A stretch of 43,191 bases of DNA from Candidatus Sumerlaeia bacterium (GTDB lineage: Bacteria > Sumerlaeota > Sumerlaeia > SLMS01): NCBI GenBank assembly GCA_020831705.1, contig JAFIGB010000067.1, forward strand, positions 1 to 43,191, written 5' to 3'. Shown piece by piece: positions 1 to 43,191 of the stretch; the stretch's first letter is position 1, and each line of letters starts with the position of its first letter. The notes under the pieces are model-generated. The model searched no databases and was not told where the DNA came from. It worked only from the letters and a program-made list of their open reading frames with translations. Position numbers and translations under genes: made by a program.

Positions 1-2594
1 TCGTTGGAGGGGGTGGGAGCCTCCCGCGTAATCGTCCGCTGGGCGAGGCTGCTGTGTGTCCCTTCGTCGTCCGTCGCACGTACCTCGATGAGATTCGTGC
101 CAACGACAAGCCCGTCTGCTGTGAAGCTCCAACTGGTCGTACCACTGGCGGTCTGCCATGCACCACCGTTGTTGCGCCACTGGACCGAGGAGACGGTGCT
201 ATCCGATGCGGTCGCTGTCCCTGAGAAGTCGACACTCGTGGTTTCGTTACTGACGGTCTGGTTGGCGGATGGTGTGGTGATGATCGGGGGAGGGAATGGC
301 ACGCTTTCTATGGGCTCCGAGGCAAGGCGGAACCCGAAACTGTAGAAGGTGCCCCCCGAAATCGATCTGGGAGCCCTCCAGCGATTAGCCGAGCGACTGG
401 CACCGGCGCTGGAGTCCCAGTCGCCGCCTCGTAATACAGGGTCTTCCCTAATGATTTGACCAGAGCTGTCAAAACCAGTCGGCCCCGTGGGATCGGTGAC
501 ACTACCGCCCGGGAGCGAACTCGAGTACCAATCCTGGCACCACTCCCACACATTGCCGTGCATGTCATACAGACCAAAGGCGTTGGGCAGCTTTTGGCCC
601 ACTGGCTTGGTCCCATGATCTGGATCTGAACTGGAAGAAGCGTTATTCCCGCAATACCACATGTACTGACTGCGGATCCCATCATCCTGGCATGCGTCTG
701 CCACCGAAAGTGAATCACCAAAATGAAACCGTGTCGTCGTTCCCGCACGGGCGGCGTATTCCCATTCCGCCTCCGTTGGCAGGCGGAATGTCGCCGTCGC
801 ACCCTGCCCCGTCGATATAATGTGTGTATTCAGTGCTGTGATAAAGTTCTGGGCATCGTCCCAGGAGACTCGTTCCATTGGGTTGTTGGGCCGACCGGGA
901 AAATCGAGATGCGGCCATTCCTCACCCATCACGGCCTCCCACTGCGCCTGCGTCACCGGGTACCTGCTCATGAAGTAGTCCTGTGTCAGCGTCACGTTCG
1001 TCTGTGGACCTTCGTCATCTCCTCGGCCCCGTTCGTCTCCCGGTGAACCCATGACAAATGATCCCGCCGGAATGCGCACCATGATCAGGGGGATATCGCC
1101 GGGAAGTGTGATGATGATTTCTTCGGCGAGACGCGTGACGACTCGTGAGCTGAGTTCGCTGTGCGTGCCCTCGGCGTTCGTTGCACGCACCTCTATCAGA
1201 TTGACACCCACTTCCAGCGGCGAAGCCGAGAAGTCCCAACTTGTGGTGCCGCTGGCGGCCTGCCATGCACCCCCATTGTTACGCCAATGAACCGCGGAGA
1301 CGGTGCTGTCCGGTGACGACGCCGTACCTGAGAAAGTAACGCTGGTGGTATCGTTGCCAACGGTCTCGTTGGCGGATGGCGAGACGATGGAGGGTGGCGG
1401 AAAAACAACTTCTGCCTGCCGCAAAATAGTGCGCGTGGCGAAGGGCGAGCTGAGATCACTGTGCGTACCTTCGGCGTTTGTCGCACGCACCTCAATCAGA
1501 TTGGTACCCACCTCCAGCGGCGAGGCGGAGAAGTCCCAACTTGTGGTACCGCTGGCGGCTTGCCATTCACCGCCATTGATACGCCACTGCACCGAGGAGA
1601 CGGTGCTATCCACTGCTGATGCCGTACCTGCGAACGCCACACTCGTGGTTTCGTTGCCAACGGTTTGGTTGGGGGGTGGGGAGTCGATGGTAATGGTTGG
1701 GGGAGGGGGTGGTACGCCAACCAGCCGGAACCCCAGGTTGTTGCGACTTGTGCTTGAAGGTACGCTGCTGCGACTGGCCGAACGGCAACTCCCGGCATCG
1801 CTGTCCCAACCGCCGCCACGCACTACCCGCCGCGGGTCATTAGTCACCCCACCCGGCGGATCCGGCCATCTCGGATCGAACACGCTCCCGCCCGGTAAAC
1901 TGGCAAAGTAGTCCCGAGACCACTCCCTCACATTGCCGTGCATGTCGTACAGGCCGAAGGCGTTCGGAAGCTTCTGCCCCACGGGCTTGGTTCCATAATC
2001 CGCGTCGGGGTCCCCATCGTTCCAGTTCCCATTATTCCCCTCCCACCACATATAATCCGATCGATTTCCCGGCAATGCACCGGCCGCGCAGTCTTCCTCC
2101 TGATCATCGCAGCCGAGCGAGTCCCCGAAGTAAAACCGCGTCGTCGTTCCCGCACGCGCCGCATACTCCCACTCTGCGTCGGATGGAAGCCGTAAAGTCA
2201 CCGGCCCTTGATCTGTCGCGGAAATGTGGGCGTTCAGCGCTGATATGAAGCCCTGAATTTCGAACCAGGAAACGTTTTCCACTGGATTATCTGGTCGGCC
2301 TGAGAATAAGGATGGATTGATATCCCTCAGCGCATCCCACTGTTCCTGCGTTACCGGGTACTTGCCCATGTAGAAGTCCTTCGTCAGCGTTACATTGGTT
2401 AGCGGACCCTCATTGCCCGACCGTCCAACCTCGTCCTCCGGCGACCCCATGACAAATGACCCTGCCGGGATGAGGACCAGTTCCAGTTCAACATCGCCGG
2501 GGAGGATGATTGTCCTCTCCTCCTGAGCCATCATGCTGGCCGGAAAACCGGCAAAAATCAGGATCGAAAGACAGAAAAGGAGAAAACGTGGCAT
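1..2594 (-). CDS. Secreted protein with two SUMF1/FGE-like (formylglycine-generating-enzyme fold) domains and three Ig-like repeats; C-terminus runs off the left edge
   Basis: Hand translation of the reverse complement from ATG at 2594 is open to the window edge: MPRFLLFCLSILIFAGFPASMMAQEERTIILPGDVELELVLIPAGSFVMGSPEDE...TLTKDFYMGKYPVTQEQWD...LRLPSDAEWEYAARAGTTTRFYFGD...LPNAFGLYDMHGNVREW...VVRGGGWDSDAG...NLGFRLV, then Ig-like repeats, then a second copy (IPAGSFVMGSPGDERG...AEWEYAARAGTTTRFHFGD...MHGNVWEWCQDWY...VLRGGDWDSSAG...GFRLA). The ORF track lists only shorter, out-of-frame ORFs here. Confidence 0.9.
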   Translation of the reverse strand, partial: MPRFLLFCLSILIFAGFPASMMAQEERTIILPGDVELELVLIPAGSFVMGSPEDEVGRSGNEGPLTNVTLTKDFYMGKYPVTQEQWDALRDINPSLFSGRPDNPVENVSWFEIQGFISALNAHISATDQGPVTLRLPSDAEWEYAARAGTTTRFYFGDSLGCDDQEEDCAAGALPGNRSDYMWWEGNNGNWNDGDPDADYGTKPVGQKLPNAFGLYDMHGNVREWSRDYFASLPGGSVFDPRWPDPPGGVTNDPRRVVRGGGWDSDAGSCRSASRSSVPSSTSRNNLGFRLVGVPPPPPTITIDSPPPNQTVGNETTSVAFAGTASAVDSTVSSVQWRINGGEWQAASGTTSWDFSASPLEVGTNLIEVRATNAEGTHSDLSSPFATRTILRQAEVVFPPPSIVSPSANETVGNDTTSVTFSGTASSPDSTVSAVHWRNNGGAWQAASGTTSWDFSASPLEVGVNLIEVRATNAEGTHSELSSRVVTRLAEEIIITLPGDIPLIMVRIPAGSFVMGSPGDERGRGDDEGPQTNVTLTQDYFMSRYPVTQAQWEAVMGEEWPHLDFPGRPNNPMERVSWDDAQNFITALNTHIISTGQGATATFRLPTEAEWEYAARAGTTTRFHFGDSLSVADACQDDGIRSQYMWYCGNNASSSSDPDHGTKPVGQKLPNAFGLYDMHGNVWEWCQDWYSSSLPGGSVTDPTGPTGFDSSGQIIREDPVLRGGDWDSSAGASRSANRWRAPRSISGGTFYSFGFRLASEPIESVPFPPPIITTPSANQTVSNETTSVDFSGTATASDSTVSSVQWRNNGGAWQTASGTTSWSFTADGLVVGTNLIEVRATDDEGTHSSLAQRTITREAPTPSN
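1118..1716 (-). repeat. Two tandem Ig-like repeats of about 95 aa (…TVGNETTSVAFAGTAS…TVSSVQWRINGGEWQAASGTTSWDFSASPLEVGTNLIEVRATNAEGTHS…), with a third copy at about 16..296
   Basis: Near-identical DNA blocks, e.g. aagtcccaacttgtggt(g/a)ccgctggcgg at both 1231 and 1531. Boundaries are approximate. Confidence 0.85.
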
Positions 2595-3022
2595 GGGGAG
2601 ACCTCCGGGGGATGGTGGAAAAGTGCGGTTCTGGATGATGGGGTGGTTCATGATTAAGGTGGGAAAAGAACGTGTCATTGCTTGATTTTCCTTCACTTGG
2701 CAAAAGTTGGGAGGATGGTCGAACGGAATCCCTGCACAGAGGGGCCATAAGTGTTTGTATGTAATGGTGGCTGTGATAATCCTGATTATTTCCCATTGCA
2801 AGAGGAAAAACCCGGAAATTTCCCGGGTGTGAATTGCGGGGGTGTTCCCTGATGGGGTGTTTGGGAATCCTAGGGAGGTGTCATGGATCGGGGTGGAGGC
2901 GCTTATTGGCCATTTCCACGGATCAAATGGCCATTCCTCCCTTGATCCCGAATGGTGGAGGAAGATGATGGGGATTCGGTCGGTTTTTTGGCGGCCATTT
3001 TCCGGAAGGACTGGTTTATCCC

Positions 3023-3466
3023 GTGATTTTTCGTTCCCTGATTCTCTTCGCGACGGTCTTTGCCGTGGCTTCCTGTACAATGGTGCAAACTTCAGAGACG
3101 GCACCCGAACCGACTCCAGCCCCCGAACCCCCTCCCCCCGTGGTTGTGCAGGTGGAAACTGATCCCCTTATTGCCCAGGATCTGGTGGGCAAGGTGGCCA
3201 TCCGTAATTACCAGTGGGATGAGGAGAATCATCCCTCGATTTCCTTTGTGCTGGAAAATCTTACGGCCACGGAATCCTTTGAATTGGAACTTTCCTCGGA
3301 GTTTTATGATCATGCCGGGGAGCCTCGGTTTCGCACTCCTTGGACGCGGTTCGTTGTGGAACCGGGGAAGCGCCACCACTATTACGCTCAGGCCGATCGG
3401 CGGGGGGTGATCCAGGGAAGGGTCTTTCTTCGTCAGGTCATTGAAGGGGTCGACACCACCGAATGA
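3023..3466 (+). CDS. Putative lipoprotein, YcfL/DUF1425-like
   Basis: Signal peptide with lipobox-like ASC; Pro/Glu-rich linker; short C-terminal domain (VAIRNYQWDEENHPSISFVLENLT…). Confidence 0.6.
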   Translation: MIFRSLILFATVFAVASCTMVQTSETAPEPTPAPEPPPPVVVQVETDPLIAQDLVGKVAIRNYQWDEENHPSISFVLENLTATESFELELSSEFYDHAGEPRFRTPWTRFVVEPGKRHHYYAQADRRGVIQGRVFLRQVIEGVDTTE

Positions 3467-4443
3467 TCTACTTTTTGAAACGGCTTCCCCTGGCCTTCCT
3501 GACGTTGCTGCTGGTGGCGTCGGCGTGTTTTTTTCTGACCAAGGCGGCGGGCGAGGAGGCGGCCTTCGGGGAGCGCAATCCGCCCCCGGAAGTGCGTGCG
3601 GAAATTGAACGGAAGTGGGGTCTTGATCGGCCCCTCCATGAGCAATACCTGCTGCACATGAGCAAATTGCTCGTTCTCGATTCGATGGAATCGCGCAAGC
3701 AGCGCAATCGGACGCTTCGCGATGTGCTCAAGTCCCACCTTCCCCCTTCCCTGCGGCTGGGTGCCCGCGCCCTCATTCTTGCCATCGTTCTCGGGGTTCC
3801 CGTCGGGGTTTTTTGCGCCATCTATCACAATCGGATTCCGGACAATGGAGGGACGGTGTTGGCGCTGGTTGGTGTGTCCGTTCCCAATTTTGTACTCGCC
3901 AGTTTTGCGATCTATTTCCTCGCCCGCCGCTGGGAGTTGTTCCCTGCCATTGGGTGGGACACGCCGACGCCGCCCTGGCAACTCGGCGAGGGGATGCCGG
4001 CATTTATGCATGGCATCTGGGATGAGATTTGGCGGACGCGATTGTGGGTTCCTGCGGCGTGTCTGGCGGCGTTTCCCTTTGCGGCGATTATGCGCCTGAC
4101 ACGTTCCTCGATGCTCGATGCCCTGCGGCAGGATTACGTCCGCACGGCGAGGGCGAAGGGGGTGGCGGCCTGGCGGGTCATTGTTGTTCATGCCCTGCGT
4201 AATGCCCTGACCCCCGTAGTAACCTACATCGGCCCGGTGACGGCGGGCGTGCTGACGGGGTCGCTGGTAGTGGAGACGATTTTTGCCCTGCCCGGTCTGG
4301 GGCGGTTCTTTGTGGAATCGGTCAATAACCGTGACATGCCCCTTATTATGGGGCTGACGGTATTTTATTCGGCGCTGCTGGTTTCCATGAACCTGATCGT
4401 GGATGCGATATACCCGATCCTGAACCCGCGTCTGAGAAAATGA
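3463..4443 (+). CDS. ABC transporter permease, OppB/DppB-like
   Basis: Binding-protein-dependent permease signature (RLTRSSMLDALRQDYVRTARAKGVAAWRVIVVHALRNALTPVVTYIG). ATGA overlap with the preceding gene. Confidence 0.9.
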   Translation: MIYFLKRLPLAFLTLLLVASACFFLTKAAGEEAAFGERNPPPEVRAEIERKWGLDRPLHEQYLLHMSKLLVLDSMESRKQRNRTLRDVLKSHLPPSLRLGARALILAIVLGVPVGVFCAIYHNRIPDNGGTVLALVGVSVPNFVLASFAIYFLARRWELFPAIGWDTPTPPWQLGEGMPAFMHGIWDEIWRTRLWVPAACLAAFPFAAIMRLTRSSMLDALRQDYVRTARAKGVAAWRVIVVHALRNALTPVVTYIGPVTAGVLTGSLVVETIFALPGLGRFFVESVNNRDMPLIMGLTVFYSALLVSMNLIVDAIYPILNPRLRK

Positions 4444-6431
4444 ATTTCCGAGGAATTCTCATTCAATCCCGGTGGGGAGCCCTTGCCCTCTTCCTCTTCG
4501 TGGTGGGTCTCGGTCTTCTCTTTTTCCACGGCCAGCTTGAGAGTTCGGATGAAGTGCTGATGGCGGCGACTTCCGTGTCGCTGGCAGATCGGGGTTCCCT
4601 CCGATTCACCGAACCAATTTATGATCACTATTTCAGTGGATATGGGTTGGGGATGCCGCTGGTGGGAATTCCGCCGCACCTTCTTCAGCGCGGGCTTGGA
4701 TTTATCGGGGTTATCGATGAGAATGCCCCTGCCCTTTTCAATCTTGCACCGGTGATACTATCGGGCATTGCGCTGGTCTTTCTCGGCGGATTCCTCGGTG
4801 GGCAACGGCGCTGGGCGTATCTTGGCCTTGTGCTGCTGGCGTGTCCGCTCCTTGCCGCAGCCCAGCGATTTTACTCCGAAATGCTTTTGGCAGCGGCTCT
4901 CGCGGTTCTCTTTTGCCTGTTTGAGAAGGGGCGACATTCCCGACCTTCCCCGAAATTGATTGTGCTGATGGGGGTGGGGGTCTTTTTGGCCGCCTGTCTG
5001 GCCATGCTCTCAAGGATTGCCGCCCTGCCGTTTCTGCTCCTCGCGTTGGTGTGGGGGTGGCGGCATGGAACGAAGTGGACCTTCCTCCTCCCAGCCCTTG
5101 GTGGAATTCTGGCGGGTGGTGCGATCACGATGCTCCAGAACATTGCTCTTTGGGGTGGTCCCTTTGAAACTGGCTATAAAGGACAGAACTTCACGACACC
5201 CCTTGGAACCGGTGCGTATGCCCTTCTGTTCTCCACCGAACGGGGCGCCCTGATCTTCTTCCCCGCCCTTTTGGTGCCCCTGCTTGGGTGGAAGCATTTG
5301 GGTGGTCCCCAGCGACGTTTGACGGTGGCTGCCGTGGCGCTGACGCTTTTTTCGATCTGCTTTCATGGAGTCTTCTGGACGTGGCATGGGGGATGGACCG
5401 CCGGGCCAAGATTCCTGCTGCCGGTTCTGATTCTATTCATCCCGGGTATTGCCCGGGTTGTGTCCCGATGGAGACATCTGGTTTTCCCCCTGAAGCTCTT
5501 CGTTGTCGTCTCCATCGCGTGGGGAATCATGATGAACTGGATTTACCTCCAGCATTCGCCCATGCACTGGTGGCGGCTGACTTGGGGTTTTCACCTGATT
5601 GAAAACAAGTTTCTCTTCATGCCCCAGATGAGCCTTTGGCAGGCGTGGATGGAGGGCGTTCCCCTTCCCCGCCTGACGAGCGTCCTGCCCCCGGCATGGA
5701 GCCTCTTCTTCACCGCCATGGGAATCACCTTCGTTGCGGTGTCGCTATACCCGCTTCTGGTGCCGTTCCGGGGACACACGGGAATCTCGGGGAAGGCGGC
5801 ATTGAAGCCGGTGGAGTTCCGGGGAATCCGTCCGGCACCCCTTCAGGTGGCCATCCTTGGGGTGGTTTTTCTTCTTCTGGCAGCGACGAAATGGTTCTCA
5901 GGCCCCCGCGGCTGGGAGGTCATCGGGGCCGGATTCTATGCCGAGCGCCCAAGCCATCTGCTCCTGGACGGGCAGCAGGGGACTTTCAGGGGGTGGCTGG
6001 ATTACCCCTTGGCGACGCCGATGCGGCTCCATCTTCGCGGGGCCGGTCCCTACCGGGTGACGGTCAATGGGGAGACGATTTTCGAGGATGGCGACGTGGG
6101 GCCTCCCCGTCTTTCCCGGGCAGACCTTAATTTATCCCCCGGGCTTCACCAGATCGAAGTGCAGGTTTTGCCCCGTCCCCAGGGGGCCCCTTCCCGCATC
6201 GAGCTTTTCTGGAGTTGGGGGGGCGAAGGGCGGTTTATGACCCCGGCGGGGGGAGAGTACCTGCTTCCCAGACCGTTAACGGCGAGCGAGCAGTTCTTCA
6301 CCCGGATCTGGCGGCGAAAGGAAATCCTTCTGGGCGCTGTATTGGCGCTCCTGTTGCTGATGAAAGGAGGGGCATCTGCGTTCTTGCAGTCCCTGCCCCT
6401 TGGAAGGAACAATTCCGCGGTATCGAGGTGA
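4440..6431 (+). CDS. Polytopic membrane protein, GT39/ArnT-like, with C-terminal PA14-like domain
   Basis: Many hydrophobic segments; C-terminal soluble segment (GFYAERPSHLLLDGQQGTFRGWLDYPL…GLHQIEVQVLPRPQGAPSRIELFWSWGG) resembles PA14. ATGA overlap with the permease gene. Confidence 0.65.
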   Translation: MNFRGILIQSRWGALALFLFVVGLGLLFFHGQLESSDEVLMAATSVSLADRGSLRFTEPIYDHYFSGYGLGMPLVGIPPHLLQRGLGFIGVIDENAPALFNLAPVILSGIALVFLGGFLGGQRRWAYLGLVLLACPLLAAAQRFYSEMLLAAALAVLFCLFEKGRHSRPSPKLIVLMGVGVFLAACLAMLSRIAALPFLLLALVWGWRHGTKWTFLLPALGGILAGGAITMLQNIALWGGPFETGYKGQNFTTPLGTGAYALLFSTERGALIFFPALLVPLLGWKHLGGPQRRLTVAAVALTLFSICFHGVFWTWHGGWTAGPRFLLPVLILFIPGIARVVSRWRHLVFPLKLFVVVSIAWGIMMNWIYLQHSPMHWWRLTWGFHLIENKFLFMPQMSLWQAWMEGVPLPRLTSVLPPAWSLFFTAMGITFVAVSLYPLLVPFRGHTGISGKAALKPVEFRGIRPAPLQVAILGVVFLLLAATKWFSGPRGWEVIGAGFYAERPSHLLLDGQQGTFRGWLDYPLATPMRLHLRGAGPYRVTVNGETIFEDGDVGPPRLSRADLNLSPGLHQIEVQVLPRPQGAPSRIELFWSWGGEGRFMTPAGGEYLLPRPLTASEQFFTRIWRRKEILLGAVLALLLLMKGGASAFLQSLPLGRNNSAVSR

Positions 6432-6547
6432 CTCGACGTACCGCCGAACCGTGAAATTACGAAACAACCGGCGGCGGGTGGAAAAAGTCTGCTCCTCGCG
6501 ATGGTCCCCGGGCCAGCAATCAACCTCCACGGAGAACCCTGACAACC

Positions 6548-8347
6548 ATGATTCAGTCCACCGACGTTGAACTCGGCCGCACCCTTGTGGAAATGGGCAA
6601 GGTCGACCCCGACATGCTCGACAGCGCGGTGCGTGATGCCAACAAGGCCAATGAGCGCCTTGACCGGGTACTGATCAAGATGGGGCTTTGTGACCAGGAG
6701 GCGATCCTGCAGGCCACCGCCAAGATCCTTCACCTTCCCTACCAGAAACTTGGTTCCCTGGCCCCCGATGTGGAGGCGGTCAGGCTGGTACCGGCTGAAA
6801 TCGCCGAGCATTACTCCATCGTCCCGGTGGAACTGAATGATGGTGTGCTTTACATCGCCACCCACACCCCCGGGGATCTGTTCATGGTGGATGAACTGCG
6901 TCGCCAATTGGGGGTGGAGCTGGAATTGATCGTCGCCACCGAGTCGGAAATCGACAAGGCCTACAACAATATCTACGGTATTGGTGGTGCTGTGATGCAG
7001 CGCCTCAGCGAGGAGCAGAACAAGCTCCCCCAGGAAGCCGAGGTCAGCCTTTCCGACAACATCGACATTGATGAGATGGCGGCCGACGCCACCATCGTCC
7101 GCTTCGTGAACCAGCTCATTCAGGAAGCCATGCGCGACCGCGCGACGGATATCCATGTCGAGCCGATGGACAAGGAGCTTCGCATCCGCTACCGCATCGA
7201 CGGCATGCTCTATGAAGCCCCCATCCCCCCGGCGATCAAGAAATTCCAGGCGGCGATCATCAGCCGTCTCAAGATCATGGCCGACCTCAATATTGCCGAG
7301 CGTCGCCTCCCCCAGGACGGCAAGATCAAGATCAAGGCGGGGGAGAAGGAATTCGACCTTCGTGTGGCCACGGTGCCCACGCCCTACGGTGAATCGATCG
7401 CCATTCGTATTCTTTCCCGTGATTCCGAAATGACGACGCTGCAGAAGCTCGGCTTCAGCGACGAACACATGGGCATGATGCGCCAGATGATCCAAAAGCC
7501 GTACGGGATTATCTTCGTCACCGGGCCGACGGGTTCGGGCAAGTCCACCACCCTTTACGCCAGTCTTTCGGAAATCAATTCCACCGACCGCAAGATCATC
7601 ACCATCGAGGACCCCATCGAGTACCGTATTGCGGGGACGACACAGATCCAGGTCAATGGCCCCATCGGGTTGACGTTCGCCCGTATTCTGCGCACGACCC
7701 TGCGTCTCGACCCCGACGTCATCATGGTCGGTGAAACCCGCGACCCCGAGACCGCAAAAATCACCATCGCCACGGCCATGACGGGCCACCTTGTTTTCTC
7801 CACGCTCCATACAAACGACGCCTGTGGTTCCTTCACCCGTCTGACCGACATGGGTGTGGAACCGTTCCTCATTGCGTCCTCGGTGGAGGGTGTTCTGGCC
7901 CAGCGCCTGGTCCGTGTGCTTTGTCCCCAATGCAAGCAAAGCTACCGCCCCGACCCGGGGCTGGTTCGTCAGCTGAACATGACACGGGACAATCCGGACA
8001 ATATAGATTTCAAGCGCCCCGGCGGTTGCGAGGCATGCCGCTATACAGGATACGCCGGCCGTACCTGCATTATCGAAATGGTACGCATGGACGAGGCGGT
8101 GCGGCGCAAGGTCGTCACGAATTCCTCCGCAAGTGATGTCAAGGCGACGGCAATGAAGAACGGCATGAAGCCGATCCGCTTCGCCGGTTGGCAGAAAATC
8201 AAATCAGGCATGACCACCTGTGACGAGGTTCTCCGCGTGACCATGGAGGACGAATTCAACGACGAGTTCACCGGCGAGGAAGAGGAGCACAAGGGCCTCG
8301 TCGTCGAGGAAATACTCGGCGACCCTGATGCTCGCCAGGACGACTGA
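6548..8347 (+). CDS. gspE: Type II secretion / type IV pilus assembly ATPase GspE/PilB
   Basis: Walker A GPTGSGKSTTLYASL, Walker B region LRLDPDVIMVGETRDPETA, four-Cys element (CPQC…CEAC), MshE-N-like N-terminus. Confidence 0.95.
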   Translation: MIQSTDVELGRTLVEMGKVDPDMLDSAVRDANKANERLDRVLIKMGLCDQEAILQATAKILHLPYQKLGSLAPDVEAVRLVPAEIAEHYSIVPVELNDGVLYIATHTPGDLFMVDELRRQLGVELELIVATESEIDKAYNNIYGIGGAVMQRLSEEQNKLPQEAEVSLSDNIDIDEMAADATIVRFVNQLIQEAMRDRATDIHVEPMDKELRIRYRIDGMLYEAPIPPAIKKFQAAIISRLKIMADLNIAERRLPQDGKIKIKAGEKEFDLRVATVPTPYGESIAIRILSRDSEMTTLQKLGFSDEHMGMMRQMIQKPYGIIFVTGPTGSGKSTTLYASLSEINSTDRKIITIEDPIEYRIAGTTQIQVNGPIGLTFARILRTTLRLDPDVIMVGETRDPETAKITIATAMTGHLVFSTLHTNDACGSFTRLTDMGVEPFLIASSVEGVLAQRLVRVLCPQCKQSYRPDPGLVRQLNMTRDNPDNIDFKRPGGCEACRYTGYAGRTCIIEMVRMDEAVRRKVVTNSSASDVKATAMKNGMKPIRFAGWQKIKSGMTTCDEVLRVTMEDEFNDEFTGEEEEHKGLVVEEILGDPDARQDD

Positions 8348-8385
8348 TCCTCCCATCCCATCCGACCAGGAATTGACACGACAAG

Positions 8386-9702
8386 ATGCCGACATTTGTC
8401 TATAAAGCGAAGGACAAGAAGGGCGCCCCGGTGGAGGGCAGCATGGAGGCCGAAGGGCGTGCCGCCGTGGTGACCCGTCTCCAGCAGATGGGCTACTTTC
8501 CGGTGTCCATCAACCAGGGAGTCAAGCGCGGTGGCAAGGTGGTCTCGGCAGGCACCTCCGGTGGTGCCAAGAAGGGGGGATCCTCTGCAAAGGGAAAGGA
8601 AGCCCCCAAGGCGTCTACAGAAGACAGCGGTCAAAGTTTCACGGAATGGTGGAGTTCCCGGCGGGGAATCACCGCGAGTGACCTGGCCGGATTCAACCGC
8701 CAGTTGGCCGACCTTCTCGGGGCCGGAATCCCTCTGGTCAAGGGGCTGGCGATCCTCAACAAGCAGACCACGAACGAGAAACTTCGTGAGGTGATTTTCT
8801 CCATCCTCGATGATGTCCAGGGGGGTGCCACCTTCGCTGATGCGCTGGCGAAACACCCCAAGGTTTTTTCCAAGCTATACGTGGCGATGGTGCGCTCGGG
8901 TGAAGCGGGCGGCATGCTTGACGATGTCCTTCAGCGGCTTGCGGACTTTTCCGAGCAGGAGGAACAGACCCGCGGCAAGATCAAGTCCGCCCTGGCATAT
9001 CCCGTCGTCATGGTCATTGCCGGATCCATCGCCGTCTTTGTCATGTTCTCCTTCATCATTCCCCGTATTACGGCGACCTTCGAGCAGCTCAACCAGGCGC
9101 TTCCCGCAATCACCCAGTTGCTCATCACCATGAGCGACGCCACCCAGGAATACTGGCTCATCGGGCTGGTGGTCATTGCCGTGGCGATTGTCGTTGTCTG
9201 GCAATTCCTGCAAAGCACCGAGGGGCGATTGATGTGGCACCGTACCCAGTTGTCGCTCCCGCTCATGGGGCCGCTGGTGCAAAAGAGCGAGGTTGCCCGT
9301 TTCGCACGGACGCTTGGCTCCCTGCTGCGCAACGGTGTCTCCATCCTTGTTGCCCTTGAGATCGTCAAGGAAGTGCTCAACAACCAGATCGTCCGCGGTG
9401 AAGTGGAAAAAGTTGTCGAGGAAATCACCCAGGGTTCCGGTGTTGCCGCGCCGCTGAAGAACAGCAAGGTCTTCCCCCCCATTGCGGTCAACATGATCGC
9501 CATTGGCGAGGAAACGGGGCGCCTTCCCGAGGTGCTTCTTCGGGTAAGCGAGTCCTTCGAGGGCCAGGTTGAGCGTTCCGTGCGCACGCTGACCTCGCTC
9601 CTTGAGCCCATCATCATCGTCATCATGGGCGCGGTGGTTGCGTTCATTGTTATTGCGATGCTTCTTCCGATTTTCAGCCTCGACCCCTCGGGAGGAATGT
9701 AA
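8386..9702 (+). CDS. gspF: Type II secretion inner membrane protein GspF
   Basis: MPTFVYKAKDKKGAPVEGSMEAE start and duplicated T2SSF domains (FNRQLADLLGAGIPLVKGL; FARTLGSLLRNGVSILVALEIV). Confidence 0.95.
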   Translation: MPTFVYKAKDKKGAPVEGSMEAEGRAAVVTRLQQMGYFPVSINQGVKRGGKVVSAGTSGGAKKGGSSAKGKEAPKASTEDSGQSFTEWWSSRRGITASDLAGFNRQLADLLGAGIPLVKGLAILNKQTTNEKLREVIFSILDDVQGGATFADALAKHPKVFSKLYVAMVRSGEAGGMLDDVLQRLADFSEQEEQTRGKIKSALAYPVVMVIAGSIAVFVMFSFIIPRITATFEQLNQALPAITQLLITMSDATQEYWLIGLVVIAVAIVVVWQFLQSTEGRLMWHRTQLSLPLMGPLVQKSEVARFARTLGSLLRNGVSILVALEIVKEVLNNQIVRGEVEKVVEEITQGSGVAAPLKNSKVFPPIAVNMIAIGEETGRLPEVLLRVSESFEGQVERSVRTLTSLLEPIIIVIMGAVVAFIVIAMLLPIFSLDPSGGM

Positions 9703-10571
9703 TGGCTCCTTCCCCGTTCCGTCATCGTCGCCGCGGCGTGACCTTCCTTGAGATCATGGTTGTCATCGTGATTTTGGGGATTCTCGCTGCCGTTGCACTC
9801 CCCAACATGATGGGGACACGGTCGCGGGCGGCACTGAGGACGGCGGCAAGGTCGATGACGTCGGCGGGGATTCAGGCGCGCCAGGCAGCCATTGCCTACG
9901 GGAAGGAAACAGAACTCATTATAGACATGGAAAACGGGTCATGGATGATTCTTCTCATGCCGGAGGAGGAGGACGAGCGGGTCAATCGGGGGCGTCGCCG
10001 CGCACCGGTCCGCAGCTCCATGCGCACGGAGCGCGAAATGGCCCCCGGCTATACATCCGAGGAGCAAATCCGCGAGCTTCCGAGCCGGGTCACCTTCGGG
10101 GAAATCACGACGTGGAGCGACAAGGACGATGCCCGCCCCGCGACCAACCGCCGCCGTGGCGTGGTGCGTGCCGACCTGCATCGTCTTACTTTCTATCCAA
10201 ACGGCTCCTCCTCCGGGATGGCCATTGAATTGAAGAATGATCGTGACCGCTCGCTGACGGTGGACTTCGACCGCTCCAGTGGCCGCCCCGAAATTTATGA
10301 GGGACCACCGAAGACGCTGGCGCAGAAGCTCACGGACATGGGTCTCAACCCCGAGGACTACGGAATCTTCGACGAGCGTGACCTTGCCGCGGGCGAAGGA
10401 CGACGACCCGGAGAAGGTTTCACCCGCATCGGATGGAGCGAGGAGGAGCGCATCGGCCATTACGAAAGCGTTGCGGAGCGCCTCATGCGCCGGGCGCAAC
10501 GTCGTCATACCGAGGAAAACGAAGGGGCCGCCTCCGCATATATGGAGGCCCAACGCTGGGGGTCCCGATGA
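9702..10571 (+). CDS. gspH: GspH-like pseudopilin with a long charged C-terminal extension
   Basis: Prepilin N-terminus RRRGVTFLEIMVVIVILGILAAVALP. TAATG overlap with gspF. Confidence 0.75.
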   Translation: MAPSPFRHRRRGVTFLEIMVVIVILGILAAVALPNMMGTRSRAALRTAARSMTSAGIQARQAAIAYGKETELIIDMENGSWMILLMPEEEDERVNRGRRRAPVRSSMRTEREMAPGYTSEEQIRELPSRVTFGEITTWSDKDDARPATNRRRGVVRADLHRLTFYPNGSSSGMAIELKNDRDRSLTVDFDRSSGRPEIYEGPPKTLAQKLTDMGLNPEDYGIFDERDLAAGEGRRPGEGFTRIGWSEEERIGHYESVAERLMRRAQRRHTEENEGAASAYMEAQRWGSR

Positions 10572-11107
10572 AGCGCACCAATCAGGTTCTTCCCGGGAAG
10601 TACAACAGGGCGGCGTTCATCCTCCTTGAGGTGATGCTGTCCATCATGATTGTCGGTGTGACATTCGTGGCCATCCTTCGTGGGTTTATTGTCGCCTACG
10701 ATACCCTCGGCAAGGTGAGGATGAATGAGACGGCCATTCATCTGGCGACATCCCTGATGGACGATCTCATCCTTGAGCCATTTTCCGTGGGTGATTATCA
10801 GGGTCGCTTCGCCGATGATCCCCGGTTTGGGGATGACTTCGCAGGATGGTACTGGGAAGTGCGCGTGGAAAGTGAAACGCCAAGGTACAACGTGCGGATT
10901 CGTGAACGCCTTCGCAGTGACCTTGAGGAATTGTACTTCGCCCATGTGATCGTGCTGTACGACGCCGATGATGATCCGAGGGGAAGGGCCGTGGGCCGTC
11001 GCCGGGTTCGGGGCTCCTCGCAACAGGTGTATATCAACATCAACACCATCCTTCTGGAACCGGACGTCTTCACCGTCCGTTCGATTGAAAGGAATCAACT
11101 CTTTTGA
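10568..11107 (+). CDS. gspI: GspI-like minor pseudopilin
   Basis: AAFILLEVMLSIMIVGVTFVAILRGF; ATG at 10568 overlaps the gspH stop (ATGA), so this start is preferred over the 10433 start in the track. Confidence 0.75.
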   Translation: MKRTNQVLPGKYNRAAFILLEVMLSIMIVGVTFVAILRGFIVAYDTLGKVRMNETAIHLATSLMDDLILEPFSVGDYQGRFADDPRFGDDFAGWYWEVRVESETPRYNVRIRERLRSDLEELYFAHVIVLYDADDDPRGRAVGRRRVRGSSQQVYININTILLEPDVFTVRSIERNQLF

Positions 11108-12189
11108 TGCGTCGACTTGCGCCACGCCATGGTCGTGACGGCCTGACAGTCCTCGAGGTACTCGTCGCCCTGACGGTCTTCGGGCTGGTTTCCGTCGTGA
11201 TTTTTACCGTTTTCGCGACGGCGATTCGGAGCCAGGGCGTGACCGAGCGCGAAGCGGAGACACTCCAGCGGGCGCGTGTGGCGATGGACACCTTCAGCCG
11301 CGACCTGAACAATATCTTCTTCCGGGATGAGACGTCCTACAATGTCACCATCTCAAGGTTGCTCGAGGAACAGGAGCGGGAAAGGCTCCGTGCGGAAACC
11401 GAGGGTGACTGGACGAATTTCTCAAATCTATACGGCGATCCCTTCGGCAACGGCACCCGGCGCCGCGACCGCGAGGAGGAACCCTCCGTTGGTGACCCCT
11501 TCCGTCGGGGCCGCCTTATAGACGTCCAGTTCAAGGGGAGCGAAGGCGAGAACTTCGACAGCTTGAGTTTTGCCACCTACGCTCCCCTCGACATGGGGGG
11601 GACATACAGGCCGTGGGGTTTGAGCCGAGTGACGTATCGGGTGGACAACAACATCCTCGTTCGTGTGCAGGAGACGGTGGAATCGGAGCGCACCGACCTG
11701 CTCGGCAACATCATGCTCAAGTCCTACACGCCCGAGGTTTCCCGCCTGGCCGAAGGGGTCCGCGAGTTCAAACTGAGCTACGCTTTTTGGTTCGACAACA
11801 AGTGGTTCGAGATCACCGACTGGGCCTCCGACCGTCGGCAGGTGCGCAATTCCAACTCGCTGATGGCAATGTATGAGGAGGATCGATTCGGCACGCGGGA
11901 TGAGGAGGATCGCGACCTGCGTCCGGGAGACGCGGGCTACAATGAGCGATTGAATTATCTGGATGACCAGGATCTCGACCGCCTTCCCGCCTACGTGCGC
12001 CTCCGGTTGACCCTTGCGGACCCGGAGACGGAGCGCCATGACCGCACCTTCACGCGCATCTTCAGGGTTTTCCCATCCGTGGAAACGTATATACCGAACA
12101 TGGACCTGGATGAGAACGAGCGTGATGCCGAACGCACCGAGCGTATGGACATCTATACGGAAATTTTCCCGGGGGCGCTTGAGGAATGA
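11104..12189 (+). CDS. gspJ: GspJ-like minor pseudopilin
   Basis: GRDGLTVLEVLVALTVFGLVSVVIFTVF; position in operon; TGATG overlap. Confidence 0.75.
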   Translation: MMRRLAPRHGRDGLTVLEVLVALTVFGLVSVVIFTVFATAIRSQGVTEREAETLQRARVAMDTFSRDLNNIFFRDETSYNVTISRLLEEQERERLRAETEGDWTNFSNLYGDPFGNGTRRRDREEEPSVGDPFRRGRLIDVQFKGSEGENFDSLSFATYAPLDMGGTYRPWGLSRVTYRVDNNILVRVQETVESERTDLLGNIMLKSYTPEVSRLAEGVREFKLSYAFWFDNKWFEITDWASDRRQVRNSNSLMAMYEEDRFGTRDEEDRDLRPGDAGYNERLNYLDDQDLDRLPAYVRLRLTLADPETERHDRTFTRIFRVFPSVETYIPNMDLDENERDAERTERMDIYTEIFPGALEE

Positions 12190-13502
12190 TCAGCATGCCC
12201 GTTTCCCCCCACTCACTTCTTCGCTCCCGGCAACGGGAGAAGCGCGGGGTTGTGCTGGTGCTCGTTCTTTGGATCGCCATCATTCTCGCGCTGATCAGTT
12301 ACTCGGTCTTGTTCCAGGTTGCCGTCGAGGCGTCGGTCACCTCCACGCGGAAGAAGTACCTTGAGGCGGAAGCCCTCGCCCGCGCCGGGGTTGCCAAGGC
12401 CATCGTCGACCTGCGCAACGACATGATTCACGATCATGCCGAGGAGGCGACGGTCTTTGATGCCGAAGGTGATGTCTGGGCGCGGCCCGAGGAGGACAAG
12501 ACCGAGGTTCAGTTGTCCCGCTACAGTGAGGGCTACTTCACCGTCCGGGTGTTCGACGAAAACGGTCTGATCAATCTGAACCGGATCAATGCGGCGAACA
12601 TGGTCGTCCTGCGGCGCCTCATGGAGGAGTTCGGTTATTCCGAGGAGGCCGCCGAGATTGCCGCCGCTGCCGTGGTGGATTGGCGTGACAGCGACTACAT
12701 CCCCGTCCTTCCCAATGCCCCCCACAACGACGAGGGGATTGCGTACGCGATGATTCAGTACGAGGACGAAAACCGGGGGCGTGCACGGGAGGAAAACGTC
12801 GAACCCCTTGTTTTCCGCAATGAAGATTACCTCACCGTGGATGAACTTCTGGAGGTCTACGGAATCACACCGCGTCTCTTTTTCGGTCCCGGTACCCGCG
12901 AGGCGGCCCAGTACGAGGAGTATTTTGGGGAACCCGAGGGTGATTTGTTCCAGATCGACGATGATGCTCCCTACACCTACGACGGGGAAACCTACCTGGG
13001 CCTGCGGGATTACTTCACCGTTCACGGTCGTGGCGTGATCAACATCAACACAGCCCCCTTCCACGTCCTTGCCGCCCTGGGGCGCGCGGTGGACCAGGAT
13101 GGCGAGTCCTTCGCCGATCGCGTGATCAGTAACCGGCGGGGGAACAGGGAGCGTGACATTAACAACGAGAATGCGTATCAGGATGGGACGGTCCTTGCTG
13201 CTGATGTGGAGGTCGCGGCGGTGGTCAATCAGTTGCGGGCGCTGGGCCTGACCGTTGACGTGCGCTCGAACACCTTCCGTATTGTCTCCACCGGCGTGGT
13301 GGGCGATGTGCGTTGCGTGATGGAGGTGCTGGTTTCTAGGGAGTACCGCCAATTGGTGCGCGATGAGACGTTTGAGGCCCGGGACCGGGCTGCGGAGCGT
13401 CGGGCGATGAACTCGGGACGTCTTCAGCGCCGTGAGGACCGCAGTGAGGGCACGATCGTTCGCTACCCTCACGTCAGAATCCTTCAAGTTTACATGCGAT
13501 GA
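12186..13502 (+). CDS. gspK: GspK, minor pseudopilin
   Basis: KRGVVLVLVLWIAIILALISYSVLFQ and FDENGLINLNRINAANMVVLRRLM…DWRDSD, typical of GspK. Confidence 0.9.
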   Translation: MISMPVSPHSLLRSRQREKRGVVLVLVLWIAIILALISYSVLFQVAVEASVTSTRKKYLEAEALARAGVAKAIVDLRNDMIHDHAEEATVFDAEGDVWARPEEDKTEVQLSRYSEGYFTVRVFDENGLINLNRINAANMVVLRRLMEEFGYSEEAAEIAAAAVVDWRDSDYIPVLPNAPHNDEGIAYAMIQYEDENRGRAREENVEPLVFRNEDYLTVDELLEVYGITPRLFFGPGTREAAQYEEYFGEPEGDLFQIDDDAPYTYDGETYLGLRDYFTVHGRGVININTAPFHVLAALGRAVDQDGESFADRVISNRRGNRERDINNENAYQDGTVLAADVEVAAVVNQLRALGLTVDVRSNTFRIVSTGVVGDVRCVMEVLVSREYRQLVRDETFEARDRAAERRAMNSGRLQRREDRSEGTIVRYPHVRILQVYMR

Positions 13503-13612
13503 AGGTAGGTACAATCCTTGATTCGATGATTGCGTACCCGGGCGGTGTCACCCACCGTGTTTCCCCGCAGGGTGCCGGTCACCACACCCAAGTGCCGAAG
13601 GAAGTCAATTAA
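13499..13612 (+). CDS. Candidate 37-aa small ORF between gspK and gspL (MKVGTILDSMIAYPGGVTHRVSPQGAGHHTQVPKEVN)
   Basis: ATG overlaps the gspK stop (ATGA); its TAA overlaps the gspL ATG (TAATG at 13610-13614). Not in the ORF track. Confidence 0.4.
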   Translation: MKVGTILDSMIAYPGGVTHRVSPQGAGHHTQVPKEVN

Positions 13613-15339
13613 TGCCGAAGTTCACCGTAGTCGAGCTTTCCGAGACGGAAGCCAAAGTTTTTCAGGCCTCGCGCGCCCGCAAGGGTGTCATCGTGGTTGA
13701 GGGAGCCCATGTTGTGGACTTCTCGGATCTGGACCGCGAAGAGACCGGCATGATCGAACGAGCCGTCCGACTGCGGGAGTGCTTCCGTAAAAACCGGATT
13801 TCCCAGGGGGAGGGCGGGGTCCTGATCCAGAAGCAGAACTCCATCGCCCGCACGGCGATTCTTCCCTCCGGAAACCCTTCCGAGCTGGAGGAAATGGCCC
13901 GCTTCGAGGCGGAAAAGTTCATCCCCTTCAACGCCGAGCGCCACATTATCAGCCACGGAATTCTCCACCTCGACGAGGTCAATGGAAGCCATGTGCTCCT
14001 GACGGCCGTTGACAGTCCGGTGATGGACCAGTCCCTCGCCATGATCAAGGATTCGCCCATCGACCCCCTGGTGGCGGAAGTCACCTCGGTGGCCCTCGCC
14101 CGTGCTTTCGCCTATTTTCTTCCCGAGAATGAAAAACCGCCGTCCAAGGAAGAGGGGGAAGGATCCGGAAGCCAGGAACCCCATGCCACCATCCTGATGA
14201 ACATCGGCCTTGGCCAGACCGATATGAACATCCTCGATGGCAAGATGCTCATGACATCGCGGTCCCTTGGGGCGGGGATGACAAAGCTCCTCCGCGACCT
14301 CCAGAAGGCAATGCACCTGGAACGGGAGATCACCGTTGCCGATCTGGCCGAACTGGATCTGAACAATCCCGATGATTTTCTCCTCGATGGGGGAACCACC
14401 AGGGAGTCCGACGAGAACATCAGCCAGACCAAGGTTGGCGACAAGGTGCGCCAGTGGCTTGGGCAACTCGTTCGTTTCCTGCGCCAGACCTACGAATACG
14501 CCTCCCGGGAACATGAAATTCCCACCAAGACGCGGATCTACCTTTGTGGTGATGCGACCCGAATCCCCGGTCTTGCCGAAACACTTGGCCCGATGGTTGG
14601 TGTTGAAGTTCACATCTTTAATCCGCTTGAGAAGCTTGAGCGTAACCCCAAGGCCACCATCAACGAGGACTCCCTTGCCGGCATGGTTAATTGCCTTGGC
14701 TGCGCCATTCGTCTCTTTGAGGAGGAGGAGGACTCCAGTGCGGCCATCGACCGTGCAAACCTCCTGCCCACTGAGGTTATCGAGGCCCGTGCCGCCAACG
14801 AGCGAAAAATCCTCCTCGTCCTCTCGGCCGTCATGGTGCTCATCACCGGCGCGGTGATTTATCTCGCGTGGGATGAACGCCTGGCCCATGCCGCCGAGCT
14901 TGAGGTCAGTTACCGGAACCACAACCGGGCCATGGCCCCCCTGGTCGAGCAGATCGAACAAAAGCGCACCCAGCTTGAGATCATTGAATCCATCCGCACG
15001 GGTCGCGCTCCCGCCCTTTATATTCTCGACCAGATCACCACCTTCCCGGGTATCGGCTCCACCCTCGATGGCGGGCGTCTGGTGCTGACCGAGTTCCGCT
15101 ACACTCCCCGCGACGAAGTCATCCTCGCTGGTGACGCCCTCTCGGTGGAGGATATCGGTGCCTTCAGTCGGTTCCTTGAGGACCTGGACTACAATGGAGC
15201 CGCGGTTTTCGACAATGTGGGGATTCCCGCCAATCAGTCGCGGGAACTTTCCCGTGGCCGGGGGAATGTCTGGACCTTTTCCATGACCGCGTCGCTGCAA
15301 ACCAGTGGTGAGGAACCCCGGCGGACGACACGCCGATGA
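13612..15339 (+). CDS. gspL: GspL/PilM-like actin-fold type II secretion protein
   Basis: PilM-like N-terminal part (FEAEKFIPFNAERHIISHGIL…; IYLCGDATRIPGL) followed by a TM helix and a PilN-like C-terminal part. Confidence 0.75.
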   Translation: MPKFTVVELSETEAKVFQASRARKGVIVVEGAHVVDFSDLDREETGMIERAVRLRECFRKNRISQGEGGVLIQKQNSIARTAILPSGNPSELEEMARFEAEKFIPFNAERHIISHGILHLDEVNGSHVLLTAVDSPVMDQSLAMIKDSPIDPLVAEVTSVALARAFAYFLPENEKPPSKEEGEGSGSQEPHATILMNIGLGQTDMNILDGKMLMTSRSLGAGMTKLLRDLQKAMHLEREITVADLAELDLNNPDDFLLDGGTTRESDENISQTKVGDKVRQWLGQLVRFLRQTYEYASREHEIPTKTRIYLCGDATRIPGLAETLGPMVGVEVHIFNPLEKLERNPKATINEDSLAGMVNCLGCAIRLFEEEEDSSAAIDRANLLPTEVIEARAANERKILLVLSAVMVLITGAVIYLAWDERLAHAAELEVSYRNHNRAMAPLVEQIEQKRTQLEIIESIRTGRAPALYILDQITTFPGIGSTLDGGRLVLTEFRYTPRDEVILAGDALSVEDIGAFSRFLEDLDYNGAAVFDNVGIPANQSRELSRGRGNVWTFSMTASLQTSGEEPRRTTRR

Positions 15340-15398
15340 GTAAAATCAGCACGGTTCTTGCAACCAACACCATCAAGAGGATGTGCCACCTACAATGA
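15336..15398 (+). CDS. Candidate 20-aa small ORF between gspL and gspM (MSKISTVLATNTIKRMCHLQ)
   Basis: ATG overlaps the gspL stop (ATGA) and its TGA overlaps the gspM ATG (ATGA at 15395-15398). Confidence 0.35.
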   Translation: MSKISTVLATNTIKRMCHLQ

Positions 15399-15958
15399 AT
15401 GCCCGCGAGAAAAAACTGATGTATGCCACCGTTGCCGCCGTCGGGATCTTCGGCGCATGGCAGTTTGGTGCCGCTGATGCCGTGGATGGGGGCGACCTGG
15501 CGGGCTCGGGAATTGCCCTTTTGGAGAAGGAATTCCACGACAACCTCCGGGCCCTTGAGGATATGTATGTTGTCGAACGCGACTTCCGCCTGGTGGCCGT
15601 CCCTCCCGGTGATGGGCGCTCCCAGAATTTCACCCCCGCTCTTGCCTTCCAGCAGGAAGTCTTCGATATCGCCAACTCCCTTGGATTTTCCTTCCCCGAC
15701 CGTCTTGCGGCGGAAATGGAGAATATCGACGGTGTTGATGAATATGTGCTCCTCAGTGTCGCCCTCCGAACCGATGGTTCTTACGAGGATGTTATCAAGC
15801 TGCTCAAGCGCTTTGAACAGGAAGGCATGACCTTCCGCGACCTTGAACTTGTATCCACCCGCGACCGCGACCCCGTTGGAGTCCGTGTCACCGTGGCCCG
15901 GATCACCGAGCGGCCCCAGCGGGCGGCTTCCAACAGGATGATCTCACGCCCGCGATAA
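15395..15958 (+). CDS. gspM: GspM/PilO-like type II secretion protein
   Basis: MNAREKKLMYATVAAVGIFGAWQFG N-terminal TM; position after gspL; short coiled/ferredoxin-like type of protein. Confidence 0.6.
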   Translation: MNAREKKLMYATVAAVGIFGAWQFGAADAVDGGDLAGSGIALLEKEFHDNLRALEDMYVVERDFRLVAVPPGDGRSQNFTPALAFQQEVFDIANSLGFSFPDRLAAEMENIDGVDEYVLLSVALRTDGSYEDVIKLLKRFEQEGMTFRDLELVSTRDRDPVGVRVTVARITERPQRAASNRMISRPR

Positions 15959-15991
15959 CGCACCTCCCCGGCAAAAGGAACCACCAGATCG

Positions 15992-16507
15992 ATGACACCC
16001 AATCGTATCATGCTTATCAACGGAATGCTCTTCCTCGTGGTCGTGGCACTTTCCGTCCTCATCATGACCGAGGAACGCCTCATTCCCGAGGAGCCCCCGA
16101 TCAGTGAGCTCGAGGATGAAGTCACCTACCTGCTCACCAACGCGGAGCGTCAAGTCACCCTTGGCGAGGATCGTTACGGGAACATCGGGAACCGGAATAT
16201 TTTCTCCACGATCAAGCCCCTTCCAACACCGTCTCCCTCCCCGACACCCACTCCCAAGGTGCCCCCCAATATCAACGAGGTAACCGAGTATTGGAAGCTT
16301 GGCGGAATGCTTTCCACCATGGCGATGTTCCAGGACATGCGCACCCGCGAGGATTTCCAGATGCGCCCGGGTGATGTGCGCGAGATTGAATTCCGCCGCG
16401 AGAAAATCCCCGTTGAACTTGAATCGATCGACCGCGCGAACTGGCGGGTCACCATCAAAATGAACTACGAAGGCAATGTCCAGCGCCGGGAAATGAAGAT
16501 GTTCTGA
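15992..16507 (+). CDS. GspC/PilP-like type II secretion protein
   Basis: N-terminal TM, RNIFSTI motif, PTPSPSPTPTP linker, small C-terminal domain; end of gsp operon. Confidence 0.55.
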   Translation: MTPNRIMLINGMLFLVVVALSVLIMTEERLIPEEPPISELEDEVTYLLTNAERQVTLGEDRYGNIGNRNIFSTIKPLPTPSPSPTPTPKVPPNINEVTEYWKLGGMLSTMAMFQDMRTREDFQMRPGDVREIEFRREKIPVELESIDRANWRVTIKMNYEGNVQRREMKMF

Positions 16508-16813
16508 TCATGTCTCTTGCAGGGCAGGGCGCATGCCCTGGGCTGATCATGAATCCACACGGAAACGTTTTTGGTGTTTCTTTGTCGGTTCTCTTTTTGT
16601 CTATATTGCAAGTTCAACCAGACGAGTCGGATGCTCCTGGTGTCTATACAGGTCAGCTGTCCGATGGGTACACCTGCCCGCCGTTTCCTCTGAACCTTGA
16701 TCGGGGTTCCGAGGTACCGGCTACTCCTTATTGCGATTCAATCAGGCATGCCTTCCCGGTGAGGGAGCAAAGCAGGATGCCTCGCGACACGTGATGAGGA
16801 GCACAAATAGAAT

Positions 16814-16847
16814 GAAGCCGGATGAAGGTGTTTCTCCATCCGGCTTC
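16814..16847. terminator. Bidirectional terminator-like hairpin between convergent gsp operon and gspG
   Basis: gaagccggatg (16814-16824) pairs perfectly with catccggcttc (16837-16847), 12-nt loop; lies between convergent genes. Confidence 0.75.
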
Positions 16848-16895
16848 GGTTTGATGTTTTGTTGTTGGCTGCTGCGGTGCTTCAGGTGTGGACGG

Positions 16896-17339
16896 TCACC
16901 GTCGGGTCCAGTTGGCAATGTCGTCCTCGGTATTGTCCTGCCGGTCCGCACCCTTGGACCAAAGGTCGAAGCCCCGGCGGTTGTTGTCGCCCGGTGCCTT
17001 GTAGAGGAAATCCTCGCCCCAGGAATCGGTGGGAATGACGTCGGCCTCGATGTAGGGTCCGTCCCAGCTGCGTTCAAGGTCGTTGGGTTCGTCGATGAGA
17101 TCCTGAAGGGTGCGCGGGAAGGTCCCGTTGTCCATTTCGAAGTTACGAATGGCGGTTTCAAGATTGCGCAGCTGCGCTCTGGTTGTTTGTTCACGGGCAC
17201 GCTCGGTACGTCCGACAAGTCGTGGTCCGACCAGGGCGAGAAGGATCCCGATGATCACCACGACGAACATGATTTCCAGGAAGGTAAAGCCTCTGCGGCG
17301 GTCCTTTCGGCGTAAGGTCATCGTGTTTATTGCCTCCAT
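16896..17339 (-). CDS. gspG: GspG-like major pseudopilin
   Basis: RRGFTFLEIMFVVVIIGILLALVGPRLVGRTERAREQTTRAQLRNLETAIRNFEMDNGTFP…DSWGEDFLYKAPGDNN, typical of GspG. Confidence 0.92.
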   Translation of the reverse strand: MEAINTMTLRRKDRRRGFTFLEIMFVVVIIGILLALVGPRLVGRTERAREQTTRAQLRNLETAIRNFEMDNGTFPRTLQDLIDEPNDLERSWDGPYIEADVIPTDSWGEDFLYKAPGDNNRRGFDLWSKGADRQDNTEDDIANWTRR

Positions 17340-17407
17340 AGAATGGGTGGTTTTGAGTTTAAATTAGGCTCACAGGGTTAACCCCTGGTGCCCAAGGGGC
17401 GAAATCA

Positions 17408-17686
17408 TCAACCCCCGGGAGGGTTGGAGTCCATGCTTTTTGAGTCATCAAGGGCGACTTCCCGCTCATTGGCGGTTTCCGTGGCGGCGGCTTGCTGGTT
17501 TTCCGAAGCAGGTCGGTCCGGTCCCCGCAACTCAATGGTGAGGTACCCGTTGTAGGCGGACGGGGGGTTCAGTGACGGCTGAAGGGTCATCACCACAAGC
17601 ATGATGGCAGCAGCTCCCAGAAGGACGCCACACGCCGCATTGAGTCGGTCAAGTAACCGTGAATCCACGTTAATGTTGAAGGTCAT
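17408..17686 (-). CDS. Small membrane-anchored hypothetical protein
   Basis: 92-aa ORF upstream of gspG on the same strand with one TM (CGVLLGAAAIMLVVMTL). Confidence 0.55.
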   Translation of the reverse strand: MTFNINVDSRLLDRLNAACGVLLGAAAIMLVVMTLQPSLNPPSAYNGYLTIELRGPDRPASENQQAAATETANEREVALDDSKSMDSNPPGG

Positions 17687-17857
17687 TTTCTAGTCTTCTC
17701 CCTGGTTTGCCCCTTTTGGGGGGCTTCCTGCCCTTCTCCATTGCAAGGTGGGAGCCAGTTTGATGGTAAAGGGGCTCCTGAGGGCTGTTTCACTTGCCCA
17801 ATCCCTATAAAAAATCCGAGATGTTGCCCGAAGGTCATCGAATTCCGGGAGTATCCC

Positions 17858-19735
17858 ATGTCCAGCATCAAAAAAGTAGTCCTCCTCCTCATGATTGTGG
17901 GCTTGTTGCCTGCCGTGGGGCGCCCCTCTGAAGTCCGTTTCGTGGTCTTTGGCGACTCGCAATTTGGCCATCCCCATATTTTCGAGCGGATTGTCCACGA
18001 GGCGAATTTGCTGCGGCCCGACTTTGTCACCTGCGTGGGCGACATGATCCATGGATACACTGACGACCGGGAGACCCTGTACGGGGAGTGGCGTCGCTAC
18101 AAGATGCAGATCGAACCGCTCACCATGCCGTTTTATCCCGTCCCCGGGAACCATGATGTGGTGACCCCTGAATCCCATGAGGTTTACGGGGAAATATGGG
18201 GCGAGGACCGATATTATTACTCCTGGGACGTCGATGATCTCCACATGATTTCCCTCGATTCCTTCCATAACGGGGAGAATGATCGGATCATGCCCTGGCA
18301 AGTGGAATGGCTTGTCGATGATCTGGAGGCGTATGCGGAGCGCCATGGGGGGGTGGGCTCGGAGGAGCTCAATTCCAAGTCGATCTTCATCTTTGTTCAC
18401 AGCCCCCTTTGGCGCTACGACCCCGAGCAGGAGGGTCGCCACGACTGGGAAACGATCCACAATATCCTGAAGGAATACCCCGTCAAGATGGTCTTTGGCG
18501 GTCACTCCCACGAGTTCGTCTGGGAGGAGCGCGATGGCATTGAGTATGTGGTGGTGAACAGCACAGGCAGGATGCCCCAGGTGAATGAACGGGGTGGGTG
18601 GATGCATGCCTTCCTGCACGTGAGTGTTGTGGATGGGGACGTGCGGGCCTCGGTTGTCCGCGCCGGATCGGTCCTTCCCATCGACACCGTCAATGCCGAG
18701 GAGCGGGAAACCGTTCCGCCTCATGCCATTCGTGGGGGGATCCTCCGCATTCCCTCCTGGGAGGAGGGCGAACCCCTCGAATTCGATGTCACCGTCCCCA
18801 TTGAGAATGAGCACACCGAGGAACGGGAATTCAAGCTGGCCTGGGATTTTCCCCGTGGGTCGGACGTGACGGTGGAGCCGGCCAATATCTGGCTCGATGT
18901 GCCGGGCGAAGGGAGGCTGGCGGCGCGGTTTTCGATCACCTCCGAGGCAGCCCCCTCCCGCGATTTGATGCCCAGTCTTCAGGTCGAGACTTCAAGCAGG
19001 CTGCGAACCGGGGTGGTGGATCGCCAGTGGGAGGCCATCTACCGGGAGCGAGCCGCCCGGGCGGACGCGGGCGAAGACATCCTGCCCAGTGCGGTCCGAC
19101 TGGAGGACAATTACACCTTCGATGCGACCTGGCGCCTTTACGTGCCCCCCACGGTGGTTGCCCATCGTCGCCAGGGGCCGATCACCATTGATGGCAAATT
19201 CGACGAGGCCGATTGGCAGACTGCGGATAAAATTACCGATTTCTCGTGGAATGGCCCCGGCGATCCCCCCCAGAAAACCTCGGTTCGGTTCCTTTACGAC
19301 GATGATTACCTCTATATTGCTGCCTGGATGGAGGAACCCCACCCGGAAAACCTGAAGGCGGATGCCGGGGGCGCGATCCCCCTGACCTGGAATGACGATG
19401 ATTTTGAGTTGCTATTCGATCCTCTTGAGGAGGGTCGCGACCACACCCGGTTGTTCCAGAATGCCGGTGGGACGCGGTTCAATGCGAAGCCTGTGGGGAT
19501 GGATGACCGTTACTTCCAAAGCGGGTATGAGTCGGCGATTCATATTGGCGAGGATTATTGGACGATTGAATTCCGGATCCCATGGAGCGACATTGTGGAT
19601 GCCGGCCAGCCCGAATCGGGGACCCGGTGGGCAATTAACGTGATGCGGCACCGTCCCCAGAGCGACCCGATGCGGTACTTCTGGGCGGTGGATGGTTATG
19701 CCTTTGGGCGATATGGGGCACTTTTATTCCAATAA
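17858..19735 (+). CDS. Secreted metallophosphoesterase fused to a CBM9-like domain
   Basis: FGDSQFGHPHI…GDMIHG…PVPGNHD…GGHSHE metallophosphoesterase motifs; C-terminal ITIDGKFDEADWQTADKITDFSW…DDDYLYIAAWMEEP…WTIEFRIPWSDI like CBM9. ATG at 17858 precedes a signal peptide. Confidence 0.88.
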   Translation: MSSIKKVVLLLMIVGLLPAVGRPSEVRFVVFGDSQFGHPHIFERIVHEANLLRPDFVTCVGDMIHGYTDDRETLYGEWRRYKMQIEPLTMPFYPVPGNHDVVTPESHEVYGEIWGEDRYYYSWDVDDLHMISLDSFHNGENDRIMPWQVEWLVDDLEAYAERHGGVGSEELNSKSIFIFVHSPLWRYDPEQEGRHDWETIHNILKEYPVKMVFGGHSHEFVWEERDGIEYVVVNSTGRMPQVNERGGWMHAFLHVSVVDGDVRASVVRAGSVLPIDTVNAEERETVPPHAIRGGILRIPSWEEGEPLEFDVTVPIENEHTEEREFKLAWDFPRGSDVTVEPANIWLDVPGEGRLAARFSITSEAAPSRDLMPSLQVETSSRLRTGVVDRQWEAIYRERAARADAGEDILPSAVRLEDNYTFDATWRLYVPPTVVAHRRQGPITIDGKFDEADWQTADKITDFSWNGPGDPPQKTSVRFLYDDDYLYIAAWMEEPHPENLKADAGGAIPLTWNDDDFELLFDPLEEGRDHTRLFQNAGGTRFNAKPVGMDDRYFQSGYESAIHIGEDYWTIEFRIPWSDIVDAGQPESGTRWAINVMRHRPQSDPMRYFWAVDGYAFGRYGALLFQ

Positions 19736-19861
19736 GACACGATGGGTGGTGGGGTGGAGGGGTTTTCGTTTGACAGCCTTTCCCCCCCCTACCTAGCGTT
19801 TGCGCCCTTTCGTGGATCGTCGTCGAGTCCGCGAGGGGTTAATTCATGCCTCAGAGGTCTC

Positions 19862-20245
19862 ATGTTCCCCTTGTCAAGCTCCCTCGTGGTTTTTCTCGCA
19901 AGTGTTCCCCCTGCTCCTCCCGAACGGGACGGCGCCTTTGGTTTCGAATTTTTCCTCGTCATGATCATCATGATCGTGGCGTTCATCTTCCTGATTCAAC
20001 GCCCCCAGGCGAAGGAGCGGGAAGCGCGGCTCAAGGCCGTTGAAACAATGAAGAAGGGCGACAAGATCGTCAGCGCGGGTGGAATCCATGGAACCGTGAC
20101 GAAGATCAACAAGGAGAAGGAAACCGTCCTTGTCGAGGTTTCCAAGGGCTTTGAGATCGAATTCAACAAGTCCTCGATAACCGTGATGAGTCCTCCCAAG
20201 GAAAAGAACGGCAATCAGGAAAAGAACAAGAAAAAGGGCAAGTAA
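19862..20245 (+). CDS. yajC: Preprotein translocase subunit YajC
   Basis: FFLVMIIMIVAFIFLIQRPQAKEREARLKAVETMKKGDKIVSAGGIHGTVTKI. Confidence 0.93.
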   Translation: MFPLSSSLVVFLASVPPAPPERDGAFGFEFFLVMIIMIVAFIFLIQRPQAKEREARLKAVETMKKGDKIVSAGGIHGTVTKINKEKETVLVEVSKGFEIEFNKSSITVMSPPKEKNGNQEKNKKKGK

Positions 20246-20272
20246 TCGCCGATCAAGACGGCTGGTAATTTC

Positions 20273-21037
20273 ATGGCATCAACGAAGGCAAATCGGGTAG
20301 GGGGTGGTAGTCGTCGGCAGATCGACGCGGGTGCGCTCCGTGAGCGCGTCAGCGGTCGGAAGCCGAAGTATGCCGCCGTTACTTTCGAGGAAGTCCGCAA
20401 GGACCCCGATGTTGTCGGCCTGATTGAGGGGGCCGACCGGGCCCTTGCAGCCATTGGATTTACCGACCACGGCATCCGCCACATCACCCGCGTCGCCAAC
20501 CGGGCCCAGTTCATCGCCCGGGAATTGCAGTTCAATCCCCGCGACCGCGAGTTGACCGGTATTGCTTCCTACCTCCACGACATTGGGAATTCGGTGCACC
20601 GCAGCGACCACGCCCAATCGAGTGCGATTCTGGCCTTTACAATCCTGAGTCGCAAGAAGATGGACCCCTTGGAGATCGCTGCGATCATGGCGGCAATCGG
20701 GAATCATGATGAAGGTGTCGGCGAACCGGTAAACTTCCCCTCGGCGGCATTGATTCTGGCGGACAAATCCGACGTCCTCCGCTCCCGGGTCCGCAGTTCC
20801 ACCCCCATGTTGACCCGTGACATCCACGACCGGGTCAATTACGCCTCCACTGACAGCCAAATGCAGGTTGACCGGGAGGGCAGACTGATCACCCTGTCGC
20901 TCACCATCGACACGCGCGTTTCGCCGGTCATGGAGTACTTTGAAATTTTTCTGGGCCGCATGACCATGTGTCGTCGTGCGGCAAACTTTCTTAACTGTGA
21001 TTTTTCACTCGTAATCAACGGAAACCGGCTGCTTTGA
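20273..21037 (+). CDS. HD-domain phosphohydrolase
   Basis: FTDHGIRHITRV…GIASYLHDIGNSVHRSDHAQSSA…IGNHDEGVGE…ADKSDVLRSRVR: HD-type metal-binding motifs. Confidence 0.85.
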   Translation: MASTKANRVGGGSRRQIDAGALRERVSGRKPKYAAVTFEEVRKDPDVVGLIEGADRALAAIGFTDHGIRHITRVANRAQFIARELQFNPRDRELTGIASYLHDIGNSVHRSDHAQSSAILAFTILSRKKMDPLEIAAIMAAIGNHDEGVGEPVNFPSAALILADKSDVLRSRVRSSTPMLTRDIHDRVNYASTDSQMQVDREGRLITLSLTIDTRVSPVMEYFEIFLGRMTMCRRAANFLNCDFSLVINGNRLL

Positions 21038-21074
21038 TCAAACCGGAACCGCACCCAGGAAGGCTCACCGAAGC

Positions 21075-24946
<3,872 letters not shown>

Positions 24947-24976
24947 GGAACGCACCAGCCATACCCAATCCTGAAC

Positions 24977-25017
24977 CGGGCGGGGCCTGTCTCCTTGATT
25001 TGGAGCGGCCCCGCCCG
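24977..25017. terminator. Rho-independent terminator downstream of ilvC
   Basis: cgggcggggcc (24977-24987) pairs with ggccccgcccg (25007-25017), followed by ttgctttt. Confidence 0.85.
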
Positions 25018-25061
25018 TTGCTTTTCCGCCGCCCATTCCACCACGGTGACCAAAAACCTCC

Positions 25062-27002
25062 ATGAGCAAGCTGCTCCCGCCAACGAAGTCGCCCACCGAC
25101 CGCCTCCTCCCGCTTCTTGCCCTGGCACCGGTCCTCCTTGTGGTTCTCTTCGTGGCAGCCCAGCCCCGGTTCGCGGAACCCCGTCTATACGACGAGGTCA
25201 TCGTCGCCCATCCCACGGCGGATCGCCTGACGACGGAAACGCTCCGTCTATCCGGCGAGTGGACGGTCACCCGCGACGGCGCCACGCCTGCCCCCCCCGG
25301 TGCCTCCATTCATGTCAATACACCGGAGGGGCCATGGAGCCGACTCCAAGTGGGGATCAACGGCGACGTCGGCGGCAAGTGGGGCATTCGCCTCAGCAGG
25401 GACTTCCAGCGCCACTCCTACCTTGGGCTCATACCCGGTGAACCACGGGACTTTTCCGCCGAGGATCTCCCCGGCGTGCCGGACGGATGGAACCCCATCA
25501 CGGTGGAGATTTTTCCCACGGGCGAGGGAACCCACTTCGTCAATCGGGTGATGGTGCGCTTTTCCGCCGAACCAAAATTCAACGAACCCTCACTCCCCGG
25601 CATCATCGTGGGTGCCTTCCTTCCTGTACTTCTCGCTGCCTTCTTCAAGTATGCAGGCCGACGTACCGCCCGCCAGGCCACGCTTGCCGGTGGTGTCTTT
25701 GGTTCCATTGCCGTTGTTCTTTCGGCGTGGTCGCCCGAAACAATCCCGTATATATGGGCGGCGGGGACGGCATTCGCCCTTGGCGGTGCCAGTGGTGCCC
25801 TGTTCAAGGAAATCCAGGCACGGAGGAAGGGTGACATCACCCAGGCCACGGAGTTTCAGCTGGCCTTCCAAGCCCTGGCGCTTGCGGGAATTCTTGCCTT
25901 TGGCCTGCAGGTTCGATGGGATGCGCTGGCTGATGCATGGACCCTTCGCCCGTCCCCCGATGCCCTCGGTTACCTTGAGATTGCGATTTATGGCAGCTTT
26001 TATGAAACCATCCAGGGAGCAGCCCCGTGGATTCGCGAGCCCCTGTTTCCGGCGTGGCTGCGCTTCTGGTTTTCCATGGCTCCGGAGACAACGGTGTCGG
26101 CCCGGGTTGCCGGAATTCCCATCGCGATGGCCGTCATCGCCCTTGTCTTTTTCGTGGGGAGGAAGCTCTTCAACCCCTGGGTGGGTCTGATTGCCGCAGC
26201 GTTTTATTCCCTGAACGGATATACAGCGGGCCAGTCGGTGATGATCCTCCGCGACGACATGCTGACGGCGCTCTTCCTTGGCATGGCCTGTTGCGCTCTA
26301 TACCTTCGTGAGGATCGGTGGGGGAGGGCCATCGCCTGGGGTCTTGTCGGGGCCGGGCTGGGATTGGTGCGTGTGAATGCGCTCTTTCTCGCCCTTGCCT
26401 TCGGAGGGTGGGAGGCATGGAAGCGCCGTTGGCATCCCGGGGAGATCGTGTTGGCGGTGGCACTGATGGTGGTGCCCGTCGTTCCCCATCTTGTCTATAA
26501 CGCGAGCGTCTCCGATGGCGACTGGATGTATAGCAGCAACGTACACACGCGATATTACCACAACCTGCTGATGCTTGGAACCGAGGGCTTTCCCGAGGAT
26601 TTCCCCGCCTGGGAGGCCGATCCGTACGCGGGCAAGGTTGTTGGCTCGTCGGTGCTTCTTCGCGAGCCCTCCGTGGCCTCGGCCTTCGTGCGAACCATTC
26701 GTGGATATATCAAAATATTCGTGAAGGACTTCCCCCATTACCGGTTGTTCGGTGGGAACGTCCTCCTGATGGTGTTTGGTCTGGTGGGATTCTGGGTGCT
26801 GCTGAACCGGCGCGAGTCCTGGTGGTTCTACCTTTGGACGGCGCTCTTTCTCGCGCCCGTGGCGATCATCGCGGCGATTCGATTCGACATGCGCCTGGCC
26901 CTGCCTGCGGCCCCGGCGATGCTCATGATCTGGGGAGCCGGAGTGGCCCAGGTGGCGGTCTGGTTGTGGGAGGGCGCGCGAAGGCTTCGCGAGCGGGAAT
27001 GA
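25062..27002 (+). CDS. Polytopic membrane glycosyltransferase, GT39/ArnT-like
   Basis: Multiple TM segments; DALGYLEIA…EPLFPAWLRFWF…LFNPWVGLIAAAFYSLNGYTAGQSVMILRDDMLTALFLG, GT-C-like arrangement. Confidence 0.75.
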   Translation: MSKLLPPTKSPTDRLLPLLALAPVLLVVLFVAAQPRFAEPRLYDEVIVAHPTADRLTTETLRLSGEWTVTRDGATPAPPGASIHVNTPEGPWSRLQVGINGDVGGKWGIRLSRDFQRHSYLGLIPGEPRDFSAEDLPGVPDGWNPITVEIFPTGEGTHFVNRVMVRFSAEPKFNEPSLPGIIVGAFLPVLLAAFFKYAGRRTARQATLAGGVFGSIAVVLSAWSPETIPYIWAAGTAFALGGASGALFKEIQARRKGDITQATEFQLAFQALALAGILAFGLQVRWDALADAWTLRPSPDALGYLEIAIYGSFYETIQGAAPWIREPLFPAWLRFWFSMAPETTVSARVAGIPIAMAVIALVFFVGRKLFNPWVGLIAAAFYSLNGYTAGQSVMILRDDMLTALFLGMACCALYLREDRWGRAIAWGLVGAGLGLVRVNALFLALAFGGWEAWKRRWHPGEIVLAVALMVVPVVPHLVYNASVSDGDWMYSSNVHTRYYHNLLMLGTEGFPEDFPAWEADPYAGKVVGSSVLLREPSVASAFVRTIRGYIKIFVKDFPHYRLFGGNVLLMVFGLVGFWVLLNRRESWWFYLWTALFLAPVAIIAAIRFDMRLALPAAPAMLMIWGAGVAQVAVWLWEGARRLRERE

Positions 27003-27005
27003 CGA

Positions 27006-27797
27006 TCAGCCGCTGCGACCGGTGATGTAGTCCTCGGTGATCTTTTCCTTCGGGTTGGTGAAGAAGTCCTTTGTCTTGCCGTGCTCGATGAGCTTGCCGA
27101 GCCACATGAGGGCCGTATAGTTGCTGACACGGGCGGCCTGCTGCATGTTGTGGGTGACGATGAGAATTGTATAGTCCTTCTTGAGTGCCTGGATAAGCTC
27201 CTCGATCTTGCCGGTGGCGATGGGGTCGAGGGCGGAGCAGGGCTCGTCCATCAGGAGTACATCGGGTTGGACGGCCAGGGCGCGGGCAATGCAAAGGCGT
27301 TGCTGCTGGCCGCCGGAAAGATCCATGGCGCTCGCCTTCAACCGGTCCTTGACCTCCTCCCAAAGCGCTGAATTTCGAAGTGCCCACTCCACGATTTCAT
27401 CCAGGGTGCCCCGGTCACGCACGCCGTGAATGCGCAGGCCGTAGGCCACGTTGTCGTAGATCGTCTGGGGGAAGGGATTGGGGCGCTGGAAGACCATCCC
27501 CACCCGCTGGCGCAATTCCGTCATGTCTATCTGGGGGCCGAGGACGGTCTCGCCGCCGACACGAATGTCCCCTTCGATCCGGGTTTCGGGGATCAGGTCA
27601 AGGATGCGGTTGACTGCCTTGATCAGGGTGGACTTGCCACAACCCGATGGGCCGATCAGCGCCAGCACCTTGTTGCGGTCCACGCTCAACGTCACGTCGT
27701 GGAGCGCCTGCTTGTCGTGGTTGTAGAAGACGTTCAGATTGCGAATCTGGACGTATTCCTTCCCGGATTGGACGGCATCTTTGGACTTCTCGGTCAT
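27006..27797 (-). CDS. pstB: Phosphate ABC transporter ATP-binding protein PstB
   Basis: [74 protein letters not shown]. Confidence 0.96.
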
Positions 27798-27800
27798 CGA

Positions 27801-29306
27801 TCAGTTCCTTGTATATCGGCGACGAAGAATGATCGCCGCCAGGTTCATCAGGAATGTCATCGCCACGAGCACCAAGGTGGTGGCGAACTGGATGGCGCGG
27901 GTTCCCTCGGGATCCTGGTGCTGGGTCGCCAGTGTATAGATGTGGTAGTTCAGGTGCATGAATTCCTTGAAGGGATTCACCATCGGTATTTCAAAAAGTC
28001 CAAGGTTGATGGGCTCAGTCAATGGAAGTGTCGGGGCGAAGTACGTCACCCCCACAAACAGAATGGGCGCAAGCTCCCCGGCACCGCGGGCCACGGCAAG
28101 GATCGCCCCCGTCAGGATTCCCGGCCTCGCCTGGGGAAGGACAACCGTCCTGATCATCTGCCATTTGGTCGCACCAAGGCCGTATGCCGCCTCCCGGGTG
28201 CTGGCAGGAACGGCCCGCAATGCCTCCTCGGTGGACACAATGATAAGGGGAAGCACCAGGATCGCCAACGTCGCAGCGGCCCAAATCATCGCCCCCTGGC
28301 CGAATACCTTCGCACGGATTTCAGGAACCTGCTCGGAGATATACGACTGGATGAAGGCACCACGTTCCGGACCGACGAGTCCCTTCTCCTCCACGATGAT
28401 GATGGCCTCACTCCGGGCCTGCTCACGGAGAGGCTCCATCCGCTCGGTATAGGCGATGACCTCACGCTCCGAACGGGGAATATCCAGGATGTAATAATCG
28501 AGATTCCGGCCCACAAAGAGAATGAAGAAACCAAGGCCGAAAAGACCGAACACAATGGAGGGCACGCCGGCGAGATTGTTCACGGCGGCGCGGATGATCC
28601 GGGCCAGAAAGCCGATCCGTGCATATTCAACCATATAGACAGCGGCAAAGACCCCGATGGGAAGTGCCATCATGATCATGAACAGGACGACGAAGACCGT
28701 ACCAAACAGGGCGGGGAAGATACCGCCGTCGCGCATGGCCCGCCGTGGCACGTCGGTAAGGAATGTTGCCTCCACCGAGACCCGATAGGGCATGATTGTC
28801 AGGCGCCCACCATCAATGACGATGGATTCAAAGTCGGTCAGGACCATGTTTTGGCCCCGGTTCTCATGGGCCTCGCCATCAACGACGGCGGTCTCCCAGG
28901 TGCGGACAACGACACTGGTTCCCTTGTGAAGGGCAACAAGGGCGCGCTCGGTCCCGAGCCGGGCATGGCGCGATTCTGTCAGAATCGACTGGGGGGCACG
29001 GGCGGGATCGTCGTTCGCCGCATCCAGCATGATGGAACGGCCCTCCATCAGGTGGACGGGACGATCCGGCAGGGGCATCGTGTCGGTCTGATAGACAACG
29101 GTCAGTTTTGCATCGCTGTGGATGCCAATCACCCGCGGACCACCACGAAGGAGGATCGTCGACAGGATGAAGATCAGGATCAGGACAACAGCCCAGGTAA
29201 TGCCACGCACGATGGACTCAAAGACAAGTGCCCACATGGGAGCCTTGCCGGGGCGCGACACCTTGTCCCGCACTTCTTTCAGGAGGGCTTCCTGGGAGGG
29301 ACTCAT
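27801..29306 (-). CDS. pstA: Phosphate ABC transporter permease PstA with extra soluble insertions
   Basis: GIFPALFGTVFVVLFMIMMALPIGVFAAVYMVEYA…NNLAGVPSIVFGLFGLGFF…EALRAVPASTREAAYGLGATKWQMIRTVVLPQARPGILTGAILAVARGAGELAPILF; start at 29306 with ATGA overlap to pstC. Confidence 0.93.
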   Translation of the reverse strand: MSPSQEALLKEVRDKVSRPGKAPMWALVFESIVRGITWAVVLILIFILSTILLRGGPRVIGIHSDAKLTVVYQTDTMPLPDRPVHLMEGRSIMLDAANDDPARAPQSILTESRHARLGTERALVALHKGTSVVVRTWETAVVDGEAHENRGQNMVLTDFESIVIDGGRLTIMPYRVSVEATFLTDVPRRAMRDGGIFPALFGTVFVVLFMIMMALPIGVFAAVYMVEYARIGFLARIIRAAVNNLAGVPSIVFGLFGLGFFILFVGRNLDYYILDIPRSEREVIAYTERMEPLREQARSEAIIIVEEKGLVGPERGAFIQSYISEQVPEIRAKVFGQGAMIWAAATLAILVLPLIIVSTEEALRAVPASTREAAYGLGATKWQMIRTVVLPQARPGILTGAILAVARGAGELAPILFVGVTYFAPTLPLTEPINLGLFEIPMVNPFKEFMHLNYHIYTLATQHQDPEGTRAIQFATTLVLVAMTFLMNLAAIILRRRYTRN

Positions 29307-30385
29307 AGACGAATTCGCTTCCGGTATCGATTGGCGATCACTTCCACCGTCAGGTTCAGCACGAAGCTGATCGAGACGAGGATCGCTCCAAGGAGGAACA
29401 ACGTGTGTTGCCAGGTGCTTCCCTGGGCCGCCGTGCCCATCTCCGCCGCGATGGAGGCGGTCATTGTCCGAACGCCCTCGAAGGGGTTCATGCTCATCTG
29501 CGGGGCATTCCCGGCGCACATCAGCACGATCATGGTCTCGCCGAAGGCACGGCCAAAACCAAGGACCACGGCAGCAACAACGCCGGAAACACCGGCGGGA
29601 AGTACAACACGCCATGTTGTCTGCCAGCGGGTGGCTCCAACGCCAAGGCTCGCGGCACGCAAATCTTTCGGAACGGCCCTGAGGGCGTCGTCCACCAACG
29701 AGGCAATCACCGGAATGATCACAATGCTCACCCCCAGTGCCCCCACCATCATGTTGTAGGTATCACGATAAATCCCATCAAGACCGAGGAAACCCGCAGA
29801 TTCCCTGATGGGGCGGGCCAGCACCGCGAGCATGAAAAAGCCGATCACCACCGTCGGGATCCCGACGAGGAGCTCCAGGGCAGGCTTGACCAGGTCACGA
29901 ACACGACGCGTTGCCATTTCGGAGAGAAAGATCCCAATGGCAATCCCCGCAAGGGTACTGATGATCGCCGCGAGGAAGGCCACGCCAAAGGAACCCCACA
30001 AAAGCGGCAGAATGGAGAGGCGGGGAGGGGTGCCTGCGGGCTGCCAGACGAAGCCGATCGATTCGCCGGTTACCTCGATCTCATCGGTGGCCGGGTTGTA
30101 TTGTGTCTGCTGGGTGACCGAGTAAAGGAACTCGGTGATTCCTGCATCACTGAAGGCCTTGAAGCCCTCCTTGAAGAGGAAGATGAAAATCAGGGCAATG
30201 GTGATGGTGGAAAGAAGTCCGCAAACCAGAAGGACCTTCTCAACAAGCATCTCGCGGAATTTACGGAAGGGAGGTACAGGCTTGCGAAGCCTCCCGCGGA
30301 GTGATGCAAGGTTCCCACTTTTGGGCTGCTGTTCATCCCCACCTGAGGGTGAATTACCAGCGCCGTTTCCGCTTGAGTCAGTCAC
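29303..30385 (-). CDS. pstC: Phosphate ABC transporter permease PstC
   Basis: ELLVGIPTVVIGFFML…DDALRAVPKDLRAASLGVGATRWQTTWRVVLPAGVSGVVAAVVLGFGRAFGETMIVLM. GTG start at 30385. Confidence 0.93.
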   Translation of the reverse strand: MTDSSGNGAGNSPSGGDEQQPKSGNLASLRGRLRKPVPPFRKFREMLVEKVLLVCGLLSTITIALIFIFLFKEGFKAFSDAGITEFLYSVTQQTQYNPATDEIEVTGESIGFVWQPAGTPPRLSILPLLWGSFGVAFLAAIISTLAGIAIGIFLSEMATRRVRDLVKPALELLVGIPTVVIGFFMLAVLARPIRESAGFLGLDGIYRDTYNMMVGALGVSIVIIPVIASLVDDALRAVPKDLRAASLGVGATRWQTTWRVVLPAGVSGVVAAVVLGFGRAFGETMIVLMCAGNAPQMSMNPFEGVRTMTASIAAEMGTAAQGSTWQHTLFLLGAILVSISFVLNLTVEVIANRYRKRIRL

Positions 30386-30476
30386 GTTGAATCTTGGTGG
30401 ACCTGTCGGGAAAATAGCACATGCCGTAGCTGGTCATGAGGAAAAAGGCCGAATTTGGAAGCAAGTCATTCGGAAA

Positions 30477-31421
30477 TCAGTCAACATTGCCTTCGTCATC
30501 GGAATCCTCGTCGGCGACACCAATCCCAAGCTCATCGGGGGGGAGCAAGGGAATATACTCGATCTCGATGACGACCCGCTGGCCCTTAGGACCCTTGATC
30601 CAGTCGAGGAAGTCCTTGATGGCACCCGTGGCCTCCTGGCGCGTGTAGAGGTGAAGAGGGCGGCTGATGGCGTAATTGCCGCTTTGCACGGTTTCGAAAT
30701 CAATGTCCTGGCCATCCGCAGTGACAGGGCTGTAAGCCGGCGTGTCCCGGTCGGCCTTGATCCTCAGGATCTTGATGTCGGGATTGCGCATGAAATAGGC
30801 AACCCCGCCGAATCCGATGGAGTTGCGGTCCGACCCAACCGAGTTGGAAATGGCAGCCGTTGCGGCAAGATAGCTGACATTGTTGGCGAAATTGGACTCA
30901 CCAAGAACCCGGGAGCGGAAATAATCGTAGGTGCCGCTGCTTGATTCGCGGCTGTAAACCACGATCCGTGAGTCGGGCCATTCGGGGTTGAACTGGTTCC
31001 AGCGCGTCACCGCGCCGCTGAAGATCGCCCGAACCTGATTGATCGACAATTCATCGACGGGACTTGACCGGTGAACTACCACGGCAAGACCGTCGAGGCC
31101 GATGACATGCCTCTCCGGGTTGTAACCATTGTCCCGGGCTGCCTGAAGTTCTGATGGGCGCATCTCCCGCGAAGCCTGGGCAATATCGACAAGACCGTCC
31201 ATCAGGGAGCGAATACCAACACCTGTTCCCCCGCCACTGACGCTGATTTCCACCGTCGGATTGGTCTTCATATATTCCTCGGCAAGACGTTGAGTGAGGA
31301 GGTTCATGGTATCGGAGCCGGCAATGGAAATCCGGGTCCGATCCTGGGCAGGGGCCATGGCCGTAGCCGCAATAAGAGTGAACCCAAACGCAATGGCTTG
31401 AAGATGACGGAAAAACGACAT
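30477..31421 (-). CDS. pstS: Phosphate-binding protein PstS
   Basis: ISIAGSDTMNLLTQRLAEEYMKTNPTVEISVSGGGTGVGIRSLMDGLVDIAQASREM…SRESSSGTYDYFRSRVLG. ATG at 31421 precedes a signal peptide. Confidence 0.95.
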   Translation of the reverse strand: MSFFRHLQAIAFGFTLIAATAMAPAQDRTRISIAGSDTMNLLTQRLAEEYMKTNPTVEISVSGGGTGVGIRSLMDGLVDIAQASREMRPSELQAARDNGYNPERHVIGLDGLAVVVHRSSPVDELSINQVRAIFSGAVTRWNQFNPEWPDSRIVVYSRESSSGTYDYFRSRVLGESNFANNVSYLAATAAISNSVGSDRNSIGFGGVAYFMRNPDIKILRIKADRDTPAYSPVTADGQDIDFETVQSGNYAISRPLHLYTRQEATGAIKDFLDWIKGPKGQRVVIEIEYIPLLPPDELGIGVADEDSDDEGNVD

Positions 31422-32069
31422 AATAATCAATCCTTGGCCAGATCGGCGCGAGAATGGAACTTTGGCCCCTCCGCTTGGGAAGGGTCTGGTAATCCGGGGA
31501 GAATGTGGGGCTGGGATGGCTTGGGTGCCAAGTGACAATCAGGTGGAGATGATACGGAGGCACAAATAATACGAAATGAAATATAGTTTAAAAATTGGGG
31601 TTGCCCTGAAATCGGTCGCCTGACATTTCACATCAGGCACGGTCGTTCCCGATCGTTTTCGGACAGAGCCAAGGCGAAGCACCCATTTAAGTACACTCGG
31701 TTCAGTCCTTGAACCTGATTTTTACACTATTTTGATGATTGGCAGATATTGGCAGGGTTTGTGAGTGAAAAACATATCGGTTTTATCCCTCCGCGCCCAC
31801 ATCGAGACCCTGCGGAGGGGACAGCGTGTCAGGTGATCATCGAACCATCCTTGTTGAACCCGCCACTGTTAGTCCTGATTTATGTCGGGGCAAGGGAAGA
31901 TCATGGTATTTCTTAAACTGATATTTTTATCAGGCTCCAGAGACTTTTTGCTGTTGATCACACATCAGTCAGCAATATATGACGTGGGCCCTGACAAGCT
32001 GGATTTTGTGGATTTTGTGGGAATTTACAAAGGCCAAAGGGGAATCCCGGAAAAGATTCTAGGATAATT

Positions 32070-33755
32070 ATGGGGCATTCTGAACAGCAGCAACATGGTG
32101 GGAGCAGCAAGGCACCCCCTCCGACCCTTGATGAGGGCCGGGTGCTTGTGGGTAATTATGAGATCGTAACCCAGGTTGGCCAGGGCGGGATGGCGACGGT
32201 GTACAAGGCCATCCAGAAGAGCCTGAACCGTGAGGTCGCCCTCAAGGTTCTCCTGCCCCGATTTGCCCTCGACAGGGAGTTTATCCATCGCTTCGAGGCG
32301 GAATCCGGCGCATTGGCCTCCCTGTCACACCCAAATATCGTCAGCATCATCGACCGTGGGGCGGAGGGAGACCTCTATTTCTTCGTCATGGAATTTGTCG
32401 ACGGCCCCACACTCGATGAAAAAATCATCGATAAATCCCTCACACCTCCGGACTGGAAGAATATCATCTCCGGTTGCAGCAGCGCCCTTCAATACATCCA
32501 CAAGCGCAATGTCGTCCACCGTGACATCAAGCCCTCCAATATCCTTCTCGACAAGGAGGGGCTCGTCAAAATTGGTGACTTCGGCATCGTCCATATTGTC
32601 GAGGGCGACGAGGATGTTATCGCCCAGCGCCGCGAGCGTGCCCTCGGGACCCAGCACTACATGGCCCCGGAGCAAACCCACGATCCGGGGAATGTGGACC
32701 ATCGTGCTGATATTTACTCCCTCGGCGTGACCTTCTACAAGATGCTCACCCGCCGCCTCCCCACCGGGGAGTTTGCCGCCCCCTCCGACATGAACAAGGA
32801 TGTTCCCGTCGCCGTGGATGCGGTCATCCTCCAGGCCCTTGCCACGGACCGCGAGGATCGCTTCCCCACCGCCAAGGACTTTTGCGATGCGATGCTCAAC
32901 GCCCTTCGCGAAAAGACCCTCAACATCACTTCCGGGATGCGCCTCAAGAATTCCACCGGGGTCTCCTCCCTCTACACCGGGGATGACTTCAAGTCCTCCT
33001 CCTCGCCTGCGACAAGCAACCGCCACGATGCCCTCAAGCCCCCCACGGGCCGCGGTATCAAGAAGAAGGGGACGGGCACCGGCACGGGAACAGGATCCCG
33101 CCCGGGATTGACCCTTCCCAGGAAGACCTCGTCGATCGGGCAGAAGAAGTCCGGATCGGGGCTGGGTGCGGGCCTTCTCGGCATCAAGACTCCCAGTAGG
33201 GCAGGCAATGATTCCACTTCCACCGGAGAACACACTTCCGGGGATTCCAACGACTCAGGTTCCTGGAAGGATTCATCCACCTCCCATCCCTCCCTTTCCC
33301 GCCACACAACAGGCACTGGCACCGGGACAGGAACGGGCACGGCCACGGGAACGGGAACTGATTTCGTAACAGACACGGCGAGCGGCAGGCAGTCCAAAAC
33401 CAATCCCGCACCCGTCGTCGGGCAGGACCAGGGGAAGAAGAAAAAAATCATCCTGGTTGCCGGTGCCGTCGCCCTCCTGCTCCTTGTCGCAGTCGGGGCG
33501 ATGATCTTCTCCCAGTCCGGGGATTCCGGCCCCACCGCCAACACAACGGGCCAGATGACCGCTCCTGCATTCCTTGATGGAGAGGAAGGCTCCCTCGGGA
33601 ATGGAACGGAGGAGGGCGAATCGCTTTCCCCCGCACAGCTTCGTGAGGAGCGCCAACGCCGCCTTCTTGAGGAACGACAGGAGGCCCTCCTCAGCGGAAG
33701 TGGTGTCCTCTATATTGAGGCCGAGGATGATGCGACGGAGGATGGGGTCGACTAA
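32070..33755 (+). CDS. Ser/Thr protein kinase (PknB-like) with low-complexity GTGTGT linker and C-terminal TM
   Basis: VGQGGMATVYKAIQKSLNREVALKVL; NVVHRDIKPSNILLDKEGLVKIGDFGIVH; APEQTHDPGNVDHRADIYSLGVTFYKMLT; TM KKKIILVAGAVALLLLVAVGAMIF. Confidence 0.95.
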   Translation: MGHSEQQQHGGSSKAPPPTLDEGRVLVGNYEIVTQVGQGGMATVYKAIQKSLNREVALKVLLPRFALDREFIHRFEAESGALASLSHPNIVSIIDRGAEGDLYFFVMEFVDGPTLDEKIIDKSLTPPDWKNIISGCSSALQYIHKRNVVHRDIKPSNILLDKEGLVKIGDFGIVHIVEGDEDVIAQRRERALGTQHYMAPEQTHDPGNVDHRADIYSLGVTFYKMLTRRLPTGEFAAPSDMNKDVPVAVDAVILQALATDREDRFPTAKDFCDAMLNALREKTLNITSGMRLKNSTGVSSLYTGDDFKSSSSPATSNRHDALKPPTGRGIKKKGTGTGTGTGSRPGLTLPRKTSSIGQKKSGSGLGAGLLGIKTPSRAGNDSTSTGEHTSGDSNDSGSWKDSSTSHPSLSRHTTGTGTGTGTGTATGTGTDFVTDTASGRQSKTNPAPVVGQDQGKKKKIILVAGAVALLLLVAVGAMIFSQSGDSGPTANTTGQMTAPAFLDGEEGSLGNGTEEGESLSPAQLREERQRRLLEERQEALLSGSGVLYIEAEDDATEDGVD

Positions 33756-34216
33756 TGCGCACGGCGCTCCTCCTCGCCAGCATACCGCTGCTGCTCACCT
33801 CCCTCGTTCTTGTTGGTTGTCGTTCCAAACCGGAACTCGATGACCCGAGTACCTACTCCGTTATTATCGGAGAGCAGGACCTCTACACCGACCCCGTCAA
33901 TTTTCGTGACGACATCGGGCTCCACGTTCGCGCGGTGCGCAACACGCTGGTGCTTTCTTGGCGGAACAACCGCGCGGAGGAAATTTCCGTCCGCCCCGAG
34001 GATCTCGCCCTCATTGCCGGCCCGGACCGGGAAACCGATGTATTCCCCTTCACCATGGCAAATGTGAACCTTTCGCGGTTCAGGCCCCTTCTCCTTCAAC
34101 CCGGTCAGTCGGGTGTCATGGTCGCGGAAATGCGTATCTCCTCCCCCCTTCAGGGAAGTCGCCTCGCCTACTTCAACCGACGTCAGGACTTGATGATTCG
34201 CGCCGATGTGGAATGA
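33755..34216 (+). CDS. Putative lipoprotein
   Basis: MRTALLLASIPLLLTSLVLVGC signal/lipobox; TAATG-type overlap with kinase gene. Confidence 0.65.
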   Translation: MRTALLLASIPLLLTSLVLVGCRSKPELDDPSTYSVIIGEQDLYTDPVNFRDDIGLHVRAVRNTLVLSWRNNRAEEISVRPEDLALIAGPDRETDVFPFTMANVNLSRFRPLLLQPGQSGVMVAEMRISSPLQGSRLAYFNRRQDLMIRADVE

Positions 34217-34404
34217 ATTCCTTCCGGTCGTGTCGACTTCAACGCCTCCTGGGCTCCCTCCGAAAAAATTCTAATTCACTGCACTGCTTGTTTCGGCAAG
34301 TCTTTTGCCTTACCCTTGCCTGTTGGTTGATCCCGAATCAGAGTCATCAGATCAGGGTCGGACACCCCAACACAACTGCCAGGAGAAACCCATCATCGTG
34401 TTGA
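34213..34404 (+). CDS. Candidate 63-aa Cys-containing small ORF between lipoprotein and dsbD
   Basis: ATG overlaps the lipoprotein stop (ATGA at 34213-34216); TGA 34402-34404 overlaps GTG/TTG start candidates of dsbD. Five Cys in MNSFRSCRLQRLLGSLRKNSNSLHCLFRQVFCLTLACWLIPNQSHQIRVGHPNTTARRNPSSC. In the track only as the tail of a longer ORF (33958..34404) with a different start. Confidence 0.3.
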   Translation: MNSFRSCRLQRLLGSLRKNSNSLHCLFRQVFCLTLACWLIPNQSHQIRVGHPNTTARRNPSSC

Positions 34405-36488
34405 GCCTTCGTAGAATCGTTGAAAACACAGGACTTATCCTGTTTATCCTCGCAGCAACTGTCCTGCCGACCCACTCCATGGCCCAATGGGGCCCCACCG
34501 TTGTAACCATCGAATCGGCCATCGAACCAACCGAGGCCCCCCATGGCGGGGAAGTGCGTCTCACTGTCACGGTCGAACTCGATGAGGAATATCACATCTA
34601 CGCCATGGAGCAGCCTGTCTCCCTGCCCGGGCCGGGACCAATTCCCACCTCCATCACCATCAACGAAGGCACCGACGTCATTCTTCAGAAGGGTTCGTGG
34701 GAGGAACCCGAACCCGTCCGCAAGTGGGACGAAGGTTTTGAGCGCGATACCGATGTTCATTACGAATCACCACATACCTACACGGGTGTGTTCCTTGTCA
34801 GTGATGAAATCGAACCCGGCACCCATACGATAAAGGGAACTTTCCGCTATCAGGCCTGCACCGATACCGGATGCCTTCCCCCCATGAACATCACCTTCGA
34901 GCATGAGCTGGTCGTGACCGATGACGATCCCATCGCTGAAGGTGTGGCCCTCCTTGCCGAGTTGAGGGAACAGGCCTCCGAGGAGGCGGCATCAGCCGAC
35001 GAAACCGCTTTGGCGGGAACCACGGAAACCACGCGACCCACCTCCATCAGCTATACAGACGACACCGCAGGCATGGCCTTTGGTGCCTTCATTCTCTTTG
35101 CCTTCCTCTTCGGCATTGCCGCCCTGGCGACACCGTGTGTCTTTCCGATGATTCCCATCACGATCACCTTCTTTACGAACAAGGCCAGCAAGTCCACCGG
35201 ACAGGCAGCGCTATACGCCGGCACTTATGTTCTCTCCATCATTGCCGGCTTCACGTTGATTGGGTTTGGCTTCTCGCTGATCATGCTCGCCCTCGGTGGG
35301 GGAGTGGAAAGCAGTGGCTTTGCAAACCGCATGGCTGCCAACCCCTGGGTGAACAGCTTCTTTGCCCTGCTATACATTGCCTTCGCCCTCGCCCTCCTCG
35401 GCGTGTTCGAGATGCGCCTTCCCTCAAGTTGGAGTGCCAGGCTGAACCAGGGTGCGATGAAGAGCTCGGGATTTGTGAGTATCTTCTTCAAGGCGATGGT
35501 CTTTGTTATTATCTCCTTCACCTGCACCGCCCCGCTCCTTGGCGTGTTGATCGTTCAGGCCATGGCCGGTGAATGGACCCGTCCCCTCTTCGGCATGATG
35601 GCCTTCTCCGCCGGGTTTGCCGCGCCGTTCTTCTTCCTGGCCCTTGCTCCGCAGATGATGAGCAGCCTTCCCAAGGCGGGCAACTGGCTATACGCTGTCA
35701 AGGTTGTCATGGGATTGATCGTCCTTGCTGCTGCCTTCAAGTTTATCAGCAATGCCGACCTGATATGGCTGCGCGAGAGCATGATCTTTACACGGGAAGT
35801 CCTTCTCGCGATCTGGGCTGTCATTGCCATCACCACGACCCTCTTTCTGTTTGGCATGATTCGCATGGGCGAGGACACCGAGCCCACCGTTGGCGCAGGG
35901 AAGCTCATGCTTGCCATGACCTTCGGCACCGTGGGGCTTTATTTGGCTTCGGGCATGTTCGGCACGGCCCTCCATCCCTGGATTGAGGCCTACCTGCCGC
36001 CCAATCTCCGCGAGGAGGGCCAATCCATGATGGTCGCCAGCGGGAACAATCCCGGGGCGCGGACCGCCACCGGGGGCGATCGGATTTCCTCGGGGTTCAG
36101 TTGGTTTACGGACCTCGACAGCGCCCTTGAGCACGCCAGCAACACCGGCCGGAATGTCTTTATCGACTTCACCGGATATACATGCACGAATTGCCGCCTC
36201 ATGGAAAAGAACATGTTCCCCAGGGACTCCATCGCCAACAAGCTCGATGAATTCGTGCGCGTCAAACTATACACCGACGATCCGGATGTCGGCGAGGCGA
36301 ACCTCCGCTACCAGGCCGAGACCTTCGGCACCGTCACCCTTCCCTTCTATGTCATCATGACACCGGACCAGGAAATTATCGCCACCGAGGCCTACACCAC
36401 CAACCAGGCCCGATTTGCCGCCTTCCTCCAGAAGGGTCTCGAGGATGACGACGCTGCCTCCGAACTGGAGCTGGCCGCAGGACAATAA
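34398..36488 (+). CDS. dsbD: Thiol:disulfide interchange protein DsbD
   Basis: N-terminal DsbD-alpha-like domain with YQACTDTGCLPP, TM domain with ATPCVFPMIPIT…FTCTAPLLG, C-terminal thioredoxin-like domain with FIDFTGYTCTNCRLMEKNMF. GTG at 34398 preceded by AGGAG at 34381; TTG at 34401 is an alternative. Confidence 0.93.
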   Translation: MLSLRRIVENTGLILFILAATVLPTHSMAQWGPTVVTIESAIEPTEAPHGGEVRLTVTVELDEEYHIYAMEQPVSLPGPGPIPTSITINEGTDVILQKGSWEEPEPVRKWDEGFERDTDVHYESPHTYTGVFLVSDEIEPGTHTIKGTFRYQACTDTGCLPPMNITFEHELVVTDDDPIAEGVALLAELREQASEEAASADETALAGTTETTRPTSISYTDDTAGMAFGAFILFAFLFGIAALATPCVFPMIPITITFFTNKASKSTGQAALYAGTYVLSIIAGFTLIGFGFSLIMLALGGGVESSGFANRMAANPWVNSFFALLYIAFALALLGVFEMRLPSSWSARLNQGAMKSSGFVSIFFKAMVFVIISFTCTAPLLGVLIVQAMAGEWTRPLFGMMAFSAGFAAPFFFLALAPQMMSSLPKAGNWLYAVKVVMGLIVLAAAFKFISNADLIWLRESMIFTREVLLAIWAVIAITTTLFLFGMIRMGEDTEPTVGAGKLMLAMTFGTVGLYLASGMFGTALHPWIEAYLPPNLREEGQSMMVASGNNPGARTATGGDRISSGFSWFTDLDSALEHASNTGRNVFIDFTGYTCTNCRLMEKNMFPRDSIANKLDEFVRVKLYTDDPDVGEANLRYQAETFGTVTLPFYVIMTPDQEIIATEAYTTNQARFAAFLQKGLEDDDAASELELAAGQ

Positions 36489-36498
36489 GTGACGGCTA

Positions 36499-38055
36499 TC
36501 AATCTATACGGAAATGCCCGCCCCGGCTGACACGGTTCCTGAATGCGGAATGGGTCACGGCGATTGACGTCTGGACCCCGTTGCGCAGGCCAATGATCGA
36601 GTCGTTCACCGGCGCCCGGCGGTAGAAGCTTTCCACCTCAAACTGCAATTCCCGCAGGATCTTCAGCGCCCGGGTGAGACGCCTCCTCGCCCGCACAAGA
36701 CCGACGTAGTTCCACATCGTCATCTTAATCGTCATCCAGTCCTGCTTGATCAGGGTCGGGTCCACCTCGCCGCCATCCTCCCGCTCCCACTGCACCACCT
36801 CACGCAGTGACGGAATCGGGTTCGCCGCCCTTTCCGCAGCGATCCCCTCGGCGGACTGATATCCCCAGGTAATCGCCTCCAGCAGCGATGTCGACGCCAG
36901 ACGGTTCGCCCCATGGACGCCCGTGCAGCTGGCCTCTCCCACCGCCCTCAGGCCCACCACATTCGAATGCCCCTCCAGATCCACCGCCACGCCGCCGCAG
37001 GAATAATGCGCCGCAGGAACTACCGGAATCGGGGCCGTAGTAATGTCTATACCGTGTTGCACGCAGAACGAATGTATCAGCGGAAACCGTGATCGCACCC
37101 ACTCCTTCGGCTTGTGCGTGATATCAAGATAGACACACTCCTCGCCGCTTTCCATCATCTGCTCGTGAATTCCCCGGGCCACCACATCGCGTGGGGCCAG
37201 GTCGCCCAACTCATGATAGGCACGCATGAACTCCCGTCCCCTGCTGTCAACGAGCTTCGCCCCCTCGCCCCTCAGGGACTCGCTGATCAGAAAACGTGGA
37301 GCCAGCCGATGGAAAAACGCCGTCGGGTGAAACTGTACATATTCCAGATTGATCACCCGCGCACCTGCACGATACGCCATCGCCAGGCCATCGCCCCGGG
37401 CACGGGGGGGATTCGTGGAGTGGAGGTAGATCTGCCCCAGACCACCCGTCGCCAGGACCGTCTCCCGCGCCACAAACGGGCGCACCACATCCTCCCCCTC
37501 AAAATAAAAATAGGCTCCCAGACAGCGCGGACGGTGATAGACATCCGTCGGGTTTACCGTGTGGTGTCCCCGCATAATGAGGTCAATCGCCACCCCCCCT
37601 GTCACCAGTGTGATATTCGGATGACGCGCCACCTCCGCCGCCAGATGCTGGGCAATCGCCCGCCCCGTTGCATCCTCCACATGAATAATCCGCGAACGGG
37701 AGTGCGCCGCCTCCTCCGTAAAATCCAGCGCGCCATCCTCCCTGCGATCAAACGGCACACCGCACCGGTTGATGAGCAACTCCTCCACAATCGCCGGACC
37801 CCGCTCCGCCAACAGCCGCACAGCCGGGTCGAAACAAATCCCTGCTCCAGCGCGGTGAATATCCTGCGCCAACAACTCCGGTCGATCATCGGGACTTCGG
37901 AAAATAATGCCTCCCTGGGCCCAGGCCGTATTTGAGCCCTTCTCCGGCGCACTGCCACTCGTCACCAGGGCCACCGTCAGGCCAAGGTCAGCCGCCTTCA
38001 GCGCACACGAACACCCTGCAGCTCCCACCCCGATTACCAGAACATCTGCTTCCAT
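36499..38055 (-). CDS. nadB: L-aspartate oxidase
   Basis: VLVIGVGAAGCSCALKAADLGLTVALVT; RSRIIHVEDATGRAIAQHL; HYSCGGVAVDLEGHSNVVGLRAVGEASCTGVHGANRLASTSLLEAITWG. Confidence 0.93.
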   Translation of the reverse strand: MEADVLVIGVGAAGCSCALKAADLGLTVALVTSGSAPEKGSNTAWAQGGIIFRSPDDRPELLAQDIHRAGAGICFDPAVRLLAERGPAIVEELLINRCGVPFDRREDGALDFTEEAAHSRSRIIHVEDATGRAIAQHLAAEVARHPNITLVTGGVAIDLIMRGHHTVNPTDVYHRPRCLGAYFYFEGEDVVRPFVARETVLATGGLGQIYLHSTNPPRARGDGLAMAYRAGARVINLEYVQFHPTAFFHRLAPRFLISESLRGEGAKLVDSRGREFMRAYHELGDLAPRDVVARGIHEQMMESGEECVYLDITHKPKEWVRSRFPLIHSFCVQHGIDITTAPIPVVPAAHYSCGGVAVDLEGHSNVVGLRAVGEASCTGVHGANRLASTSLLEAITWGYQSAEGIAAERAANPIPSLREVVQWEREDGGEVDPTLIKQDWMTIKMTMWNYVGLVRARRRLTRALKILRELQFEVESFYRRAPVNDSIIGLRNGVQTSIAVTHSAFRNRVSRGGHFRID

Positions 38056-38277
38056 CAGAACACTCCAAAATCAATGGCCCTACTCCCCACCATCACCCCC
38101 CCACAAGGGAGAGCGGCGCAACCCGCAAAACGCCATCCCCTCCCGGAGAGACATTCCGAAGGCAGTTGAAGGTAAAAAAGTCTGTTTGGGTCATTGGATT
38201 CCCCTTGCAGCGGGGTGCCCACCTGCGGCTTGATTTCCGGCCCGGCTCAACCCCGAGCCGGCCCCGACCCACGAAAT

Positions 38278-38364
38278 GCCGTCGTGGCGGAACTGGCAGA
38301 CGCGCACGGTTCAGGTCCGTGTGGGGGCAACCCCGTGGAGGTTCGACTCCTCTCGACGGCACCA
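38278..38364 (+). tRNA. tRNA-Leu (anticodon CAG) with encoded CCA
   Basis: GCCGTCG…CGACGGC-A-CCA acceptor stem; anticodon arm ACGG-TTCAGGT-CCGT; long class II variable arm; GGTTCGACTCC T arm. Confidence 0.93.
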
Positions 38365-38390
38365 TTCACTAAAATCAATGGTTTCAACCC

Positions 38391-38418
38391 TTTTGCCTCC
38401 CGATCATGGGAGGCAAAA
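38391..38418. repeat. Perfect inverted repeat just downstream of the tRNA (TTTTGCCTCCC-GATCAT-GGGAGGCAAAA)
   Basis: 11-bp perfect arms, 6-nt spacer. Confidence 0.85.
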
Positions 38419-38642
38419 GTGCTTTGTGGGGTTCCTTTTTGCTGGTCGAGACGGGAGGGGGCAGGTCACAATTTGACACGAAAGTGTTGCGTGATGGGGA
38501 TGGGGAAATTCCAAGAATCAACACAATCGATACATTAAAGGATGGTATTACCCCAACCTCGCGAGAACTGAGAAATGCGATCCGTATTCGCCAGCAAAGC
38601 AATCCCGGAGAACACCTCCTCTTAATACCAAAACCCAGATAA
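38406..38642 (+). pseudogene. Possible remnant of a Rhs-type toxin tip
   Basis: Frame open to GEIPRINTIDTLKDGITPTSRELRNAIRIRQQSNPGEHLLLIPKPR*, immediately before an immunity-like gene; no domain recognised. Confidence 0.3.
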
Positions 38643-38655
38643 TAGGATGCAGCCA

Positions 38656-39201
38656 ATGCCCAACCGAATTTTCCACTTCGCTGCAAGACGTGATCTGGCG
38701 GAGGTGATTCAAGTCGTGGAGTCCAACCATAGTTTGAAGTATGTCGTTTACGGAATGTCTGATCATCCGGAATATGATGTATATAACTCGTTGCTTGACT
38801 ATCCCATGCTTGGGACCGCCGAAGGGGATCAGTATGTTGCATGCACGATTATGAACATATTTCCCCGTGAGGCTGAAATTAAGCTGCGCACTGTCCCTCA
38901 ACGTCGTGGCGGTGTAAAGTATCTAATTGATCCAATGGAGAATCCGTGCTCAATGATCATCAGATTGGGTGGCGTCTATGAGGAAGGTGTCTTGATTCAT
39001 GGAGAGACGGCGACTACTTATTCCACTGATGACCTGGGCACGAAGCTCTTTCATGCCTTTGCGCGCCAGATTCGGAAGCGATTCCGGAAGGTCCACGAAT
39101 TCTGGGTGGGCAAGGAAGCGGAAGAACTCTACCGAAAAGGTTGGCGCCTCACCCAGTCGAAGCATCGTTCGACTGATTATGATCTCAAATTCCCGGAATG
39201 A
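38656..39201 (+). CDS. Hypothetical protein, candidate immunity protein
   Basis: 181-aa ORF (MPNRIFHFAARRDLAEVIQVVESNHSLKYVVYGMSDHPEYDVYNSLLDYP…) placed just before the first Rhs tip. Function inferred from context only. Confidence 0.5.
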   Translation: MPNRIFHFAARRDLAEVIQVVESNHSLKYVVYGMSDHPEYDVYNSLLDYPMLGTAEGDQYVACTIMNIFPREAEIKLRTVPQRRGGVKYLIDPMENPCSMIIRLGGVYEEGVLIHGETATTYSTDDLGTKLFHAFARQIRKRFRKVHEFWVGKEAEELYRKGWRLTQSKHRSTDYDLKFPE

Positions 39202-39263
39202 CTGGAAGAATTGTCTGGGGTTACGATAAGTTGCAGACCTATTAAGTTCTAATGAATCTTTAG

Positions 39264-40322
39264 TCCGAAGTTGTATATCCATATCCCGATTCCCTCATCG
39301 GCAACGACATCCTGTGGCAGTCCATGCGCTGGGATGCGGAGGTGGAACTGTATTACCTGCGCAACCGTTGGTACGACCCCTACCTCGGCCGGTTCCTTCA
39401 GCGTGATCCAATCGGCTTTTGGGGTGACCCACTTAATACAGGCAACCCATATACGTATGTAGGAAATAACCCGTGGACTTACGTGGATCCCTGGGGGCTG
39501 AGCGGGATCAAATCAAATCAGCCCCGTTGGAATACTGATCAAGGGTACGGATTTTTTCGAAATACATGGGACTTCCTAGGTGGATCAGTGCAAACTGTGG
39601 ATCGTGTAGCCCAATCTACTTTTGCTGGTATAGGATCAGCAATAAACTATGTCGCGGAACCGGTTAAAGTGTATGTGGTTAGACCCTTCACCACTCCCGC
39701 ATCAGATTATGTAAATAATCATTATTTTGATAGTACGTACGAGAATGTCACCAAGCATTATTCGATTACTTCACAACTTGTAGGGACCGGGGAAGAATTT
39801 GATGAAAGCAGTCGCTGGGTTCGTCACACCATGGATACCATAGGTGAAGAACTCGGAACAGACGCCGTGTTAATGTTGGGTACTGGTATGGCAGGCAGGG
39901 GGGCATCATCGATCCGCCATGCTCCTGAAGGCAGGGGCACGGGTGCTGGGGCAGGGGCAGGCGGTAGAATCAATTCCACTTGCACTGCCAGCTTCTCCCC
40001 ATTAAACACTAGTCAGAAGAGGTTTTTGAGAAAGCAAGCGCGAGAGAGGTGGAAGCAGGTCTCCGGGCAATATGCATCAACTAGTGGTCTTCAAATTCAT
40101 CATCGAATTCCATTAGAGTGGGCACATATATTTCCCAAAAGTCCTCCGAACCGTATTTCGAATCTGGTTGGTGTACGTAAATCAACCCACACTCAAGTAT
40201 CCAGAGAATGGGCACAGTGGAAGGCAGGACTGGGTGGACGTCAGCCAACCCCTTCAGAAATTATGACGGAAGCATTTAGGATTGACGGACTATTCCATGA
40301 TCAATGGTTCTTTCCCAAGTGA
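39264..40322 (+). CDS. Headless Rhs tip: RHS-associated core end plus HNH-like toxin domain
   Basis: MRWDAEVELYYLRNRWYDPYLGRFLQRDPIGFWGDPLNTGNPYTYVGNNPWTYVDPWGL core; C-terminus GLQIHHRIPLEWAHIFPKSPPNRISNLVGVRKSTHTQVSREWAQWKAG (HNH/Endo VII-like). Frame opens after an in-frame TAG at about 39261; first ATG is 39324, inside the core. Confidence 0.8.
   Translation, partial: SEVVYPYPDSLIGNDILWQSMRWDAEVELYYLRNRWYDPYLGRFLQRDPIGFWGDPLNTGNPYTYVGNNPWTYVDPWGLSGIKSNQPRWNTDQGYGFFRNTWDFLGGSVQTVDRVAQSTFAGIGSAINYVAEPVKVYVVRPFTTPASDYVNNHYFDSTYENVTKHYSITSQLVGTGEEFDESSRWVRHTMDTIGEELGTDAVLMLGTGMAGRGASSIRHAPEGRGTGAGAGAGGRINSTCTASFSPLNTSQKRFLRKQARERWKQVSGQYASTSGLQIHHRIPLEWAHIFPKSPPNRISNLVGVRKSTHTQVSREWAQWKAGLGGRQPTPSEIMTEAFRIDGLFHDQWFFPK
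39288..39416 (+). repeat. Rhs core direct repeat, copy 1
   Basis: Aligns without gaps to 41218..41346; about 4 mismatches in the first ~100 nt. Confidence 0.9.
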
Positions 40323-40332
40323 GGAGACAAGT

Positions 40333-40869
40333 ATGAACTATACATTCGAAGAAATACGTGATTTTCTCGCCTCCCTGCAACCATCAACTGGTCAAGAACC
40401 TTCATCACACCTGACTGAAAGCGACCTCAGATCGGTGGAGCAAAGTTTGGGGCTGATGATTCCCAGGGAAATCAAAGACTGGCTAATGGTGATCAATGGT
40501 TCATTCGTAGGTAGCCAAGTATTTCTTGGAATTGGTACTTCAAATAGCTTCCTTGACCTGGTCCCTGTTCTGCAGGACTACCCAGAGTGGAAAAGTCGCG
40601 CATGGATACCAGTCGCCTCGGATGGATGTGGCAATTACTATGTTGCATCCGGAATAAATTCGTTATGTCCTGTAGTCTTTGTCGATACAGCCTTCGATTT
40701 TTCGAAGCCTGCCTATGTTGTATCGACAGCATTACGACGGTTTCTATACGAGTTTATCAAGTCGGAGTTTTTTGATACTGAATGGCCTTTTGATCGTAAA
40801 TACATATTGTTGCACGATCCGGGATTAATAGATGCAACAGGTTTGGGGCCACTTCCTTGGGAAGGATAA
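40333..40869 (+). CDS. SMI1/KNR4 (SUKH) family immunity protein
   Basis: LTESDLRSVEQSLGLMIPREIKDWLMVINGSFVG…WIPVASDGCGNYYV pattern; starts 10 bp after the toxin stop with GAGGAG as RBS. Confidence 0.8.
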   Translation: MNYTFEEIRDFLASLQPSTGQEPSSHLTESDLRSVEQSLGLMIPREIKDWLMVINGSFVGSQVFLGIGTSNSFLDLVPVLQDYPEWKSRAWIPVASDGCGNYYVASGINSLCPVVFVDTAFDFSKPAYVVSTALRRFLYEFIKSEFFDTEWPFDRKYILLHDPGLIDATGLGPLPWEG

Positions 40870-40920
40870 ATGGGATGCCATTGCACCACGCCATCATTGC
40901 ATTGCTTACAAACTCTATGA

Positions 40921-42123
40921 AATTGACATTCAATAACCCGAACCACGCCTTCAGGGCTCGACGTCTCCGCGGAATGGACAGCCACACCTGACGACATCTT
41001 CCTCCTCCGCCGCAAGGGCAACCCGAGCGGATGCGGCGCCATCAACCCACCCGAATTCGGCCCCGCCGGATTTACATCCAGCAACTACTATCTCCTGCGC
41101 GACGCATCCTACAATGTCACCACCGCACTCAATGCCCGCAGTGAAGTTGTCGAGCGCTACGACTACGACGACTTCGGCGTCCCCATCTTCCTCAATCCTG
41201 ATGGGGCGCCCCGCACGGATTCCCTGATCGGCAACGACATCCTGTGGCAGTCCATGCGCTGGGATGCGGAGGTGGAACTGTATTACATGCGCAACCGGTG
41301 GTACGACCCGTACCTCGGCCGGTTCCTCACCCGCGATCCCATTGGAGCCTTCGGCGACCCGCTCAACTTCGGCAATGCCTATACATTCCCTGCAAATAAT
41401 CCGTGGAGCTATCGGGATCCGTGGGGGTTGATGGGGACTGGTTGCGCGACCGTGGTCACATGGAGGAACGTTGCAATATCCATTGATAATCTTGAATGGC
41501 ATCACATGTTCCCAAAGCAACTATTCAATCATCCGGGGATCTCCCCCAGCATTCGCAAATTCTTTAACGATCCGGAATGGGGGTACATTATGCCTAAAGA
41601 CATGCATCGTGGGAAGAACATTGGCCTTCATCAAGCCGGCTGGAACAAGGATTGGGAGGATTGGTTAACAAGAACGCAGGGAAGAGTAGGGGCGGGAAAC
41701 ATTACTCTCGATATGGTGCGTACTCAGAGGAATCACATGGTGGGCCTCCCGCAATATAGTGCCTTCTTTGAGAAAAAACCGTCTGTATTTCGAGCGCATG
41801 TTTCCTATACCGAATGGAGGAGTGGTGGCCGAAAGAAGGCTATTTTGGCCTTTGGGAGAACTGCCGGGAGAGTAGGTGGAAGGGCTATTCCTATCGTCGG
41901 CGTTCTCCTGATCGCCGACGATGCGATGGCAGGCTTGGCTGTTGGCGGCGTATCAGAGGCAATCTACCGTGGATCGGGAGCAGCCGATATTCAGGGCTTG
42001 ATCAACTCGGCGATTGAATCCGCTAGAACTCCTGTTGACTCACACCTCTCCCGATTTGGGAAATGGCTGCTGGGAGGTGAGAACCTGAGGAAGTCGCGCA
42101 TTGATGATTGCCTGACCGATTAG
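40921..42123 (+). CDS. Headless Rhs tip: longer RHS core fragment plus HNH-like domain and hydrophobic C-terminal tail
   Basis: Open frame TTPSGLDVSAEWTATPDDIFLLRRKGNPSGCGAINPPEFGPAGFTSSNYYLLRDASYNVTTALNARSEVVERYDYDDFGVPIFLNPDGAPRTDSLIGNDILWQSMRWDAEVELYYMRNRWYDPYLGRFLTRDPIG continues into NLEWHHMFPKQLF…H…GWNKDWEDWL. The first ATG in this frame is 41254; start coordinate is approximate. Confidence 0.8.
41218..41346 (+). repeat. Rhs core direct repeat, copy 2
   Basis: Aligned to 39288..39416. Confidence 0.9.
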
Positions 42124-42160
42124 TTGACAAGGCCAGAAGTTCAGTGGAAAGGAATGAAAG

Positions 42161-42883
42161 TTGAACCAAATACTCTACTTCGTAATCGGTGACGCGGACT
42201 ATACAGGTCTCTTGAGTGTCAACATGGTCCACAGGAACTTGAAGATGTCTCTCTTTCACGGGGAGCATAAGTGGTATACAGGTGAAGGCAAGGAGTTGTG
42301 GATAGGGTCATACACAAGAATAGACTCACTGGCACCTGATTTCTGCGGAACGAGTATCAACCTCTATTCGGAGGAATTGGTCAAGCGATTGGACCATGTT
42401 GTTTGGAACGATTTTATTGCTGTTCCCAAGATGCGGTGGAAACGGGCGGATTTCCCTTTGAACGCGTATGAGATGGAGCGGGTCGTCAACGGGACGGGGA
42501 GCAATGCCATCGGTTATCTTCAAAACTTTCGTGACTCCAAGAATCCGCCGGACAAGCGTTACTTCTTCCTCGATGTACTGGTCGCACCCAGAGTGTTCAT
42601 GCCTGCGGAACGGGATGAAATATGGGAGCTGAATGAATTTCCTGACCAGGTAATTCGCGTGGGTCGATACGCGGTCACGAAGTACGCCGAGGAATTCAAG
42701 AAGTTGAAGACTATTTGGGTCAACGGCGGGCTGCTGATGACACCCGAGGTCTTCGACATTCTCGGCCCTTCTATTGACCGACGCTACTACAAGATTTTTG
42801 AGTATACGTTCGAGATTAGTGAGGGGCATGCCGTGCTGCAGAATACAAGGGAGCATTCAGGAGCCATGTTCGGTATGTTTTAA
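42161..42883 (+). CDS. Candidate immunity protein, Imm11/DUF1629-like in size and layout
   Basis: 240-aa ORF directly after toxin 2, TTG start with AAAGGA upstream; MNQILYFVIGDADYTGLLSVNMVHRNLKMSLFHGEHKW…. Family call is tentative. Confidence 0.55.
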   Translation: MNQILYFVIGDADYTGLLSVNMVHRNLKMSLFHGEHKWYTGEGKELWIGSYTRIDSLAPDFCGTSINLYSEELVKRLDHVVWNDFIAVPKMRWKRADFPLNAYEMERVVNGTGSNAIGYLQNFRDSKNPPDKRYFFLDVLVAPRVFMPAERDEIWELNEFPDQVIRVGRYAVTKYAEEFKKLKTIWVNGGLLMTPEVFDILGPSIDRRYYKIFEYTFEISEGHAVLQNTREHSGAMFGMF

Positions 42884-42955
42884 GGTGGTAGGATCGGCGA
42901 ATGGAAGTCATTTTGGTCTCTCACGGAGGCACAAAGGCACGGAGGTTTGTGGACC

Positions 42956-43191
42956 ATGAATCAGACCGTCCTCCAGCTTCTCGTCTTAATGATGGTGGCC
43001 CTTCCAGCCTGGGGTTTGCTCCACCTTGTCTGCTGGTATCGTGGGAGGAAGATGTTGGGGTCGATATCGGTGATGCCCCTCGATCTGACCGCATTGTTGA
43101 TATCCCTGCCGCTCGCCTGGTATCTCAATAGCATGGTTCCCTGGTTGGGGACTATTCTCCTATCATTGGCGCATGTACTCGTGATCGTCAT
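42956..43191 (+). CDS. Small membrane protein, runs off the right edge
   Basis: ATG 42956 with GGAGG at 42941; MNQTVLQLLVLMMVALPAWGLLHLVCWYRGRKMLGSISVMPLDLTALLISLPLAWYLNSMVPWLGTILLSLAHVLVIV, open to the edge. The track does not list this frame. Confidence 0.6.
   Translation, partial: MNQTVLQLLVLMMVALPAWGLLHLVCWYRGRKMLGSISVMPLDLTALLISLPLAWYLNSMVPWLGTILLSLAHVLVIV

Follow-up and report, generated by a model that had tools for sequence, protein, structure and literature searches.

The right-hand end of this stretch holds a row of Rhs toxin ends that lack the front of their genes and lie behind a leucine tRNA gene, which raises the question of how they came to be there and what they are kept for. 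The analysed window (43,191 bp) is the entire contig C497 of the metagenome-assembled genome (MAG) G000 (4.65 Mb, 502 contigs, 84.6% complete). All three Rhs toxin/immunity cassettes lie on the + strand downstream of tRNA-Leu(CAG), a gene already named in the preliminary description and borne out by ARAGORN. The results indicate that the region is very probably an orphan rhs-CT/immunity array formed by sequential C-terminal displacement. The kind is already known and this example looks ordinary; it comes from a lineage that has been little studied, and it bears a neat scar of recombination. Contig C497 stops at 43191, so that the right limit of the array may lie beyond it. The features are collected in Table 1.

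Table 1. Features of the array and of its tRNA-side flank, in coordinates of the window.
Feature	Position	Strand	Evidence or remark
tRNA-Leu (CAG), intact	38278-38364	+	ARAGORN; orthologues 85-94% identical in 12 relatives
13-bp perfect hairpin directly 3′ of the tRNA	38390-38419	+	strong hairpins follow the tRNA in most relatives
Cassette 0 toxin remnant, 3′ part of an Rhs-type toxin	38406-38642	+	last ~60 codons homologous to the MKLM6_RS22615 toxin end
Cassette 0 immunity gene Imm0	38647-39201	+	unnamed family; homologues on plasmids
Core fragment 1	39288-39507	+	TIGR03696 1.2e-15
Toxin 1, C-terminal tip with HHRIPLEWAH motif	39508-40322	+	no profile match
Immunity gene 1, SUKH superfamily (SMI1_KNR4)	40333-40869	+	PF09346 1.2e-9
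Core fragment 2, about 160 codons of Rhs core	40954-41437	+	TIGR03696 1.1e-13
Toxin 2, EWHHMFPK motif	41438-42123	+	weak DUF2380/SitA6-type match
Candidate immunity gene 2	42161-42883	+	TTG start, AAGGA upstream, no family match
Membrane-protein ORF, still open at the contig end	42947-43191	+	no homologue in 14 relatives

In both core-bearing tips, a C-terminal Rhs core fragment reaching to a DPxGL motif is fused in frame to a variable tip; the TIGR03696 matches stop at DPWGL, and beyond this motif the sequences diverge completely. The tip frames carry neither a translation start of their own nor export signals. In cassette 1 (39288-40869), the frame of toxin 1 is continuous with core fragment 1, with stops ahead of the core and no start before it. 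In cassette 2 (40954-42883), the frame is open from 40927 with no ATG, GTG or TTG before 41254, and it holds about 260 bp of extra upstream Rhs core, more than was seen earlier. The first ATG of each tip (39324 and 41254) falls inside the core and is not preceded by a ribosome-site-like sequence. These open frames confirm the earlier statement that neither tip has a full Rhs shell or a start outside the core. A small gene follows every tip, recognised as a SUKH gene behind tip 1, by homologous pairing in cassette 0 and by position behind tip 2.

Immunity gene 1, preceded by a Shine-Dalgarno-like AGGAG, scored 39.2 bits against PF09346 (curated cut-off 25.4), which places it in the SUKH superfamily and confirms the SUKH-like immunity gene proposed after toxin 1. 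The accompanying proposal of an Rhs tip with an HNH-like toxin held for the core, recovered by TIGR03696, but not for the toxin: Pfam profiles gave nothing even at E 10, and none of the HNH models in NCBIfam matched. The HHRIPLEWAH motif is suggestive of the HNH type as far as its residues go; assignment as an HNH/EndoVII nuclease toxin is not established, the resemblance being one of motif and not of profile. For the second tip, described as carrying a different HNH-like domain, the Rhs core again stood, but toxin 2 gave just a weak DUF2380/SitA6-like match (0.023-0.41) below the cut-offs (14.6 bits vs 26.3 for PF09533; 10.2 bits vs 85.75 for TIGR02269), and membership of the DUF2380/SitA6 type is likewise not established.

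Wider searches added little to these assignments. Plasmid or phage tblastn with toxins 1 and 2, the SUKH gene and the last immunity gene returned nothing useful, PDB sequence searches gave no relevant match, scans of genome contigs found no relative of toxin 1 or tip 2, and scans of viral contigs found none of toxin 2 or the last immunity gene. The toxin part of tip 2 had no homologue in the class, though related cores were found. AlphaFold models of the toxins, made without an alignment, reached pLDDT values of 52 (toxin 1) and 34, and were too poor to be used. No homologue of toxins 1 and 2 or of the last, candidate immunity gene turned up in any collection searched, and the functions given to these three therefore rest on position. 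The ORF at the contig end could belong to the array, perhaps as a further immunity gene, or to the host flank.

The possible toxin remnant and the immunity candidate of the preliminary description proved to be a genuine pair. The remnant is a 78-codon frame whose 5′ part and core are missing, and its tail matched the end region of the Rhs protein MKLM6_RS22615 of Methylomonas koyamae plasmid pLM6 (BLASTP 3e-6; local score 72, where the best of 2000 shuffles reached 52), the aligned segments being INTIDTLKDGITPTSREL in the 78-codon frame and INTVTTRADGITPVAREI in the pLM6 Rhs toxin end. Imm0 (184 codons) begins 5 bp past this frame and is homologous to the gene directly downstream of MKLM6_RS22615, which lies 13 bp after the 900-aa Rhs protein within a tandem rhs array that includes a much longer rhs gene, so the pairing is reproduced on pLM6. 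Cassette 0 is a toxin without its front next to a whole Imm0. Another Imm0 homologue, on a Hymenobacter canadensis plasmid, lies in a plasmid-borne immunity cluster that holds further genes of immunity type (Imm53, colicin immunity, DUF4262) and in which no toxin is annotated.

The cores of tips 1 and 2 form a direct repeat of 220 bp with 80% identity (39288-39507 vs 41218-41437); the shared core followed by complete divergence was thus described correctly, but its length, put at ~129 bp, was not. Within core fragment 1, positions 39288-39395 (108 bp) are nearly identical to fragment 2 and positions 39396-39507 have diverged, and the 108-bp stretch is probably the one first measured as ~129 bp. 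Third codon positions differ in 3 of 36 codons across the first half and in 23 of 37 across the second (Fisher 1.5e-6; no permutation out of 2000 was as extreme). Because the rate change is at third positions, protein selection alone is not expected to cause so sharp a shift. On the sequence, the simplest reading is that the core of tip 1 is a recombinant, its 5′ part coming from core A as in tip 2 and its tip-side part from another core brought in with toxin 1; later gene conversion between the two tips could also have produced the mosaic. Such a scar is expected where an incoming tip recombines into a core and the previous tip is moved downstream (Jackson 2009, PMC2935791; Kirchberger 2017). 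The dN/dS between the whole core fragments is about 0.11-0.15, indicating purifying selection, and the cores therefore diverged while they were translated parts of working genes. GC3 is host-like in core fragment 2 (0.77; host genes 0.71-0.75) and lower in the toxins and the SUKH gene (0.41-0.54). Both full-length and fragmentary Rhs proteins from the same order rank as the best relatives of the cores (53-64% identity); of the plasmid matches, the best ones listed reach 38% identity at most.

We infer the following order of displacement events. An ancestral rhs gene with core A would have ended in toxin 2. A module of toxin 1 and the SUKH gene would have recombined into core A near the present 39396, displacing the toxin 2 end downstream, and a third module (toxin 0 and Imm0) would next have displaced toxin 1. 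The rhs head and most of toxin 0 would have been lost later, leaving the array about 100 bp from tRNA-Leu. Sequential displacement is supported by three known or putative toxin/immunity pairs in the same direction, startless cores, the mosaic core and the truncated toxin 0; one point against it is that the head from which these tips would have come was not found. Published orphan modules likewise show startless tips, short cores and paired immunity genes (PMC2935791; PMC3150448; PMC3967940). At least six same-class relatives have tips in tandem whose core repeats are nearly identical (G006:C267, G024:C2, G025:C229, G018:C607, G010:C180 and G011:C65), and orphan Rhs tip arrays appear common in this class. 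The absent start codons, the mosaic core and the paired immunity genes, with the like architecture in relatives, uphold the displaced orphan rhs-CT/immunity modules of the preliminary description.

Other Rhs pieces in G000 lie on contigs C49, C328 and C485; all are fragments, and none is complete in the bin. C49 (9940-10821) carries an Rhs tip whose core belongs to a different subfamily and which has membrane-protein genes behind it; the contig ends within the core, hence the head of this tip is missing from the bin. C328 (about 3460-3660) holds a short YD-repeat scrap, and C485 (13620-14498) a 292-codon Rhs shell fragment without a tip; both lie near small immunity- or membrane-like genes. 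No shell related to the Rhs gene of the same-order relative G007, which encodes 2695 aa with a Hint domain and is followed by an Imm26 gene, was found in G000. The TEN_YD-shell profile was insensitive and missed the known G007 gene, and its negative result was not used.

What the array does now can be read in two ways. The preliminary description saw in it a reserve of silent tips able to recombine onto a complete Rhs gene at another place; the reading weighed here is that such loading happens regularly and within the same genome. Tip reloading is demonstrated in Salmonella (PMC3967940), the full-length Rhs of G007 has a related core, and the core fragments remain open frames; yet the core search of the 84.6%-complete MAG yielded neither an rhs head sharing core A nor a second locus with this core, the remaining Rhs pieces of G000 are fragmentary with a different core subfamily on C49, and the near-identical stretch common to the tips is just 108 bp long, whereas the Salmonella example has 522 bp at 95%. 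The missing head is weak evidence because MAG contigs from this class frequently break off within the repeated cores (at four other loci and in C49 of G000 itself). We consider such a store rather unlikely. The alternative is that the tips are dead weight and that the array is kept as its immunity genes protect against neighbours' toxins, which we regard as a plausible though tentative reading. Toxin 0 is truncated beside an intact Imm0, and ribosome-site-like sequences precede two of the three immunity genes and none of the tips; precedents are the immunity arrays of V. cholerae (PMC5361080), orphan CdiI expression and the orphan-tip-only repertoire of Gilliamella apicola (PMC8125069). Against it, toxins 1 and 2 are full, undecayed open frames, which is unexpected after long neutrality (they had no homologues for a rate test). 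Since toxin 0 is truncated, Imm0 intact and no head found, an immunity archive or relic is at least as likely as an active donor store. An internal promoter scan found fewer sites than in shuffles. By analogy with E. coli EC93, the immunity proteins would be produced, and would protect against kin toxins, with the toxins themselves silent. The tips could be reactivated if recombination joined them to an rhs head, and the Salmonella case suggests by analogy two ways in which they might be expressed, either once fused to a head or as a toxin-antitoxin pair that uses internal starts.

How the array reached its present place also has more than one candidate answer. The tRNA insertion site proposed earlier is upheld as adjacency but not as mechanism: the tRNA is intact, a terminator-like hairpin, probably the tRNA's own terminator, stands between it and the array, and neither a second copy of the tRNA 3′ end nor an integrase gene was seen on contig C497. 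Arrival through integrase-mediated insertion at the tRNA-Leu 3′ end is consistent with a fall in GC from 0.61 to 0.48 immediately past the tRNA, with Rhs near this tRNA in none of the 12 relatives compared, and with the same-order relative G010, where a tyrosine recombinase ORF lies 8 bp beyond the 3′ end of the orthologous tRNA-Leu (region C64, 6827-8381) and that end recurs in copies on another contig (C147), an apparent integration target. The hairpin usual in most relatives, the lack of a second attachment-like copy or visible integrase on the contig, and a left boundary that cuts a toxin gene and is no element end speak against this route, and we hold it to be doubtful. For a tRNA-targeted integrative element in the window, neither an integrase gene nor a second repeat of the tRNA 3′ end was seen on the contig; the right border lies beyond the contig, and an element could still exist. 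An array from elsewhere, joined to tRNA-Leu by the assembler, would fit the habit of contigs in this class of ending inside Rhs core repeats and the loss of nadB/tRNA-Leu synteny in relatives. The junction at about 38.4 kb, however, is not a repeat in the contig, core 2 is host-like in composition with its nearest relatives in the same order, and G024 has a second headless array near a tRNA inside a 364-kb contig, making such a chimera highly improbable.

The tRNA-Leu flank itself may vary among relatives. In the same-family genome G003 (C103, 5324-8557), a 1077-codon frame with NB-ARC and TPR domains lies just past tRNA-Leu, which suggests variable content at this flank. No tRNA adjoins nadB in the relatives checked, synteny around nadB and tRNA-Leu is not kept, and an empty site sought through nadB synteny and the last ORF was not found, neither being conserved in place. 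The G024 array (C2, 2558-8916) is a headless three-tip Rhs array that starts about 150 bp past a tRNA with an unusual CTA anticodon (called Pyl by ARAGORN), in the same orientation. That the flank past a tRNA 3′ end serves as a landing place for headless displaced tip/immunity modules, giving stand-alone immunity islands where Rhs delivery is lost, seems to us a very remote prospect; no rule can be claimed for tRNA-side headless arrays, because the window and the G024 contig are just two unrelated cases.

Enterobacteria and bee-gut bacteria are where orphan Rhs tip arrays and C-terminal displacement have been studied best, and the present array adds an uncultivated class to them. It also offers a clear scar of the recombination behind tip displacement, links the unnamed immunity family Imm0 to Rhs tips, and contributes at least two toxin domains that fall in no recognised family. 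Orphan rhs-CT/rhsI modules are known in Salmonella, E. coli and Dickeya (Jackson 2009, PMC2935791; Poole 2011, PMC3150448; Koskiniemi 2014, PMC3967940). The window shares with them tandem startless tips with short cores, a known or candidate immunity gene after each tip and a conserved core with a foreign tip; it differs in that no head was found upstream or elsewhere, the near-identical core is just 108 bp, the first cassette is truncated, and the array lies beside a tRNA in an uncultivated lineage. In Gilliamella apicola (PMC8125069), too, orphan toxin domains and immunity genes are seen with no full-length Rhs, but there the absence of a head comes from many isolate genomes and here from one incomplete MAG. 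In pLM6, MKLM6_RS22615 is a full tip on a 900-aa Rhs protein whereas the window retains only the last part of the toxin; MKLM6_RS22615 and RS22610 represent the toxin-end and immunity families of cassette 0, likewise in a tandem Rhs array. Compared with the V. cholerae T6SS immunity arrays (PMC5361080), tips 1 and 2 keep full toxin frames and there is no adjacent secretion cluster, but both share sequential displacement, older immunity genes that are kept and remnants of effector 3′ ends.
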